Part shown: piece by piece, positions 1 to 64,000 of the stretch
Position numbering within the stretch: the first letter of the stretch is position 1
Layout: each line of letters begins with the position of its first letter
Origin: Leucobacter sp. Ag1
Lineage (GTDB): Bacteria > Actinomycetota > Actinomycetes > Actinomycetales > Microbacteriaceae
DNA length: 64,000 nucleotides
Assembly: GCF_000980875.1 (NCBI RefSeq)
Contig: NZ_LAYO01000105.1
Location: 1 to 64,000 of the forward strand
Reading direction: 5' to 3'
Notes under the pieces: model-generated
The model's input: only the letters and a program-made list of their open reading frames with translations
Database searches by the model: none
What the model was told of the DNA's origin: nothing
Position numbers and translations under genes: made by a program

Positions 1-725
1 CAGCGCTCGCGCTCGCGATCCTGCTCGCCGCCCGCGCTGCGCAGCTCGATGCCGAGCGCCATCGCGCCCGCCGCGAGCAGCGCCCGTGCGTCGGGCGAGA
101 GGGGATCGTCGCCGGCGACGACGAGCACGGTGCCCGCGGTATCGAGGGGGATCCGTTCGGCGTGCGCGCCCGGATCCGAACCGCCCGCGAGTCCGCTGCT
201 GCCGGCCAGCAGGCTGCCGTCGGCGCGCAGCGCCGCGATCCTGCGCCCGGTCGCCTGCGCGAGCGTCGCGATCGTGGCCGCCGGATTCTGGCCGCCGACG
301 AAGAGCTCCCGGTGCGCCTGGAGCGCGCGGTGCGCGGCGCTGAGCTCGTCGGCCTCGAGCAGCGCGGCGACCGCCTTGCTGACCGCGATGAAGGGGGTCG
401 GCGGCGGGACCTCGATCAGAGCGACCCGGTAAGCGCTGGCCGCGGCGACGAGCGGGCGGGGGATCCGTGCGTGCGCGATGCCGACCCCGAAGCCGATCGC
501 GGCCACCCGCGCCCGGCCCAGGCTCGCGACGAAGTCGTGCCACCGAGGATCGTCCTCCTCGAGCGCGAGCCCCGTCGTGAGCACGAGCTCGCCGCCGTCG
601 AGGTAGGCGCCCAGATCGAGCAGCTCGGTGGTCGAGACCCAGCTCAGGTCGGGATCCCCGACGCCGGCCTGCACGAGGCGGAGCCCGAGCCCGGGGGTGG
701 AGAGCAGGTGCGAGAGGCGTGCCAT
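1..725 (-). CDS. PucR-family transcriptional regulator, N-terminal part (runs off the window)
   Basis: The minus strand is open from an ATG at 725 to the left edge, so only about 241 N-terminal residues are visible. The protein begins MARLSHLLSTPGLGL and continues with the pattern of the PucR N-terminal purine-catabolism-regulator domain (LGLRLVQAG, then ELVLTTGLAL, then VAAIGFGVG). The C-terminal helix-turn-helix typical of this family would lie outside the window. It is transcribed divergently from the CoA-transferase/acyl-CoA dehydrogenase pair across 137 bp, which suggests it controls them. The family assignment is by pattern recognition; the effector is unknown. Confidence 0.8.
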   Translation of the reverse strand, partial: MARLSHLLSTPGLGLRLVQAGVGDPDLSWVSTTELLDLGAYLDGGELVLTTGLALEEDDPRWHDFVASLGRARVAAIGFGVGIAHARIPRPLVAAASAYRVALIEVPPPTPFIAVSKAVAALLEADELSAAHRALQAHRELFVGGQNPAATIATLAQATGRRIAALRADGSLLAGSSGLAGGSDPGAHAERIPLDTAGTVLVVAGDDPLSPDARALLAAGAMALGIELRSAGGEQDRERER

Positions 726-862
726 GACGACATCTTTGCACAGCAGGGCGGCGGGCCGCGGTGCAGAGTGGCATCTGCGGGCTTCCTGCTCGCGCCTAGA
801 CTGAGGGCGAGCGGGCAGCGGAACGCGGCCCGACCCGAGCACCGGCGCAAGAGGGAGACGGC

Positions 863-2059
863 ATGACCGAGGCGAACGACACGACGACGCGAGGCCCGCT
901 GTCCGGCATCCGGGTGGCCGACTTCTCGCGAGTGCTCGCCGGCCCGCACGCCACCATGATCCTGGCCGACTTCGGCGCCGACGTGATCAAGATCGAGAGC
1001 CCCGAGGGCGACGGCACCCGGCAGTGGTCGCCGCCCGTCAACGCCGTCGGGCAGAGCACCTACTTCGCCGGAGTCAACCGCGGCAAGCGCTCGGTCGTGT
1101 GCGACCTGCGCTCCGAGGAGGGGCAGGCGCTCGCCCGCTCGCTGGCGTCAACGGCCGACGTCGTCATCGAGAACTTCAAGCCCGGCACCATGGACAAGTT
1201 CGGCCTCGGCTACGACGCCGTCGCCGCCGACAACCCGGGCGTCGTGTACTGCTCTATCTCGGGCTTCGGCGACGCCGCAGGTCGCGACCTGCCCGGCTAC
1301 GACCTGCTCGTGCAGGCCGTCGGCGGCCTCATGAGCATCACCGGGCAGAGCGACGCCGACGGCGGCGAGCCCACCAAGGTCGGCGTCGCGCTCGTCGACA
1401 TCCTCACCGGTCTCAACTCCGTGATCGGGATCCAGGCGGCGCTGCGAGCCCGCGACACCGCCGAGTCGCCGACCGCGGGGCGCGGCCAGCACGTGAAGGT
1501 GACGCTGCTCGGCTCGCTGCTCTCGGCGCTCGCCAACCAGGCGTCGTCCACGCTCGAGACCGGACGGGCTCCCGGCCGCATGGGCAACGCGCACCCGTCG
1601 ATCGCGCCTTACGAGACCTTCGCCGCTGCCGACCAGGAGGTCGCGCTCGCGGTCGGCACCGACGGCCAGTTCTCCCGCCTGTGCGAGGTGCTCGGAGCCC
1701 CCGAACTCGCGAGCGACCCGCGCTTCGTCGACAACCCGTCGCGCGTGGCGCACCGCCTCGAGCTCAAGGCGCTGCTCGAAGGGCTGCTCGCCGCTCGCCC
1801 CGCAGGGGAGTGGATCGACGCCTTCACCGCCGCGAACATCCCGGCCGGCCGCGTGAACACCATCGCCCAGGCGCTCGACCTCGCCGAGACCCTCGGGCTG
1901 GAGCCCGTCGCCGAGACCCGCGCGACCGACGCCGACGGGCAGGAGCGCGTGCTGCGCTCGGTCGCGACGCCCATCTCGTTCTCGGCCACCCCGTCCCGCT
2001 ACTCGGCCCCGCCGCCCGGACTCGGCGAGCACGCCGGCGCCGAGTGGCTGCCGCGCTGA
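863..2059 (+). CDS. CaiB/BaiF (family III) CoA-transferase
   Basis: This 398-residue protein has the usual length of family III CoA-transferases. It shows the N-terminal signature GIRVADFSRVLAGP, ADFGADVIKIE, NRGKRSV and ENFKPG, and an Asp at about residue 147 (GYDLLVQAVGG) in the position of the catalytic aspartate that forms the acyl anhydride. These enzymes move CoA between carboxylic acids in the cytoplasm. The start has a GAGGGAGA ribosome site. The next gene, 44 bp downstream, resembles glutaryl-CoA dehydrogenase, so a glutarate:CoA transferase role (as in SUGCT) is a reasonable inference. Formyl-CoA or carnitine-CoA transferase activity is not excluded. Confidence 0.9.
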   Translation: MTEANDTTTRGPLSGIRVADFSRVLAGPHATMILADFGADVIKIESPEGDGTRQWSPPVNAVGQSTYFAGVNRGKRSVVCDLRSEEGQALARSLASTADVVIENFKPGTMDKFGLGYDAVAADNPGVVYCSISGFGDAAGRDLPGYDLLVQAVGGLMSITGQSDADGGEPTKVGVALVDILTGLNSVIGIQAALRARDTAESPTAGRGQHVKVTLLGSLLSALANQASSTLETGRAPGRMGNAHPSIAPYETFAAADQEVALAVGTDGQFSRLCEVLGAPELASDPRFVDNPSRVAHRLELKALLEGLLAARPAGEWIDAFTAANIPAGRVNTIAQALDLAETLGLEPVAETRATDADGQERVLRSVATPISFSATPSRYSAPPPGLGEHAGAEWLPR

Positions 2060-2103
2060 TCCACCGTCTTCGATCCGTCAGTCCCGTTCCGAAAGGACCC
2101 GCA

Positions 2104-3267
2104 ATGACCACCACCATCGACCAGCTGTTCAACGTCTCCGACTTCGTCACCGAAGAGGAGCGGGAGTGGCAGCTCAAGGCCCGCGACTTCGCGCAGACCA
2201 AGATCAAGCCGATCATCGACCAGGCGTTCGAGGACCGCCGCCTGCCCGTCGAACTGCTGCCCGAGGTCGGCGAGTTCGGCGCCTTCGGCATGTACATGAA
2301 CGGCTACGGCCTGAAGGGCGCCTCCTCGGTCGCCTACGGGCTCGTCGCGATGGAGTTCGAAGCCGTCGACTCCGGCTTCCGCACCGCGCTCTCCGTGCAG
2401 GGCTCGCTCGCCATGGGCGCGATCTACAAGTTCGGCTCGGAGGAGCAGAAGCAGGAGTGGCTGCCCAAGATGGGTCGCGGCGAGGCCATCGGCTTCTTCG
2501 GACTCACCGAACCCCAGGGCGGATCCGACCCCAACACCATGCTCACCCACGCGCGCCGCGAGGGCGACCAGTGGGTGCTCAACGGCAAGAAGCGGTGGAT
2601 CGGCCTCGCCACCATCGCGCAGGTCGGCGTGATCTGGGCGAAGGACGAAGAGGGGATCGTGCGCGGCTTCGTCGTGCCGACCGACACCCCCGGCTTCACC
2701 GCGACCGCGATCGAGAACAAGCTGTCGATGCGCGCCTCGCTGCAGACCGAGATCGTGCTCGAGGACGTGCGCCTGCCGCTCGACGCGATCCTGCCCGGTT
2801 CGAAGGGCCTGTCGTCGCCCTTCAAGTGCCTCAACGAGGCGCGCTACGGCATCGCCTGGGGCGTCATGGGGGCGGCGCGTGCCTGCCTCGAGGTCGCCGT
2901 GGAGCGCTCGCAGACCCGCGAGGTGTTCGGGGCCCCCATCGGTTCGAAGCAGATCATCCAGGCGAAGCTCGCCGACATGTTCGTCGAGTACGAGAAGGGC
3001 CTGCTGCTCGCCCTGCACCTCGGCCGACTGAAGGACGCCGGAAACCTGTCGTACGGGCAGATCTCCGTCGGCAAGCTCAATAACGTGCGCGAGGCCATCA
3101 AGATCGCCGGCACCTGCCGCTCGATCCTCGGCGGCGACGGCATCACCTCCGACTTCCCCGTGATGCGCCACATGGCGAACCTCGAGTCGGTGCGCACCTA
3201 CGAGGGCACCGACGAGGTGCACCAGCTGGTGATCGGCCGCGAGCTGACGGGCATCGCCGCGTTCTAG
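2104..3267 (+). CDS. Acyl-CoA dehydrogenase, glutaryl-CoA dehydrogenase-like
   Basis: The 387-residue protein has the FAD acyl-CoA dehydrogenase fold. The segment SGFRTALSVQGSLAM places Arg93 where glutaryl-CoA dehydrogenases hold the substrate gamma-carboxylate, followed by GFFGLTEPQGGSDP. The end YEGTDEVHQLVIGREL places Glu367 as the catalytic base. Both point to the GCDH branch, which oxidatively decarboxylates glutaryl-CoA to crotonyl-CoA. The ATG at 2104 follows a GAAAGGACC ribosome site. It is probably co-transcribed with the CoA-transferase gene. Substrate is inferred from key residues and context. Confidence 0.88.
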   Translation: MTTTIDQLFNVSDFVTEEEREWQLKARDFAQTKIKPIIDQAFEDRRLPVELLPEVGEFGAFGMYMNGYGLKGASSVAYGLVAMEFEAVDSGFRTALSVQGSLAMGAIYKFGSEEQKQEWLPKMGRGEAIGFFGLTEPQGGSDPNTMLTHARREGDQWVLNGKKRWIGLATIAQVGVIWAKDEEGIVRGFVVPTDTPGFTATAIENKLSMRASLQTEIVLEDVRLPLDAILPGSKGLSSPFKCLNEARYGIAWGVMGAARACLEVAVERSQTREVFGAPIGSKQIIQAKLADMFVEYEKGLLLALHLGRLKDAGNLSYGQISVGKLNNVREAIKIAGTCRSILGGDGITSDFPVMRHMANLESVRTYEGTDEVHQLVIGRELTGIAAF

Positions 3268-3308
3268 GGAGTTAGGCCTGGACCTGGGGGCCCGCCCCCC
3301 GGTTCGGT

Positions 3309-3369
3309 ATCGAGAGGGCTCGATTCCACCTGTTTCTTTCGAGAAGAGGTGGAATCGAGCCCTCTCGAT
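3309..3369. terminator. Long perfect inverted repeat downstream of the dehydrogenase
   Basis: The arms 3309-3331 and 3347-3369 are perfectly complementary over 23 bp around a 15-nt loop. It lies 41 bp after the dehydrogenase stop and about 140 bp before the next start. A terminator is the likeliest role, although only a weak T-rich stretch (TTGTTGTG) follows. Confidence 0.6.
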
Positions 3370-3511
3370 TGTTGTGTAGTGGGCAAGAGCGGGGAGCCCG
3401 GGCTTGTGCGGCAGATGGAAGCTGGCCGGATACGTTCTACACAGCGGGATTCGGCACTCCGCGCCTGTTGAGAACGCTTCCGGGCCCGACGCCGCCATGG
3501 AAGCTTGAGCG

Positions 3512-4564
3512 ATGGAACATCTCTCTGCTCGCCAGGCTGCCGCACCGCTCGCTGGAACACCCTGCTCGACTGCGGAAGCGCTGCGCGCCGGAGTGAGCCG
3601 TCGAGCCCTCGAAAATGCTCGATTCGAAGCGGTGCATAGAGGGATGCGGTGGTCGGCGGGCGGCATCGTGCGGGCCGGGCTGGCGGCGACGCCGCAGGGC
3701 GAGGGGGCATTCGAAGACGAAGCCTGGATGAAGCGCGTGATAGCTTGCGTCCCGCTCCTGCGACCGGGTGAAGCCATCAGTCATTCCACTGCGTTGCGGC
3801 TCCACGGATGCCCGATCACAGACGACGGTCTCGTGCATCTCACGATTCCGGCACCGAACCGGGGCCGGCGGCTCTCCACAGTGCGAGGGCACACCTGGCC
3901 GACGGAGTTCACCCGTATCCCGCTCGACGCGCTCGAAACAATGCCTTGGCTCCCTCCCGGCGGTCGTCTCCCTGCGATCCCGACAGTGGAGCCCGCGCAA
4001 GCGTTGCTGCAATCGGCTGGACTGCTCCCGTTGGTGGAGCTGGTGGTCGCGGCTGACGCGATCGTCGGGCAACGCCGGTCCTCGAACGGAACGGTATGGT
4101 CGCTGTCCACATGGGACGAGCTGTCTTCTGCGGCGGCGGACTACACCGGACGGGGTGCGCGGCGTCTCCGCCGGGCGCTCGACTTCTCTCGGGTCGGTGC
4201 GGAGTCCCGCATGGAGACTCTGCTCCGGCTGCTGCTCGAAGCGTACGGACTGGCCGGGTGCTTCGAACTCCAGCATGAGGTTCGCGACGGCACGGGCTTC
4301 ATCGGCCGCTTCGACCTGGTCTGCGTCGAGTGGCGGGTCATCCTCGAATACGACGGAGAACAGCACCGCAGGAGCCGCACGCAGTACCTGCGTGACATCC
4401 GACGGCTCGATCGGGCACGGGATGCCGGCTGGACGGTGATCCGCGCGCATTCCATCGACCTGTTCGAGGCCGGTGCCCGCGGGCGACTGATCGCTCGGCT
4501 CGCGCAGAAGCTCGGCCGGGTTCAGGCCCCTGCCCTCGTGGAAGCTGCGTTCCTGCCGAGCTGA
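3512..4564 (+). CDS. AbiEi-like N-terminus / DUF559 nuclease-fold protein
   Basis: The 350-residue protein begins with a helix-turn-helix-like stretch (STAEALRAGVSRRALENA followed by AVHRGM) like that of type IV antitoxin AbiEi-family proteins. Its C-terminal third has the DUF559 very-short-patch-repair-like pattern: RFDLVCVEWRVILEYDGEQH with acidic residues spaced as in PD-(D/E)XK-type nucleases, then DAGWTVIRAHS. Such proteins are common single genes in actinobacteria and their function is not established. No toxin partner lies next to it. Its base composition is slightly less GC-rich than its neighbours. Confidence 0.6.
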   Translation: MEHLSARQAAAPLAGTPCSTAEALRAGVSRRALENARFEAVHRGMRWSAGGIVRAGLAATPQGEGAFEDEAWMKRVIACVPLLRPGEAISHSTALRLHGCPITDDGLVHLTIPAPNRGRRLSTVRGHTWPTEFTRIPLDALETMPWLPPGGRLPAIPTVEPAQALLQSAGLLPLVELVVAADAIVGQRRSSNGTVWSLSTWDELSSAAADYTGRGARRLRRALDFSRVGAESRMETLLRLLLEAYGLAGCFELQHEVRDGTGFIGRFDLVCVEWRVILEYDGEQHRRSRTQYLRDIRRLDRARDAGWTVIRAHSIDLFEAGARGRLIARLAQKLGRVQAPALVEAAFLPS

Positions 4565-4610
4565 TTCCAAGAAAATCGGATCGCAATATCGGTAAAAGTT
4601 CATATTCGGC

Positions 4611-4634
4611 TATAATTTTTGCCATCAAGGAGGT
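4611..4634 (+). promoter_or_regulatory. Perfect -10 hexamer and strong ribosome site before the GntR gene
   Basis: TATAAT stands at 4611-4616 inside an AT-rich island that is unusual for this genome, with no good -35. AAGGAGGT at 4627-4634 precedes the ATG at 4639. Nearby ATCGG/ATTCGG direct repeats (4575-4610) could be contacts for the autoregulating GntR protein; that part is inference. Confidence 0.6.
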
Positions 4635-4638
4635 GTGC

Positions 4639-5031
4639 ATGCTGGTCCGGATCGATGCCGCGAGCGAGCGTCCCATCTATGCGCAGATCGCCGACTCCAT
4701 TCGAGGATCGATCGCCGCACAGCGCGTCCTCGCCGGGCAGCTGCTTCCACCGGCCCGCGAGATCGCCGAGGGCCTCGGCATCAACGCGCACACGGTGCTC
4801 CACGCCTATCAGGCGCTCCGCGACGAAGGTCTCGTCGACCTCCGCAGGGGACGTGGCGCGGTAGTCACGGAGGCCGCACCCAAGCTGGTCGCCCTGCACG
4901 TCGACGTCGCGGTTCTGGTGGCGCGCGCCCGTGCCCTCGGGGTCGCCCCGAGTACTCTCGCCGCGATGATCACCGACCCCGCGCATCTCAGTGGCGAAGT
5001 CGTATCCGAAACAGATAGGAGCCTTCGATGA
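4639..5031 (+). CDS. GntR-family (YtrA-like) transcriptional regulator
   Basis: This 130-residue protein has the short GntR layout. Its N-terminal winged helix contains PIYAQIADSIRGSI, LLPPAREIAEGLGINAHTV and AYQALRDEGLVDLRRGRGAVV, with only a short C-terminal helix and no effector domain. The ATG at 4639 is chosen because an in-frame GTG at 4633 falls inside the AAGGAGGT ribosome site. Its stop overlaps the next start (ATGA at 5028), so it is translationally coupled to the two membrane proteins downstream. YtrA-type regulators usually repress their own membrane-protein operon. Confidence 0.88.
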   Translation: MLVRIDAASERPIYAQIADSIRGSIAAQRVLAGQLLPPAREIAEGLGINAHTVLHAYQALRDEGLVDLRRGRGAVVTEAAPKLVALHVDVAVLVARARALGVAPSTLAAMITDPAHLSGEVVSETDRSLR

Positions 5032-6113
5032 CCCCTCAGCCGACCGGCGTCCCGGGCTCGTCCAGCTCATCGGGCGCGAAGATCGATGCAGCCTCCTCCG
5101 ATGTCGCGCGTGCGCGCCGGGCCGCGCTGTGGGTCGGCGTCTGGGCGCCGCTCATCGTGGTGGCGCTGGGCGTGCTCCTGCAGATGCTCTGGATTCCGCG
5201 CCTGCCCGACCCGATCGCCACGCACTGGAGCGGCAGCGGCGGGCCCGACGGATTCTCCAGCCCATGGGGCAACATCCTGTTCTTCGCCATCACCGGGATC
5301 GGCATGACGCTCATCTTCGCGGTGATCCTGCTGATCCCCCGAGGGCGGCGCCTGGGATTCCCGGCCTGGTCGAGCGCTTCCCGTTTTCTCGCGGCTTTCG
5401 GTGCGGCGACGATCGTGTTCATCTCGGTGCTCATCGTCGGGCTCGTGCAGATCCAGCTCGATGTCGCCGATGCTCGAACCGTCGGGACCGTCGCTGGGCC
5501 GATGGTGGCGGCGGTGCTCGCCGCCGTCACTGCCGGAGCCCTGGGGTGGTTCGTGCAACCCAAGGTCACGGTCGCGGCGCCGGCTTCCGACGACAGCGAG
5601 CCGCTCCCGCTAACCGAGCACGAGCGAGCCGTCTGGATCGGTCGCTCCCTGCCGAACGCCGGCTACCGATGGTTCGCGGGGATCATGGTCGTGCTCATGC
5701 TGACCCTCTGCCTGGGGAGCCTGGTCGGGCAATTCCCGGGATGGTGGGTTCTCGCGCTGGTGGGCGCCCTGGTGAGCGCTCTGATCATCATCACCATCGG
5801 TTTCCGCGTGCGCATCGACGCGGCGGGCCTCGAAGCGCGATCGGTGCTCGGGTGGCCGGTCGTGCGCGTGCGCGCGGCCGACATCGACCGCGTGGCGGCG
5901 TCCGAGATCAATCCCCTCGCCGAATTCGGGGGATGGGGATTCCGATGGATGCCCGGACGGTTCGGCGTCGTCCTGCGCACGGGCCCCGGGATCGTCGTCA
6001 CGCGACGCAGCGGGAGCATCTTCGGCATCACCGTCGACGACGCGGAGACCGGCGCAGCCGTGCTCGCCGCGGCCGCTCGGAGCGCCCGCACCGGATCGGA
6101 GGGCACGCGATGA
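5028..6113 (+). CDS. DUF1648-domain membrane protein
   Basis: The 361-residue protein has an N-terminal DUF1648 segment (LWIPRLPDPIATHWSGSGGPDG) between the first two of about six hydrophobic segments, as in SdpI-like and related membrane proteins. The C-terminal third (after IITIGFRVRIDAAGLEARS) looks like a soluble PH-like domain. It sits between a GntR regulator and a CPBP protease with 4-bp overlaps on both sides. The context suggests an envelope-stress or bacteriocin-immunity-type function, but none can be assigned from sequence. Confidence 0.75.
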   Translation: MTPQPTGVPGSSSSSGAKIDAASSDVARARRAALWVGVWAPLIVVALGVLLQMLWIPRLPDPIATHWSGSGGPDGFSSPWGNILFFAITGIGMTLIFAVILLIPRGRRLGFPAWSSASRFLAAFGAATIVFISVLIVGLVQIQLDVADARTVGTVAGPMVAAVLAAVTAGALGWFVQPKVTVAAPASDDSEPLPLTEHERAVWIGRSLPNAGYRWFAGIMVVLMLTLCLGSLVGQFPGWWVLALVGALVSALIIITIGFRVRIDAAGLEARSVLGWPVVRVRAADIDRVAASEINPLAEFGGWGFRWMPGRFGVVLRTGPGIVVTRRSGSIFGITVDDAETGAAVLAAAARSARTGSEGTR

Positions 6114-7348
6114 GCGGCGCCGAACTGCCGGTGTTCCCGGAGCACCCGACCGGGGGTGGGTCCGGGGAAGCCGCTGCGCCCGCAACGCCCAGTCTGCCGG
6201 TCGAAGTTCGGCGGGGCGCGTCCGCGGTTCCCTGGGGATCGATCGCCGTGTTCATCGCGGTGTCGTTCGGCTTGGCCTGGCTCGTCTGCCTCCCGCTCTG
6301 GAACATGGATCCGACGGCTCCCGCGTTCCCGGTGCTGTTCAGCCTGCTGGCCTCCGTGACCATGCTCACGCCGGGCATCGCCGTGCTGGCGGTGCGGCTT
6401 CTGGGAGCACCCGGGCGGCGTCGCGAGAGGCGTCTCGGTGCTGCACCCGAGGAACGGGGCGGGTTCCTGCGGTTCCTCGGCATGTGGCCGCTCCGGCCGG
6501 CCAAACGGGTCGTGTGGTTCACGGTCGCCGCGCTATTCCTGCCGATCCTGCTGACCTTCGTCACTGTCGGAGTCGCTGCGGCGTTCGGCTGGTTGCGTCT
6601 CGATCTCGTCGGGTTCTCCGCCTACGCGGACACCATTCGGGCTTCCCTCCCGGCGCAGAGCCCGATCGAAGCGCTTCCACCCATCGCGGTGCTCGTGGCG
6701 CTCCAGCTGCTCTCCATGCCATTCGGCGCGTTGTTCAACGCGCTCCTCGCATTCGGCGAAGAGGTGGGTTGGCGCGGGTGGTTGCTGCCCGCGCTGCGAC
6801 CGCTCGGTACCTGGCCGGCGCTCCTCGGGTCCGGCGCGATCTGGGGACTCTGGCATTCGCCGCTGATCCTGCTCGGGTACAACTTCGGTCGCACCGACTG
6901 GACCGGGGTCGCGTTCATGGTGCTCGGCTGCGTGGCCTGGGGCGTATTCTTCGGCTGGCTTCGCCTGCGTAGCGGATCGGTCTGGCCCGCCGTCGTCGGA
7001 CACGGCGCACTGAACGCCGCGGCCGGCACCTTCATGCTGCTCGCGGCGTCCGGCGCGCCGCTCGATCCGGCACTCGTCAGTCCGCTCGGGGCCGCAGGCT
7101 GGATCGTGCTCGGTGCGGTCGCCCTCGGGCTCGGACTGTCCGGTCAGCTCCGAGCGCAGCCGGAGCTCGCGCCTCGACGCGCTTCCGGAGCCCCGAGCCC
7201 GCGAGATCTGTCGAAGCCGTCAGCTCCGCCGACCCCGGTATCGGCACCGAACGGTACGCCGGGCCGGGCAGGCGCCGAACCGCAACAGACCAGAGCCGGC
7301 ACCGAACGGGAACAGCCCCGAGCCGACACCGAACGGGAGCAGACCTAG
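6110..7348 (+). CDS. CPBP-family intramembrane metalloprotease
   Basis: The 412-residue membrane protein carries the CPBP/Abi motifs in order: [10 protein letters not shown] (EExxxR), [12 protein letters not shown], and VVGHGALNA near the end of the core. These supply the glutamates and histidines of the intramembrane active site. About eight hydrophobic segments are visible. The last 60 residues are a soluble Pro/Arg/Glu tail ending in two copies of a TEREQ-type repeat (7285-7345). The ATG at 6110 overlaps the preceding stop. Its TAG overlaps the convergent luxS stop by a few bases. Confidence 0.85.
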
Positions 7349-7836
7349 GCGAGCACCGAACGATCGAACGCGTCGACGCTGATGCCCTGCTCGAGCACGG
7401 CGCGCGACCACTCGCGGGCCGAGTGCAGGCTGTGGTCGCGGTAGTTGCCGCAGCTCACCGCTTCCGTGCCCGGCACGTCGTCCCAGGTCACCCGCTCAGC
7501 GATATCGGAGAGCGACGCCTTGATCGCAGACGCGACGTCCGCGTTGCTCGGCTCGCCCCACACGATCAGATGGAAACCGGTGCGGCAGCCGAACGGAGAA
7601 ATGTCGATCACGCCATCCAGACGCGTGCGCAGCAGGCCCGCGATCGTGTGCTCGATCGTGTGCAGCCCGGCGGTCGGAATCTCGCCCTCGTTCGGCTGCA
7701 CCAGCCGGATATCGAAGTTCGAGATCGCATCGCCCTTCGGCCCGCGCTCCACCCCGATGAGGCGCACATACGGCGCACGCACCTTCGTGTGATCGAGCGC
7801 GAAGCTCTCGACCTCGGCCAGCTCGACTTCGCCCAC
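7345..7836 (-). CDS. luxS: S-ribosylhomocysteine lyase LuxS
   Basis: The protein converts S-ribosylhomocysteine to homocysteine and DPD, the AI-2 precursor. It shows the metal-binding [10 protein letters not shown] motif (H59 and H63 with catalytic E62), FGCRTGF with the catalytic Cys, and a later Cys in [13 protein letters not shown] as the third metal ligand. The GTG at 7836 (163 residues) is preferred over an in-frame GTG at 7860 because GAGGAGG lies just upstream and the length fits the family. The enzyme that makes its substrate is encoded nearby at 8671. The gene converges on the CPBP gene with overlapping stops. Confidence 0.95.
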
Positions 7837-7894
7837 GGCTCCTCCTCGGATCTCGAACACCGCACCGGAGCAAGAAGCAAATGCCAGAAGCAGA

Positions 7895-7949
7895 ACGGCG
7901 GTGCGGCGCAGCAGGGTTCTTCCGAACCCACGCTACGCCGCACCGCCGT
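7895..7949 (-). terminator. Nested inverted repeat between the 98-residue gene and luxS
   Basis: Fourteen-bp arms at 7895-7908 and 7936-7949 are perfectly complementary. They enclose a second hairpin (GGGTTC 7914-7919 with GAACCC 7924-7929). Placed just after the small minus-strand gene, it probably ends that transcript before luxS. No strong T run follows. Confidence 0.55.
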
Positions 7950-8013
7950 GAAACGAGCCCGCGTGACCGCGGATGACAGTGCGAGCGCGAACGCGCCCGC
8001 ACTGTCGCGGCGG

Positions 8014-8310
8014 TCAGGCCGCCATCAGAGCGACCCGAGCCGAATCGGCCGAGCGCTCGACGCGAACATCCCAGCCGTCGGCCGAGAGCCGCTGCAGGTC
8101 GTTCCCCGCCGCATCGAGATTCTTCGTCTCGACGAGGTAGAGCGTGCGACCGGACCCCCGGTACACCGAACGGTGCTCGGCCCAGGCCGGGATCCGCGGA
8201 GCGGAATCGGAACCGAGGGCGTGGTACGGGGTGCGCGGAGCCTGCGCGACGGGAGCGACCGGTGCAAAGTGGCGCGTCGCGACGTCGCTGGCGTGCAGAG
8301 TGTGCTGCAT
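8014..8310 (-). CDS. Small protein of unknown function (98 residues)
   Basis: An ATG at 8310 is preceded by CAGAAAGGACAGC, a good ribosome site. The product starts MQHTLHASDVATRHFAPV and its C-terminal half (TLYLVETKNLDAAGNDLQRL, then DGWDVRVERSADSARVALMA) looks like a compact alpha/beta fold. I do not recognise a family. It lies between luxS and the divergent MTA/SAH nucleosidase gene, and appears to be followed by its own terminator. It has no membrane segment and no cysteine. Confidence 0.65.
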   Translation of the reverse strand: MQHTLHASDVATRHFAPVAPVAQAPRTPYHALGSDSAPRIPAWAEHRSVYRGSGRTLYLVETKNLDAAGNDLQRLSADGWDVRVERSADSARVALMAA

Positions 8311-8670
8311 GGTGCTGTCCTTTCTGTGTGTGCGGCAGCCGCTCGCGGTTCGCGGCGCGGCGCCGAGCGATCCTCGCCGAACGGCGGGAACGCGGTATGT
8401 GATCGAACGCGAATGCGGTCGACCGGTGGGATCGGAACGTTCGAACGAACGCTTCCGGAGCGGATCCGTGGATCCCGGTGGAATGGAGCGCTGCGGCCGG
8501 GAGCGAGCCGGTGTCGACGCCGGCCAATGAATGGCTTCTGGCGGACACGGCATGCGGCTGCGCAAGCTCAATCCATAAGCATAACCGAAAAGTTTGAGAA
8601 TTGCTAGACTCGGCCCGTGCGCGGCGTCGAGCCGTGCTGAAGAATCGCACGATGACGCGGAAAGGGCGGC
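8311..8670. other. 360-bp divergent intergenic region
   Basis: This region separates the 98-residue gene (minus) and the nucleosidase gene (plus), so it should hold both promoters. An AT-rich stretch at about 8565-8612 (CCATAAGCATAACCGAAAAGTTTGAGAATTGC as separate short runs) stands out and may contain the plus-strand promoter. I could not fix a convincing -35/-10 pair. No coding frame here looks real. Confidence 0.5.
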
Positions 8671-9273
8671 ATGCAGCACGGAGAATCCACGGCGGAAACG
8701 CCGCAGCGAACGGCCGCCCCCGGATCCACTCTGCTGGTCTTCGCGCACCGCGACGAAGCATCCGCGTTCAGCGACGTCCCGCACCTCGTCACCGGGGTCG
8801 GCAAGGTGAACGCAGCGGTGTCGCTCGCCGGGGAGCTGGCGAGCCGTGCCGGAGCCGTGTCGCGCGTCATCGTGCTCGGCACCGCCGGCGTCGTCGACGA
8901 CGGCCCCGACCTCGACACGGTGTACCAGATCGGTGCCGTGAAGCAGCACGACTTCTCGCTGCCCTCGCCCACGATCGAGCCGCGCGGTCCGGTCCTCGCG
9001 CCGAAGCTGACCGTCGCGACCGGCGACGTCTTCGTCCAGGACGACGCGCAGCGCGCCCGCATCGCCGAGCTCGGCGCCGAGCTCGTCGACATGGAGAGCT
9101 ACGCGATCGCGGCCCTCTGCGCGCGTTTCGATCTGGAACTCGTGATCCTGAAGGTGCCGTCGGACTTCGCCGACAGCTCCACCACCGACGAGGAATGGGA
9201 CACCATCGTGTTCCGCAAGAGCGAGCAGCTGCGCACGTTCGCCGAGGCGGAGCTCCCCGAACTCTTCGCCTGA
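8671..9273 (+). CDS. MTA/SAH nucleosidase-like (purine nucleosidase family) protein
   Basis: The 200-residue protein has the nucleoside phosphorylase/MTAN layout: a TGVGKVNAAVSLAGEL loop, a central VIVLGTAGVV strand, LVDMESYAIAALC matching the VEME ribose-binding motif, and KVPSDFAD with the catalytic Asp. It would split adenine from S-adenosylhomocysteine or methylthioadenosine in the cytoplasm. The nearby luxS would take the S-ribosylhomocysteine it makes. It is shorter than E. coli Pfs (232 residues) at the N-terminus, so substrate range is uncertain. Confidence 0.82.
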   Translation: MQHGESTAETPQRTAAPGSTLLVFAHRDEASAFSDVPHLVTGVGKVNAAVSLAGELASRAGAVSRVIVLGTAGVVDDGPDLDTVYQIGAVKQHDFSLPSPTIEPRGPVLAPKLTVATGDVFVQDDAQRARIAELGAELVDMESYAIAALCARFDLELVILKVPSDFADSSTTDEEWDTIVFRKSEQLRTFAEAELPELFA

Positions 9274-9322
9274 CCGCCAGAAATCCGTACCGCTCCGCAG
9301 GAGGGGCAGAGAGGGGGCCGCC

Positions 9323-9727
9323 GTGAGGATCCGCGCGCTGCTGCTCGTCTTCGTCGGCGGTGCGGTCGGCACGGCGGCACGGGCGGCACTCGACGCCGCG
9401 ATCCCGAAGCCGGGCGGATTCCCCCTCGCGATCCTCGTCATCAACGTGCTCGGAGCGCTCCTGCTCGGGATTCTGCTGGAAGCGCTGCTGCGTCCCGTAC
9501 CCGAGCCCGTGGCGGTCACCGACCTGAGGCTGCTGCTCGGCACCGGAGTGATGGGCGGCTTCACGACCTACAGCACGCTCGCGCTCGGCACGGTCGAGCT
9601 CGCTCACGGCGGGCTGCCCTGGGTTGGGATCGGGTATTTGGCGCTCTCGGTCCTGCTCGGCATCGCCACCGCGACGCTGGGGATCCTCCTCGGCGGCCGG
9701 TTGCGTCGCCGGAAGGAACCGGCATGA
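9323..9727 (+). CDS. crcB: Fluoride efflux channel subunit CrcB (first copy)
   Basis: The 134-residue protein has four hydrophobic helices and the Fluc motifs GGAVGTAARAAL, LVINVLGALLLG and GTGVMGGFTTYST (the Phe-box region). It passes fluoride out of the cell as a dual-topology dimer. The GTG start at 9323 lies after AGAGGGGGC. The second copy overlaps it by 4 bp. Paired crcB genes in Gram-positive bacteria usually encode a heterodimer of opposite orientations; the Arg/Lys-rich tail here (GRLRRRKE) fits one fixed topology. No fluoride riboswitch is visible upstream. Confidence 0.92.
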   Translation: MRIRALLLVFVGGAVGTAARAALDAAIPKPGGFPLAILVINVLGALLLGILLEALLRPVPEPVAVTDLRLLLGTGVMGGFTTYSTLALGTVELAHGGLPWVGIGYLALSVLLGIATATLGILLGGRLRRRKEPA

Positions 9728-10137
9728 CCCCGCTCCTGCTGCTGGGCATCGCGCTCGCCGGCGGCGTCGGCGCCGTCGCCCGGTTTTCGTTCGACGCGGC
9801 GATGCAGCCGCTGCTGCGGCGACTGGAGCGCCCCGGGTCCCACGGCTTCCCCTGGGCGACGCTGCTCATCAACGTGTCGGGCTCCCTCGTGCTCGGCATG
9901 CTCGCCGCGCTCGCGGGCCTCGCCGGGGGAACGCAAGTGCTGCCGCACGAGTGGTTCGCGGTGCTCGGCACCGGGTTCCTCGGCGGATACACGACGTTCT
10001 CGACCGCGAGCGTCGACGCGGCCCGCCTGATCGCGGCGCGTCGCTGGAACGCAGCCCTCGGCTACGCGGGAGGCACCGCCGTGCTGTCGACCCTCGCGGC
10101 GGCGGCCGGGTTCTGGGGCCTGGCGCTGCTCGTCTGA
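9724..10137 (+). CDS. crcB: Fluoride efflux channel subunit CrcB (second copy)
   Basis: The 137-residue protein has four transmembrane helices and the motifs GGVGAVARFSFDA, LLINVSGSLVLGML and GTGFLGGYTTFSTASVD. The Asn in the second helix and the FTTFST-like Phe box match Fluc channels. Its start overlaps the stop of the first crcB (ATGA), so equal synthesis is likely. It lacks the basic C-terminal tail of the first copy, as expected if the two subunits insert in opposite directions. Confidence 0.92.
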   Translation: MTPLLLLGIALAGGVGAVARFSFDAAMQPLLRRLERPGSHGFPWATLLINVSGSLVLGMLAALAGLAGGTQVLPHEWFAVLGTGFLGGYTTFSTASVDAARLIAARRWNAALGYAGGTAVLSTLAAAAGFWGLALLV

Positions 10138-10162
10138 GCGTCTGCTCGTCCGAACGTCCGCG

Positions 10163-10192
10163 CATCGAGGCATGTCTTGACATGCCTCGATG
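10163..10192. promoter_or_regulatory. 30-bp perfect palindrome covering a -35 box upstream of the ROK gene
   Basis: Fourteen-bp arms at 10163-10176 and 10179-10192 are perfectly complementary with only TT between them. The right arm includes TTGACA (10177-10182), which pairs at 18 bp with a TGTACT -10-like hexamer at 10201-10206. It could be an operator over the -35, or part of a terminator for the crcB pair 26 bp upstream. Confidence 0.55.
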
Positions 10193-10216
10193 GCGCGTGG
10201 TGTACTTGCGAGCACA

Positions 10217-10237
10217 TTACGAAAGTCACTTTCTTAA
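10217..10237. promoter_or_regulatory. Probable operator of the ROK regulator
   Basis: The 21-bp sequence reads TTAcGAAAGTcACTTTCtTAA, an inverted repeat with nine of ten half-site positions matching. It stands just after the predicted -10 and 20 bp before the ROK start, where a repressor would block transcription. The assignment to the ROK protein is inferred from position. Confidence 0.6.
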
Positions 10238-10256
10238 TTCGGACGGCGAGGTCCCC

Positions 10257-11483
10257 ATGGCACCCAATGCGAGCGATGCGCCCGGAGGCAGCGGGCTGCC
10301 GAGCGCGGTGAACGCACGCGTAGCCGCTGCGCTGCTCGAGAGCGGGCGCGCCAGCGTGACCCAGATCGCGGAGCGCACGGGACTGTCCCGTCCGACCGTC
10401 GATGCAGAGCTGACCCGGCTGCGGGAGCTCGGGCTCGCGCGCGTGGTCGACGACGCGGAGGCGGGCGAGCGCCGGGCGGGACGTCCCGCCCGATTCTTCG
10501 AGTTCTGCGCCGACGCCGGCCTCCTCGTCGGGGTCGACGTCGGCATCCACCGGCTGCGCGTCGTGCTCGCCGAGCTCGACGGCCGCGTCGTCGGATGGCA
10601 CGAGACCGAGAGCGCGCTCGGCATCGACGGGAACGAGCGCATCGCCCTCGTCATCTCGACCGTCCGCACGGCGCTCCGCAGCTCGGGCATCGATCCGGAA
10701 CGGCTGCTCCGCCACTCCTGTCTGGCGCTGGCGGTCTCGGGCGTCGTCGACCCGGGGGGCCGTATCCTGATCTCCCACAACTTCCCGGAGTGGGAGGGGA
10801 TCGATCTCGCCGGACTGCTGAGCGCCGAGTTCGGCTGCGCCGCCGTGGTCGAGAACGACATTCGGCTCGCGGCTCTCGCCGAGTTCCGCCTGGGCGCGGC
10901 GAAGCACGTCGACGACGTGGCCTACGTCTTCGCGGGGCATCGCGTCTCGCTCGGCCTCATCATCGATGGCAAGATCCGGCGGGGCAAGCACTCCGTCGCG
11001 GGCGAGATCGGCCTCGGCGGCTTCGCGTTCTCCTCCCAGGTCGACAGCACGGGCAAGCTCCGGTGGAGCAGCGCGGAGTCGGGCGAGCAGGTGTTCCGTG
11101 CAGCGGCGGCCGGCGATCGGGCGGCCAGCGAGGAGATCGTGCGGTTCGCGCAGGGCCTCGCGGTCGGCGTCGCGATCGTCACGATGGCGGTGGATCCCGA
11201 TCTGGTGATCGTCGGCGGCGGCCTCTCGCTCGCCGGTGAGGAACTGCTCGGGCCGCTGCGTCGAGCGGTCAACGCCGAGATCACACTGCCGGTCGAACCC
11301 GAGATCGTGCCGTCCCGGCTGGGGGCGGAGTCGGTGGCGCTCGGCGCGCTGTCGCTCGCCGCGCAGCGCGCGGCAGAGATCCGCCATCCGAGCGAGCCGC
11401 CCACGGATCCGGGATTCGACCTCGCGCAGGTGCGCGCGGCCATCGAGCGCGCGAGCGCCCAGCCGGAAGGAGCCGACGAATGA
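10257..11483 (+). CDS. ROK-family transcriptional regulator (NagC/XylR type)
   Basis: The 408-residue protein has an N-terminal winged helix (residues about 20-75: ASVTQIAERTGLSRPTVDAE) followed by a ROK sugar-kinase-like domain (VGVDVGIHRLRVVLAELDG, VENDIRLAALAEFRLG, GEIGLGG). The typical ROK zinc CxCGxxGC cluster is absent: the matching region reads FAFSSQVDSTGKL. The ATG at 10257 was chosen because the open frame further upstream overlaps crcB. Its stop overlaps the next start. It very likely represses this sugar operon until an inducer sugar binds. Confidence 0.88.
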   Translation: MAPNASDAPGGSGLPSAVNARVAAALLESGRASVTQIAERTGLSRPTVDAELTRLRELGLARVVDDAEAGERRAGRPARFFEFCADAGLLVGVDVGIHRLRVVLAELDGRVVGWHETESALGIDGNERIALVISTVRTALRSSGIDPERLLRHSCLALAVSGVVDPGGRILISHNFPEWEGIDLAGLLSAEFGCAAVVENDIRLAALAEFRLGAAKHVDDVAYVFAGHRVSLGLIIDGKIRRGKHSVAGEIGLGGFAFSSQVDSTGKLRWSSAESGEQVFRAAAAGDRAASEEIVRFAQGLAVGVAIVTMAVDPDLVIVGGGLSLAGEELLGPLRRAVNAEITLPVEPEIVPSRLGAESVALGALSLAAQRAAEIRHPSEPPTDPGFDLAQVRAAIERASAQPEGADE

Positions 11484-12664
11484 ACCCGCAGCACGGGGAA
11501 CCGACGGTGCTCCGTCTTGCGGTCGTGGGCGCGGGCGCCCGATCGGCGATCGCCCGGCACGCGGTCGAGTCCGGGGACGCGCGCATCGTCGCCGCGGTGG
11601 ATCCGAGCGCGAATGCGCGGGCTCGCGCCTCGGCGTCCTTCGCCTGCGAGGCGACGTTCGAAACCCTCGACGAGCTGATCGCGGCCGCCGCATCGGGCCT
11701 CGACATCGACGCCGCGTTCGTCACCTCGCCCGACGACACCCATGCCGAGATCGCGGTCGCGCTGCTGAACGCGGGGATCGCCGTCTACCTCGAGAAGCCC
11801 CTCGCGATCGACGTCGACGACGCGGACGCGATCCTCGCGGCCTCGGCCGATTCGGGAACCCGCCTCTACGTCGGGCACAACATGCGGCACATGTCGGTGG
11901 TGCGCACGATGCGGGAGCTGATCCTCCGTGGGGAGATCGGTGAGGTCAAAGCGATCTGGTGCCGCCACTTCGTCGGCAACGGCGGCGACTACTACTTCAA
12001 GGACTGGCACGCGGACCGGTCCAAGGCGAACGGGCTGCTGCTGCAGAAGGGCGCCCACGACATCGACGTGATCCACTGGCTCGCGGGCGGCACCTCCGAA
12101 CTGGTGACGGGCCTCGGCGGGCTCACGCTCTACGGCGGGATCGACGATCGCCGCGACAATTCGGATCGCACCATGCCGGAGTGGTTCTCGCTCGATTCCT
12201 GGCCCCCGCTGAGCCAGACCGAGCTGAACCCGGTCATCGACGTGGAGGACCTGTCGATGGTCGCGATGCGCCTCGACAACGGTGTGCTCGCGTCGTACCA
12301 GCAGTGCCACTACACGCCCGACTACTGGCGCAACTACACCGTGATCGGCACCGAGGGGCGGCTCGAGAACTTCGGCGACGGGGATGGAGCGATCGTGCGG
12401 GTCTGGAACACCCGCACGCTCTACTCCGAGCACGGCGACGCGGAGTACCCGGTGAGCGGGGACGCGGGCGGGCACGGCGATGCCGACCGGCTGACGGTCG
12501 CCGAGTTCGTCGCGTTCGTGCGCGACGGGATCGCCACGACGACCTCGGCGGTCGCAGCTCGCGACGCGGTCGCCACCGCGGTCGCCGCGACCGAGTCGAT
12601 CCGGTCAGAAGGCGCGCCGCGCCGCGTGCGTCCGGTGGATCCGGGCGTCGCCGCGCGGCTCTGA
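11480..12664 (+). CDS. Gfo/Idh/MocA-family oxidoreductase (first)
   Basis: The 394-residue protein begins with a Rossmann fold (LRLAVVGAGARSAIARHAVES), then FVTSPDDTHAEIAVALLNAG and YLEKPLAIDVDDA, where the EKP lysine is the family hallmark, and KGAHDIDVIHWLAGG. It would use NAD(P) to oxidise a sugar, inositol or sugar acid in the cytoplasm. It starts within the ROK stop codon (ATGA). Two further members of the family end this operon, suggesting sequential or isomer-specific oxidation. Confidence 0.87.
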   Translation: MNPQHGEPTVLRLAVVGAGARSAIARHAVESGDARIVAAVDPSANARARASASFACEATFETLDELIAAAASGLDIDAAFVTSPDDTHAEIAVALLNAGIAVYLEKPLAIDVDDADAILAASADSGTRLYVGHNMRHMSVVRTMRELILRGEIGEVKAIWCRHFVGNGGDYYFKDWHADRSKANGLLLQKGAHDIDVIHWLAGGTSELVTGLGGLTLYGGIDDRRDNSDRTMPEWFSLDSWPPLSQTELNPVIDVEDLSMVAMRLDNGVLASYQQCHYTPDYWRNYTVIGTEGRLENFGDGDGAIVRVWNTRTLYSEHGDAEYPVSGDAGGHGDADRLTVAEFVAFVRDGIATTTSAVAARDAVATAVAATESIRSEGAPRRVRPVDPGVAARL

Positions 12665-12715
12665 TCCGCCGGCCGCAGTCGACCCATTCAGACCCCTGTA
12701 TTCAAAGGAGAATCC

Positions 12716-13984
12716 ATGAAGAAGAAGACCCTCGCACTCGCCGGGGCGCTCGCGGTGACCGCGCTGGCCCTGTCGGGATGCTCCGGCGGCGGCGCCTCCG
12801 AGGCGGCCAGCGATCACAACCTGAAGGCCGAGATCTCGTATGCGTTCTGGGACGTCAACCAGAAGCCGGCGATGGAAGCGCTGATCAAGGACTTCAACAA
12901 GGAGTTCCCGAACATCACGGTGAAGACGCAGATCACCCCCTACGCGAACTACTTCACGAAGCTGCAGACGCAGGGCAGCTCGAATACGCTGCCCGACGTG
13001 TTCTGGCTGAACGGCCCGAACTTCCAGCTGTATGCCTCCAACGACATGCTCGAGCCGATGAGCAAGGATCTGAAGCCGGCGGACTACCCGAAGGCGCTCA
13101 ACGATCTCTACTCCTGGCAGGGGACCCAGTACGGTGCACCGAAGGACTTCGACACGATCGCCGTGTACTACAACAAAGCGATCTTCGACGAGGCGGGCGT
13201 CGCCTACCCGACGGCGGACTGGACCTGGGACGAGTTCCATCAGAAGGCCAAGGCGATCTCCGACAAGCTCAAGTCCAAGGGCATCTACGGCGTCGCGAGC
13301 GGGCTCAACGGCGGGCAGGAGGTCTACTACAACACGATCCTGCAGGCCGGCGGCAGCATCATCTCGGAGGACGGCAAGAAGTCGGGCTACGACGATCCCA
13401 AGTCGATCGCCGGGCTGCAGTTCGTGCGCGACCTCGTCGCCGACGGTTCGTCGCCGACCCCGTCCCAGCTCTCGGACACCCCGCAGGACCAGTGGTTCAT
13501 CAACGGCAAGTCGGCGATGATCTGGTCGGGCACCTGGTCGAACTCCGAATTCCTCGGTTCGCAGGTGAAGGACTCGATCGCGGTCGCGCCGCTGCCGAAG
13601 GGCGAGCGCAAGGCGACCGTGATCCACGGCCTCGCCAATGCGGTCGCGAAGGGATCGAAGAACAAGGCCGCGGCGCTCGCGTTCCAGAACTACCTCGGAA
13701 GCAAGCAGGCCGCCGAGACCCAGGCGAAGCTGGGCGCCGCGAACCCCGCCTTCAACGGCACGCAGCAGGCCTTCGTCGATTCGGCGCCCTGGGACCTGAA
13801 CATCTTCGAGAACGCGGCGACGGAGTACGCCTTCCCGTACCCGATCTCGAAGAACACGGCGGCGTGGAACAAGCTCGAGAACGACCTGCTGCCCGCCGCG
13901 TTCAGCGGTGAGCAGCCGGTGCCCGACGTGGCGAAGAAGCTCGCGGCCGAGATGAACAAGGCGCTGGAGAAAGAGCAGAAGTGA
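12716..13984 (+). CDS. Sugar ABC transporter substrate-binding lipoprotein
   Basis: The 422-residue protein starts MKKKTLALAGALAVTALALSGCSGGG, a lipoprotein signal with the lipobox LSGC and Cys22 as the lipidation site. The mature part has the family 1 extracellular solute-binding pattern (AFWDVNQKPAMEALIKDFNK, then FPNITVK, LPDVFWLNGPN, FDTIAVYYNKAIFDEAGV). It would capture a sugar outside the membrane for the two permeases encoded next. AAAGGAGAATCC precedes the ATG. The stop overlaps the first permease start. Confidence 0.93.
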   Translation: MKKKTLALAGALAVTALALSGCSGGGASEAASDHNLKAEISYAFWDVNQKPAMEALIKDFNKEFPNITVKTQITPYANYFTKLQTQGSSNTLPDVFWLNGPNFQLYASNDMLEPMSKDLKPADYPKALNDLYSWQGTQYGAPKDFDTIAVYYNKAIFDEAGVAYPTADWTWDEFHQKAKAISDKLKSKGIYGVASGLNGGQEVYYNTILQAGGSIISEDGKKSGYDDPKSIAGLQFVRDLVADGSSPTPSQLSDTPQDQWFINGKSAMIWSGTWSNSEFLGSQVKDSIAVAPLPKGERKATVIHGLANAVAKGSKNKAAALAFQNYLGSKQAAETQAKLGAANPAFNGTQQAFVDSAPWDLNIFENAATEYAFPYPISKNTAAWNKLENDLLPAAFSGEQPVPDVAKKLAAEMNKALEKEQK

Positions 13985-14946
13985 CGGGCTTCGCTTCTGC
14001 TCCGGGTGCGGTCGCCGCGCAGGCGACCGCACCCCGAACCGGGCGGCGCGGATCCTCGGATCCGCGCCCTCGGGCCCGCCTCAGGAGCTCCCTCTGGGCG
14101 CTCCTGTTCGTCGGCCCGCTGCTCTTCGGCGTGCTCGTCTTCTACATCTGGCCCATCTTCCGCAACGCCTACTTCAGCTTCACCACGTGGGGCGCGTTCG
14201 GCGGTGCGACCTGGACCGGGCTCGACAACTACGAGACGATGCTCGGCGATCCCGACTTCTGGCGCGCCATCGTCAACACGCTGATCTACGTCGGCATCCT
14301 GCTGCTCGGGATCCCGGTCGCGGTGCTCTTCGCCGCGCTCATCAACCGGCCCGGCCTGCGGTTCGCGGCGGTCTACCGCACCGCGTTCTTCCTGCCCTAC
14401 GTGGCCATGCCGGCGGCCGTGGCCATGGTGTGGCGGATCATCTTCAACGGCGATTTCGGGATCCTCAACTACACGCTGTCGCTCGTCGGCATCACGGGGC
14501 CGAACTGGCTCAGCACCGAGTGGTTCGCGCTGCTGTCCGTCGGGCTCGTCGGCATGTGGATCTCGCTCGGCTTCAACCTGATCGTGCTCTCGGCGGGCAT
14601 GCGGGGGATCCCGCCCGAGATGTACGAGGCATCGACCCTCGACGGAGCGAGCCGCACCCGGCAGTTCTTCTCCATCACGGTGCCGCTCCTCAGCCCGTCC
14701 ATCTTCTTCGTCTCGGTCATGACCGTGATCACCGGGTTCCAGGTCTTCGACCTCCTCTACGCGCTCATGGGCACGCAGAACCCCGCGATCAACCAGACCC
14801 AGTCGCTCGTCTACCTCTTCTTCGCGCACCAGCAGGCCGGGGACAACGGGTACGCGGCGGCGGTCGGCGTGGCGATCCTGCTGCTCGTCGGCGTGTTCAC
14901 GATGCTCCAGTTCCGGATGCAGAAGCGGTGGGTGACCTATGACTGA
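13981..14946 (+). CDS. Sugar ABC transporter permease (MalF type)
   Basis: The 321-residue membrane protein has six hydrophobic segments and the EAA loop EMYEASTLDGASRTRQFFSITVPLL, which docks the ATPase. It starts with GTG at 13981, overlapping the binding-protein stop (GTGA). The first 40 residues are basic and cytoplasmic. No ATPase gene is present in the operon, so a shared MsmK/UgpC-type ATPase encoded elsewhere must power it. Confidence 0.92.
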   Translation: MTGFASAPGAVAAQATAPRTGRRGSSDPRPRARLRSSLWALLFVGPLLFGVLVFYIWPIFRNAYFSFTTWGAFGGATWTGLDNYETMLGDPDFWRAIVNTLIYVGILLLGIPVAVLFAALINRPGLRFAAVYRTAFFLPYVAMPAAVAMVWRIIFNGDFGILNYTLSLVGITGPNWLSTEWFALLSVGLVGMWISLGFNLIVLSAGMRGIPPEMYEASTLDGASRTRQFFSITVPLLSPSIFFVSVMTVITGFQVFDLLYALMGTQNPAINQTQSLVYLFFAHQQAGDNGYAAAVGVAILLLVGVFTMLQFRMQKRWVTYD

Positions 14947-15811
14947 CACGCAGACGACCGCGCTCGCCATCCGGCAGCGCGCAGCGGGCAAACGCCTCCG
15001 CCTCGGCAACGGCGTCACGCACGCGGTCCTGATCGTCGCGTCGCTGACGATGATCTTCCCGTTCCTCTGGCAGATCCTCATGTCGCTCGCGACCAACGCC
15101 CAGGTCACCTCGGTGCCGCCCACCTTCTGGCCGGGCGAGCTGCACTTCGAGAACTTCGCGCACGTCTTCGACCAGCTCCCGTTCCTCAACCAGCTCTGGG
15201 TCTCGGCAGCGGTCACGACGATCCGCACGGTGGGGCAGCTGCTGCTCTGCTCCATGGCGGGGTACGCGTTCGCACGCCTCGAGTTCCCGTTCAAGCGCAC
15301 GATCTTCGCGATCGTGCTCGCGATCCTGATGGTGCCGCCGCAGGTCTACCTGCTGCCGCAGTACCAGATCGTCCAGGGCCTCGGCTGGCTCAACACGATC
15401 GCGGGCATCGCCGCCCCCGGTATCTTCAGCGCGTTCGGAACGTTCATGATGCGGCAGTTCTTCATGGGCCTGCCCGAGGAGCTCTCGGAGGCCGCGCGGC
15501 TCGACGGGGCGAATCACTTCCAGATCTTCTGGAAGATCATGCTGCCGCTCGCGAAGCCCGGTCTCTCGGCGCTCGCGATCATCACGGTGCTCGCCTCCTG
15601 GAACGACCTGCTCTGGCCGCTGATCGTCGCCACCGACGCCACGCAGATGCCGCTCGCGCCGGGGATCGCGACGCTCACCAGCCAGCGCTCCATCCCCGAC
15701 TATCCGCTGCTCCTCGCCGCCAGCCTGCTGGCGATGGCACCGGTGCTCATCCTGTTCCTCTCCATGCAACGGCGCGTGATCGACGGCATCGCGTTCTCGG
15801 GGCTGAAGTAA
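14939..15811 (+). CDS. Sugar ABC transporter permease (MalG type)
   Basis: The 290-residue protein has six transmembrane helices and the EAA motif ELSEAARLDGANHFQIFWKI. The N-terminal part (HAVLIVASLTMIFPFLWQILMS) and the end (MQRRVIDGIAFSGLK) are typical of carbohydrate-uptake CUT1 permeases. It overlaps the previous gene by 8 bp. It is the second half of the membrane channel for this importer. Confidence 0.92.
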   Translation: MTDTQTTALAIRQRAAGKRLRLGNGVTHAVLIVASLTMIFPFLWQILMSLATNAQVTSVPPTFWPGELHFENFAHVFDQLPFLNQLWVSAAVTTIRTVGQLLLCSMAGYAFARLEFPFKRTIFAIVLAILMVPPQVYLLPQYQIVQGLGWLNTIAGIAAPGIFSAFGTFMMRQFFMGLPEELSEAARLDGANHFQIFWKIMLPLAKPGLSALAIITVLASWNDLLWPLIVATDATQMPLAPGIATLTSQRSIPDYPLLLAASLLAMAPVLILFLSMQRRVIDGIAFSGLK

Positions 15812-15835
15812 CCCGTGAAGAAAGGTGCTCCTCCA

Positions 15836-16846
15836 GTGAACCCCCTGCGTATCGGCCTCATCGGAGCCGGCGGAATCTCCCGCGTCCATGCCGACGGGTG
15901 GCGAGCGCTCGACGCCGACGTGACCGTCTACTCGCACGAGGGCGCCGAGGCGCTCGCCGCCGAGTACGGATTCGCGATCGCGTCCGATCTCGATGCGCTG
16001 CTCGCCGCGTGCGACATCGTCGACATCGTGACCTCGACGCCCAGCCACGGCCCGCTCGCGCACGCCGCGATCTTCGCCGGCAAGCACGTCATCTGCGAGA
16101 AGCCGCTCGCCGGCACCGCGGACGAAGCGCGGCAGATCGTCGATGCGGCCCGGCGCGCCGGGGTGCGATTGTTTCCCGCGCACGTCGTCCGCTACTTCCC
16201 CGACTACGTCGCCATGCACGAGCAGGCGGTCGCCGGGAGGATCGGGGACCTCGCCGTGCTGCGTTTCCTGCGCGGGGGAGAGGCGCCGCGCACCGGATCC
16301 TGGTTCCACGACGAGGCCGAGGGCGGCGGGATCATCCGCGACCAGATGATCCACGATCTGGATCAGGCACTCTGGTTGGCCGGGGACGTCGTGCGGGTCT
16401 ACGCGGTGCGCAGCGCTCCGGCGGACGATGCCGTCGCGCCCGACGCCGTGACCGCTCACGTCGTGCTCACGCACGCGAGCGGGGCCGTGTCGCATGTGCA
16501 GGGGACCTGGGGGCCGCCGGGAATGCGGTTCCGGACGAGCGCGGATCTCGCGGGCAGCGGCGGGACCCTGTCGATCGATTCGACCGCCCACGATCCGAGC
16601 CGGATCGAGCTGCCGGGTGCGACGGACGGAACCGGGTACCTGCCGCCGCAGGCCAACGCCGTCAGCCCCTACACCGCCGAGCTGTGCGCATTCGTCGAGG
16701 CGATCGCGGCCGGATCCCCGGCAGCGGTGAGCCCGGCGGACGGCGTGCGCGCCGTGCAGCTCGCCGAAGCCGCCTCGGCGTCGCTGCGGACCGGTCAGCC
16801 GGTCGACGTCGCGCTCGACCCGATCGAATCGGAGGAGACCCGATGA
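15836..16846 (+). CDS. Gfo/Idh/MocA-family oxidoreductase (second)
   Basis: The 336-residue protein has LRIGLIGAGGISRVHADGWRA (Rossmann), VTSTPSHGPLAHAAIFAGKHV, CEKPLAGTADEARQ with the conserved Lys, and a DQMIHDLDQALWLAG motif with the active-site Asp/His. The GTG at 15836 follows GAAAGGTGCTCCTCCA; an in-frame GTG at 15815 would put that ribosome site inside the gene. It is an NAD(P)-dependent sugar or inositol dehydrogenase by family. Its stop overlaps the third family member. Confidence 0.86.
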   Translation: MNPLRIGLIGAGGISRVHADGWRALDADVTVYSHEGAEALAAEYGFAIASDLDALLAACDIVDIVTSTPSHGPLAHAAIFAGKHVICEKPLAGTADEARQIVDAARRAGVRLFPAHVVRYFPDYVAMHEQAVAGRIGDLAVLRFLRGGEAPRTGSWFHDEAEGGGIIRDQMIHDLDQALWLAGDVVRVYAVRSAPADDAVAPDAVTAHVVLTHASGAVSHVQGTWGPPGMRFRTSADLAGSGGTLSIDSTAHDPSRIELPGATDGTGYLPPQANAVSPYTAELCAFVEAIAAGSPAAVSPADGVRAVQLAEAASASLRTGQPVDVALDPIESEETR

Positions 16847-17865
16847 ACGCCGAACAGAACACGCCGCTCCGGATCGCGGTGCTGTCGTTCGCCCACACGC
16901 ACGCCATCAGCTACTGCGAGGCGCTGTCGGGTCGCGCGGACATCGAACTCGTCGCCGCCGATCCGGACGGTGCCGCAGCTCCGGACGACGCGCCGCGAGG
17001 GGCGGAGCTGGCGGCCTCCCTGGGCGTCGACTACGTCGACAGCTACGCCGACGCGCTCGCGTGGGGCCCGGACGCGGTGATCGTCACCGCCGAGAACGCG
17101 CGGCACCGGGAGCTGGTCGAGCTCGCCGCGGAGGCCGGGGCGCACGTGCTCTGCGAGAAGCCGCTCGCCACGACGCTCGAGGACGCCCGGGCGATGCTCG
17201 CAGCGACGGAACGCGCCGGGGTCGCGCTCATGACGGCGTACCCGGTGCGGTTCGCGCCCGCCTTCGCCGATCTGGTGCGTCGCGTACGCGATGGGGCGCT
17301 CGGCACGATCCTCGCGGTGCGCGGCACGAACAACGGCAAGCTCCCGTCGGATCGCGCCTGGTTCACCGACCCGGAGCTGGCCGGCGGCGGCGCGCTCGTC
17401 GACCACGTCGTGCACTGCGCCGACCTCATCGACGAGCTGCTCGGCGCGCGAGCCGAGACGGTCTACGCCGTGGCGAACCGCACGATCCACGCGGGAGCCG
17501 CGGTCGAGACCGGTGGCCTCGTGACCGCGAACTACCCCGGCGGGGTCATCGCGAGCATCGACTGCACGTGGAGCATGCCCGAGAGCGGACCGACCTGGGG
17601 CGGGCTGACCCTGCAGGTGATCGGGACGCGCGGCAGCATCACGATCGATCCCTTCGCCCAGCACGTGGCCGGGATCGCGTCGGACGGGGCGGTCTGGGCG
17701 TCGACGGGCGACAACCTCGATGCGGCCATGCTCGAGGAGTTCCTGGACGCGGTGCGCTCCGGGCGAGCGCCCAGGCCCGACGGCGCCGTCGGACTGCGGA
17801 CGCTCGAGGTCGTGGACGCGGCGCGCCGCTCCGTCGCGAGTGGCGAGGCGGTGCGGCTCGGGTGA
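16843..17865 (+). CDS. Gfo/Idh/MocA-family oxidoreductase (third)
   Basis: The 340-residue protein begins LRIAVLSFAHTHAISYCEAL, so the usual GxGxxG glycines are replaced by a SFAHTHA loop, seen in a subgroup of this family. The later motifs are normal: VTAENARHRELVELA, CEKPLATTLEDA, and DHVVHCADLIDELLG with the active-site His. The ATG at 16843 overlaps the preceding stop. The altered dinucleotide loop may mean different cofactor use. It ends the operon. Confidence 0.84.
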   Translation: MNAEQNTPLRIAVLSFAHTHAISYCEALSGRADIELVAADPDGAAAPDDAPRGAELAASLGVDYVDSYADALAWGPDAVIVTAENARHRELVELAAEAGAHVLCEKPLATTLEDARAMLAATERAGVALMTAYPVRFAPAFADLVRRVRDGALGTILAVRGTNNGKLPSDRAWFTDPELAGGGALVDHVVHCADLIDELLGARAETVYAVANRTIHAGAAVETGGLVTANYPGGVIASIDCTWSMPESGPTWGGLTLQVIGTRGSITIDPFAQHVAGIASDGAVWASTGDNLDAAMLEEFLDAVRSGRAPRPDGAVGLRTLEVVDAARRSVASGEAVRLG

Positions 17866-17936
17866 GCGCGAGCGGTGGTCCGGTCGGTGAGCCGGACCAC
17901 CGGCCGGAAGCGTGGGCAAACGCCGCCGGAAATGAC

Positions 17937-17974
17937 TGAGGCCCCGGCTCCCCGCAAGGGGAGTCAGGGCCTCA
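17937..17974 (-). terminator. Terminator after the tRNA-Ser gene (possibly bidirectional)
   Basis: Arms TGAGGCCC (17937-17944) and GGGCCTCA (17967-17974) enclose CTCCCC-GCAA-GGGGAG (17948-17963). It lies between the end of the sugar operon (plus) and the end of the tRNA (minus), so it can serve both. On the minus strand AGTCATTTCC follows. Confidence 0.75.
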
Positions 17975-17978
17975 GCTC

Positions 17979-18069
17979 TGGCGGTGACGGTGGGATTTGA
18001 ACCCACGGTAGGGGGTTACCCTACACAACTTTTCGAGAGTTGCACCTTCGGCCGCTCGGACACGTCACC
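17979..18069 (-). tRNA. tRNA-Ser (anticodon CGA)
   Basis: On the minus strand the acceptor GGTGACG (18069-18063) pairs with CGTCACC (17989-17983), followed by discriminator G and an encoded CCA (17981-17979). The anticodon stem CAACT/AGTTG encloses the loop CTCGAAA, giving anticodon CGA. A long variable arm (GTAGGGTAACCCCCTAC) and the T loop GGTTCAAATCC complete a class II tRNA. Confidence 0.95.
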
Positions 18070-18079
18070 GAGAAAGAGC

Positions 18080-20530
18080 TTAGGGGATGCGGGCGCCGAA
18101 TGTGAAATCGGCGTGTTCCTGCGCGAGTCGCTCGACCAGCTCGCTGCGATTCGCGGCTCCGAGCTTGGCGCGGGCCTGGGCGATGTGCGACTCGACCGTC
18201 CGGACGCCGCAGCCCATCCGCTCCGCGATCTCGCGGTTCCCCAGGCCCTGCGCGGCGAGTTCGGCCGCCGTCCGCTCCCGGGCGGTCAACGGGGTGCGTG
18301 CCGGCTGCTGCGTCGGCCGGGGGATCTGTTCGCGCATGCGCCACGGGAGCGAGAGCGTGATCGCGGTGTCGATCCGTTCGAGCAGGCGGTCGCAGCGCCC
18401 GACCGCGCCGGACGCGCGGCGTTTCAGCTGGATCCGCCGCGCGGCGCTCGCGGCGTTCTCGGCCGCGGCCCAGTGCTCGCTGTCGCAGAGGTGCTCGGCG
18501 ATGCGGAGCAGCTCGACCGGGTTCTGCTGATCGAATGCGCGACGGTGCGCGGCGGCCACGGCGACGAGCGGTGCCGGCTGTTCTTCGATGTCGATGCGCA
18601 CGACGGACGGGTCGAGGGATTCGAGGCGGCCGGCGAGGTAGCCGACGATGCCGGTGAACGTGGTGTCGACGCTCGAGGGCGCAGTGCGGTCCCGATGATT
18701 CTCGGCGGTCAGCGCGCGGGCGATGAGGGCGACGGTGTGGGTGAGACGCTTCGGGAGGAACATCGGCAGTCGCTGCTCCATGCGCTGCCACTCGAGCAGT
18801 GCGTGGTGCGCGTCTCCGGCGGAGAGCGCGCCCGCGGCGGCTTCGAGATGGCCGAGCCAGATTAGGTGGGAGGCTCCGGCCGGCAGGCGCCGAGCCACCC
18901 CGCGCAGATCCTCGGCGTGCTCGCGCAAGGTATCGGTGAACAGCGTGTTGAGGGCCCATCCCAGCAGGATCGACCCGTGCAGGTGGTGGAGCACCCGGGA
19001 CTCGGGCAGGCCCATGCGGCCGGTGAGCGTCCGGGCCGCAGCCGCGAGGGACCGCGCGGGGATCGCCCCGCGCGGCACCGCGTCGAGCACCTGCAGGATC
19101 CCGGCCGCGCAGGCCACCTCGGGAGAGGGGTGGGACGCGGCGCACGCGGTGATGGTCGCGCGGTCGGGGCCCAGGGGCTCGGTGTCGTTGAGACGGCTCA
19201 GCACCAGAGCGGTCGAAGCCTCCGAGGCGCCCGCCGGCTCCAACTGCGCGAACGCGTGCGGATCCGAAGGATCGACTCCCGATTCCGCGCTCAGCACCGC
19301 CCAGGCGTTGAGGTGGGCGAGTCGCGGCACCGGTTCCGCGGGGATCGCGGTCCCGACCAGGGCGGAGAGGCCCGTCGGAGCGCCCTTGAGCCCGGCGAGC
19401 GCGCGGACCCGCGTCTGCGGTTCCAAGGGCTGGCCGAGCGCGCCCGCTCGGAGGAACAGCGCCCGGGTGAGCCCGTCGACGCCGAAGGTCAACCGCTGCT
19501 CGAGCACTCGGTGCAGCACGGCGGCCTGCGCGGCGCGCGGGATCTCGCTCGACAGGGGAGTGCGCGCGCAGAACTCGGCGTCCCGATCCGAGAGGGGGAG
19601 GCCGAGCATCTCGAGGCTGAGCAGCCCCTCGGTGATGCGCCGACGCGTGACCTCGAGCTCCTGGCTGGAGATCGTGCTGCGCAGCGGCACCGCGATGAAT
19701 TCGGGAACGTGGAGCAGATCCGATGACCCGTACTGGAGGGCGATGCCACGATCCGTGAGCTCGCGCAGCAGGTCGCCACCGGTCAGCTCCTCCGCGGACG
19801 CGGGGTCGAGGGGATCGAGCTCGGACAGCACTGCGGCCGCGGCGAGGGTCTGCGTGTCGAGTCCGTGCGCGAGACGAGAGGCCGCCTGCATGGCCGGCAG
19901 ATTGAGCTCGTGGAGTCGGTCATGACGGATACTGGGTCGGGGGCCAGGCACGAGCTGCCCCGATTCCGCGATCGCCAGCAGATCGAGGGCCCAGTGGGGG
20001 CGCCCGAGCGAGAGCTGCTGGATCGCTCCGACCGTCGCCGAGTCGAGCGGCTGCTGCGCGTGCCGGTGGGCCAGATCCGCGATCTGCTCGAGTTCGAACG
20101 GTTCGAGCCGGATCCGGACCGCGCGTTCGAGCGACGCCAGCGTGCTCGGGTCCTCGGCGACGAGCGCCTCGACGGCGTCGGAGTAGCTGTTGCGCAGTTC
20201 GCTGATCTCGAGGGCCCCGATGGCGTGACCTCCGGCGTCGATGAAGGACTTGAGCGCGCGGAGCGTCTCGAGGTCGGAGCGCTCGAGCCGGTCCAGCAGG
20301 AGCACGCGGTGGGGCTGCATCGCCGCGACGCGCTCGGCCGCGCCCGGTACCGTGCAGTCGATGAGCTCGCTCCGGCCGACGGCCGATCCCAGGCGGATCT
20401 GCACCGCGCGGAGCTCGTGACTGTGTCCGAGTCCGGTCTCGCCGAGCACGAGCACGAGCGAGTGCCGTTCGAACTCCGCGAGTATCGCGTCCGTTATTCC
20501 TATGCGCAGCTGAAAGAGCCGATCCACCAT
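18080..20530 (-). CDS. LuxR-family regulator with a degenerate ATPase module
   Basis: The 816-residue protein has the large LAL/MalT-like plan: an N-terminal P-loop-like domain, a long helical middle, and a C-terminal LuxR helix-turn-helix (about residues 748-803: TPLTARERTAAELAAQGLGNREIAERMG). The P-loop reads GETGLGHS (residues 30-37), with His in place of the essential Lys. The second motif HRVLLLDRLE is acidic as expected. ATP hydrolysis is therefore doubtful. AGGAG lies 9 nt before the ATG. It is divergent from the cell-wall-binding protein gene, a plausible target. Confidence 0.85.
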   Translation of the reverse strand: MVDRLFQLRIGITDAILAEFERHSLVLVLGETGLGHSHELRAVQIRLGSAVGRSELIDCTVPGAAERVAAMQPHRVLLLDRLERSDLETLRALKSFIDAGGHAIGALEISELRNSYSDAVEALVAEDPSTLASLERAVRIRLEPFELEQIADLAHRHAQQPLDSATVGAIQQLSLGRPHWALDLLAIAESGQLVPGPRPSIRHDRLHELNLPAMQAASRLAHGLDTQTLAAAAVLSELDPLDPASAEELTGGDLLRELTDRGIALQYGSSDLLHVPEFIAVPLRSTISSQELEVTRRRITEGLLSLEMLGLPLSDRDAEFCARTPLSSEIPRAAQAAVLHRVLEQRLTFGVDGLTRALFLRAGALGQPLEPQTRVRALAGLKGAPTGLSALVGTAIPAEPVPRLAHLNAWAVLSAESGVDPSDPHAFAQLEPAGASEASTALVLSRLNDTEPLGPDRATITACAASHPSPEVACAAGILQVLDAVPRGAIPARSLAAAARTLTGRMGLPESRVLHHLHGSILLGWALNTLFTDTLREHAEDLRGVARRLPAGASHLIWLGHLEAAAGALSAGDAHHALLEWQRMEQRLPMFLPKRLTHTVALIARALTAENHRDRTAPSSVDTTFTGIVGYLAGRLESLDPSVVRIDIEEQPAPLVAVAAAHRRAFDQQNPVELLRIAEHLCDSEHWAAAENAASAARRIQLKRRASGAVGRCDRLLERIDTAITLSLPWRMREQIPRPTQQPARTPLTARERTAAELAAQGLGNREIAERMGCGVRTVESHIAQARAKLGAANRSELVERLAQEHADFTFGARIP

Positions 20531-20890
20531 GGGTCACATCTCCTGAAGATCACCAATGTTTGTGCGAACCGTTCCCCCCAGCCGCATACCCCGTCATCGA
20601 CGGTATGAGCAGCAGCCTAGCCATCTCAGTGCGCTCTGCCGAAAAACATTCGGAGTTGTATGTCTCGACTCTCAGACATGCGTCCAGGAGTCTCAGTAGA
20701 GGGAGCCCGGGGAATCCGTATTCCGCACCGCTTTCAATCGTATGTGCGTACGCGTAGTCCGGGTTACGCAGAGTCCTGGGAGTTCGCTGGACCCCTGGAT
20801 ACGCTCGCGACGAGAGCGTCGGGACGTTGCAGGAACACCTGCGACCCCGGGAGCCTCACGAACCTCATCATCAAGCGTTTGGGGGAACAC
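20531..20890. other. 360-bp divergent intergenic region before the cell-wall-binding protein
   Basis: It should hold promoters for the LuxR gene (minus) and the surface-protein gene (plus). The plus-strand frame is open from 20660, but the translation there has no signal-peptide or domain character, so I treat it as leader. A GCGTACGC palindrome at about 20747-20754 is the only clear symmetric element. No sure -35/-10 pair was found. Confidence 0.5.
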
Positions 20891-23800
20891 TTGACCAAGC
20901 AACTCCGGCGAACGGATGCCGGCAAGCGGAGAGTCCGGGGCATCGCCCTGGTCACCGCCGCCGCGACCATCCTCGCTCCAGCCTTCGGCGTCGCATCCGC
21001 GGCCAACGCCGACTCGAAGACCTCGGGACCGATCTCGACCGCGGCATCCGCCGCGCACGGGCACGGGCTCTGGGTCGACGCGCTCAACCTGAACGTCCTG
21101 GGTGGTGCCGAGGCGAACTCGTACTACTCCGATTCCGTCGGTCCGAACCGCGACGCGCTGAACGTCTCGCTGCTCGGTGCGCTGAAGGTCGACTTGGGCA
21201 ATGTCAAGGTGCCGCTCCTGAAGGACCCGGCGAACCCGGGGGCCGGCGGGCTGCTGGATCTCGGCAGCCTCGGCGCGATCTCGAGCTACGGCGCCTCGCC
21301 GACTTCCACGAAGTCCGTGGCGGCATCCGGCCTCATCACGCAGGACGGTGCACTGAACCTCGACGCTTCGAGCGCCTCGGACTACAAGCCGGCGAAGCTC
21401 GACGTCTCAGCACTGCTCGAGCAGGTGCTCGGGCAGACGGTGACCGACACGGTGCTGGACCAGGCTTCGGTGAACATCGGAGCCCTCGCCTCGCATGCGG
21501 AGAGCAACTACGGGCAGAACAGCTCGGAGTACATGCTCGCGGGCCTCGGCGCGGACGTCCACAGCAACCTGGTCGGTGGACTCGTCACCACGCTCGACGG
21601 AGTGGTCACGAACGCGATCGCGCCGATCGTGGCGCTCGCCGGACCCGGCGGCACCCTCGAGACGACGCTCAAGAACCTGCTCGACGGCGGCGTGCCGCTG
21701 GTCCTCGAAAGCAAGGTCACCGCGGTCTCCCTCGATCTCTCGGGGCTCGTGAACTCGGTGCACCAGCAACTGCTCAACACTCCGCTGAGCAACAGCGACA
21801 GCAGCGTGAAGATCGACCTCAAGAACGGCCTCGTGCACCTCGACCTCGCGAAGCTCGCGATCAAGGGGCACCCGGGAGCGACCTCGCTCAACGACCTTCC
21901 CGCGAACACCGAGGTGCTCGACCCCACGACGGTCAGCGCGATCCTCAACGGGGTCACCGAGGCGCTCGTCGGCAACAGCCCGAACTCCCTGGTGAGCAAG
22001 GCGGTCGCCCTGGTCACCGACGGCCTCTACAGCGCGACGCTCAACGTCGACCTGGAGGTCGGAGCGGTGCTCGGACTCGTCAAGGCGCCGGTCAAGGTGC
22101 ACGCCTCGGTGGGCGGCCTGCTCGGCCAGCCCGGCTACCCCGCGCCTGTGATCGACACCAGCGGGCTGACCGTCGCCGGGATCAACCTCGGCGGCCTCGT
22201 GCAGCCGGTGATCAACCTCGTGACCCCGGTGCTCGCGAATGTCGGCGCCAACGTGCTGAAGCCCGTGGTCGACGGCGTTGTCGGCGGTCTGCAGACGACC
22301 ATCATGAACGTGGTGTCCCCGCTCGTCGGCGATCCCGCGAATCCTGCGGCGGGAAGCCTGCTCGGTGCACTGAAGCCGGTGCTCGAGCAGGTCGTCACCC
22401 TGCGCATCAACGAGCAGCCGACCAAGCTCTCGCCCGCGCAGGACGGCGATCTCGGAAGCGGGAGCTTCACGGTCCGTCCGCTGTCGCTGACGCTGCTCCC
22501 GGCGCTGCTGGGCAACAATGCGGTCAAGCTCCAGCTCGGTTCCTCGACGGTCAAGGCCGCCGCTGATCCGAAGCTGACGGCGACGCCGAGCTCGGTGGAG
22601 CAGGGCGCGACGGTCACGCTCAAGGGCGACGGTTTCACCCCCACCGAGACCGTCTCGATCGCTCCGGGTGTCGGCACCCCGATCAGCGCGACGACCGGCA
22701 ACGACGGAACCTTCACCAAGACCTGGGCCGTTCCGGCGAACCAGGCTCTGGGCTCGCTCGAGTTCACCGCGACCGGCGGCACCAGCAACAAGGTGGCGAA
22801 GGCGACCGTGACGGTGACGAAGGGCACGAGCGGCTCGGACGCGTCGTCTGATTCGAACGCTGCGGCCAACGCGAACGCCTCGGCGTCCGCAGCGGCCTCG
22901 GCCCAGGCCGACAGCAACGCCAACGCAGCGGCGCAGGCCGCGGCGCAGGCGGCGGCTACGGCCGACGCGAAGACGACGGCCTCGGCAGCAGCCACGGCGA
23001 ACGCTGATTCCGCGGCGAAGGCAGCTGCGGACCCTGCGGCATCGACCAACGCCTCGACGACGGCGACCACGACTGCGAACGCAGCCGCGAGCGCGTCGGC
23101 CAAGGCCGCGGCGAACACCGACGCATCGTCCAACACCAAGGCCGACGCTTCGGCGGCCGCGACGGCGAACGCCGAAGCGGCATCGAAGGCTGCGGCGACG
23201 GCGAATTCGAGCACGAACGCATCGGCGAACGCCGCTGCGAGCGCCACCTCGAGCAGCTCGAGCAACGCGAACTCCCAGGCCAACACCAACGCGACCGCGT
23301 CGGCGTCGGCTTCGGCGAACGCGAACAGCACGAGTCACGCGAACGCTCAGGCGGCGGCCAAGGCCGCGGCGATGGCGGACAACAGCAGCCAGGCCTCGGC
23401 CGCGGCGAACGGTGATGCGTCGATCGCGGCGAAGGCCGCGGCGAACCAGAACGCCAACGCGACGGCCAACGCGACGTCGAACACCGCCGTTGCGGCGAAT
23501 GCCGCCGCACAGGTGGCCGCTGCCGCGACGGCGGACTCGAACGCCAACTCGGCGACGCACGCGAACGCATCGACCCGCGGAAACGCGAACGCCGGTGCGG
23601 CATCGCAGGCGGCGGCTCAGTCCAACTCCTCGAGCGACGCCTCGGCGGATGCCGACGGCCCGGTCAACAACACGAAGTGGAAGCGCCTCGGCGGTGCCGA
23701 CCGGTTCAAGACCGCGGTGAAGATCTCGCAGGAGACCTTCCCCAAGGGTTCGCAGAGCGTGGTCATCGCGCGCAGCGACATCGCCCCCGATGCACTGTCG

Positions 23801-24577
23801 GCGGCTCCGTTCGCCGCGAAGCTGAAGTCGCCGGTGCTGCTCACGCAGACCAAGGTTCTGAGCCCCGACACCGCTGCGGAGCTCAAGCGGCTGAAGCCGA
23901 AGACTGCCTACATCGCAGGCCAGACCGGTGCGGTCAGCACCGCGACGGAGAACGCGATCAAGGCGCTCGGCATCAAGACGGTGCGCCTCGGTGGAATCGA
24001 CCGCTACGAGACCTCGCTGAAGATCGCGGAGGCCGGTTGGGGCGCGAGCGGCACGGACTCGGTGTTCGTGGCGACGGGCCGGGACTACCCGGACGCGCTG
24101 TCCGCGGGCAGTGCCGCGGGTGCGATCGGTGCCCCGGTCCTCCTGGTCGACGGTCTGCGACCGGCGGCCTCGAAGGCGGCGCTCGCCGAGCTGAAGCAGT
24201 TCCACCTGAAGAACATCTACATCGCGGGCGGTGAGGGAGTGGTGTCGAAGGGCGTCGCGACCTCCGTGCGGTCCTCCGCCACCAACGTGAAGCGCTACGC
24301 GGGTCTCGACCGCTACGAGACCTCGGCGCTGCTCGCCGCGAAGTGGAACACGAAGAACGGCCTGGTCTACCTGGCCACCGGTCTCGACTTCCCGGATGCC
24401 CTCTCGGGTTCCGCGGTCGCCGGTGCTCAGTCGGCTCCGATCATGCTGACGCAGCGGTACTGCATCCCGAAGGATGTCTACGGTGTCTTCACGGACATCA
24501 AGCCGAAGACCGGATTCGTTCTGGGCGGCACCGGTGTGGTCAGCGACAAGGTGCTGAACAACCGACCGTCCTGCTAG
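20891..24577 (+). CDS. Secreted choice-of-anchor G / cell-wall-binding repeat 2 protein
   Basis: The TTG at 20891 follows TTTGGGGGAACAC and opens a signal peptide (basic MTKQLRRTDAGKRRVRG, hydrophobic core, cleavage near SAANA-DS), giving 1,228 residues. Residues about 55-560 resemble the choice-of-anchor G region (HGLWVDALNLNVLGGAEANS). A short Ig/IPT-like domain follows (about 565-650, PSSVEQGATVTLKGDGFTP). Then come a 270-residue Ala/Asn/Ser/Asp/Thr spacer and three cell-wall-binding repeat 2 modules (RLGGADRFKTA, RLGGIDRYETS, RYAGLDRYETS). It should be held on the cell wall non-covalently. Function beyond that is unknown. Confidence 0.88.
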   Translation: MTKQLRRTDAGKRRVRGIALVTAAATILAPAFGVASAANADSKTSGPISTAASAAHGHGLWVDALNLNVLGGAEANSYYSDSVGPNRDALNVSLLGALKVDLGNVKVPLLKDPANPGAGGLLDLGSLGAISSYGASPTSTKSVAASGLITQDGALNLDASSASDYKPAKLDVSALLEQVLGQTVTDTVLDQASVNIGALASHAESNYGQNSSEYMLAGLGADVHSNLVGGLVTTLDGVVTNAIAPIVALAGPGGTLETTLKNLLDGGVPLVLESKVTAVSLDLSGLVNSVHQQLLNTPLSNSDSSVKIDLKNGLVHLDLAKLAIKGHPGATSLNDLPANTEVLDPTTVSAILNGVTEALVGNSPNSLVSKAVALVTDGLYSATLNVDLEVGAVLGLVKAPVKVHASVGGLLGQPGYPAPVIDTSGLTVAGINLGGLVQPVINLVTPVLANVGANVLKPVVDGVVGGLQTTIMNVVSPLVGDPANPAAGSLLGALKPVLEQVVTLRINEQPTKLSPAQDGDLGSGSFTVRPLSLTLLPALLGNNAVKLQLGSSTVKAAADPKLTATPSSVEQGATVTLKGDGFTPTETVSIAPGVGTPISATTGNDGTFTKTWAVPANQALGSLEFTATGGTSNKVAKATVTVTKGTSGSDASSDSNAAANANASASAAASAQADSNANAAAQAAAQAAATADAKTTASAAATANADSAAKAAADPAASTNASTTATTTANAAASASAKAAANTDASSNTKADASAAATANAEAASKAAATANSSTNASANAAASATSSSSSNANSQANTNATASASASANANSTSHANAQAAAKAAAMADNSSQASAAANGDASIAAKAAANQNANATANATSNTAVAANAAAQVAAAATADSNANSATHANASTRGNANAGAASQAAAQSNSSSDASADADGPVNNTKWKRLGGADRFKTAVKISQETFPKGSQSVVIARSDIAPDALSAAPFAAKLKSPVLLTQTKVLSPDTAAELKRLKPKTAYIAGQTGAVSTATENAIKALGIKTVRLGGIDRYETSLKIAEAGWGASGTDSVFVATGRDYPDALSAGSAAGAIGAPVLLVDGLRPAASKAALAELKQFHLKNIYIAGGEGVVSKGVATSVRSSATNVKRYAGLDRYETSALLAAKWNTKNGLVYLATGLDFPDALSGSAVAGAQSAPIMLTQRYCIPKDVYGVFTDIKPKTGFVLGGTGVVSDKVLNNRPSC
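22850..23667 (+). repeat. Low-complexity coding stretch (Ala/Asn/Ser spacer)
   Basis: About 270 codons encode almost only Ala, Asn, Ser, Asp, Thr and Lys, in short irregular units such as SAAATANADSAAKAAAD and SANAAASA. Codon third positions vary, so it is selected at the protein level and is not a recent tandem DNA expansion. It joins the folded domain to the wall-binding repeats. Confidence 0.85.
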
Positions 24578-24589
24578 TCGGGTGACGAG

Positions 24590-24620
24590 ATGGCCGGGGC
24601 TGCGACGCAGTCCCGGCCAT
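24590..24620 (+). terminator. Terminator after the cell-wall-binding protein
   Basis: ATGGCCGGG (24590-24598) and CCCGGCCAT (24612-24620) pair perfectly around a short loop, followed by the pyrimidine-rich TCTCCGTTCCTTCTC. It lies 12 bp after the stop codon. Confidence 0.75.
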
Positions 24621-24686
24621 TCTCCGTTCCTTCTCGGGGTCAGTAGACTCAGCCGCGGGAGGGAACTGTGAAAGGAGCTGTAGGTC

Positions 24687-25589
24687 TTGGTGAAACAGAA
24701 GGTGCTCGGGGAGTCTGAGGAAACTCCGACTCGTGCCGGGCAGGGCGGCGATGCAGAGCCGCCATCCGCGTCAGACTCTCCCCCCGATTCCGGGTCGGTC
24801 CGCGCTCCGAGGAAGAAGCGCAAGCCGGTGGTCCGCGTCATCGCCTGGGGAGCGGTGCTCCTCACCGCCTGGCAGGTGTTCGCGTCGTTCCTGTGGATCG
24901 CGCCCTACTCCGCGAATGCGCGTGAGGTGGTTCCCGGGAACCTCCTCACCTCGTACATGATCCCGTTCTTCGGGCAGTCGTGGAGCGTGTTCGCTCCCGA
25001 GCCGATCAACGGCGACTACCACTTCAACGTGCGCGCCGTCATCAAGCAGGACGGCAAGGAGGTCACGACGGGGTGGGTGAGCGCCACCGACGTCGAGATC
25101 TCGATGATCCGCTACAACCTCTTCCCGCCTCGAGCGGGGATCCAGTCGAGTGAGGTCGCGTCGAACTACAAATCGGCGTTCGACGCGCTCAACGCGGACC
25201 AGCAGAAGCTCGTGGGCGGCGACTACTCGAATGCGGAGTGGGAGACGGCCCTCTACGACAAGCTCGATGAGAAGGCCGCGGCGAACGGCAACTCCGGGGT
25301 CTCGGTGACCTCGGACCAGATGAGCACCTACCTCGGCCAGGAGCACATGTCGACCGCCTACGCGACTCAGGTGGCCAAGGCGATCTGGGGCGAGGGCGTC
25401 GAGCGCGTGCAGTACCGAGTGAGCCGGCAGAACGTGATCCCGTTCGCGCAGCGGAACGATCCGAAGGCCGAGAGGCCCGCTCCGACGGTGATCCTGCCGG
25501 GCTGGCGCCCGCTGGTGACCGAGCCCGGCCAGAGCGATCAGGACTTCGCGGACGTGTTCCGCGCGCAGTACGAACGGATGAGCAAATGA
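24687..25589 (+). CDS. DUF5819-family membrane-anchored protein
   Basis: The 300-residue protein has a 45-residue charged cytoplasmic N-terminus, one transmembrane helix (VIAWGAVLLTAWQVFASFLW) and an outside domain with the DUF5819 pattern (NLLTSYMIPFFGQSWSVFAPEPI, YHFNVRAVI). The TTG at 24687 lies 9 nt after AAAGGAG; a GTG at 24690 is an alternative. Its stop overlaps the start of the HTTM gene. The two families recur side by side in actinobacteria as far as I recall, which suggests one membrane complex of unknown function. Confidence 0.75.
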   Translation: MVKQKVLGESEETPTRAGQGGDAEPPSASDSPPDSGSVRAPRKKRKPVVRVIAWGAVLLTAWQVFASFLWIAPYSANAREVVPGNLLTSYMIPFFGQSWSVFAPEPINGDYHFNVRAVIKQDGKEVTTGWVSATDVEISMIRYNLFPPRAGIQSSEVASNYKSAFDALNADQQKLVGGDYSNAEWETALYDKLDEKAAANGNSGVSVTSDQMSTYLGQEHMSTAYATQVAKAIWGEGVERVQYRVSRQNVIPFAQRNDPKAERPAPTVILPGWRPLVTEPGQSDQDFADVFRAQYERMSK

Positions 25590-26656
25590 ACCGGGTCGCG
25601 CAGTTCGGCGCATTCGTCTGGAGCCTCATCGTCGTCGCGGTCCGAACCCCGATCGTGACGATCGGCAAGGGGCTCGCGTTCTTCGAGAACTGGCTGCTCG
25701 TCAGCAAGAAGTCCCTCTACGGTCTCGCGGTCACCCGGATCCTGTTCGGAGCCACCGGGCTCGGGCTCCTGCTGGCGAACTTCTCGACGCGGCTGTACAC
25801 GTTCGGGCCGGGGTCCGCGTGGAACGGGGAGCTCGCCGAGCCCGTCAGCGACTTCCCGAAGATCTGGATCTTCAGCCTGTTCCACGCCGTTGCCGGAGAC
25901 GCCGTGCTCTACACGGTCTGCTACGTCGCGCTGATGGCGCTCGCGGTGCTGTTCATCCTGGGATGGCGGTTCCGCATCGTCCTGCCGATCTTCTTCGTCG
26001 GCTGGGTCGGCTTCATCGAAGCGAACGACATGGTCGGCGATCAGGGCGACAACATGTTCCGCATCGCGATGATCCTGCTGTTCTTCGCGGATCCTGCCGC
26101 CCGCTGGTCGCTGGATGCGCGCAGACGCGCGAAGCGGGAGTGGTTCGCCGAGGAGAGCGGTCCCCGGCAGATCGGGAACGCCCTGCACAACCTCGCGCTG
26201 ATCGCGCTGACCGCGCAGGTCATGTTCGTGTACGCGTCGGGCGGCCTCTACAAAGCCAGCGGCAGTCCCTGGTCGGAGGGCTACGCGGTCTACAACCCGC
26301 TGCACACCATGCGCTTCGGCACCTGGCCCGTGCTCAGCGATCTGGTGACGACCTGGGGGCCGATGGTCGCGGTCGCCTCCTGGGGATCGATCATCCTGCA
26401 GGTCGCGTTCCCGCTCGCGCTGCTGTCGCGCCCCACGCGCATCATCGCCCTGTTCGGGATCCTCGGCTTCCACATCGCCATCGCGGTGCTCATGGGCCTG
26501 CCGTGGTTCTCGCTGACGATGATCGCGATCGATTCGATCTTCATCCGCGACCGCAGCTGGCAGAAGGTGAGCCAGGGGGTGAAGGATCGCTGGAGGTCAG
26601 CGATGGGGCGTGCGGCGAGTCCGCCGACGAAGGCGCCCGTCGAGGTCTCGGCCTGA
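25586..26656 (+). CDS. HTTM-domain (vitamin K-dependent carboxylase-like) membrane protein
   Basis: The 356-residue protein has the HTTM layout: an amphipathic N-terminus, LYGLAVTRILFGATGLGLLL, then several further transmembrane segments, with FIEANDMVGDQGDNMFRIAMIL and MFVYASGGLYKASGSPW in the conserved central region. The family is related to gamma-glutamyl carboxylase, but bacterial members mostly have no known reaction. It is translationally coupled to the DUF5819 gene by ATGA. Confidence 0.8.
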   Translation: MNRVAQFGAFVWSLIVVAVRTPIVTIGKGLAFFENWLLVSKKSLYGLAVTRILFGATGLGLLLANFSTRLYTFGPGSAWNGELAEPVSDFPKIWIFSLFHAVAGDAVLYTVCYVALMALAVLFILGWRFRIVLPIFFVGWVGFIEANDMVGDQGDNMFRIAMILLFFADPAARWSLDARRRAKREWFAEESGPRQIGNALHNLALIALTAQVMFVYASGGLYKASGSPWSEGYAVYNPLHTMRFGTWPVLSDLVTTWGPMVAVASWGSIILQVAFPLALLSRPTRIIALFGILGFHIAIAVLMGLPWFSLTMIAIDSIFIRDRSWQKVSQGVKDRWRSAMGRAASPPTKAPVEVSA

Positions 26657-26662
26657 CCAGCC

Positions 26663-26697
26663 GATGGCGGCCCGTGCATCGCGCACGGGCCGCCATC
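26663..26697 (+). terminator. Terminator after the DUF5819/HTTM pair
   Basis: Perfect 15-bp arms (26663-26677 and 26683-26697) enclose a 5-nt loop, 7 bp after the HTTM stop. No T run follows, which is common in GC-rich actinobacteria. Confidence 0.7.
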
Positions 26698-26742
26698 GCC
26701 GTCTCCGGGATCGATGTCGGCGGTCCCGGATAGGCTCGCCGC

Positions 26743-28068
26743 ATGGCGAAATCGAGCGGCGGCTACGCGTGCACCGAGTGCGGTTGGCGCGCACCCAAGT
26801 GGGTCGGGCGCTGCGGCGAGTGCCAGCAGTGGGGCACGGTGCAGGTCGTGGGTACTCCCGGCGCCACGCTGGCGCGTACGGTGCAGGCCTCGGCGCCCTC
26901 GTCGGGGCGCGAAGCGCGGCCCATCACCGAGCTGATCGGCGAGCCCGTGCGGCACCGTCCCACCGGCATCGGCGAGCTCGACCGGGTGCTCGGCGGCGGC
27001 ATCGTGCCGGGCGCCGCGGTGCTGTTCTCTGGCGAACCCGGCGTCGGCAAGTCGACCCTGCTGCTCGATGCCGCGGCGCGCGCGGCCGAACGCGGCGGGC
27101 GGGTGCTCTACGCGAGCGGCGAGGAATCCACGGGGCAGATCCGCATGCGCGCCGAACGCACGGGCGCCCTGCACGACACGCTCTACCTCGCCAGCGAGAC
27201 CGATCTCGCGACGGTGCTCGGGCACATCGAGGCGGTGCAGCCCGAGCTCGTCATCGTCGATTCGGTGCAGACGCTCGCGAGCGATCGGGTCGACGGCGGT
27301 GCGGGCGGCCCGGCGCAGGTGCGCGAGGTCGCTGCGGCGCTGATCCGGGTGGCGAAGGAACACGGTGTGCCCGTCATCCTCGTCGGTCACGTCACGAAGG
27401 ACGGCAACGTGGCGGGCCCGCGGCTGCTCGAGCACCTCGTCGACGTCGTGTGCCACTTCGAGGGGGACCGCCGATCCACCCTGCGCTTCCTGCGCACCCT
27501 CAAGAACCGATTCGGCCCGACCGACGAGGTCGGCTGCTTCGAGATGAGCGGCAGCGGAATCCAGGAGGTGCCGGATCCGAGCGGGCTCTTCCTCAGTCGC
27601 AGCACGGAGCCGGTCAGCGGCACCTGCGCCACGATCGCGCTCGAGGGGCGCCGGGCGATCCCCGTCGAGGTGCAGGCGCTCGTCGCCAGCACGACCGCGC
27701 CCAACCCGAGGCGCGTCACCAGCGGCGTCGACAGCGCGCGCGTGGCCATGGTGCTCGCGGTGCTCGAGCGCCGTGCACGGGTCAAACTGCACGACAAGGA
27801 CGTCTACGTCTCCACGGTCGGCGGCGTCCGCCTCGCAGAACCTGCGGCCGACCTCGCCATCGCGCTGGCGGTGCTGTCGGCGATCACCGACCAGCCGCTG
27901 GCGCACGAACTCGCCGCTGTCGGCGAGATCAGCCTGGCCGGCGAGGTCCGTCCGGTCGTCGGCGGCGAGCAGCGGCGCGCCGAGGCGCAGCGACTCGGAT
28001 ACCGCAGACTCGTCGATTCCGACAGCGGAACCCTCGCACGGGCGAGAGCGCTCGCGCTCGGGGAGTAG
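26743..28068 (+). CDS. radA: DNA repair protein RadA
   Basis: The 441-residue protein has the full RadA plan: a Cys4 zinc finger (C10, C13, C24, C27), a RecA-like ATPase with Walker A GEPGVGKST at residues 97-105, the RadA signature KNRFG, and a C-terminal Lon-protease-like domain (DVYVSTVGGVRLAEPAADLA). It drives branch migration during recombinational repair in the cytoplasm. Length and motifs are those of the family. Mqo starts 11 bp downstream, so the two may share a transcript. Confidence 0.97.
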   Translation: MAKSSGGYACTECGWRAPKWVGRCGECQQWGTVQVVGTPGATLARTVQASAPSSGREARPITELIGEPVRHRPTGIGELDRVLGGGIVPGAAVLFSGEPGVGKSTLLLDAAARAAERGGRVLYASGEESTGQIRMRAERTGALHDTLYLASETDLATVLGHIEAVQPELVIVDSVQTLASDRVDGGAGGPAQVREVAAALIRVAKEHGVPVILVGHVTKDGNVAGPRLLEHLVDVVCHFEGDRRSTLRFLRTLKNRFGPTDEVGCFEMSGSGIQEVPDPSGLFLSRSTEPVSGTCATIALEGRRAIPVEVQALVASTTAPNPRRVTSGVDSARVAMVLAVLERRARVKLHDKDVYVSTVGGVRLAEPAADLAIALAVLSAITDQPLAHELAAVGEISLAGEVRPVVGGEQRRAEAQRLGYRRLVDSDSGTLARARALALGE

Positions 28069-28079
28069 AATCGAGGATC

Positions 28080-29585
28080 GTGAGCAACAACACGGTAGAC
28101 GTCGTCCTCATCGGTGGCGGGATCATGAGCGCCACCCTCGGCACCATGATCTCCCAGGTCGAGCCCGACTGGAGCATCGAGCTGTTCGAATCGCGCACCG
28201 AGGTGGCGACCGAGAGCACCAACGCATGGAACAACGCGGGCACCGGCCACGCGGCCCTGTGCGAGCTCAACTACATGCCCGAGGGCAAGGACGGCAGCCT
28301 GTCGGCGGCGAAGGCCATCGACATCAACGAGCAGTTCCAGCTGTCCCGCCAGTGGTGGTCCTCGCTGGTCAAGCAGGGCGTGCTCGGCGAGCCCTCCAGC
28401 TTCATCAACGCGACCCCGCACATGACCTTCGTGCGCGGCGAGTCGAACGTCGACTACCTGCGCCGACGCTACGAGCTCCTGAAGGAGGAACCGCTGTTCT
28501 CCGACATGGAGTTCAGCGACGACCCCGAGCAGATCGCCGAGTGGACCCCGATGCTCGTCGAGCGCCGCAGCAAGGACGAGGTCTTCGCGGCCACGCGCTC
28601 GCTCAGCGGCACCGACGTCGACTTCGGCGCGGTCACCCGCCAGCTCATCAGCCACCTCGAGGACCAGGGCGTCACCGTCAACCTGGGGCACGAGGTCAAG
28701 AAGCTGCGCCGTCGTGCCGACGGCACCTGGGATGTGACCGTGCGCAACCGTGCCGGTTTCGGCAAGCGCACCGTCAACGCGCGCTTCGTCTTCGTGGGTG
28801 CCGGCGGCGGTGCGCTGTCGCTCCTGCAGTCCTCCAAGATCCCCGAGATCAAGGGCTTCGGCGGCTTCCCCATCAGCGGCAAGTTCCTCAAGTGCGACAA
28901 CCCCGAGGTCGTGCGCGAGCACCGCGCCAAGGTCTACGGCAAGGCCGCGGTCGGCGCACCGCCCATGTCGGTCCCGCACCTCGACACCCGCATCGTCGAC
29001 GGCAAGGAGAGCCTGCTCTTCGGGCCGTACGCCGGATTCAGCCCGAAATTCCTTAAGAAGGGCTCCTGGTGGGATCTGCCGGGCTCCATCCGCCTGCACA
29101 ACCTGTGGCCCATGATCCGGGTCGGCCTCAGCGAGTTCTCGCTCGAGAAGTACCTCCTCACCGAGCTCATGGCGAGCCGCGAGAAGCAGCTCTCGACCCT
29201 GCGCGAGTACATGCCCTCCGCCAAGCGCGGCGACTGGGAGATGATCACCGCCGGCCAGCGCGTCCAGGTCATGAAGAAGGACCCGAAGAAGGGCGGAGTG
29301 CTGCAGTTCGGCACCGAGGTCATCACGGGCGCCGACGGCACCATCGCCGGCCTGCTCGGCGCTTCGCCGGGAGCTTCGACCGCGGTGCACGCCATGCTCG
29401 GCGTGCTGCAGAAGTGCTTCCCCGAGCAGTTCGAGGCCCGCTGGCGCGACGAGTTCCTGGCGCAGATCCCGGCCTACGGCACGGGCGTCAACCACGATGC
29501 GGCTCTCGCCGCGCAGACGCTCGCCGAGACGGGCGCCGTGCTCGGGCTGCTGCCGAAGCAGGTCGAGGCCGCAGCGGCCGAGTAA
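28080..29585 (+). CDS. mqo: Malate:quinone oxidoreductase
   Basis: The 501-residue flavoprotein begins with the FAD-binding VDVVLIGGGIMSATLGTMI and contains the Mqo signatures NAWNNAGTGHAALCELNY, INATPHMTFVRG and the C-terminal GASPGASTAVHAML. It oxidises malate to oxaloacetate at the inner face of the membrane and passes electrons to menaquinone. The GTG at 28080 gives the usual N-terminus just ahead of the FAD motif. A strong terminator follows. Confidence 0.97.
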   Translation: MSNNTVDVVLIGGGIMSATLGTMISQVEPDWSIELFESRTEVATESTNAWNNAGTGHAALCELNYMPEGKDGSLSAAKAIDINEQFQLSRQWWSSLVKQGVLGEPSSFINATPHMTFVRGESNVDYLRRRYELLKEEPLFSDMEFSDDPEQIAEWTPMLVERRSKDEVFAATRSLSGTDVDFGAVTRQLISHLEDQGVTVNLGHEVKKLRRRADGTWDVTVRNRAGFGKRTVNARFVFVGAGGGALSLLQSSKIPEIKGFGGFPISGKFLKCDNPEVVREHRAKVYGKAAVGAPPMSVPHLDTRIVDGKESLLFGPYAGFSPKFLKKGSWWDLPGSIRLHNLWPMIRVGLSEFSLEKYLLTELMASREKQLSTLREYMPSAKRGDWEMITAGQRVQVMKKDPKKGGVLQFGTEVITGADGTIAGLLGASPGASTAVHAMLGVLQKCFPEQFEARWRDEFLAQIPAYGTGVNHDAALAAQTLAETGAVLGLLPKQVEAAAAE

Positions 29586-29593
29586 CGAGCTTC

Positions 29594-29639
29594 AACGCCA
29601 GAGGGGCGGGATCCGACCGGATCCCGCCCCTCTGGCGTT
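29594..29639. terminator. Bidirectional terminator between mqo and the HAD gene
   Basis: Perfect 21-bp arms (29594-29614 and 29619-29639) enclose GACC, with TTT at 29638-29640. It sits between convergent genes and can end transcription from both. Confidence 0.85.
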
Positions 29640-29668
29640 TCGCGGTCCCGCGCCCGCCCGGCTGCTGT

Positions 29669-30433
29669 CTACTGCTCCGCGAGCAGCTGCTCGAGGTAGT
29701 GCGCGGTGTCCTCCCAGCCGGTGACTGCGTGGCAGCGCACGCCCATTGCCTTCACGGGGTAGTCGTTGCCGTCCGGGTCGAGGCGGTCGCCGACGAAGAG
29801 CATGCGGTCGAGGGGGATCCCCGTCTGCTCGGTGAGCTTGCGCATGCCGTAGGCCTTGTCGATGCCTCGACGGGTGATGTCGACGGAGGTGGATCCGCCG
29901 CTGCGCACCTCGAGGTCGGGCAGGCGATCGGCGACGGCGGCGCGCAGGGTGTTCTTCTTCGTGCCGTCGGGATCCCACGCGTGCTTCGCGTCGACGGGGG
30001 CCCGCTGGCCGAGGGCTGAGAAGGTGACCTGCGAGCCGCGATCCTCGAGGATCTCGCCCCAGGGCTTCGCCTCCCAGAGGCCGAGGCGTTCGGCCTCCTC
30101 GCGGAGCGCGACGAAGGCGGCGTCCCGCTGTTCGGGGGTGAGCTCCTCGCGGTAGACGGTCTGCCAGACGCCGGCGCTGCGGCGCTCGTAGCGCGTACCG
30201 CAGGTGGGGAGCAGGTGCAGGCGCTCGAGGGCGTCCTCCGCGGCGTCGCCGAGCTGCGAGACGAGCTGGTTCTCGAACTGCTCGAAGTTGCCGCCCGAGA
30301 TGACCGCGACCGAGGTGCGGTCCAGCAGCCGTTCGAACACGGCGAGCATGCGGGGCTCGAGCGGCGACTTGGACGGCGCGAGGGTGTCGTCGAGGTCGAA
30401 TGCGATCAGGTCGGGCAGCGGTTGGGCAAGCAT
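29669..30433 (-). CDS. HAD-IIB-family hydrolase (phosphomannomutase-like phosphatase)
   Basis: The 254-residue protein has the HAD motif I LIAFDLDDTLAPSKSPL, motif II VAVISGGN, a lysine in IDKAYGMRKL, and motif IV LFVGDRLDPDGNDYPV. The cap belongs to the IIB type, like eukaryotic-type phosphomannomutases and sugar phosphatases. A Mg-dependent phosphate transfer or hydrolysis of a sugar phosphate is expected. GGAGCA precedes the ATG at 30433; the frame is open further upstream across the tRNA gene, which is clearly not coding. Confidence 0.85.
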   Translation of the reverse strand: MLAQPLPDLIAFDLDDTLAPSKSPLEPRMLAVFERLLDRTSVAVISGGNFEQFENQLVSQLGDAAEDALERLHLLPTCGTRYERRSAGVWQTVYREELTPEQRDAAFVALREEAERLGLWEAKPWGEILEDRGSQVTFSALGQRAPVDAKHAWDPDGTKKNTLRAAVADRLPDLEVRSGGSTSVDITRRGIDKAYGMRKLTEQTGIPLDRMLFVGDRLDPDGNDYPVKAMGVRCHAVTGWEDTAHYLEQLLAEQ

Positions 30434-30526
30434 TGCTCCAGTCTCCCATGCGCCACACGCCCGAACGCCCCGATTTCCGTTTGCACCCCGGAGCACGCTA
30501 AGCTGTTCCCTGCGCCTCGGCGCAAT

Positions 30527-30600
30527 CGGGATGTGGCGCAGCTTGGTAGCGCACGTCGTTCGGGACGACGGGGTCGCAGGTTCAAATCCTGTCATCCCGA
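30527..30600 (+). tRNA. tRNA-Pro (anticodon CGG)
   Basis: Acceptor CGGGATG (30527-30533) pairs with CATCCCG (30593-30599), discriminator A. The anticodon stem CGTCG/CGACG encloses TTCGGGA, giving CGG. The T arm has GGTTCAAATCC. CCA is not encoded. A terminator hairpin follows within a few bases. Confidence 0.95.
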
Positions 30601-30605
30601 CTGAG

Positions 30606-30649
30606 AAGCCCCGGAGCTTCCGCAGATTTCTGCGGGCGCTCCGGGGCTT
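30606..30649 (+). terminator. Terminator after tRNA-Pro
   Basis: Outer arms 30606-30617 and 30638-30649 pair over 12 bp, and an inner hairpin CCGCAGA/TCTGCGG (30620-30635) stacks in the loop. TTT and later TTTTC follow. Confidence 0.8.
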
Positions 30650-31030
30650 TCTGAGTTTTCGGGGCGAGTGGTCTCGATGGTGCAGACACGTTTCGGACAC
30701 GATGACGAAGGAGAACGGGTGTGGTGCGGGTGCGCCGGCGCCGGGGAACGTCCGCGTCGACTCCGATGACATCCCGGGAAGTCGGCCCCGGTGCTGCCTC
30801 CACAGGCACCGGCCCCGTCTCCGCTCGTTCCGGCATCGATCTCGTAGGCGCCACTGGACACCTGCGCGACGAGTGGACGGCGAGTCGCACGGCAGTTGGG
30901 CGTCCAGTCGTCGGTTCGAGGTCCAGTCGTCGAACCGGTGATCCAGCGAACCGGCGATCGCAGGCCGAACCCGGAGCCCGACCGCCCGCCGAACAGCCCA
31001 GCCGACCGAGCTGCCCCGCCGACCTCGCCG
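30650..31030. other. Non-coding stretch between tRNA-Pro and the FadR-type gene
   Basis: About 380 bp without a convincing gene. Two imperfect copies of a CCAGTCGTCG unit occur at about 30903-30930, followed by CCAGCGAACCGG. Open frames here are Arg/Pro-rich shadows without ribosome sites. There is no integrase and no second tRNA end, so no sign of an inserted element. Confidence 0.5.
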
Positions 31031-31759
31031 TCAGCGGCTCGACAGGAAGCCGCGCAGCAGCGCCGCAGATCCTTCGATGTGCTCGAGCATGGCCTCGGCG
31101 GCGGACTGCGGGCGGCCGGCGAGGATCGCCGAGACGATGGCTTCGTGCTGCGCGTCGGAGTGCGAGAGGTTCGGGCGGAGCATCGGGATCTCGTCGAGCA
31201 GCGCGTTGACGCGCGTGCGGAGGTCCGCGACCAGGGGGACGAGGCTGGGGGAGCCCGAGAGCTCCGCGATGAGGAGGTGCAGGCGCGAGTCGAGTCGGCG
31301 GTGGTTCGCGTCGTCGGAGGCGCGGCACTCCTCGAGCGCGCGGGCGAGCGCGGCCCGCTCGTCGGCGGTCAGGTCGCGGGCCGCGGCCTCGCGCGCGGCC
31401 CCGACCTCGAGCACGCGCCGCAGCACGGTCGTATCCTCGACCTCCGCCTCGCCGAGTTCGGCGTGGGCGGGGCGCAGGGCGGACTCGTCGGGCAGGGCGT
31501 CGACGACGAAGGTGCCGCCGTAGCGGCCGCGGCGCGAGAGCACGAGGCCCGCCTCGGTGAGCGTCGCGAGCGCCTCGCGCACGGTATCGCGGCTGACCTT
31601 GAGCATCGCCGCGAGATCGCGTTCGGCGGGCAGCCGCTCGCCCGGTCCGATCATGCCGAGGCGGATCGACTGCAGCAGCCGCTGCACCGTCTCCTCGTAG
31701 GCGTTGGTGGGGCGTTCGGCCCGGATCAGGAGCTCGACGCCGTCTGCCGAGGGATGCAT
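31031..31759 (-). CDS. FadR-type GntR transcriptional regulator
   Basis: The 242-residue protein has a winged helix (residues about 15-80: YEETVQRLLQSIRLGMIGPG, LPAERDLAAMLKVSRDTVREAL, VLSRRGRYGGTFV) and an FCD effector domain with metal-type histidines (RLHLLIAELSG, SDAQHEAIVSAIL). AGGAGGATCG precedes the ATG at 31759. It follows the SDR/aldehyde dehydrogenase/amidase/ligase genes on the same strand and is the best candidate regulator of that cluster, perhaps acting on the palindrome at 36270. Confidence 0.87.
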   Translation of the reverse strand: MHPSADGVELLIRAERPTNAYEETVQRLLQSIRLGMIGPGERLPAERDLAAMLKVSRDTVREALATLTEAGLVLSRRGRYGGTFVVDALPDESALRPAHAELGEAEVEDTTVLRRVLEVGAAREAAARDLTADERAALARALEECRASDDANHRRLDSRLHLLIAELSGSPSLVPLVADLRTRVNALLDEIPMLRPNLSHSDAQHEAIVSAILAGRPQSAAEAMLEHIEGSAALLRGFLSSR

Positions 31760-31798
31760 CGATCCTCCTCCTGCCGTTCGGTCCATTGCGAGTGTACG

Positions 31799-31840
31799 CC
31801 GAGGCCCGGGCGACGACGCGCGTCGTCGCCCGGGCCTCGG
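31799..31840. terminator. 42-bp perfect palindrome between the SDR and FadR genes
   Basis: Every base from 31799 to 31840 is symmetric about the centre at 31819/31820. It starts 8 bp after the SDR stop on the minus strand and lies 40 bp before the FadR start. A terminator for the catabolic operon is the likeliest role; it could also be a regulator site. Confidence 0.65.
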
Positions 31841-31848
31841 GGCGCGGT

Positions 31849-32640
31849 TCAGAGCGGGGTCGTGTACGCGCTGGTCAGGCCGCCGTCGACGAGGAACGTC
31901 GACGCGGTGATGAACGACGCGTCGTCGCTCGCGAGGAACGCGACCGAGGCCGCGAGCTCCTCGGGACGGGCGAAGCGACCGACGGGGACGTGCACGAGAC
32001 GGCGGGCCGCGCGCTCCGGATCCTTCGCGAACAGCTCCTGCAGCAGCGGGGTGTTCACCGGCCCGGGGCAGAGCGCGTTCACGCGGATGCCCTGCCGGGC
32101 GAACTGCACGCCGAGCTCGCGGGTCATGGCGAGCACGCCGCCCTTCGACGCGGTGTAGGAGATCTGCGAGGTCGCGGATCCCATCACGGCGACGAACGAC
32201 GCGGTGTTGATGATCGAGCCGGATCCCTGCGCGGTCATGTGCCGCAGCGCGGCGCGGGAGCACAGGTAGACGCTCTTGAGGTTCACGTCCTGCACCTTCT
32301 CCCACGCGGGGAGCTCGGTGATCTCGATCGAATCGTCGTCGTCGGGCGAGATGCCGGCGTTGTTGAACGCGATGTCGACGGAGCCGAACTCGCGGGCGGC
32401 GGTGTCGAACAGGTGGTTCACCTGGGCCTCGTCGGTCACGTTGACCTGGACGAACAGGCCGCCGACCTCGGCCGCGGCGGCCTCGCCGGCCGCCGGGTTC
32501 ATGTCGCCGATCACGATCGTCGCGCCCTCGGCGCGCATGCGACGGGCGGTGGCCAGGCCGATGCCGCTCGCGCCGCCGGTGATGACGGCGACCTTCCCGG
32601 CGAGCCGCTGGGTCAGGTCGATCGGGGTGATGTCGTTCAT
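31849..32640 (-). CDS. Short-chain dehydrogenase/reductase
   Basis: The 263-residue protein has the classical SDR motifs: AVITGGASGIGLATA (NAD-binding), NNAG, the catalytic Ser in NTASF, and YTASK with the catalytic Tyr and Lys. An Asp after the second strand (VIGDMNP) favours NAD over NADP. It lies directly downstream of the aldehyde dehydrogenase gene. In this cluster it could oxidise a gamma-glutamylated amino alcohol to the aldehyde that the next enzyme uses. Confidence 0.9.
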   Translation of the reverse strand: MNDITPIDLTQRLAGKVAVITGGASGIGLATARRMRAEGATIVIGDMNPAAGEAAAAEVGGLFVQVNVTDEAQVNHLFDTAAREFGSVDIAFNNAGISPDDDDSIEITELPAWEKVQDVNLKSVYLCSRAALRHMTAQGSGSIINTASFVAVMGSATSQISYTASKGGVLAMTRELGVQFARQGIRVNALCPGPVNTPLLQELFAKDPERAARRLVHVPVGRFARPEELAASVAFLASDDASFITASTFLVDGGLTSAYTTPL

Positions 32641-32679
32641 GGTGCTTCCTTCTGAAGTGTCGTGCGTGAAGAAGACGGG

Positions 32680-34035
32680 TTATTCGGTGGCGAAGAAGAC
32701 GTTCTTCGTCTCGGTGAAGTGCTCGGCGGCGTCGGGTCCGAGCTCGCGGCCGAGGCCGGACTGCTTAAAGCCGCCGAAGGGGGTCGAGTAGCGCACCGAG
32801 GAGTGGGAGTTGACGGAGAGGTTCCCGCCCTCGACGGCGCGCGCCGTGCGGATGCCGCGGGCGAGGTCCTGCGTCCAGATGGAGCCGCTGAGCCCGAACT
32901 CGGTGGCGTTGGCCAGCTGGATCGCGTCGGCCTCGTCGTCGAACGGCAGGACGGCGACGACGGGCCCGAAGATCTCCTCGGTCGCGACGCGCGATCCGCG
33001 TTCGGGGGTGACGACGGTGGGCGCGAACCAGGATCCCGGGCCGTCGGGGCAGGACCCACGGAAGGCGACGGGGGCGTCCTCGTCGAGGAACGCGGCCACG
33101 CTCTCCTTGTGGGCCTGCGTCACGAGCGGGCCGACCTCGGTCGACTCGTCGGTCGGGTCGCCGACCTTGACGCCCTGCACGGCCGTCTCGAAGCGCTCCA
33201 TGAATCGGTCGTACACGCTGCGCTGCACGAGCAGGCGGCTGCGGGCGCAGCAGTCCTGCCCGGCGTTGTCGAACACCGAGTAGGGCGCGGTCGCGGCGGC
33301 GCGTTCGATGTCGGCGTCCTCGAACACGATGTTGGCGCTCTTGCCGCCGAGCTCCAGCGTCACCCGCTTCACCTGCTCGGCCGCGCCGGCCATGATCCGC
33401 TTGCCGACCGCGGTGGATCCGGTGAACACGAGCTTGCGCACATCGGGGTGGGTGACGAACCGTTCGCCGACGACGGATCCGCGGCCCGCGAGCACCTGGA
33501 ACAGGCCCTCGGGCAGCCCGGACTCGAGCGCGAGCTCGCCGAGGCGCAGGCTGGTGAGCGGCGTCCACTCGGCGGGCTTCAGCACGACCGCGTTGCCGGC
33601 CGCCAGCGCCGGGGCGAATCCCCATGCGGCGATGGTCATGGGGAAGTTCCACGGCGTGATCACCCCGACGACGCCGATCGGCTCGTGGAACGTGACGTCC
33701 ATGCCACCGGCGACCGGGATCTGCTTGCCGATGAGGCGCTCGGGGGCGGCCGAGTAGTACTCGAGCACGTCGCGGACGTGCCCGGCTTCCCAGCGCGACT
33801 GCCCGATGGGATGCCCGGAGTTCGCGGTCTCGAGCTGCGCCAGGCGCTCGAGGTCGGCGTCGACGGCGTCCGCGAAGCGGCGCAGCGCCTTCGCGCGATC
33901 CGCGGGCGCGACCTTCGCCCAGTCGCGCTGCGCACGCACCGCCGCGGTGATGGCGGCATCGGTCTCGGGCACGTCGAGGTGGGCGACCTCGGTGACGGCC
34001 TCGCCGGTGGCGGGATTGATGACGGTGTAGCTCAT
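32680..34035 (-). CDS. NAD(P)-dependent aldehyde dehydrogenase (PuuC-like)
   Basis: The 451-residue protein has the ALDH superfamily motifs: ITPWNFPMTIAAWGFAPAL, FTGSTAVGKRI, the general base in LELGGKSANIV, the nucleophile in NAGQDCCARSR, and EEIFGPVVAV. It would oxidise an aldehyde, here probably gamma-glutamyl-linked, to the acid. Its ATG overlaps the stop of the amidase gene (ATGA), so the two are coupled. Confidence 0.92.
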   Translation of the reverse strand: MSYTVINPATGEAVTEVAHLDVPETDAAITAAVRAQRDWAKVAPADRAKALRRFADAVDADLERLAQLETANSGHPIGQSRWEAGHVRDVLEYYSAAPERLIGKQIPVAGGMDVTFHEPIGVVGVITPWNFPMTIAAWGFAPALAAGNAVVLKPAEWTPLTSLRLGELALESGLPEGLFQVLAGRGSVVGERFVTHPDVRKLVFTGSTAVGKRIMAGAAEQVKRVTLELGGKSANIVFEDADIERAAATAPYSVFDNAGQDCCARSRLLVQRSVYDRFMERFETAVQGVKVGDPTDESTEVGPLVTQAHKESVAAFLDEDAPVAFRGSCPDGPGSWFAPTVVTPERGSRVATEEIFGPVVAVLPFDDEADAIQLANATEFGLSGSIWTQDLARGIRTARAVEGGNLSVNSHSSVRYSTPFGGFKQSGLGRELGPDAAEHFTETKNVFFATE

Positions 34036-34835
34036 GGCTGCTCCTTCGCGGGGGCTGCGGTGGACGGTGCGCGGGACGCGCGGTGCTCCCGTGCGGCGCG
34101 GACGAGGCCCTCGAAGATCCGTCGGTCCTCGGGGTTCTCCTCCGGGTGCCACTGGACGGCGACGCCGAACGGGACGGAATCGAGCTCGATCGACTCGATG
34201 ACGCCGTCCGCGGTGCGACTGGTGACGGTGAGGCCGTCGCCGACCTCGTCGATCGCCTGGTGGTGGTACAGGTGGGCCCGTGCGCGCGGATCCTCGCCGA
34301 GCAGACCGGCAAGGCGGGATCCCTCGTCGACCTCGACCTCGATCGGGTTGAAGACGCCGTCGCCGAGCTGGTAGCGGTCGTCGCCGACCGCGTCGGGGAG
34401 GTGCTGGATCAGGGTGCCGCCGCGCTCGACGTTGAGCACCTGCGCGCCGCGGCAGATGCCGAGGAACGGGAGCTCGGCCTCGATGGCCGCGTCGAGCAGC
34501 GCCGCTTCGAAGCTGTCGCGGTCGGTGCGGGGCGCACCGGTCCGTTCGTGCGGCTCCTGCGCGTAGCGGGCGGGATCGACGTCGGCGCCGCCCGAGAGGA
34601 TCAGCCCGTCGAGCGACGCGACGATGCTGCGGGCGACCTCGGGATCCGCCGGCTGCGGCGGCAGCACGATCGCGATCCCGCCGACGTCCGTGACCGCGTC
34701 GAGATAGACCTTCGGCAGGAACGACGCGCGGACGTCCCAGACGCCCGTCTGCGCCTGCTCCAGGTAGCTGGTGATGCCGATCAGGGGGCGCACGGCGCCG
34801 GCCGTGCTCGAAACCCGGGACTCAGAGACGCTCAA
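34032..34835 (-). CDS. Class-I glutamine amidotransferase-like gamma-glutamyl hydrolase (PuuD-like)
   Basis: The protein has the peptidase C26 motifs: RPLIGITSYLE, LDGLILSGGADVDP, the nucleophile Cys in FLGICRGAQVLNV, and VAVQWHPEENPED with the catalytic His and Glu. It would release glutamate from a gamma-glutamylated acid. The start is uncertain: TTG at 34835 (267 residues) overlaps the ligase stop by 14 nt, while GTG at 34793 gives 253 residues, close to E. coli PuuD. Neither has a strong ribosome site; coupling to the ligase gene is likely. Confidence 0.85.
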   Translation of the reverse strand: MSVSESRVSSTAGAVRPLIGITSYLEQAQTGVWDVRASFLPKVYLDAVTDVGGIAIVLPPQPADPEVARSIVASLDGLILSGGADVDPARYAQEPHERTGAPRTDRDSFEAALLDAAIEAELPFLGICRGAQVLNVERGGTLIQHLPDAVGDDRYQLGDGVFNPIEVEVDEGSRLAGLLGEDPRARAHLYHHQAIDEVGDGLTVTSRTADGVIESIELDSVPFGVAVQWHPEENPEDRRIFEGLVRAAREHRASRAPSTAAPAKEQP

Positions 34836-36192
34836 AGCCGCGCACCCGCTCCCAGTCCGTGACCGCCGCGTTGAACGCCGCGACCTCGACGCGCGCCGCG
34901 TGCACGTAGTGCTCGACGACCTCGTCGCCGAACACCCGGCGGGCCAGCGCGGATACCTCGAAGAGGTCGGCCGCCTCGGCGAGCGTGCTCGGCACGCGCT
35001 CGATGCCACTCGCGTAGGCGTTGCCGGCGAGCGGCTCGCCGAGCTCGAGCTCCTGCTCGATCCCCTCGAGGCCGGAGGCGAGCATGCCGGCGACCGCGAG
35101 GTACTGGTTCACGTCGCCGCCCGGCACGCGGTTCTCGACGCGCATGCCCATGCCGCGACCGACGACGCGCAGCGCGCAGGTCCGGTTGTCGTGGCCCCAC
35201 GCGACGGCGGTGGGGGCGAAGCTGCCCTCGGCGAAGCGCTTGTAGGAGTTGATGTTCGGGGCGTAGAGCAGGGTGAACTCCCGCAGGGCGGCGAGCTGGC
35301 CCGCGAGGTAGTGGCGGAACAGCTTCGACATGCCGTCGGGGGCGGTGCCGTCGACGAACAGCGGTTCGCCGGACTCCGAGCGGAGGCTCGTGTGCACGTG
35401 GCAGCTGTTGCCCTCCCGCTCGTTGAACTTCGCCATGAAGGTGATGCTCTTGCCGTGCGCCTCGGCGATCTCCTTCGCGCCGCTCTTGTAGATCGAGTGG
35501 TTGTCGCAGGTGGGGAGCGCGTGGGTGTAGCGGAACGCGATCTCCTGCTGGCCGAGGTTGCACTCGCCCTTCACGCCCTCGCAGTACATCCCGGCTCCGT
35601 CCATGGAGGTGCGGATATCGCGCAGCAGCGGTTCGAGGCGGGTCGATCCCTGGAGGGCGTAGTCGGTGTTGTAGTCGCTCGCCGCGGTGAGGTCGTTGTA
35701 GCGCTGGCGCCAGGCGGTGCGGTAGTCGGTGTCGAAGACGATGAACTCGAGCTCGGTGCCGACGAAGGGTTCGAAGCCGTGCGCGGCGAGCCGCTCGACC
35801 TGGCGGCGCAGGATCTGCCGCGGCGCGACCTCGATGGGGGTGTGGTCGTTCGCGGTCGTCAGGTCGGCGGTGACCATCGCGGTGCCGGGCAGCCAGGGCA
35901 TCCGGCGCAGCGTCGAGAGGTCGGGGATCATCGCCATGTCGCCGTAGCCGTGCTCCCAGCTCGTCAGCGCGTAGCCGTCCACGGTGTTGAGCTCGACATC
36001 GACCGCGAGGAGGTAGTTGCAGCACTCGGCGCCGTGCTCGAGCGTGTCCTCGACGAACAACCGGGCCGAGACCCGCTTGCCGACGAGGCGGCCCTGCATG
36101 TCGGTGAATCCGATGATGACGGTGTCGATCTCGCCGGAGCTCACGGCTCCGCGCAGCTCGTCGGGTGTCAGGTTTCCGCTCGCGGGGATCAT
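34822..36192 (-). CDS. Glutamine-synthetase-family gamma-glutamylamine ligase (PuuA/GlnA4-like)
   Basis: The 456-residue protein has the glutamine synthetase catalytic fold: FVGTELEFIVFD, the metal ligands in GECNLGQQEIAF, GNSCHVHTSL, and NRVPGGDVNQYLAVAGML. It belongs to the branch that joins glutamate to amines such as putrescine or ethanolamine with ATP, not to the nitrogen-assimilation enzyme. The ATG at 36192 follows AGAAGGAGAACC. It is the first gene of a five-gene minus-strand set and is divergent from an amine-type permease. Confidence 0.9.
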   Translation of the reverse strand: MIPASGNLTPDELRGAVSSGEIDTVIIGFTDMQGRLVGKRVSARLFVEDTLEHGAECCNYLLAVDVELNTVDGYALTSWEHGYGDMAMIPDLSTLRRMPWLPGTAMVTADLTTANDHTPIEVAPRQILRRQVERLAAHGFEPFVGTELEFIVFDTDYRTAWRQRYNDLTAASDYNTDYALQGSTRLEPLLRDIRTSMDGAGMYCEGVKGECNLGQQEIAFRYTHALPTCDNHSIYKSGAKEIAEAHGKSITFMAKFNEREGNSCHVHTSLRSESGEPLFVDGTAPDGMSKLFRHYLAGQLAALREFTLLYAPNINSYKRFAEGSFAPTAVAWGHDNRTCALRVVGRGMGMRVENRVPGGDVNQYLAVAGMLASGLEGIEQELELGEPLAGNAYASGIERVPSTLAEAADLFEVSALARRVFGDEVVEHYVHAARVEVAAFNAAVTDWERVRGFERL

Positions 36193-36269
36193 GGTTCTCC
36201 TTCTGCTCATCGTCGAGAGTCGGGGGTGCGGTGCCATCCTACGGCCGCGACTCGGGGGCCGCGATCCCG

Positions 36270-36291
36270 AATGGTCGGAACTCCGACCATT
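36270..36291. promoter_or_regulatory. 22-bp palindromic operator in the ligase/permease divergent region
   Basis: AATGGTCGGA (36270-36279) and TCCGACCATT (36282-36291) are perfect inverted half-sites separated by AC. The TGGT...ACCA ends resemble GntR/FadR-family operators. It stands 78 bp before the ligase start and 62 bp before the permease -35, so it could control both. Confidence 0.65.
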
Positions 36292-36352
36292 ACATCACGC
36301 CGAGGCTCGATTCGCGCCGGATTCGATCCGAAAAGATGCTCGAAAAAGGTTG

Positions 36353-36380
36353 TTGTGAAGTACCAATAGGCGGTTATAGT
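36353..36380 (+). promoter_or_regulatory. Promoter of the amine permease
   Basis: TTGTGA at 36353-36358 and TATAGT at 36375-36380 are 16 bp apart. Transcription would begin near 36387, leaving a leader of about 60 nt to the ATG at 36448. Confidence 0.65.
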
Positions 36381-36447
36381 CATCATGACGCGCCGCAAAG
36401 ATGCAGCTTCTGGGCGGACCGTTCACAACGAAGTGAAAGGGGCCGGC

Positions 36448-38001
36448 ATGGCCAAGGACACGCTGAAGGTCTCCGGGGTGACGTACACCACGGCGGAGGC
36501 AGGGTACTTCGAGAAGCGCCAGCTCAAGCGCTCCGCCGGCGTCTGGGGGCTCTGGGGCCTCGCGGTCGGCGCGGTGATCTCGGGCAACTTCTCGGGTTGG
36601 AATTTCGGGATCGAGGCGGCGGGCTTCGGCGGCATGATGATCGCCTTCGCGATCCTCGTCGTCATGTACTACGGGCTCGTCTTCTCGATCGGCGAGATGG
36701 CGGCCGCGATGCCGCACACGGGCGGCGCCTACTCGTTCGGGCGGGCGGCGATGGGACCCTGGGGCGGCTTCGTCACCGGGCTCGCGGAGTCCATCGAGTA
36801 CGTCGCGACCACCGCGGTGATCGTCTACTTCTCGGCGGGCTACGCGAACGGCGTCACCGAGGGGCTGATGGGCTTCTCGCTGCCGACCTGGGTGTGGTGG
36901 ATCATCCTCTACGCAGCCTTCGTCGGGCTCAACACGGCGGGCGCCTCCATCTCGCTGAAGTTCGCGATCGTCGTGTCGTTCATCTCGATCGGCGTGCTGG
37001 TGCTGTTCGGTGCGATGGCGCTCTTCAGCGGCTCGGCCGACTGGGGCAGCCTCTTCAACATCGCGCCCGATCCGGGGCAGAGCGAGTTCCTGCCGCACGG
37101 CGTGCTCCCGATCCTCTTCGCGCTGCCGTTCGCCATGTGGCTGTTCCTCGGCATCGAGGAGCTGCCGCTCGCGGCCGAGGAATCGCACAACCCGGTCCGC
37201 GACATCCCGCGCGCCGGCCTCTGGGCGCGCGGCACCCTCATCGTGACCGGCCTGCTCGTGCTGTTCCTCAACACCGCGGTGCTCGGAGCCAAGGACACCG
37301 GTAAGGCTGGCGAGCCGCTGCTCGACGGCTTCCGCAAGATCCTCGGCGACGACCTCGCCTGGGTCGCCGGTCTGCTCGCGCTCTTCGCGCTGTTCGGCCT
37401 GCTGGCCTCGCTGCAGGGCATCATGTTCGCCTACGGGCGCAACCTGTACTCGCTCTCGCGCGCCGGGTACTACCCGAAGTTCCTCTCGCTCACGGGCAAG
37501 CGCCAGACCCCCTGGGTGGCGCTCATTGCGGGCGCGCTCATCGGCTTCGCGGCGCTCGTCGTCGTCGACCTGACGGGCGGCGGCAGCGGCGTCGGCGGCG
37601 CGGTCGTGCTGAACATCGCGGTGTGGGGAGCGGTGGTCGCCTACTTCATGCAGATGCTGTCCTTCATCATCCTGCGTAGGAAGTACCCGAACGCGAAGCG
37701 GCCCTACCTGAGCCCGTGGGGCGTGTTCGGGGCCGGCGCCGCGGCCGTGATCTCGGCGCTGATCTTCCTCGGCTTCCTGTTGAACGAGACGTTCCGCCCG
37801 GCGATCGTCGCGATCGCGATCGTCTACGCGATCGGGCTCATCGTGTTCGGCGTCTACACCCGGCACCGGCTGATCCTCTCGCCGGAGGAGGAGTACGCGG
37901 TCTCGGGTGGCCTGCACGGGGACCCGCAGTCCGAGGGCTACGGCGGCGAGGTCGAGGAGGAGCTGCTGGCCCAGGACGGGATCGACGACCCCGTCAGGTA
38001 G
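36448..38001 (+). CDS. APC-family amino acid/ethanolamine permease
   Basis: The 517-residue membrane protein has about twelve hydrophobic segments. The start of the core, YFEKRQLKRSAGVWGLWGLA followed by GAVISGNFSGWNFG, and GEMAAAMPHTGGAYSF resemble ethanolamine permeases of the APC superfamily. The ATG at 36448 follows GTGAAAGGGGCC; an ATG at 36385 falls on the predicted transcription start and has no ribosome site. It would import the amine used by the divergent catabolic operon. Other amines or amino acids are possible. Confidence 0.85.
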   Translation: MAKDTLKVSGVTYTTAEAGYFEKRQLKRSAGVWGLWGLAVGAVISGNFSGWNFGIEAAGFGGMMIAFAILVVMYYGLVFSIGEMAAAMPHTGGAYSFGRAAMGPWGGFVTGLAESIEYVATTAVIVYFSAGYANGVTEGLMGFSLPTWVWWIILYAAFVGLNTAGASISLKFAIVVSFISIGVLVLFGAMALFSGSADWGSLFNIAPDPGQSEFLPHGVLPILFALPFAMWLFLGIEELPLAAEESHNPVRDIPRAGLWARGTLIVTGLLVLFLNTAVLGAKDTGKAGEPLLDGFRKILGDDLAWVAGLLALFALFGLLASLQGIMFAYGRNLYSLSRAGYYPKFLSLTGKRQTPWVALIAGALIGFAALVVVDLTGGGSGVGGAVVLNIAVWGAVVAYFMQMLSFIILRRKYPNAKRPYLSPWGVFGAGAAAVISALIFLGFLLNETFRPAIVAIAIVYAIGLIVFGVYTRHRLILSPEEEYAVSGGLHGDPQSEGYGGEVEEELLAQDGIDDPVR

Positions 38002-38599
38002 TCGTCGCCGGCCCGTCGGGGTGCGCCGCACCCCGACGGGGCGGAGTCTCGCACAGGGATCGCACGACGGTGCGGATCTCGTGCTCGGCCGCCGGGCGTC
38101 GGGCGACGACGCTGCGGAAGAGCGCGAGCCCCGCGAGCGTATCGAGCAGGAGCTCCTCGTCGGTATCGGCGGGGAGCTCCTCGCGCGAGATGCCCGCCGC
38201 GATGATCTCGCGGCCGAGATCCCTGCGGCGGCGGCCGATGCGCTCCATGAAGTGGTCGAGGATCTCGGGGCTCAGGATCGTGAGCCACAGCGACGACGCG
38301 TCGCGGCCGCGGAGCACCATCTGCTGGTTGAGCACGTTCTGCATGGAGTGCTGTACGAGGTCCTCGACGACGGATCCGGTCTCGGGCCTGACCCAGGGAA
38401 GGGTCGAGGCCTCGACCACGTCGCGCGCGAGGTCGGTGCGGTTCGGCCAGCGTCGGTAGATCGCGGTGCGGCTCGTGCCGGCACCGACCGCCAGCGCGTC
38501 GTAGTTGAGCGCCGCGAGGCCGCCGTCGAGCAGCTGCGCGCGGGCGAGTTCGAGCACTCGTTCGGTGATATCGGTATCGCGCGGTCGGCCCTGGTTCAT
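37994..38599 (-). CDS. TetR-family transcriptional regulator
   Basis: The 201-residue protein has a TetR DNA-binding domain (ITERVLELARAQLLDGGLAA, then YDALAVGAGTSRTAIYRRWPNR) and a helical ligand domain of the usual size. Its stop overlaps the permease stop by 8 bp. The ATG at 38599 is chosen because a -10-like TAGGGT ends 6 nt before it, fitting a leaderless mRNA. Its target is unclear: the permease, the surface protein or itself. Confidence 0.87.
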   Translation of the reverse strand: MNQGRPRDTDITERVLELARAQLLDGGLAALNYDALAVGAGTSRTAIYRRWPNRTDLARDVVEASTLPWVRPETGSVVEDLVQHSMQNVLNQQMVLRGRDASSLWLTILSPEILDHFMERIGRRRRDLGREIIAAGISREELPADTDEELLLDTLAGLALFRSVVARRPAAEHEIRTVVRSLCETPPRRGAAHPDGPATTT

Positions 38600-38605
38600 G
38601 CACAC

Positions 38606-38611
38606 ACCCTA
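38606..38611 (-). promoter_or_regulatory. -10 element of a probable leaderless TetR transcript
   Basis: On the minus strand TAGGGT is followed by GTGTGC and then the ATG at 38599. This spacing puts the transcript start at or next to the start codon. No ribosome site is visible, which agrees with leaderless translation, common in actinobacteria. Confidence 0.45.
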
Positions 38612-38720
38612 GACCGGTGCTTGGTGGGAATCCGATGAATATGCAACACTCAGTAGCGCAAGTGATGCGCGGCCGGTCGTTTCGGGGGAAACCCGCCGCG
38701 AGAAACAGGGGTACACGCGC

Positions 38721-40736
38721 ATGCGCTTCAAGGGGGTGCGTGCCGTCGCGCGGGCCGTTCTGGCCCTCGCGTGCGGTGCGCTGATCGTGGCGACGCTGCT
38801 CATCGCGCCGGCGGGTTCGGCCGAGGCCGATTCGCCGGAATCGCACGAGCCGGGGCTCTACCTGGCGCTCGGATCCCCGACGCAGCTGATGCGGGGCAGC
38901 CAGCGGAGCGACGGCGGGATCGCGTTCGACCCGGTCGGCGCGCCGACGGGCCGCTCCTACAACGCGCTCGCCGCGCACCTGGCCGACGGTGCGCTCTACG
39001 CGATCGAGGACGCGAGCGGCGATCTGATTCGCGTGCTCGGGGACGGGACGACGCGGACCGTGATGCGGCTCGGCGCGGCCAGCGTGGTCGGGGCCTTCGC
39101 CGATTCCGAGCATCCGGATCGCATGTACTACGTCCCGCGGGGATCGAAGCAGCTGGCCTGGGTCGATGTCGCGACCCGGGAGCAAGGCGCGATCCCGATG
39201 ACGGGTTCCTTCGTCCCGGTCGACTTCGCCTGGAGCCGGGGGTACTTCTGGGGCCTGCGCATCGTGGATCGGCAAGCGGTGCTCACCCGGCTCGGGCTCG
39301 ACGGACGGCTCCAGGAGGCCCCCGTGCCCGGCGTCGACGGGACCCGGTTCGGCGGCGGATCGTTCGGCGGAGCGTGGACCTACGGGAACGGCAACCTCGG
39401 CTTCCTGGCGAACAGCGGAGGCGCGGTGCAGCTGCGTCTGGCGACGGATGACCCCGCGAAGGCCGAGCTCGTCGGCTACGCCGATAGCCCGGCGTCGAGC
39501 AACCTGGACGCGGCCCTGATCCCGGCGGCGCCCGTGCACCTGAGCGTGCGCTTCATGGCCGAGTGGTCGGGCGGGCGCAAGCCGGTGCACCTGATCCCCG
39601 TGGTCCGCAACGAGGGCACCACGGTCTCGTCGGGCTACCAGTTGGATTTCGGTCCCGAGCGCCCCGACAACCGGGCAGTCGAGATGCCCGAGGGCTGCGC
39701 CGAATCGGGTGGACGATTCCTCTGCGTCGGCGGTCCGCTGCAGCCGGGGGAGGAGCGGCAGCACGACTTCGCGCTCAGCATGATCAGTTCCGGATCCGCG
39801 TACACCCAGCAGTGGACGGTCTCGGTCCAGGGGAACGAGTCGGATCCGGTGCCCGCATCGGCTCCGGTCTCCTTCCCCGCGTTCCGCCCGGATCCGGTGC
39901 TGCTCGACACCGACGTGAAGGCGCGGGTCGTCGATGCTGTTCGCGATGGCTTCGTGACCGTCGACAAGCCGGTGCAGGTGTTCGTGCTGGTACGCAACCG
40001 CGGCGACGCGGCGCTCACGGGGGTGCGGGTGTCGGTCGACGGTGCGCCCTGGAACGCTCAGACCCTCGAGGGCGAGCTGCAACCCGGCGAACTGCGGACG
40101 GTCCGATTCGAGGGGCGCGTCGACGACCTGATGATCGGCGGCATCGCCCAGGTCTCGGCCACGGTCACGGCGGACGTCGACGGGGCGAAGACACGGGTGC
40201 AGAGCAAGCCGCTGCATCTCTCCGGGCACGGGGTGCTCCCGAACGCCGGGGGACTGTCCGGTCCGCAACCGGCGCCGGTCGGCAACATCGACCCGCTCGA
40301 CCCGCCCCCGCCGTTCGTGATCATGCCCGACGACCGCACGGGGCACGGGGCCGCTGCCGGCTCGGGCACCGCCGCCGGGACGGGCACGGCTGCCGGGTCC
40401 GTCGGATCCGCGACGGGCGGCTCCGACGGCGGCGCACGCGCAGGCGGGGCCTCCGCGAGCGGTGCTCCGCCGCGCACGGCGACGCCGGAGGGTTCCGCGG
40501 CCGCCGGCGACGGCGATCGAGGTTCCGACGGCACGGCGATCGAGGCGGGGCCGGCGACCGGCGCCGTCGAGGGGGCGAGCGGCACCGGAGACGGGAGCCG
40601 GCCCGCCGAACTCAGCGCGACCGGATCCGATGCCGCGAGCCGGGGCACGGCCGTCTGGGCGGCGGTGATCCTGCTGCTCGGGGGCGCCTGGATCGTCGGC
40701 ACGGCCCGGCGTGGAAGCCGGCGTCCGCGAGCCTGA
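38721..40736 (+). CDS. Secreted surface protein with an LSATG sorting-like signal
   Basis: The 671-residue protein has a signal peptide (residues 1-36), then a region resembling secreted DUF6923-type beta-propellers (YNALAAHLADGALYAIEDAS; HPDRMYYV). Two Ig-like repeat domains follow with CARDB-like features (HLIPVVRNEGTTVSSGYQLD; VFVLVRNRGDAALTGVRVSV). A Gly/Ala/Ser-rich spacer leads to LSATG (631-635), a hydrophobic stretch and RRGSRRPRA. This is a sorting-signal layout with a changed motif. It converges directly on the sigma-factor gene with no gap. Function is unknown; adhesion or wall display is likely. Confidence 0.72.
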   Translation: MRFKGVRAVARAVLALACGALIVATLLIAPAGSAEADSPESHEPGLYLALGSPTQLMRGSQRSDGGIAFDPVGAPTGRSYNALAAHLADGALYAIEDASGDLIRVLGDGTTRTVMRLGAASVVGAFADSEHPDRMYYVPRGSKQLAWVDVATREQGAIPMTGSFVPVDFAWSRGYFWGLRIVDRQAVLTRLGLDGRLQEAPVPGVDGTRFGGGSFGGAWTYGNGNLGFLANSGGAVQLRLATDDPAKAELVGYADSPASSNLDAALIPAAPVHLSVRFMAEWSGGRKPVHLIPVVRNEGTTVSSGYQLDFGPERPDNRAVEMPEGCAESGGRFLCVGGPLQPGEERQHDFALSMISSGSAYTQQWTVSVQGNESDPVPASAPVSFPAFRPDPVLLDTDVKARVVDAVRDGFVTVDKPVQVFVLVRNRGDAALTGVRVSVDGAPWNAQTLEGELQPGELRTVRFEGRVDDLMIGGIAQVSATVTADVDGAKTRVQSKPLHLSGHGVLPNAGGLSGPQPAPVGNIDPLDPPPPFVIMPDDRTGHGAAAGSGTAAGTGTAAGSVGSATGGSDGGARAGGASASGAPPRTATPEGSAAAGDGDRGSDGTAIEAGPATGAVEGASGTGDGSRPAELSATGSDAASRGTAVWAAVILLLGGAWIVGTARRGSRRPRA

Positions 40737-41933
40737 TCAGCAGTCCGCGGAGAACGTCTGCGAGCGCTCGCACCACCCGGTCCAGTCGCCGAAGTAGAGC
40801 GCCGGCGGGTCGGTGCCCGGCGTCGGGGCCGGTGAAGGTTCGGGTCCGGGCACGGTCGGCGGGCGCTCCGGCGACCGCGGGGACTCGGGGATGCGGCTTT
40901 CGGGCCCGCCTCCGGTCCCGGTGCCGGACGCGGTGCGACCGGCACGATGCGCATCGCGCACCGGGGCCGGTGCCCGATCCGGGGCGTCCCCCGCGGACCG
41001 GTCGACGTCGCTCGTGCTCGACGCGGGTGCGTGCGGCTCGGCCGGGATCGAACCCGGCATCGCGAGGCCGCCGATCGTGCCCGCGGTGGCGAGCACGACG
41101 CCTGCGGCGGAGAGCGCCGCGAGGGTCCCGGTCGCGGTGCGCCTGCGCCAGTCGCGGGTGAGCGCGAGGATCCCCGCGAGGGAGAGCCCGATCGCGCCCG
41201 CTTGCTCCCCGAACAGCACCCACCGCCTGCGGCAGTCCGCGCAGCCGTCGAGGTGGGCCTGAGCCTCCGCTCGGCGCCGGGTGTTCTTCTTGCCCCAGCG
41301 CAGATCCTTGAACCGCCCCACGCTCGTCGCGCAGTCCTCCGGTAGGTTCCGGGTCGGGTGCATGCGCTCGACCCAGCCCTTGCGCAGGCCGTCGCGGGCG
41401 CGTTTGAGCAGCACCGAGGCCGAGTTCGGGGAGAGCTCCAGCTCGCCGGCGACCTCCTGCACGGATCGGCCCTCGACGTCGACGGCGAGTACGATCTGCT
41501 GCCAGCGCGGAGGGAGATCCTGCAGCGCAGCTGCCGCCGCGGCCCGCTGCTCCGCGGACTCGAGGGAGTCATCGTGCGGTTCGAGCGAGGCTCCCTCGAG
41601 TGGCAGATCCTCGAGCGGGGCGCCGCGTTTGCGTGACTCCCAGTGCTGCCCGAGACGCGTCTGCACGGTGCGGAAGAGGTAGGCGCGGAACGATTCCCGC
41701 GGGCCGCCCCCGGCGAGCAGCGCCTGGAACACGGCATCGAATGCCTCGGCGACGGCGTCCTCGGCGACCGCGGGGTCCTTGCGCACGGCCCAGCCGAGCA
41801 CGAGCCCGTGATGTCGCCGCCAGAGCGTCTCGATCGGCCAGGCGCTGCCGGCGCGGATCAGGTCGCAGAGCTCGGAATCGGACGCCTCGTTCGGGCCCGG
41901 ACCGGGGCCGTGCGCCTCGTCCGGAGCCTGCAT
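40737..41933 (-). CDS. ECF sigma factor fused to a zinc-binding membrane anti-sigma-like domain
   Basis: The 398-residue protein has sigma region 2 (about 20-95, IETLWRRHHGLVLGWAVRKD) and region 4 (about 130-190, LQDLPPRWQQIVLAVDVEG, then LELSPNSASVLLKRARDGL). Next come H227-x3-C231-x2-C234, as in zinc anti-sigma factors, a transmembrane helix (about 267-290), and a 108-residue Pro-rich outside tail with two Cys near the end. A frame extending upstream to 42653 lies over the adhesin gene and is rejected. It sits between the surface protein and pilus genes, and probably controls them. Confidence 0.82.
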   Translation of the reverse strand: MQAPDEAHGPGPGPNEASDSELCDLIRAGSAWPIETLWRRHHGLVLGWAVRKDPAVAEDAVAEAFDAVFQALLAGGGPRESFRAYLFRTVQTRLGQHWESRKRGAPLEDLPLEGASLEPHDDSLESAEQRAAAAAALQDLPPRWQQIVLAVDVEGRSVQEVAGELELSPNSASVLLKRARDGLRKGWVERMHPTRNLPEDCATSVGRFKDLRWGKKNTRRRAEAQAHLDGCADCRRRWVLFGEQAGAIGLSLAGILALTRDWRRRTATGTLAALSAAGVVLATAGTIGGLAMPGSIPAEPHAPASSTSDVDRSAGDAPDRAPAPVRDAHRAGRTASGTGTGGGPESRIPESPRSPERPPTVPGPEPSPAPTPGTDPPALYFGDWTGWCERSQTFSADC

Positions 41934-42083
41934 GCCCAGAAGCGTAGCAGCGTGTAGCGAAAACTTTTCCGCAACCGCGTCACATTCCCCGGGAACCGAC
42001 TCTGACTCTGCGGGGGACGACCGCAGCGCCGAATGCTGCGGAAGGGGACCTCCCGAACGTCGAACTCGATCAGCGGAGGAAGA

Positions 42084-45000
42084 ATGAGATCTCGGTGGCG
42101 TTTCCGTGACGCGGCCAGGCCCGTGCGCGCGCTCGTCGCGGCGGGAGCCGCGGCGCTCGTTGTGCTCATGGGGGTGACGCTGCCCGCGTCGGCCGCGGGC
42201 AACGACATGTCCGTGGCCATCCGGCCGCTCGACACCCAGGTGAAATCCGGCGAGAACATCTCGTTCGAGGTGCAGTGGGAGTGCGGCAGCACGAACTCGC
42301 CGACCTGCGCGAACGGGCAGATCGTGGTGCCCGTTCCCGACGGCCAGCCCGACGGGGTCTCGCTGAGCGTCGAGAGCTTCACCGCGGTGACGATCGGCGG
42401 CACGAGCTACCCGGTCAGCGTGCAGGGGACCGGCGCGAATCGCAAGATCGTGTGGAGCCTGCCGCCGACCATGACCGGTTCGAACGCGGGCACCGTCACC
42501 TTCATGCTGAAGTCGCAGAACTGGGTGACGGACGACGGTGACGCCCTCGGCGACCTTCACCTCGAGCCTCGGAACGGCCTCGGCCACGTCCGCGCCCGCC
42601 ACGATCACAGCGGAGCTCGGACTGAAGATCCGCAAGACCAAGTCCGCACCCACCGAGGATCCCTACGTCGACGGCGACGTGACCTACCTGATCGAGTCCG
42701 GCTACCCGAGCCAGTTCCCAGCGAGCGGGAGCCACCTTTACTACGGCAACGATTCGTTCTGCAAGGCGCCCGGGCTGTGGGCGATGAAGAACCTCGTGAT
42801 CGTGGATCAGCTGCCCCCGGGCACCGTGTTCAAGAGCGCGACGATGAACGGCGTCTACAACGCCCAGAACCACACGGTCACCTGGAACCTCGGCGACTCG
42901 GCGAAGGTGGATGCGAACGGTGTCGCCTCGTGCGATGCGAGCACCTTCGCGAAGGATCTGCTCGTCACGGTGAACTTCCCCGCGAGCACGTTCACGGACG
43001 CGGCGAACCAGCACCTGCTGCAGACGAACACCGTGTCCGCGACGGCGCAGCCCTGGCTGCGGCCCGGCACCACGCTGTCCGACAGCGCGAAGGCGGAGCA
43101 CTACCTGCGGATCGGCGCCGACGGCAAGTTCACCGTGCAGAAGGGGATCCCCTACGCCGCGTCGAACAGCACCTCGCGGCAGTGGGCCCGGGGCGAGGAC
43201 TCCTCGCAGGGCGACTGGGTGCGCGGCTACCTGCACAGCTTCAGCGTCACCGGAACCGGCAACGCCGTCGGGTCCTGGTCGATGACCGACGTGCTGCCGT
43301 GCGGCTGGACCTCCCTGTCCGATCCGAACGCGACGACCTGTGCGAAGCCGGCGTACCGCGACATCTCATTCGGCGCGAACGGCGCCATGTCGGAACTCAC
43401 GGTGCACTGGATCACCAACCAGGGGCGCACGGGCGTCTGCACGATCCCCGAGGGGTTCACCGCGGGCGACAGCACGGTCCGATTCTGCAACGGCGTCTCG
43501 GCGGGAGATCCGATCCCGATGGGTGCCGGTGAGTGGATCACGAAGTTCTGGCTCGACCAGAACCCGATGAAGGGCGGGACGAAGGGCAAGCTGCTGCTGT
43601 TCGGCAGCATCAGCCGCGACATCCCCATCGACAACTCCGCGGCGGTGGCCGCCGGAACCTACCAGCCGCACTTCCTGACCACCGGCACAGCGCAGCCCAC
43701 TCCGGTGCGCGGCGTGACACCGTCCTCCGAGCACCCGCTGTGGGTCACTGTGGAGAACTGCACCGCCGACAACACGATCACGTGGAACGGCGGCAGCATG
43801 ACCACCAACGGTCGCCTGGTCGATTCGAACCAGGAGGGGCGCTGCGGGTACAACCGCATCGCGCGCGACCCCGTCTCGATCTACTCCGAGAAGCGGGTGT
43901 ACAACCCGAGCACCGCGACCACCGTCGCCCAGAAGCAGGCGCAGGCCAGCGCCCAGCCCGGCGACCGGCTGCGCGTCGAGATCCAGACGCAGCGCTCCTC
44001 GTGGGGCGGAGGCGACGACGCGACCATGCGGGCTGCTCGCTTCACGCCGACCATCACCGACATCCTTCCCGAGAACCTGGTCTACGACCCGAAGGATCCC
44101 GCGAACCCCGTGTACCTGGGGCTGGAGGGCAACCCCGACCGCCCCGCCTCGGCGGTGATCGCGAAGCTCGGGACGCCGCGGGTCACGGTCAGCGAGGTCG
44201 TGATCGGCGGCAAGACGCGCACGAAGATCGTCGTCGACTTCCCGAACGCCGCCGACGGCAGCGGGCTCTTCATCTGGGACCCCGCCACGGGGCGGGAGGA
44301 GAAGCTGACCGTCGGTTTCGACGTCCGCGTCAAGGAGGGCACTCCTGCGGCGACCTACCAGAACTACAGCCTCGTGCAGGCGAAGGAGGCCGCGACCGGC
44401 TATCTCACCTGCTCCTACCCCGGGGCGTACGCCGACCCCAAGGTCTCCGACCCGGTCAAGAGCTGGGGCGACCTGAGCTTCAGCAACGCCGTGCAGGGGC
44501 CAGAGGCCGACACCGGGTGCCGCACGCAGAAGCCCTACACCGTGGTCGAGGGCCCCGGCATGGGATCGCAGAAGCAGGTCAAGGGGGCCTACGACCCGGA
44601 CTACGTGCCGTCGCCCGGGATCGGTTCGACCGATCGCGCGGGCGCCGCGAGCTACCGGATCCCCGTCTCGAACACCGGCAACGTCGACATGCGCGACGTG
44701 GTGGTCTACGACCTCCTGCCCCGCACCGGCGACCACGGCGTGCGCCCCGGCGCGGACGTCCGAGGATCCGCGTTCGACGTGTTCATGACCGGACCGGTGA
44801 CGGGCCTCCCCGCGGGGACCACGGTGCTCTACTCGACCGCGCCGAACCCGTGCCGCGGCGAACTCGCGGGCGCGGGCGGAGGGACGCGGAGCTCGGCGCC
44901 GACCGGCTGCGACGACACCTGGGTCGCCGCAGCGGCGATCGGCACCGACTGGGCGAAGGTCACCGGGATCCGGATCGACTTCGGATCGCTCGTCTGGAAG

Positions 45001-45978
45001 CCGCTCGACGCCTACACCGCGACCTTCCCGGCCCGCGCCGGAAGCGGTGGCGACCTGACCGGTATCGCCTGGAACAATGTGGCGATCGCGGGCAACCGCA
45101 ACTCGAGCGGGATCCCCATGCTGCCGAACGAGGCGCCGAAGGTCGGCCTGCAGCTCGCGCCCGATCTGGCCTGGAACAAGGTCGACGGTCTCGATTCGAG
45201 CAAGCTCCTCGCCGGATCCGAATGGACCCTGACCCCGGTCGTCGTCGCCGGCGCACCCGCGCCTGCGGGCACCTGGCCGAAGACCATCGTCGACTGCGGC
45301 CAGGCGCCCTGCACCGGGCCGGATCAGGATCCCGCGCCGGGCAAGTTCCGCGTCGTCGGGGTGCCGTGGGGCAGCTACGACCTGCGCGAGACGAAGGCCC
45401 CGGCGGGCTACGTGCTCCCCACGGACCCGGTGCGCGTCGTGGTCGGGCCGGGCGGTCTCGACGCCGCCGGCTGGATCTACCGGATCGGCGACGTGAAGAA
45501 CGTGAAGCCGGGCGTCGACGTGAGCTGGGAGAAGGTCGACCCGCAGCACCAGCGGCTGGCGGGATCGGAGTGGGACCTCGTCCCCGTCGACGGGGCGGGC
45601 ACGCCGATCGCCGGCGGCACCGTCGTCCACGTCACCGACTGCGTGCAGCAGAGCGCTGCCGGATGCCTGGGCCCCGATGCCGATCCCGCGGCCGGGAAGT
45701 TCCTGCTCCGCCAGGTCCCGGTGGGCGACTACCACCTGATCGAGACCCGCGCACCGGCCGGATTCGCGAAGCTCACCGCGCCCGTGAAGGTGACCGTCGC
45801 CGGCACCACCGCCGTGGCGGTCGGGCAGATCGAGAACCGACAGATCGACGTGCCCGTGCTCCCGCTGACCGGCGGGATCGGAACCCTCGTGTTCTCGATC
45901 GGCGGAGGCCTGCTCATCGCGGTCACCGCGTTCCTCGTGATCCGCACCACCCGCAGACGGCGCCTCGCCGTCGACTGA
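42084..45978 (+). pseudogene. Large LPLTG pilus adhesin gene interrupted by a single-base frameshift
   Basis: An ATG at 42084 with CGGAGGAAGA opens a signal peptide (MRSRWRFRDAARPVRALVAA, then a hydrophobic core ending SAAG) and runs in frame to about 42536. The natural continuation is one base later, from 42538 (VTPSATFTSSLGTASATS), to 45978. Dropping one G of GG at 42537-42538 joins them into about 1,297 residues. That protein has DUF11/SdrD-like repeats, two SpaA-type domains (RETKAPAGY and IETRAPAGF E-boxes), LPLTG at about 1259, a hydrophobic stretch and a basic tail. It would be the pilus tip or a large adhesin. As written, translation ends at 43532 in meaningless sequence. Confidence 0.82.
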
Positions 45979-46054
45979 CCACCCAGATCTCTTCTCCGCG
46001 AGGAGGAGAACCGGACGCCGATTCTCGGCACACCCATGAAAAGAAAGGCATTCC

Positions 46055-47611
46055 ATGTCTGAGCACACCGCATCGCGCGCCCTGTCGCGCGGTCTGGCCG
46101 CGACCGCGGCGCTCGCCGTCGGCGCCGCCGGCCTGTTCGTCGGAGGAACCGCGGCCTTCGCCGACAACATCGACACGGCGAAGACCGGTTCGATCATCGT
46201 CCACAAGTTCGAGAACCCCGGGAACGGGACGATGAACCCCGACGGCACGGGCTCCGCCCCGAAGACGAAGCCCATCGCGGGCGTCGGCTTCGAGGTCTGC
46301 CACGTCGACGGCATCGACCTCACCGCGGCCGGGAACACCGGCTGGAATCAGGTCAAGGCCGTGTCGAACGCGCAGCTGCTGGCCGCGCAGAGCGGCACCC
46401 AGCTCGCGAGCTACACGCTGTCGAACTGCACCGCGCTGCCCGACACCGACGCCGCGGGCGTCGCGAGTTCCGGCCGCCTGGCACTCGGCGCCTACCTGGT
46501 GCGCGAGGTCAAGGCACCGGCGAACGCCGCGAAGAAGGCCGATCCGTTCATCGTCACCGTGCCGACCCCGTCGGTCAACTCGGGCACCGGCACGGGCGCC
46601 TGGGTCTACGACGTCAACGTGTACCCCAAGAACACCGTGGGCAATCCGCCCGTCAAGCGCATCGACGGCCAGGCGCCCAGCAGCGCCGCCGTCGGCTCTG
46701 ACGTGCAGTTCTCGGTCGAGCAGATCGTGCCCGGCATCGCCGCGGGCGAGACCTACCAGAAGTTCACCCTGTCCGACACGCTCGACGGCCGGCTGAGCCC
46801 GAAGGTCGGCACCGTCAAGGTGCTCGTCGACGGCGTCGCGCTCGCCGCCGCGGACTTCACGACCACCGGATCCGCGGGGCAGACCGTCAAGGTGCAGCTC
46901 ACCGCGTCGGGTCTCGCGAAGCTCTCCGCCGGGGCGAAGGTGCGCTTCGAGTTCGCCGCGACCATCACCTCGGTCGGTGACGGCAAGATCGAGAACACCG
47001 CGTTCGTCAACGTGAACGACATGGACTACACGCCCGCGAAGCCGGGCGAGCCCGGCGGTCCGGACCCCGAGAACCCCACCAACACGGTCAAGACCCGCTG
47101 GGGCCAGGCGCAGATCACCAAGGTCGATCCCTCGAAGAAGGGGCTGACCGGCGCGGAGTTCGAGGTGCGCATGGGCGACACCGCCGAGTGCACTGCCGAC
47201 ACCGTGTTCGCGGACGTGAAGGATCCCGCCGACACGAGCAAGAAGCTGGTGATTTCCTCCGGCGCGAACGGCGTCGTGAACATCCCCGGCCTGTGGGTCG
47301 GCAGCGATTCGGTGAACGACAAGGGTGAGGAGACCATCGGGCTCGCCACGCGCTGCTACCAGCTCGTCGAGGTGAAGGCTCCCGCCGGCTTCGTGCTGCC
47401 CACCGGGGCGGACGCGCTCACGAACGTGGTCGTGAAGCCGGGCACCACCGCGAACGCCGCGATCGACATCGAGAACAAGCAGCAGGAGGTTCCCGAGCTG
47501 CCCCTCACGGGTGCGGCCGGCCAGGTCCTCATGATCGCGGGCGGGCTCGCGCTCGTCGCGGTCGCCGCGGGCACCGTGCTGATCTCGCGCCGCAAGCAGC
47601 AGCGGGCCTAG
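46055..47611 (+). CDS. Isopeptide-forming major pilin (SpaA-type), LPLTG-anchored
   Basis: The 518-residue protein has a signal peptide (to about residue 36, TAAFA-DN) and a pilin motif WVYDVNVYPKN with Lys192 as the polymerisation lysine. It also has the E-boxes YLVREVKAPA and YQLVEVKAPAGF, a central Cna-B/isopeptide domain (KRIDGQAPSSAAVGSDVQFS), LPLTG (482-486), a hydrophobic segment and RRKQQRA. It is the backbone subunit of a covalent sortase-built pilus. AGAAAGGCATTCC precedes the ATG. It lies between the adhesin and sortase genes. Confidence 0.93.
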   Translation: MSEHTASRALSRGLAATAALAVGAAGLFVGGTAAFADNIDTAKTGSIIVHKFENPGNGTMNPDGTGSAPKTKPIAGVGFEVCHVDGIDLTAAGNTGWNQVKAVSNAQLLAAQSGTQLASYTLSNCTALPDTDAAGVASSGRLALGAYLVREVKAPANAAKKADPFIVTVPTPSVNSGTGTGAWVYDVNVYPKNTVGNPPVKRIDGQAPSSAAVGSDVQFSVEQIVPGIAAGETYQKFTLSDTLDGRLSPKVGTVKVLVDGVALAAADFTTTGSAGQTVKVQLTASGLAKLSAGAKVRFEFAATITSVGDGKIENTAFVNVNDMDYTPAKPGEPGGPDPENPTNTVKTRWGQAQITKVDPSKKGLTGAEFEVRMGDTAECTADTVFADVKDPADTSKKLVISSGANGVVNIPGLWVGSDSVNDKGEETIGLATRCYQLVEVKAPAGFVLPTGADALTNVVVKPGTTANAAIDIENKQQEVPELPLTGAAGQVLMIAGGLALVAVAAGTVLISRRKQQRA

Positions 47612-47637
47612 CCTCCCGCCTGCCGTACGCGGCTCCC

Positions 47638-47677
47638 GGCCGGTCCGGCGCACCCTCGCGGGAGCGCCGGACCGGCC
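47638..47677 (+). terminator. Hairpin between the pilin and sortase genes
   Basis: Fourteen-bp perfect arms (47638-47651 and 47664-47677) surround a 12-nt loop, 27 bp after the pilin stop and 71 bp before the sortase start. It may act as a partial terminator, giving much pilin and little sortase from one promoter. Confidence 0.6.
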
Positions 47678-47748
47678 GCGGTCGTTCCCGAAACCCCGGG
47701 ACCCGCCCCCAGACCCCGAACCTCCCGAACTGATCGGAGACATCGCGC

Positions 47749-48726
47749 ATGGATCACGAGCTGCACCCGGCCGAGACCGCCGAGGCGCGCCCCGGGCCGT
47801 CCGTCACGCGCCGCGAGCTGCGCGCGCGGCGCGGACGCAGACCGCTCGGCGCAGCCCCCTGGATCACGGCCGCCTGCTGGGTGCTCGGCGTCGCGATCCT
47901 GCTGTACCCGACCGCCGCGGCCTGGATCTCGCAATACAACCAGTCCACGTTGATCGGCTTCTACGACCGGCAGGTCGAGCACGCGTCGCCCGACGGGCGG
48001 ACCCAGATCAAGAACGCACGGGCCTACAACGAGGCGCTGTCGTCCGGGGTCCTGCTGCCGGCGGGCGCGAACGCCCCGGTCGGTGCGGGGGAGTCCCGGG
48101 ACTCCGGCGCGCGGCCGTACCGATCGCAGCTGGTGACCCCGAGCGGCATGATGGCCCGCCTGCGGGTGCCGGCCATCGACCTGGACCTGCCGATCTTCCA
48201 CGGAACCGATGACGACACCCTGCTGCGCGGGCTCGGACACCTGGAGGGCACGTCGCTCCCGGTCGGCGGGTCGAGCACGCGCTCGGTGATCACCGGTCAT
48301 CGGGGGCTCGCCAGCGCTGAGATGTTCACGAATCTGGATCGGGTGAAGACCGGCGACACCTTCACGATCGAGACCTTCGGCGAGGTGCTCACCTACCGTG
48401 TGAAGGACGTCACCGTGGTGGCGCCGGAGGACACCGAGACGCTGCATCAGGTCGCGGGCGAGGACCTCGTCACGCTCATCACCTGCACCCCGCTCGGAGT
48501 GAACTCGCACCGGATCCTCGTCACGGGCGAACGGATCACTCCGACGCCGCCCGCGGACGTCGAGGCGGCGGGCAAGCCCTCCGCGGTGCCGCATTTCCCC
48601 TGGTGGATCCCGGCGATGACCGGTGCGATCCTGCTCGCGGTCGTCTACCTGCGGTGGGCCGGCAGACCGCTCTCGAAATCGCGCGCCGAAACGCGTCACA
48701 TTCGCTCGCGCGAGCGCTCTGAGTAG
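47749..48726 (+). CDS. Class C (pilus) sortase
   Basis: The 325-residue protein has an N-terminal transmembrane helix (WITAACWVLGVAILLYPTAA), the sortase barrel (LRVPAIDLDLPIFHGT), and the catalytic His184 (ITGHRG), Cys246 (TLITC) and Arg255 (VNSHRILVTGER). A second hydrophobic segment near the C-terminus (WIPAMTGAILLAVVYLRW) is typical of class C enzymes. It joins pilin subunits through the YPKN lysine and the LPLTG threonine and probably attaches the fibre to the wall. I do not see the usual DPF/DPW lid motif. Confidence 0.93.
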   Translation: MDHELHPAETAEARPGPSVTRRELRARRGRRPLGAAPWITAACWVLGVAILLYPTAAAWISQYNQSTLIGFYDRQVEHASPDGRTQIKNARAYNEALSSGVLLPAGANAPVGAGESRDSGARPYRSQLVTPSGMMARLRVPAIDLDLPIFHGTDDDTLLRGLGHLEGTSLPVGGSSTRSVITGHRGLASAEMFTNLDRVKTGDTFTIETFGEVLTYRVKDVTVVAPEDTETLHQVAGEDLVTLITCTPLGVNSHRILVTGERITPTPPADVEAAGKPSAVPHFPWWIPAMTGAILLAVVYLRWAGRPLSKSRAETRHIRSRERSE

Positions 48727-48775
48727 TCGGATCGGGACGAGTCCTCGTCCCCCGAACCAGCCCGTCCCGATCCGC

Positions 48776-48812
48776 CCCCGGTGCCCGCCCGCAAGGCGGG
48801 CACCGGGGTTTT
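48776..48812 (+). terminator. Rho-independent terminator of the pilus operon
   Basis: Fourteen-bp arms (48776-48789 and 48795-48808) close a 5-nt loop and are followed by TTTT at 48809-48812. A second GC hairpin (CGGATCGGGACG with CGTCCCGATCCG, about 48728-48774) lies just upstream. Confidence 0.88.
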
Positions 48813-48827
48813 CCGTCTGCGGAGGGG

Positions 48828-49301
48828 CTAGCGGGCGCCCCAGCCGAAGCGGTGGGTGCGGATGCCGTAGTAGGTGAAGGTCTCGGCGCGGGAGACCCCG
48901 GGGGTGGGGCGGATGCGTCGATTGATGAGCTCGAACAGCGCCTCCTGGTCCTCGGCGATGACCTCGACGAGCAGGTCGTAGCGACCCGCGGCCAGCACGA
49001 CGTAGATGACGTTCTCGATCTCGCTCAGCGCCTCGGCGACGACCTCGAGATCGCCGTCGGCGACGACCCCGACCATCGCCATGCTGCGGTATCCGAGCCG
49101 GAGCGGATTCGTGACGCCGACGATCTGCAGGGTGCCGCGTTCCTCGAGCCGCATGACCCGCTTGCGGGCGCCCCCGGCGGTGAGCCCGACGAGCTGCCCG
49201 AGCTCCGCGTACCCGAGTCGGCCGTCCTCCTGCAGCGCGGTCAGCAGGGCGCGATCGATGTCGTCGAGGACGTCCGGGGTGTCGTGCGGTGCGTCGTGCA
49301 T
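48828..49301 (-). CDS. Lrp/AsnC-family transcriptional regulator
   Basis: The 157-residue protein has an N-terminal helix-turn-helix (LDDIDRALLTALQEDGRLGY, LGQLVGLTAGGARKRVMRLEERG) and an AsnC ligand domain (MVGVVADGDLEVVAEALSEI, RYDLLVEVI). These regulators usually respond to an amino acid. It is divergent from the kinase/phospho-lyase fusion gene across 111 bp, which makes that gene its probable target. TGACCAG copies at about 49330 and 49387 may be binding contacts. Confidence 0.9.
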   Translation of the reverse strand: MHDAPHDTPDVLDDIDRALLTALQEDGRLGYAELGQLVGLTAGGARKRVMRLEERGTLQIVGVTNPLRLGYRSMAMVGVVADGDLEVVAEALSEIENVIYVVLAAGRYDLLVEVIAEDQEALFELINRRIRPTPGVSRAETFTYYGIRTHRFGWGAR

Positions 49302-49412
49302 GGGGCCTCCGTGGAGTCGCGGGCGAACACTGACCAGTGTATCGAGGATGAAAAGTTACTGGTACGCTCTGTTTGGTAATGAAAAATGACCAGACTGGAT
49401 GGAGTGGGATCG

Positions 49413-52322
49413 ATGGGTGATGCGTTGCGTGAAGACTGGCTGCTCCGGCGCCCGGAACCGGACCTCGCAGAGGTCGCCCGCATCGCGGAGGCCGAATTCG
49501 GTGCGACGGGTACGCTCGGCGAACTGGGCAGCCAGCAGGACCGCAACTTCCTGATCGGCGATCCGGCGGGCGACGCGAGCATCCTGCTGAAGGTCGTCCA
49601 CCCCACGGTGACCGAGGCCGAGGTCTCGCTCCAGGTCCGGGTCTCCGACGCGCTGCGCGAGGCCGGGGTGCGCACTCCGCGGATCCTCACCGCCGCGTCC
49701 GGTCAGCGCTCCCTCGCGATCGCGGACCGCGAGGGCGGCGAGTCCCGCGTCCTCGCCTACGAGACGGTTCGGGGCGTCGCGCTGGCCGAGCGCCACGAGA
49801 TCGACGGGGCCCGCGCCGAGGAGCTCGGATCCCTGGCGGCGCGCGTCGCGAACGCGCTGGCCTCCGTCGATCATCCCGCGGCGCGGCGCAGACACCAGTG
49901 GGAGCTCGGCAACGCGGCAGCGGTGGTCGAGCGGCTCATCGGAGAACTGCCCGAGGAACGAAGGGACGCGTGCCGTCGCGCGGTCGACGAAGCGCTGCAG
50001 CGGCTCGATGCCGTGCGTCCGCTGCTGCGCGCCCAGCTGATCCACGGGGATCTCACGAGCGACAACATCATGCTCGACGCCGCCGGAGCGCTGTGGGTCA
50101 TCGACCTGGGCGACGCCGCCCGCTCCTGGCGCATCGCGGAGCTCGCCGTGCTCGTGGCCGATGTGCTGGGACGCACGGGCAGCCTCGCGACCGCGGCCCG
50201 CGCCGTGAGCGGATTCGCCGCGACGTGCGAGGATCCGCTGACCGACGCGGAGCTCGCCGCGCTCTGGCCCCTCGTCACGCTCCGCGGCGCCGTGCTCGCG
50301 GTGAGCGGATGGAGCCAGATCCGCATCGATCCGGACAACGCGTACGCGCGCGAGCGCCTCGAGCACGAGTGGCGGGTGTTCGAACGCGCCGCCGCGCTCG
50401 ATCCCGACCCGGTCGAGGCGCAGTTGCGGCTGGCCGCAGGACTGACCCACCGGGCCGGCCTGGCCTACCGGGATCTGGTGCCCGGGCTCGACCGCGCGCG
50501 GGTCATCGACCTCGGGATCCGCAGCGAGGCGCTCGACCGCGGGCGCTGGACCGACGCCGGGGTCGAGCAGGAGCTCGCCCGCGCGGCGCTCGGCACCGCG
50601 TCCGTCGCCGTCATGCGCTTCGGAGAGGCCCGCCTGAGCCGGGTCTCGACCGATGTCCGCGAACCCGTCGACACCCGCTCCCGCTGCGTGGAGCTCTGGA
50701 CCCGGCCCGGGGCGACGGTGACCGCTCCGTTCGCCGGGCGCATCGAGACGGGGGCCGGGTTCGCGGAGCTGCGCGCCGACGGCGTGGTGCTGCGCATCGA
50801 GGGGATCGACCCCGCGGTGTCCCCGTCCTCCGGTGAGGTCCGCGCTGGGGCGGAGCTCGGACGCGTCGGAGCGTACGCCCCGGGCCTCGGCCGGCTCGTG
50901 GTCGCGCGCCGCATGCTCGATGCGGCTCCGGCTCCGCTCTTCGCGGGCGCGCTCGACGAGTACGCGCCGGAGGGCGCCGCCGATCCCTCGGCGCTGCTGG
51001 GGCTCGTCGCCGTGCCGGACCCCACCCGCGAGCTGCGCGATGAGCAGCGCCGCCGCGAGCACGCCATGGGCGGGGCCGCGGAGCGGTACTACCTCGACCC
51101 GCCCCGGTTCGAACGCGGCTGGAACACCCTGCTCATCGACACGCGCGGTCGCGCGTACCTCGACCTGGTCAACAACGTGACCGCGATCGGGCACTCGCAC
51201 CCGCGGCTCGCGGACGCGGTCGGTCGGCAGCTGCACCTGCTCAACACGAATTCCCGGTTCCTCTACGAGGCCTACGCGGACTTCGCCGAGAAGCTGCTCG
51301 CGCACGCGCCGGATCCCTCGCTCGACACGGTGATCCCCGTCAACAGCGGTTCCGAGGCGGTCGATCTCGCGATCCGCCTCGCTCAGGCGGCCACCGGCCG
51401 GCGCGACCTCATCGCGGCCCGCGAGGGGTACCACGGCTGGACCATGGCCGCGGACGCCGTCAGCACCTCGGCCTTCGACAACCCGTCGGCGCTCGCCTCC
51501 CGCCCCGAGTGGGTCCACCTCGTGGACGCGCCGAACGACTACCGCGGCCCGCACCGGGGCGCGGGTGCGGGCGCCGCCTATGCCGCGCAGGTGGGCCGGG
51601 TCGCCGCCCGCCTCGGCGACGAGGGCCGGCCGGCCGCGGCATTCATCTGCGAACCGGTGCTCGGCAACGCCGGGGGCGTGATGCCGCCCGAGGGGTACCT
51701 CGCGGCCGCATACGACGCGATCCGGGCGAACGGCGGGCTCGCGATCGCCGACGAGGTGCAGGTCGGCTACGGTCGCCTGGGCGGCGCCTTCTGGGGATCC
51801 GAGCTGCAGGGCGCGGTCCCCGACATCATCGCGGTCGCGAAGGCCGCGGGCAACGCCTACCCGGTGGGAGCGGTGATCGCCCGACGCGAGATCGTCGACG
51901 CGCTGCGCGACGAGGGCATGTTCTTCTCGTCCGCGGCGGGAGCCCCCGCGAGTGCGATCGCCGCGTCCGCGGTGCTCGACGTGATCCGCGACGAGGGGCT
52001 CCAGCGGAACGCGGCGATCGTCGGCGCGCACCTGCGCGCGCGGATCGAGGAACTGGCCGCCCGTCGCAGCCTGATCGGCAGGGTGCACGGCAGCGGGCTC
52101 TACCTCGGCGTCGAGCTGGTGCGCGACCGCGAGACCCTGGAGCCCGCGCAGGAGGAGACCGCTCGCATCTGCGAGCGGCTGCTCGACCACGGGATCATCA
52201 TGCAGGCGACCTCCGAGCGGCAGAACGTGCTCAAGGTGAAGCCGCCCATGACCCTCACGATCGCCGAGGCCGACGTGTTCGTCGCCGCGCTCGACGCCGT
52301 GCTGGGCGAGCTGGAGGGCTAG
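49413..52322 (+). CDS. Three-domain fusion: aminoglycoside/choline-kinase-like kinase, M23-like module, class III PLP enzyme
   Basis: Residues about 20-330 form a kinase of the APH fold with the catalytic loop HGDLTSDNIML (about 210) and the metal motif IDLGD. Residues about 430-515 resemble an M23/biotinyl-like module (PGATVTAPFAGRI) without an HxH motif. Residues about 540-969 are a class III aminotransferase-fold enzyme with the PLP lysine in AVAKAAGNAYP (about 809). Human hydroxylysine kinase and the phospho-lyases for phosphohydroxylysine and phosphoethanolamine match the two ends. A one-protein kinase plus ammonia-releasing phospho-lyase is the best inference. The ATG at 49413 follows GGAG; an ATG at 49386 is an alternative. 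Confidence 0.83.
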   Translation: MGDALREDWLLRRPEPDLAEVARIAEAEFGATGTLGELGSQQDRNFLIGDPAGDASILLKVVHPTVTEAEVSLQVRVSDALREAGVRTPRILTAASGQRSLAIADREGGESRVLAYETVRGVALAERHEIDGARAEELGSLAARVANALASVDHPAARRRHQWELGNAAAVVERLIGELPEERRDACRRAVDEALQRLDAVRPLLRAQLIHGDLTSDNIMLDAAGALWVIDLGDAARSWRIAELAVLVADVLGRTGSLATAARAVSGFAATCEDPLTDAELAALWPLVTLRGAVLAVSGWSQIRIDPDNAYARERLEHEWRVFERAAALDPDPVEAQLRLAAGLTHRAGLAYRDLVPGLDRARVIDLGIRSEALDRGRWTDAGVEQELARAALGTASVAVMRFGEARLSRVSTDVREPVDTRSRCVELWTRPGATVTAPFAGRIETGAGFAELRADGVVLRIEGIDPAVSPSSGEVRAGAELGRVGAYAPGLGRLVVARRMLDAAPAPLFAGALDEYAPEGAADPSALLGLVAVPDPTRELRDEQRRREHAMGGAAERYYLDPPRFERGWNTLLIDTRGRAYLDLVNNVTAIGHSHPRLADAVGRQLHLLNTNSRFLYEAYADFAEKLLAHAPDPSLDTVIPVNSGSEAVDLAIRLAQAATGRRDLIAAREGYHGWTMAADAVSTSAFDNPSALASRPEWVHLVDAPNDYRGPHRGAGAGAAYAAQVGRVAARLGDEGRPAAAFICEPVLGNAGGVMPPEGYLAAAYDAIRANGGLAIADEVQVGYGRLGGAFWGSELQGAVPDIIAVAKAAGNAYPVGAVIARREIVDALRDEGMFFSSAAGAPASAIAASAVLDVIRDEGLQRNAAIVGAHLRARIEELAARRSLIGRVHGSGLYLGVELVRDRETLEPAQEETARICERLLDHGIIMQATSERQNVLKVKPPMTLTIAEADVFVAALDAVLGELEG

Positions 52323-53143
52323 GCCTCGGGCTCGGCCCCCGCGTCTGCGGAGAGACCCGCATAGTCGACGAGCCGGTCGGCGATGACGGGGAACTCCGCG
52401 CGCACCTCGGCGACGCGGGCCGGATCGAGGTCGACGGCGAGCAGCTGCTCGCCGGCGCCGCACTCGGCGAGCACGAGCCCCGACGGATCGACCACCCGGC
52501 TGCTGCCGCCGAGCTCGACGCCGCGCTGCGTGCCGCACGCGTTGACCGCGATGACGAACAGCTGGTGCTCGACCGCGCGGGCGCGGGTGAACAGCTGCCA
52601 GTGCTCGCGCCGCGCGGCGGGCCAGGCCGCCGGCACCACGACGCTCTCGGCGCCGCGGGAGCTGATCTGCTGCCAGAGCCCGGGGAATCGCAGGTCGTAG
52701 CAGGTGGTGCTGGCGAGCGCGCCGACGGGGCTGCTCGTGACGCTTAGACGGTCGCCCGGGGTCAGCAGCTCGGCCTCGAGCGAGCGGTAGCCGAAGACGT
52801 GGATCTTGCGGTAGGTCTGCGTGATGCGCCCGTCGCGGTCGAGCAGCACGGCGGTGTTGAACAGCCGGCCGCTGCCGTCGCGTTCGACGATGCTGCCGAG
52901 GTGCACGGCGGCCCCCGTGGCGCGGGCGACGCGGCGGCCCATGGCCACCGTCGGGCCGTCGAGCGGCTCGGCGCGATCGGCGTACGCGTCGAACGAGAAG
53001 TAGCCGGCGCTCCACAGCTCGGGGAGCACGACGAGATCGGCGCCCGGGGCCTCGCGCAGCAGCAGCTGCTCGACGCGCGCGATGCGGTCCGGCTGCGATT
53101 CATCGTCGGGGCTCGCCACCTGCGCGAGCAGCACGCGGGTCAT
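52319..53143 (-). CDS. Carbon-nitrogen hydrolase (nitrilase superfamily)
   Basis: The 274-residue protein has the Glu-Lys-Cys triad of the superfamily: the Glu in LVVLPELWSAGY, the Lys in TYRKIHVFGY, and the Cys in STTCYDLRFPGLW. It hydrolyses amides, probably small cytoplasmic ones such as omega-amides or deaminated glutathione-like compounds. Its ATG overlaps the DinB stop (ATGA). Its own stop overlaps that of the convergent fusion gene by a few bases. Confidence 0.92.
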   Translation of the reverse strand: MTRVLLAQVASPDDESQPDRIARVEQLLLREAPGADLVVLPELWSAGYFSFDAYADRAEPLDGPTVAMGRRVARATGAAVHLGSIVERDGSGRLFNTAVLLDRDGRITQTYRKIHVFGYRSLEAELLTPGDRLSVTSSPVGALASTTCYDLRFPGLWQQISSRGAESVVVPAAWPAARREHWQLFTRARAVEHQLFVIAVNACGTQRGVELGGSSRVVDPSGLVLAECGAGEQLLAVDLDPARVAEVRAEFPVIADRLVDYAGLSADAGAEPEA

Positions 53144-53748
53144 GCGTCGATCCTCACGCGGGCGTCGCTGCGCCGGGCCGCCTCGTGCGCCGCGGCCTCG
53201 AGTCGCTGCCGGTAGTCGGTCAGCCACTCGTCGTCCACCGCGGGCAGGTTCGTCGCGCCCGGGCGCATGCCCGCCGAGCCGTCGACGAGCTCGCGCACGA
53301 TGTCGGCGTGGCCTGCATGGCGGGCGTACTCGGCGGTCACGTGGACCAAGATCTGCCGGAGCGTGACCGGGTTGCGGGTCCACCAGGGCACCGTGCCCTC
53401 GGCGTCGAGGTCGAGCGCGTCGACGGTGGCGGCGGTGCGTTCGGCCGCCGCGCGGGACAGCGCGATGATCTCGGCGCTCGTCTGGTCGGGGGTCGCCCAC
53501 ATGTCGGCGTTCGGCTCGGCGTCGTCGGCGAGCCAGGGGAGCGCGATGCCCGAAGGACGGCCGAAGACCCGGCCGAAGTAGTCGAGCTCGACGCTCGCCG
53601 TGTGCTTCACGAGCCCGAGCAGGTTGGTGCCCGTCGGGGTCATCGGACGACGCAGCTCGTACTCGCCCAGCCCGTCGAGCTTCCAGAGCAGCGCGCCGCG
53701 CACCTCGTCGAGCTTCGCGCGGAGCAGGTCCTTCTCGGATACGGTCAT
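53140..53748 (-). CDS. DinB-family (DUF664-like) metal-binding protein
   Basis: The 202-residue protein has the four-helix DinB pattern: LLGLVKHTASVELDYFG with the first His ligand, and HVTAEYARHAGHADIVREL with the later histidines that bind a divalent metal. Actinobacterial members are often thiol (mycothiol) transferases, but this one has no proven substrate. It overlaps the regulator stop upstream and the nitrilase start downstream. Confidence 0.88.
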   Translation of the reverse strand: MTVSEKDLLRAKLDEVRGALLWKLDGLGEYELRRPMTPTGTNLLGLVKHTASVELDYFGRVFGRPSGIALPWLADDAEPNADMWATPDQTSAEIIALSRAAAERTAATVDALDLDAEGTVPWWTRNPVTLRQILVHVTAEYARHAGHADIVRELVDGSAGMRPGATNLPAVDDEWLTDYRQRLEAAAHEAARRSDARVRIDA

Positions 53749-54464
53749 GCCCTCAGCCTAGAGTCGACCTCCGACACCGCGGAATCCGCGCTCGCTGCGC
53801 GCTCCGCGATCCCGGCGGAGTCGTGCGCGAGCGTGCCCGTGCGGTGCGCGCGCATGAGCGCCTCGATCTCGTCGGCGGGCGCGCCCGCGGCGATCCGGTC
53901 GACCAGTTCGGTGTGCTCGTGCGAGAGCCGCTCGCTGATCTCCCCGCGGTACCCGACCACCGAGGCCCGCATGGCCGCCACCCGCAGCTGCCCGCGCTGC
54001 AGCGTGTCGCGCAGGTAATGGTTGGGGCAGCGCGACTGCAGGAGGCCGTGGAACTCGAGGCTGGCCTCGTTGTAGGCGTGGAAGTCGCCGCGCTCGTGCG
54101 CCGCGTCCATCAGCGCGTTGAGCTCCCGAGCCCGGTCGAGGTCCTCCGCGGTCAGCAGCGGCGCCGAGAGCGATACCGCGAGCCCCTCGAGCACGGCCTG
54201 CGTCTGCATCACATCGCGGTACCCCTCGGCGCCGAGCTCGGCGACCCGGGCGCCGCGGTGGAACTCGAACTCGACGAGCCCCTCGGACTCCAGGCGGCGC
54301 AGCGCCTCGCGGACCGGGATCAGGCTGACGCCCGTCTCGCCCGCGAGCGTGCCGATGTGGATCGGGTCGCCCGCGGCGAAGTCGCCCGCCACGATCCGCT
54401 CCATCACATGGTCGTAGACCCGCCTGGTCTTGTCGCGGGGACCGGCCTGGGGATCCGCGCTCAT
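53745..54464 (-). CDS. GntR-family regulator with FCD domain
   Basis: The 239-residue protein has a winged helix (RRVYDHVMERIVAGDFAAGD, IPVREALRRLESEGLVEF) and a helical FCD ligand domain (ASLEFHGLLQSR, HEHTELVDRI) with metal-type His residues. It overlaps the esterase stop (ATGA at 54461-54464) and the DinB start, so it lies inside the operon it probably regulates. Confidence 0.88.
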   Translation of the reverse strand: MSADPQAGPRDKTRRVYDHVMERIVAGDFAAGDPIHIGTLAGETGVSLIPVREALRRLESEGLVEFEFHRGARVAELGAEGYRDVMQTQAVLEGLAVSLSAPLLTAEDLDRARELNALMDAAHERGDFHAYNEASLEFHGLLQSRCPNHYLRDTLQRGQLRVAAMRASVVGYRGEISERLSHEHTELVDRIAAGAPADEIEALMRAHRTGTLAHDSAGIAERAASADSAVSEVDSRLRA

Positions 54465-55231
54465 CGCTGATCCGCTCCGTCGGCGCCCGCCGCGGAAGCG
54501 CGCTCGTCCGCGAGGAGCGGTCGGAGGAACGCGGCGATGTCGTCGAGCTCGTCGCGACCGATGCCGTGCAGGATCCCGGTGTACTCCCGGTAGACCAGCG
54601 ACGTGCGCTCGGGCAGCCACTCGGCGGTGCGCGCGATGCGGGCGGCGTCGATCACGGGGTCCTCCACGTCGCGGCCCCAGAAGACCGGCGGGCGCGCGGC
54701 GGCGAGCTCCCGATCCCCGTCGTAGGCGCCGGCGGGGACGAAGCCCGAGCAGATCGCACCCGCGGCGAAACCTCCGGGGCGCAGTCGCAGCAGCGAGGTC
54801 ACCATCGCTCCGCCCTGCGAGAACCCGAGCAGCGCGACGGACGGGCGGCGCTCGGCCCCGGCCTCGAGCGCGCGCTCGACGACGCCGTCGATCCAGGCGA
54901 GTGCGGCGACGGCCGCGGCGTGGGGCGCCGTGCCTTCGAACCGGTCGGGCGTCGGATCGTGCGCGAGGCCCTGCGCGCCGAACGACAGCGGGAACCAGGC
55001 GTAGCCGTTCTCGACCGGCGCGGGGGCGACCAGCGGTGCGCGCGGCGAAGCGCAGACGGCCGACGGCAGGAACGGGGCGAGCTCGATCAGATCGCCCTCG
55101 AAGGATCCGTAGCCGTGCATGAGCACGAGCAGTGGGCGGTCGGCCAGTGCGGCGAGCGCCTCCGCCTCGGACGCCGGTGCACCGTCGACGGCCCATCGAA
55201 CGCGGGCCGGGTCGATTTGCAGCTCTGCCAT
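54461..55231 (-). CDS. Alpha/beta-hydrolase, phospholipase/carboxylesterase type
   Basis: The 256-residue protein has the serine hydrolase fold: LLVLMHGYGSFEGD (oxyanion region), the nucleophile in LLGFSQGGAM, an Asp in RDVEDPVI and a His in ILHGIG. It resembles the YpfH/estB-like carboxylesterase group acting on short esters in the cytoplasm. It is the first gene of a four-gene overlapping operon on the minus strand. Confidence 0.87.
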   Translation of the reverse strand: MAELQIDPARVRWAVDGAPASEAEALAALADRPLLVLMHGYGSFEGDLIELAPFLPSAVCASPRAPLVAPAPVENGYAWFPLSFGAQGLAHDPTPDRFEGTAPHAAAVAALAWIDGVVERALEAGAERRPSVALLGFSQGGAMVTSLLRLRPGGFAAGAICSGFVPAGAYDGDRELAAARPPVFWGRDVEDPVIDAARIARTAEWLPERTSLVYREYTGILHGIGRDELDDIAAFLRPLLADERASAAGADGADQR

Positions 55232-55326
55232 GGGTCCAGCGTAGTTCGAAACCGCCTGGGCGCCGCGGTGCGCCGATTCCTCCCGGCGCGGCGCGTTCCC
55301 GAGCGGAGTCGGGCAGAATGGGCCGC

Positions 55327-55905
55327 ATGAGCATCGACACCGCCGAGCTGCCGGAACCGCAGGACCCCGAGGACCGTCCGCAGTTCGGCCCGGACGGCAG
55401 CGGATGGCTCAGCGACGACGAGCTCTCGTTCGTGCGCGGCCGGGTGCCGCTCGTCTACGTCGAAGCGGTTCCCGTGCGGGTCGACGGCGTCGGGCGGGTC
55501 ACCGAGGTCGGTCTGCTGCTGCGCGGCACCGCCGACGGCGGCATGACCCGGGCGCTCGTCTCGGGTCGGGTTCGGAAGGACGAGGCGCTGCGGGACGCGC
55601 TGTTCCGGCACCTCGAGAACGACCTCGGCCACATGGCCTTTCCGCTGATCCCGGCGGCCCCGGTGCCCGCGCAGGTGGCCGAGTACTTCCCGCTGCCCGG
55701 TCTCACACCCTACGTCGACGAGCGCCAGCACGCGGTGTCGCTCGTCTACGTGGTGCCGGTGACGGGCAGCTGCACACCGCGTCAGGACGCGCTCGAGGTG
55801 ACCTGGATGTCGCCGGAGGAAGCGCTCGCGCCCGAGACGCTCGCCGAGCTGGTCGGCGGGCGCGGCCGCCTGCTCCGGCAGGTGCTCGCCACCGTCGGGT
55901 GTTGA
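55327..55905 (+). CDS. DUF4916/Nudix-like protein with a degenerate Nudix box
   Basis: The 192-residue protein resembles the actinobacterial Nudix-fold DUF4916 group (WLSDDELSFVRGRVPLVYVEAV; VSLVYVVPVTG; EVTWMSPEEAL). The Nudix box region reads GRVRKDEALRDALFRHLEND, keeping the first Gly, Glu and Arg but losing the REUxEE glutamates that bind metal. Pyrophosphatase activity is doubtful. It stands alone on the plus strand between two minus-strand operons. ATG at 55318 is an alternative start. Confidence 0.7.
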   Translation: MSIDTAELPEPQDPEDRPQFGPDGSGWLSDDELSFVRGRVPLVYVEAVPVRVDGVGRVTEVGLLLRGTADGGMTRALVSGRVRKDEALRDALFRHLENDLGHMAFPLIPAAPVPAQVAEYFPLPGLTPYVDERQHAVSLVYVVPVTGSCTPRQDALEVTWMSPEEALAPETLAELVGGRGRLLRQVLATVGC

Positions 55906-55951
55906 GTCGGCGGCCTCGGCGACGGGCGGTCGCGGCCCCGCTGGGCGACGG

Positions 55952-56419
55952 TCAGCCCCGCTGGGCGTCCTCGCGCCGCCGCCAGCTGATCGTGTGCTCC
56001 GGGCGGAACCCCCGAGCGCAACGCGCGCAGGACGACACCCGGGTCGGCTTGCGGAAGCGGAAGTGCTCGTGCCCGGCGGGGCAGGTGCCCACCCACGGCG
56101 CCAGCTCGTGCGCGATCTCGCCGTCGTGCGTCCGTCCGCCGACGTAGCCGATCCCCGCCGCGACCGCCCGCCACTTCGGGCCGTGGCCGGCCGAGGGGCC
56201 GGCCATCGCGTGCGCCACCTCGTGCAGCAGCACCTGGTGGATCTCGTCGTCGTCGAACTTCGCCGCGAGATGCCTCGACACGGTGATGCGCCGGTTCGTG
56301 TAGTCGCACAGGCCCGCTCGGCGCCGGGCGTGGTCGAAGCCGAAGCTCCAGGCCCGGGGATCCAGGTGCATGCGGATGAGCGCATCGGCCCACACGCGGA
56401 CGCGCTCGAGGTCAGCCAC
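55952..56419 (-). CDS. SprT-like zinc metalloprotease-domain protein
   Basis: The 155-residue protein has a SprT-like domain with the zinc motif LLHEVAHAMAG (HExxH) and a C-terminal zinc-ribbon (CPAGHEHFRFRK, then CARC). Family members include DNA-protein crosslink proteases, but small bacterial ones are uncharacterised. A GTG start at 56419 overlaps the preceding gene's stop by 8 bp and removes an Arg/Pro-rich stretch that would result from an ATG at 56467. It ends a four-gene operon. Confidence 0.78.
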   Translation of the reverse strand: MADLERVRVWADALIRMHLDPRAWSFGFDHARRRAGLCDYTNRRITVSRHLAAKFDDDEIHQVLLHEVAHAMAGPSAGHGPKWRAVAAGIGYVGGRTHDGEIAHELAPWVGTCPAGHEHFRFRKPTRVSSCARCARGFRPEHTISWRRREDAQRG

Positions 56420-57272
56420 GGCCGAACAGCTCGCGCGCGGGAGCGGGGGAGTCCACCGCCGTCGCATCGGTCACGGGCGAGGTGCCCCGGATGAGCTCCG
56501 AGAGCTCGGCGCCCTCCAGCATGCGCGCCGGGTGCGGCCCGCCGGCCAGCAGGCGCGGCAGCCAGTCCAGCTCGCTCACGTCGCCGTTCGACGCGATCAG
56601 CACGACGTTGCCGAACCGTCGGCCTTTCAGCACCTGGGGCTCGGCCACGGCGGCCACGTTCGCGAAGCGGGCGGCGAGCGTTGCCGCCTGACCGCGGACG
56701 AAGGGCAGGCCGGTGCCGTCCGCGGCGTTGAGCACCACGAGTCCGTCGGGGGCGAGCAGCGGGCGGACGAGATCGTAGAACTCGAGGCTGGACACGTGCG
56801 CGGGCGTGCGGGCGCCCGCGAAGATGTCGACGATCACGAGGTCCATCGCCCCCTGCATCCCGGCGGGGAGCTTCGCGAGCACCGCGCGGGCGTCGCCGCG
56901 ACGTACGCGGATGCTCGCTCGCTTCGGCAGCGGCGCGTGCTCGCGCACCAGATCGACGAGCGCGTCCTCGATCTCGATGACCTGCTGCCGGCTGCCGGGG
57001 CGGGTGGCCTCGACGTAGCGCGGCAGGGTGAAGGCGCCGCCCCCGAGGTGCAGCGCCGAGATGGGGGCGCCGCTCGGGCGGAACAGGTCGATGACGTGGC
57101 CGATGCGGCGGATGTACTCGAAGAACAGGTCCGACGGGTCGTCGAGGTTCACGTGCGACTGCGGAGTGCCGTCGACCACGAGCTGCACGGCGCCGGGCAC
57201 GAAGCGGTCGTCCTCGATCTCGGCCACGAGCCCGGAGGACAGGATCCGGGACCGTGCGGGCTGCTCGCTCAC
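56412..57272 (-). CDS. Spermidine-synthase-like methyltransferase-fold protein
   Basis: The 286-residue protein has the spermidine synthase Rossmann motifs ALHLGGGAFTLPRYV and QQVIEIEDALVDLV, then VRRGDARAVL and DLVIVDIF. It lacks a clear putrescine-binding loop, so true spermidine synthase activity is unsure; many actinobacterial members are of unknown use. The GTG at 57272 overlaps the glutaredoxin stop (GTGA). Confidence 0.8.
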   Translation of the reverse strand: MSEQPARSRILSSGLVAEIEDDRFVPGAVQLVVDGTPQSHVNLDDPSDLFFEYIRRIGHVIDLFRPSGAPISALHLGGGAFTLPRYVEATRPGSRQQVIEIEDALVDLVREHAPLPKRASIRVRRGDARAVLAKLPAGMQGAMDLVIVDIFAGARTPAHVSSLEFYDLVRPLLAPDGLVVLNAADGTGLPFVRGQAATLAARFANVAAVAEPQVLKGRRFGNVVLIASNGDVSELDWLPRLLAGGPHPARMLEGAELSELIRGTSPVTDATAVDSPAPARELFGRG

Positions 57273-57559
57273 GCGGTGCGTGCGGTGAGGCCGAGCTCGG
57301 CGAGCTTGGAGCGCAGGTCCCCGTCGCTCGGCTCGACCTGGTGGGTGCCGTCGGGGAACGTCACGACCGGGATGTTCGTGCGTCCGCTGATGTCGCGCGC
57401 AACGTCGGCGGCGGCCGGATCCTCGACCAGGTCGACCCACTCGAACGGCACCTCGAGGTCGTTCAGTACGCGCTTGGCGCGTCGGCAATCGCCGCACCAG
57501 TCGGCGCCGAAGACGCGGATCTGCGGTGCTGCGGAAGCGGATGCGGTGGAATCGCTCAT
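57269..57559 (-). CDS. Glutaredoxin-like protein (mycoredoxin type)
   Basis: The 96-residue protein has a thioredoxin-fold glutaredoxin domain with active site GADWCGDCRRAKRVL and the cis-Pro in TNIPVVTFPDG. Actinobacterial proteins of this kind reduce mycothiol-mixed disulfides. The WCGDC form departs from the common CPYC/CGYC. It overlaps both neighbours by 4 bp. Confidence 0.9.
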   Translation of the reverse strand: MSDSTASASAAPQIRVFGADWCGDCRRAKRVLNDLEVPFEWVDLVEDPAAADVARDISGRTNIPVVTFPDGTHQVEPSDGDLRSKLAELGLTARTA

Positions 57560-58218
57560 GCGTCGATCCTACGCTCCCGCCGTTGCCAGGCGGCTGCCGA
57601 CAGGATCGCGACGGCGGTGCCGAGCAGCGCACCGCCGATGGTGTCCGTGAGCCAGTGCACGTGCAGGGCGGTGCGGCTCCACATCATGAGCAGGACCCAG
57701 AACGCCGCTGCCGCGAAGAGCAGCTTCGCGATCGTCGGCGGCGCGGTGCGCGCCAGGACGATCGCGACGGCGACCGCCAGGGTCGCCGCCGAGAGGGAGT
57801 GGCCCGACGGGTACGAGGATCCGGCCGCGTGGATCAGCATGTCGGCGGGACGCTGGCGTCCGATCAGGAGCTTCAGCAGCTCGGAGGCGGCGACGCCGAC
57901 CACGAGCGCGGTGATCAGGATCCCCGCATCGCGCGGCCGGCGCGCGGCGAAGAGCCCGGCGCAGGCGATGAGTCCGCAGGTGACGACTCCGATCCAGCCG
58001 CCGATGCCGGCGAGGTCGGTCGCGAGGACCGCGGCGAAGCTGCCGCGCTCAGCCCCGATCGCATCGTGCCAGGCCGTGTCGACGGGCGTGGGGTCGCCCC
58101 CGCTGACCAGTAGGTACACGCCGAAGGCGATGACCACCGCGATGGCGAGCCAGGCGCACGCGATCGCGCTGCCGCTGATGCCCCGCGCTCGCGGGCTCCG
58201 TGCCTCGATCATCCCCAC
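57556..58218 (-). CDS. PAP2-family membrane phosphatase
   Basis: The 220-residue protein has six hydrophobic segments and the three phosphatase motifs KLLIGRQRP, YPSGHSLSAA and SRTALHVHWLTD. It would dephosphorylate a lipid phosphate such as undecaprenyl pyrophosphate or phosphatidic acid at the outer face of the membrane. It is the first gene of a four-gene overlapping operon. Confidence 0.9.
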   Translation of the reverse strand: MGMIEARSPRARGISGSAIACAWLAIAVVIAFGVYLLVSGGDPTPVDTAWHDAIGAERGSFAAVLATDLAGIGGWIGVVTCGLIACAGLFAARRPRDAGILITALVVGVAASELLKLLIGRQRPADMLIHAAGSSYPSGHSLSAATLAVAVAIVLARTAPPTIAKLLFAAAAFWVLLMMWSRTALHVHWLTDTIGGALLGTAVAILSAAAWQRRERRIDA

Positions 58219-58308
58219 ACCCTAACGACGCCGGAGCGGCGGATCCTGGGCGGCGGCGCAGAGCCGGTTGGCCCGGTGGCCCGTGGCCTGCGGCCGGCAG
58301 TCGGCCGG

Positions 58309-60297
58309 CTACGCTCCGAGCTCGGCGATCACCGCGTCGGCACGATCGCTCTGCCCGGTCTCGCGCAGCACCTCGATGAGCTCGCCGGCGGCGTGGGCCC
58401 GCTCGTTCGTCAGGCGCGCGACCGCGAAGCCTTCGAAGGCCGACTCCAGCGACCAGACGGCGCCCGTGGTGTCGCCCGCGGAGCGCTGCAGGCGCCCCGC
58501 CAGCCAGAACGCGTGCGCGGCGTCCGAGATCCGGCCGGCCTGGGCGAACTCCTCGCCGGCGCGCTGCGCGGCCGAGACCGCCTCCGCGTGCTCGGGCGCA
58601 TCCGCCCGGGTCGCGGATCCCGTGGCGCCGAGGCTCCGCGCGAGAGTGTCGCGCAGCGTGGCCAGGGTCAGCAGGTGCTCGATCCGGCGGCTCTCGGTGA
58701 GCTCCTCGGTCAACGCGGGCTCGGGGACGTGCTCCTCGGTGCGGGCCAGAGCCGCGCGCAGGCGCGCGACGAGCTCGGCGCAGTCCGCCACCTGCGCCGC
58801 GACGGGGGCCCAGCCGACGAGCACCTGCGCGATCAGCCCGTCCTCGGAGCCGGCGGCTTCCAGACGGGGGATCGCGGCGGCGTAGCGCTCGTGCGCCGCG
58901 CTCGCATCGCCGGCGAGCTCCGCGGCCTTCGCCGCCTCGGCCCAGCAGATCCCGGCGAACTCGAGCCGGCCCTCGGCTTGCGCGAGCGCCGCCGCGAGGG
59001 CGTAGTCGTCGGACGCGGTCAGGTACGCGCGCATGCCGGCCTGGGTCTCGGCGCGGGCGTACGCTTCGTCGGCGTTCGCGGGCTCCGGGCGGGCATCGGC
59101 CGGCAGGTCGTCGGTGTCCGGCCGGGTCGGATCCCCGGCATCGCCGTCGACCTCGGTCGTGGCATCGGACGGAGCGTCGGAGTCCCCGTCGGATGCCTCA
59201 GGAGAGGGGTCGCCGAGGCGGCCGAGCAGCAGCTCGTGCTCCGCGCGCCGGCTGGCGAGGGCCCGGGCGACCTGGTCGGCGTAGTAGCCGGTGCCGTTGC
59301 GGCGGTCGAACTGCGCCGCGAGCGCCTCGGTCTCGGCACGCACCCACGTGTGGAGCTCACCGAGGGTCGGGGCGGCGGGGGTGCTGAGACCCGTGGGCAG
59401 CTCGCTCCGGTCGAGGTTCGCGGAGAGCCCCGAGAGGACCCCGAGCAGGAACCGGAGCCGGAAGAGCGGGGTGGATGCATCGAGCAGCAGGCGGCCCGTG
59501 TCGGTGCGCAGCTGCTGCAGCGCCCGATCGAGCGCGCCGCCGATGGCGAGGAGCTCGAATGCCTGACCGTGGGCGGGGGCGAAATCGCTGCCCTCGGCGC
59601 TCGAGTACGTGGCGACCGCCCTGCGGTAGCTGCGGGTGGCGAGCTCGGCGTCGCCCGCGCGCAGCGCTGCGAGGGCCAGCGCGTGCATGGTGCGGGTGGG
59701 CTCGAGATTGCAGGTGCCGGTCGAGGTCCGACCGATCGCCACGGCCTCCTCGTAGCGGCCGAGCTCGGTGAAGTAGTCGGTCTGCTGGCCCACGGTGCAG
59801 GTCGCGCAGTCCTCGAGCTCGTCGCGGTCGCCCGTGATCCAGTCGATGCGCGCTCGCTCCATGTCGGCGCTGCCGGTGTGCCAGGCCCAGCGGAAGCGCG
59901 ACATGCGGACCGAGGATCCGCCCTTGCCCGCGACCGCGAAGCGGTGGGCCATATCGGCGAGGAACGCGTCGGCCTGCTCGGCCGTGATCTCGGGGTAGTC
60001 GGGCAGGTCGCCCGCGATCCACTTGAACTCCCAGAACAGGTTGCGCTCGTCGGCCTCGTCGAACAGTTCGGGGCGGGAGTCCCAGAGGCGGAGCGTACGG
60101 GCGAAGGCGACGAAACCCTGCTTGCCCAGGTTCGCGAAGGTGTAGGCCTCGACGAGGTCGAGCAGAGCCTGGGGCAGCTGGCGCTCGGGGCCGTCGGTCT
60201 CGAGTCGGCGGACCAGGGCCTCGGTGGCCGAGGTGCGGGCGACGCCGTAGGGGAGACGTCGGAGGGTGCGGAGTTCGTGGTCGATGTCCTTGGCCAA
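58309..60297 (-). CDS. TPR-like helical protein of unknown function, partner of the Hsp90-family gene
   Basis: The 662-residue protein is almost wholly helical, with TPR-like units (GRYEEAVAIGRTSTG; LAALRAGDAELATRSYRRAV; GRISDAAHAFWLAGRLQ). An acidic Asp/Pro/Thr linker at about residues 365-410 divides two helical halves. No catalytic motif is seen. The TTG at 60297 follows GAAAGGAACTCCG, 25 bp after the Hsp90-family gene. In eukaryotes TPR proteins are Hsp90 co-chaperones; a similar partnership here is inference. Confidence 0.75.
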   Translation of the reverse strand: MAKDIDHELRTLRRLPYGVARTSATEALVRRLETDGPERQLPQALLDLVEAYTFANLGKQGFVAFARTLRLWDSRPELFDEADERNLFWEFKWIAGDLPDYPEITAEQADAFLADMAHRFAVAGKGGSSVRMSRFRWAWHTGSADMERARIDWITGDRDELEDCATCTVGQQTDYFTELGRYEEAVAIGRTSTGTCNLEPTRTMHALALAALRAGDAELATRSYRRAVATYSSAEGSDFAPAHGQAFELLAIGGALDRALQQLRTDTGRLLLDASTPLFRLRFLLGVLSGLSANLDRSELPTGLSTPAAPTLGELHTWVRAETEALAAQFDRRNGTGYYADQVARALASRRAEHELLLGRLGDPSPEASDGDSDAPSDATTEVDGDAGDPTRPDTDDLPADARPEPANADEAYARAETQAGMRAYLTASDDYALAAALAQAEGRLEFAGICWAEAAKAAELAGDASAAHERYAAAIPRLEAAGSEDGLIAQVLVGWAPVAAQVADCAELVARLRAALARTEEHVPEPALTEELTESRRIEHLLTLATLRDTLARSLGATGSATRADAPEHAEAVSAAQRAGEEFAQAGRISDAAHAFWLAGRLQRSAGDTTGAVWSLESAFEGFAVARLTNERAHAAGELIEVLRETGQSDRADAVIAELGA

Positions 60298-60322
60298 CGG
60301 AGTTCCTTTCTCGGGTGCCCGG

Positions 60323-62149
60323 TCAGGCGGTGTCGGGATCGTCGCCGAGCGACGCGTCGAGCAGCACGCTCAGCGCGTCGCCGAGGGCGACGGCTTCGGC
60401 CGAGTGCAGGTCGTCACCGGCCAGCATCACCGCCGAGAGGTAGAGGGAGTTGAGCCCGGCGTCGAACACGCCGCCGGCCGGGGCCGCGAGGAGCCTGCGG
60501 ACCACCGCGGAGTCGTCGTTGAGCACGAGGGTGCGCGTGCGGGCGCTGACCTCGGGGTCGGAGAACGCGTCGAGGAGACCGCTCCAGAGCCCGGGGGCCG
60601 CCGAGCGCTCGCGGTCGAGGTCGCGGCGCTGCTCGCCCGCGGAATCGCGGAGGAGCATCGCGGGAACGGCCGACGGCTCGAAGCTGCGCACGATGACGTC
60701 GCAGTCGGCGCTCTCGAGCAGCTCCCGCGAACGGGCGACGGCGTCGGCGACCTCGAGCTCGCGCTCGAGATCGGGTACGCGGAGCACGTGCACGAGATCG
60801 GCGTTCGAGAGCTCGCGCACCTTCCAGCCGGGCCGCGCGGCCAGCTGCTGAAGCAGGTCGAGATCGTAGACGTAGCCGGCGTTGACCACCACGAGCCCCT
60901 GAGCGCGGGCGACGGTGGCGACGCGCCGGAACGACTCGGTGGTGGTCGAATAGACGACCTCGCCGCGCTCGGCGACCTGGGCGAGCGTGAGGGGGCCGTC
61001 GGTGGTCTCGAAGGGGAGGACGCGGGCGACGAGCTCGAGCATGTCGGGTTCGGTGACCGCGAGCGCGCGCAGCGCGAGGTGATGGGTGCGGATGAAGTCG
61101 GCGGCGAGCCGCGATCCACTGGTCAGCGTGCGCGCGGCCCAGGCGATGATCTGGGCGCCGAGCGCTTCGCGGGCGGCCTGGAGCACCTCGTCGTCGTGCA
61201 GCTGCTCGCGCGACGCCGTCGGCGAGAGCCCCTCGGCGTCGATGACCGCACGCGTGAAGAACGCCCAGTCGGGCAGGATCCGGTCGACGCGCGAACCGAG
61301 GAGCATGCGCTTCGTGTAGACCCGGTGCTGGCCGCTGCCGGGGGACACCGCCTGCGGCAGGATGAAGGCGACGCCGCTGATGCCGGCGACCGGCAGGTCG
61401 AGGTCGATGCGACCGAGCGGCGTGAACCCGAAGAGCGACTCGCAGGCCCGATCCAGCGCGCGCTCGCGCTCGCCGGGCACGGGGTACTCCGCGCGCCAGG
61501 GCAGCTCGGGTGCGGTGATCCGCTGCCAGAGCGGGCCGACGCCCTCGACCGGCACCTCGACCGCGACGTCGAACGGCAGGAACCCGCCGTATTCGGTCGC
61601 CAGGTCGACGACGGTGCGGTTCGCGAGCCAGTGCCGGGTATCGCTGCGTGCGGTCAAGCGCACCGCGGTGCCGACCTCGACCTCCTCGCCGCCCAGCTCC
61701 TCGACGTCGAAGGTCCCGTCGGCCCGGCCGGTCCACCGGATCGGCACGGCGCCGGGCCGTGCCGATCGCGAGCGGACCTCGATCTCGTCGGCCACCATGA
61801 ACGCCGCGAGCATGCCGATGCCGAACTGTCCGATGAACTCCGAACGGCCGAGCCCCAGGTCCGCGTCGCGCTTCGAGGACCGGCCGATGGTCGCGAGCAG
61901 CTCCGCGGCTTCTGCCGCGGTCAGCCCGATGCCGGTGTCGACGACGCTGAGCGTCGCCCGGCCGTCCGGGTCGGTGCCGGTCGTGATCCGGACCGTCGCC
62001 GGAGCGGACGGATCGAGCTCGCGCCGTGCGGTGAGCGCGTCGACGGCGTTCTGCAGCAGTTCGCGCACGAAGACCTGCGGTCCCGAGTACAGGTGGCGGG
62101 ACAGCAGGTCGACCATGCCGGTGAGGTCGACCTGGAAGCGTTCGGACAT
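60323..62149 (-). CDS. Hsp90-family (HtpG-like) ATPase
   Basis: The 608-residue protein has the GHKL ATPase motifs of Hsp90: FVRELLQNAVDALTAR with the catalytic Glu and Asn, SVVDTGIGL, and FIGQFGIGMLAAF (lid). A middle domain follows (VYTKRMLLGS, then LSPTASREQL in place of the usual LNxSRE). The sequence is divergent from housekeeping HtpG, with a reduced C-terminal domain and no MEEVD-type tail (it ends DDPDTA). It would use ATP to remodel client proteins. It is flanked by YbjN and TPR-like genes in one operon. Confidence 0.88.
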   Translation of the reverse strand: MSERFQVDLTGMVDLLSRHLYSGPQVFVRELLQNAVDALTARRELDPSAPATVRITTGTDPDGRATLSVVDTGIGLTAAEAAELLATIGRSSKRDADLGLGRSEFIGQFGIGMLAAFMVADEIEVRSRSARPGAVPIRWTGRADGTFDVEELGGEEVEVGTAVRLTARSDTRHWLANRTVVDLATEYGGFLPFDVAVEVPVEGVGPLWQRITAPELPWRAEYPVPGERERALDRACESLFGFTPLGRIDLDLPVAGISGVAFILPQAVSPGSGQHRVYTKRMLLGSRVDRILPDWAFFTRAVIDAEGLSPTASREQLHDDEVLQAAREALGAQIIAWAARTLTSGSRLAADFIRTHHLALRALAVTEPDMLELVARVLPFETTDGPLTLAQVAERGEVVYSTTTESFRRVATVARAQGLVVVNAGYVYDLDLLQQLAARPGWKVRELSNADLVHVLRVPDLERELEVADAVARSRELLESADCDVIVRSFEPSAVPAMLLRDSAGEQRRDLDRERSAAPGLWSGLLDAFSDPEVSARTRTLVLNDDSAVVRRLLAAPAGGVFDAGLNSLYLSAVMLAGDDLHSAEAVALGDALSVLLDASLGDDPDTA

Positions 62150-62201
62150 GCGGTCTTTCTGAGAGGAGAGCTGAGCGGTCGGGGGAGGCTCTGGCGCTCG
62201 C

Positions 62202-62693
62202 CTACTCGGCGCTGCGTGCGGCGACCGCCGCCGCTGCCTCGGGGAACTGCTCGTTGAGCGACTCGAAGAAGGCGCCGCCCGTGTTGATCACGCAGAGCAG
62301 GTGCTGCGTCAGCTGCTCGTCGGTGAGGCCGTGCTCGTAATCGACGTTGAGCTCGCAGTGCACGCGCACCTTGCCCTCGTCGTCGGGGCGGGCGTAGGTC
62401 TTCGGCCAGAGCTTCTCGGTGTTCCAGGTGTTGCAGGCCACGAGCGCGCGCTCGAACTCGGCCTGGCTGAGCTCGCCGTACCAGGTGCCGCGCACGCAGA
62501 AGAGCTCCTGCTTCTCGCCGTTCACGAAGAAGTAGAAGAAGCCGTTCTCCCAGCCGCCTCCGATGTCTCCGTCGGAATCGACCCGGTACTGCCAGCCGGC
62601 GTTCTCGAGGGCGTGCTTGACGCGGTCCTTGGAGAGCGGAGCGAGCGCTCCGCCGCCGGCGGCGGGGGTCTGTTCCTTGGTGAAGAAGCCCAT
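62202..62693 (-). CDS. YbjN-domain protein
   Basis: The 163-residue protein has the YbjN fold pattern ([54 protein letters not shown]). The fold is shared with type III secretion chaperones, and YbjN members are thought to aid protein stability; the molecular role is unproven. AAAGGATCTCCC precedes the ATG at 62693. It is the first gene of the YbjN/Hsp90/TPR set. Confidence 0.85.
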
Positions 62694-62812
62694 GGGAGAT
62701 CCTTTCGGTCGGTGGTGCGCCGAAGGGGGAACGGCGTCGGATTCAGCGTATGCGATCCGACCGACATCCGAGGCGGCCGATTTGCTCCCGATGAGGCGCA
62801 CAAAAACAGTGC

Positions 62813-62841
62813 TGGACAGGCGCGTGCATATCGGTTAGAGT
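62813..62841 (+). promoter_or_regulatory. Promoter of rpoB
   Basis: TGGACA (62813-62818) and TAGAGT (62836-62841) are spaced by 17 bp, a strong housekeeping-sigma pair. Transcription would begin near 62848, leaving a 137-nt leader to the rpoB start. No other gene lies between. Confidence 0.72.
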
Positions 62842-62984
62842 CGATAGTTGCACTTCGGACACTAGTCTGCCTTCATATAGCGGTTGGCCGTCAGCTCCAG
62901 TTCGAGCGCCTCACCGCGTGTTCCGAAGCGACTCACACTGAGACCTGGTCAACCGGCCCGACGGGGCCCACGGAGGTAGTTTCC

Positions 62985-64000
62985 TTGGCTGCTGCGCGCA
63001 ACGCAACTTCCACGCCCACTCCGAAGAACGGTCGCGATCACTCGCGACTGTCCTTCGCCAAGATTTCCGACACGCTGTCGATGCCGAACCTGCTGGCACT
63101 GCAGCTCGAGAGCTTCGACTGGCTCGTCGGCAACGACGCGTGGAAGACGCGCGTCGTCGAGGCACAGTCCGAAGGGCGCGACGACATCGCGCTGAAGAGC
63201 GGCCTCGAAGAGATCTTCGACGAGATCTCGCCCATCGAGGACAACGCCGGCACCATGCAGCTGTCGTTCGAGAACCCGATCCTCGACGAGCAGAAGTTCT
63301 CGATCGAGGAGTGCAAGGAGCGGGGCAAGACCTACTCCGCGCCCCTCTACGTCGAGGCGGCGTTCTACAACACCGAGACTCAGGTGCTGAAGAGCCAGAC
63401 GGTCTACATGGGCGACTTCCCCATCATGACCGACAAGGGCACCTTCATCATCAACGGCACCGAGCGCGTCATCGTCTCGCAGCTCGTCCGCAGCCCCGGC
63501 GTCTACTTCGAGCGCGCCCAGGAGAAGACCTCCGATAAGGACGTCTTCACCGCTCGCGTGATCCCCAGCCGCGGTGCGTGGCTCGAGTTCGAGGTCGACA
63601 AGCGCGATCAGGTCGGTGTCCGCATCGACCGCAAGCGCAAGCAGTCGGTCACCGTGTTCCTCAAGGCGCTCGGCATGACGAGCGAGGAGATCCTCGAGGA
63701 GTTCGCCGGCTACGAGTCGATCGCGCTCACCCTCGAGAAGGACGGCATCCTCACGCAGGAGGAAGCGCTCAAGGACATCTACCGCAAGCAGCGTCCGGGC
63801 GAGCAGGTGGCCATCGAGGCCGCGCGCGCTCTGCTCGACAACAGCTACTTCAACCCGAAGCGCTACGACCTCGCGAAGGTCGGCCGCTACAAGATCAACC
63901 GCAAGCTCGGCATCGATGCGCCCATCACCGATTCGGTGCTGTCGCTCGAGGACATCGTCGCGACCATCAAGTACCTGGTCGGCCTGCACGCGGGCACCGA
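62985..64000 (+). CDS. rpoB: RNA polymerase beta subunit (N-terminal part; runs off the window)
   Basis: The frame from TTG at 62985, with ACGGAGGTAG upstream, encodes the RpoB N-terminus: [32 protein letters not shown], then [25 protein letters not shown] as the pattern of the beta1 lobe. About 338 residues are seen before the window ends, so the rifampicin region is outside. It is the core transcription enzyme subunit. No ribosomal protein genes lie directly upstream. Confidence 0.97.

Follow-up and report, generated by a model that had tools for sequence, protein, structure and literature searches.

Genetic linkage of a divergent bacterial Hsp90 to a TPR-solenoid gene, with a YbjN gene as the usual third member among its nearest relatives

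Introduction

Does a bacterial Hsp90 have a dedicated partner protein? The usual view is that Hsp90 of bacteria does without one. The question is raised by a locus of Leucobacter sp. Ag1 (contig NZ_LAYO01000105.1), in which genes for a YbjN protein, an Hsp90-family ATPase and a TPR-like helical protein lie in a row. The original prediction, which was based on gene order, was that the three proteins act together as an Hsp90-co-chaperone system. The analysis of the first 64,000 nucleotides of this contig (referred to as the window) and of related loci carries the link between Hsp90 and the TPR protein well beyond gene order, whereas YbjN follows only in part. Across large distances, a divergent Hsp90 lineage that retains all ATPase residues is linked genetically to a gene for a TPR solenoid; in the closest relatives, a YbjN gene usually accompanies the Hsp90-TPR pair.

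The ybjN-hsp90-tpr unit and its upstream region

The genome of Leucobacter sp. Ag1 comprises 3.54 Mb in 111 contigs and is 99.9% complete. The open reading frames of the three minus-strand genes and their tight order, with gaps of 52 bp between ybjN and hsp90 and 25 bp between hsp90 and tpr, were confirmed, as was the YbjN identity of the first gene product (Table 1). For ybjN, an alternative earlier in-frame start is possible at 62801. The unit is divergent from rpoB, and the next minus-strand gene after it encodes a PAP2-family phosphatase. The nearest named relative at this locus, among the best 80 of 246 relatives, is Leucobacter sp. OLIS6, whose Hsp90 is 98% identical.

Table 1. Features of the three-gene unit and its upstream region (window coordinates).
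Feature	Position	Strand	Description
ybjN	62202..62693	minus	163 aa; first gene of the unit; PF10722 82 bits, cut-off 22
hsp90	60323..62149	minus	608 aa; PRK14083-type divergent Hsp90; NF010683 688 bits, cut-off 455
tpr	58309..60297	minus	662 aa, TTG start; two helical solenoids and a linker; TPR-like by fold
ybjN-rpoB intergenic region	62694..62985		presumed promoter site of the unit, by position only

No minus-strand sigma-70-like promoter was detected in 58200-63000. Heat-shock control of the unit was considered and rejected, as no HAIR or CIRCE operator was found at the module: with up to three mismatches, the HAIR pattern has a single site in the whole window, at 41595, and none in the intergenic region, and the CIRCE pattern has none in the window. 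The gene pairs PA1068/PA1069 and lmo0942/lmo0941 are presumably orthologues of the hsp90-tpr pair. In the accessible part of PMC4957987, a table lists PA1069 among genes with lower levels in heat-treated cells, which would argue against heat induction if PA1069 is the partner gene; the "PA1068" that appears in the excerpt of PMC9995270 is a strain name.

The Hsp90 protein

The Hsp90 protein exceeds the curated cut-off of NF010683/PRK14083 (Table 1) and stays below that of the HtpG equivalog NF003555 (167 bits, cut-off 371); judged by these profile scores, it is a PRK14083 protein and not a canonical HtpG. It also matches PF13589 with 33 bits (cut-off 25). The residues E30, N34, D37, D71, G75, G110 and R314 are identical in 68 of 68 aligned relatives, in agreement with the predicted Hsp90-family ATPase with intact GHKL motifs. 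We take these residues to have the ATPase roles of their counterparts in known Hsp90s, R314 being the catalytic arginine of the middle domain.

The C-terminus had been described as reduced, which proved incorrect: it is divergent. The AlphaFold2 model of the 608 residues (mean pLDDT 88.0) matches full-length Hsp90s, including TRAP1, Hsc82 and human Hsp90, over 626-674 alignment columns (TM 0.59-0.68, rmsd 6.9-10.2, among the 50 matches listed), and the aligned relatives are conserved up to about residue 600. By predicted fold only, the protein would thus possess N-terminal, middle and C-terminal domains. Sequence searches lose the alignment after about residue 386-406, which probably explains why the C-terminus had seemed reduced. 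The tail itself is variable, with a block conservation of 0.28 past residue 600; the window protein ends in DDPDTA. An interaction of the MEEVD-clamp type was rejected, as no conserved MEEVD-like tail is present on Hsp90 (68 aligned relatives, of which 23 rows were listed).

Searches with the protein and with NF010683 found a single genomic place for Hsp90. Since NF010683 also detects HtpG-like proteins in other genomes, a separate htpG is probably absent from this genome; the check for a housekeeping htpG that had been proposed thus revealed no second Hsp90.

The TPR protein

The AlphaFold2 model of the 662-aa protein is all-helical (mean pLDDT 92.2) and consists of helices spanning residues 2-347 and 409-661, which are connected by a linker of low confidence. 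By predicted fold, it is an antiparallel helical-repeat solenoid of TPR type, which bears out the description as a TPR-like helical protein, with the qualification that its Pfam TPR matches stay below the curated cut-offs (best PF13424, 15.2 bits versus 30.1). The fold of the C-terminal solenoid is nearest to LGN; Rap and kinesin light chain rank lower. The N-terminal solenoid is better conserved than the C-terminal one, and the cysteines C164, C167 and C196 are conserved in 63/63, 62/63 and 63/63 relatives, respectively; the CxxC motif is missing from the four divergent TPR partners that were checked. Domain-profile searches recognised no catalytic or output domain in the window protein.

Pairing of Hsp90 and TPR genes in actinobacteria

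Among the named relatives, that is, the best 80 of 246 Hsp90 relatives in genome contigs, the TPR gene directly follows the Hsp90 gene on the same strand in 79 loci; in the remaining one (L096), the contig ends after the Hsp90 gene. As determined by script, the Hsp90 stop and the TPR start share 4 nt in 41 of the 79 loci; there is an overlap of any length in 62, and the two lie within 100 nt in 77, one of the two loci beyond 100 nt (L068) being a case of a wrong frame in the script.

In the genus Leucobacter, both genes are present in 24 of 54 genomes and both are absent from 30. The Hsp90 cut-off is passed by 23 genomes, all of which also match the TPR profile, as does G307, which has both genes as frameshifted pieces and was counted as a carrier; G329, counted among the genomes with neither, contains a 414-aa Hsp90-like piece at a contig end, which scores like the HtpG controls.

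Of 299 Microbacteriaceae genomes, 40 pass the Hsp90 cut-off, and a TPR-profile match adjoins in 35 of them. The other five carriers (six loci, L144-L149) have a gene of 738-745 aa that abuts the Hsp90 gene, downstream in two loci and upstream in four; three of these six partner genes match the TPR profile A2 weakly (19.6-23.5 bits), and the remaining ones were assigned by size, place and similar N-termini. Four of these loci (L144-L147) belong to a divergent Hsp90 subgroup, in which the partner-like gene, of 744-745 aa, lies directly upstream and not downstream. In a sample of 296 genomes of the phylum, 10 pass the Hsp90 cut-off and all 10 have a TPR partner. No TPR match of at least 70 bits was found in the 259 Microbacteriaceae non-carriers, and among the 286 non-carriers of the phylum sample two have a match above 100 bits (G171 and G204) and two a weak one; these negatives are weaker than those for Leucobacter, since only the four best first-look candidates were scored in most genomes, compared with up to 22 in the Leucobacter search. 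TPR homologues in the absence of a PRK14083 Hsp90 are thus known from G171 and G204, and also from Actinomyces oris; additional, non-adjacent TPR copies are present in G443, G551 and G628.

The A2 profile matches none of 20 HtpG-like control loci (L012-L031, flanks up to 1.5 kb). In 28 loci chosen for diversity, the recurring families are Hsp90 (28), TPR (28) and YbjN (18); no other genuine gene family is found in more than 4 of the 28, and the other large clusters are antisense or out-of-frame open reading frames of the three genes. Four of the genuine neighbour families shared between loci, for instance IPP transferase, come from related Cellulomonas-like genera. No client gene fixed beside the module was found in the survey of neighbour families and the flank scan.

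YbjN joins the pair in part of the actinobacteria

The product of ybjN is the sole YbjN of the host genome. In the 80 named loci (the best 80 of 246), a YbjN gene immediately precedes the pair in the same orientation in 63 and immediately follows tpr in 14, and three yielded none (L070, L109 and L096, the last of which ends at a contig edge); these counts are by domain position, and L082, with TPR and YbjN in one open frame, was assigned to the downstream group by hand. In Leucobacter, YbjN adjoins the pair in all 24 carriers, and 8 of the 30 non-carriers possess it as well. The flanks retrieved for 11 Streptomyces-type and related loci (L112-L122), for six Microbacteriaceae loci with a long TPR gene (L155-L160) and for the pairs outside the actinobacteria yielded no YbjN. 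The test of co-conservation, which could have refuted the original prediction, was passed by Hsp90 and TPR: each of the 54 Leucobacter genomes has either both genes or neither, and the pair stays together at changing sites. YbjN is more loosely associated, as it occurs without the pair and is missing beside many pairs.

A clear TPR-YbjN fusion is found in G204 (L150, 5465-7542), a genome without a PRK14083 Hsp90, where ybjN is followed by a 550-aa open reading frame that joins a TPR N-domain to YbjN. A Propionibacteriaceae MAG (L082, 7805-10696) provides a possible second case, a 963-aa open frame in which TPR runs on into YbjN; as the start motif typical of YbjN is retained within this frame and the sequence is metagenome-assembled, the fusion may be an assembly artefact. 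Taken together, YbjN seems to go with the TPR protein, in some of the actinobacteria.

Several arrangements of these genes deviate from the common order. In Corynebacterium stercoris (L108, 3016-9691), the order is ybjN-tpr-ybjN-hsp90-tpr, and an Actinomyces oris plasmid (L130, 6145-10895) carries two YbjN-like genes followed by a gene for a 1011-aa TPR homologue, with no Hsp90 in the fetched stretch. Many Cellulomonas-type loci (L058-L067, L073-L075, L079, L086, L090, L094 and L111) possess an additional two YbjN genes, which are transcribed away from the module, and in Oerskovia and Cellulosimicrobium two YbjN genes lie about 1 kb downstream of it.

Changing sites and occurrence in other phyla

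The flanking genes of the named Leucobacter-group loci form several unrelated sets. Of the 23 other Leucobacter carriers, 21 were searched for a homologue of the PAP2 gene; all of these have one, but it adjoins the module only in G327. For all three genes, Micropruina is nearest to the window, and two Rhodococcus loci group with Leucobacter; for the latter, the nearest species differs for YbjN, and contamination of the assemblies is possible. The distances among the three proteins correlate (r of 0.93, 0.90 and 0.92; 61 loci), for the most part as a result of common descent.

Loci outside the actinobacteria were taken from the best matches in plasmid and phage collections, some records of which look chromosomal, and do not represent a systematic survey. 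In Listeria, the Hsp90 gene is followed by genes for two TPR proteins, 324 and 320 aa long (A2 132 and 124 bits), Paenibacillus has a partner of 353 aa (122 bits), and a taxonomically unassigned fecal clone has a partner at 155 bits. The partners of Pseudomonas aeruginosa, Xanthomonas vasicola and Salmonella Infantis comprise 764-774 aa, have Pfam TPR matches below the cut-off and possess no profile similarity to the actinobacterial ones. By profile, the Listeria and Paenibacillus partners are homologous to those of actinobacteria, and the gamma-proteobacterial ones are other TPR partners. In a tree, 38 Hsp90s of this lineage are split from 20 HtpG-like proteins with 100/100 support, with long-branch warnings.

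Salmonella Infantis SARB27 and some E. coli strains hold an unnamed Hsp90-like and TPR pair (L131, 5962-10109; L162, 9962-14105; L163, 9962-14106). A related pair with 77% identity to that of Salmonella is found in 245 of 5426 complete E. coli genomes. The pair lies next to fdhD in all three records viewed, and in the two E. coli records between fdhD and yiiG, the TPR gene being annotated as frameshifted in SCU-115. In Pseudanabaena, a clear TPR protein is encoded by the second gene downstream of Hsp90; the Hsp90 open reading frame, of 877 aa, is located on a plasmid (L128, 7213-16076) among TIR, TPR, vWA and AAA genes, a setting that looks like a conflict system, and has a weak C-terminal TIR match below the cut-off (PF10137, 19.5 bits, cut-off 24.7).

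Possible function and alternative explanations

The pattern of occurrence strongly suggests a functional linkage of Hsp90 and the TPR protein, from which we infer contact, activity and clients. We consider it fairly probable that the locus encodes an Hsp90 machine that has a TPR protein as its dedicated adaptor or co-chaperone, with the small YbjN chaperone as a further member in part of the actinobacteria. In such a machine, the TPR protein would bind the Hsp90 dimer; its N-terminal solenoid, with the three cysteines as a putative zinc or redox site, may dock on Hsp90 or YbjN, and the C-terminal solenoid may catch client segments. In Leucobacter sp. Ag1, the module would be the sole Hsp90 system. 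The wider proposal, for which we see even chances, is an ancient, undescribed machine in at least four phyla, in which a paralogous Hsp90 works only with its own TPR co-chaperone and YbjN joins in part of the actinobacteria.

Gene order in a single genome would also allow unrelated genes to be held together by operon inertia. We regard this as very improbable: the two genes co-occur in every Leucobacter genome that has either, lie at differing sites and are paired in other phyla, and the probability of the 24/30 distribution arising by chance is 7e-16 assuming independent genomes, which they are not. Another way to read the strict pairing of one Hsp90 with one protein is as a private chaperone-client pair, with the TPR protein as a dedicated client or regulated protein of Hsp90 instead of its co-chaperone, and the existence of TPR homologues without this Hsp90 is in line with that. 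However, a protein without a recognised catalytic or output domain, and with a fold of the protein-binding TPR scaffold type, makes such a role unlikely.

The patchy distribution and the changing chromosomal sites would also fit a biological-conflict (defence) module, in which Hsp90 would set the threshold of an effector and the TPR protein would act as sensor or scaffold; YbjN would bind peptides as a chaperone, similar to the TY-chaperones of conflict systems. The Pseudanabaena locus, with its weak TIR match and its neighbours, points in this direction, as do YbjN-like chaperones, which are known from conflict systems according to the accessible text of PMC9503650. However, no effector was seen in the actinobacterial modules, and PADLOC gave no matches for the window TPR and YbjN proteins and weak ones for the window Hsp90, which cover only the GHKL part of the TmtA and type II restriction-enzyme models. 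The flanks of 32 loci contain mostly metabolic and housekeeping genes; their few PADLOC matches (mad2-like, 3; mad3-like, 1; mad8-like, 1; one methyltransferase; among the families listed, 25 of 34) stem from a scan of 124 open reading frames, a few of them inside the module itself, and are counts without a background rate from random loci, on which basis the scan gave no clear sign of a defence island around the actinobacterial loci. The constant site of the E. coli/Salmonella pair beside fdhD also speaks against defence, which we therefore judge to be improbable as well. If the preferred reading of an Hsp90 with a TPR co-chaperone is correct, Hsp90-TPR cooperation would become testable in a small bacterial system, as a related pair exists in E. 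coli.

Comparison with known systems

The components belong to known families; their combination was not found in print, and no published bacterial Hsp90-TPR or Hsp90-YbjN module was recognised in the open-licence PMC literature. The window Hsp90 is a member of the NCBIfam "HSP90 family protein" NF010683/PRK14083 by score and is probably the bacterial hsp90C or HTPG Group C paralogue (Chen 2006), a grouping that we infer. According to the available sections of PMC1525184, HTPG Group C is represented in Actinobacteria, and the two HTPG copies of S. coelicolor each belong to a different group. A survey of bacterial Hsp90s leaves out hsp90B and hsp90C and states that no obligate bacterial Hsp90 co-chaperone is known (PMC3708813, in part); a TPR partner of hsp90C or Group C is not mentioned in the accessible portions of these two papers. 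A dedicated partner across phyla would change the statement on co-chaperones for one Hsp90 lineage.

Canonical HtpG shares the family and the domain order with the window Hsp90; however, the latter scores far below the HtpG cut-off and falls on the separate branch described above, long-branch warnings included, and the HtpG-like control loci lack a TPR partner. The product of ybjN shares the PF10722 domain with E. coli YbjN, AmyR and DR1245. E. coli YbjN stabilises unstable proteins (PMC3575483, excerpt), whereas an association with Hsp90 or TPR proteins is not mentioned in the parts of the YbjN literature that were available (PMC3575483, PMC5398634). In the MoxR-vWA ternary conflict systems, a chaperone ATPase likewise has its own partner gene, chaperone and co-chaperone serving as a threshold switch (PMC7159879, in part); their ATPase, however, is a different one, and Hsp90 and YbjN are absent from the main text of that paper as far as it was accessible. 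In eukaryotes, Hsp90 is paired with TPR-fold proteins such as Hop/Sti1, FKBPs and PP5, which is the likeness to the module described here; in contrast, the bacterial Hsp90 possesses no conserved MEEVD-like tail, and LGN is the closest match of the C-terminal solenoid of its partner. If it exists in at least four phyla, the machine would parallel the eukaryotic system of Hsp90 and TPR co-chaperones, independently of it and without MEEVD.
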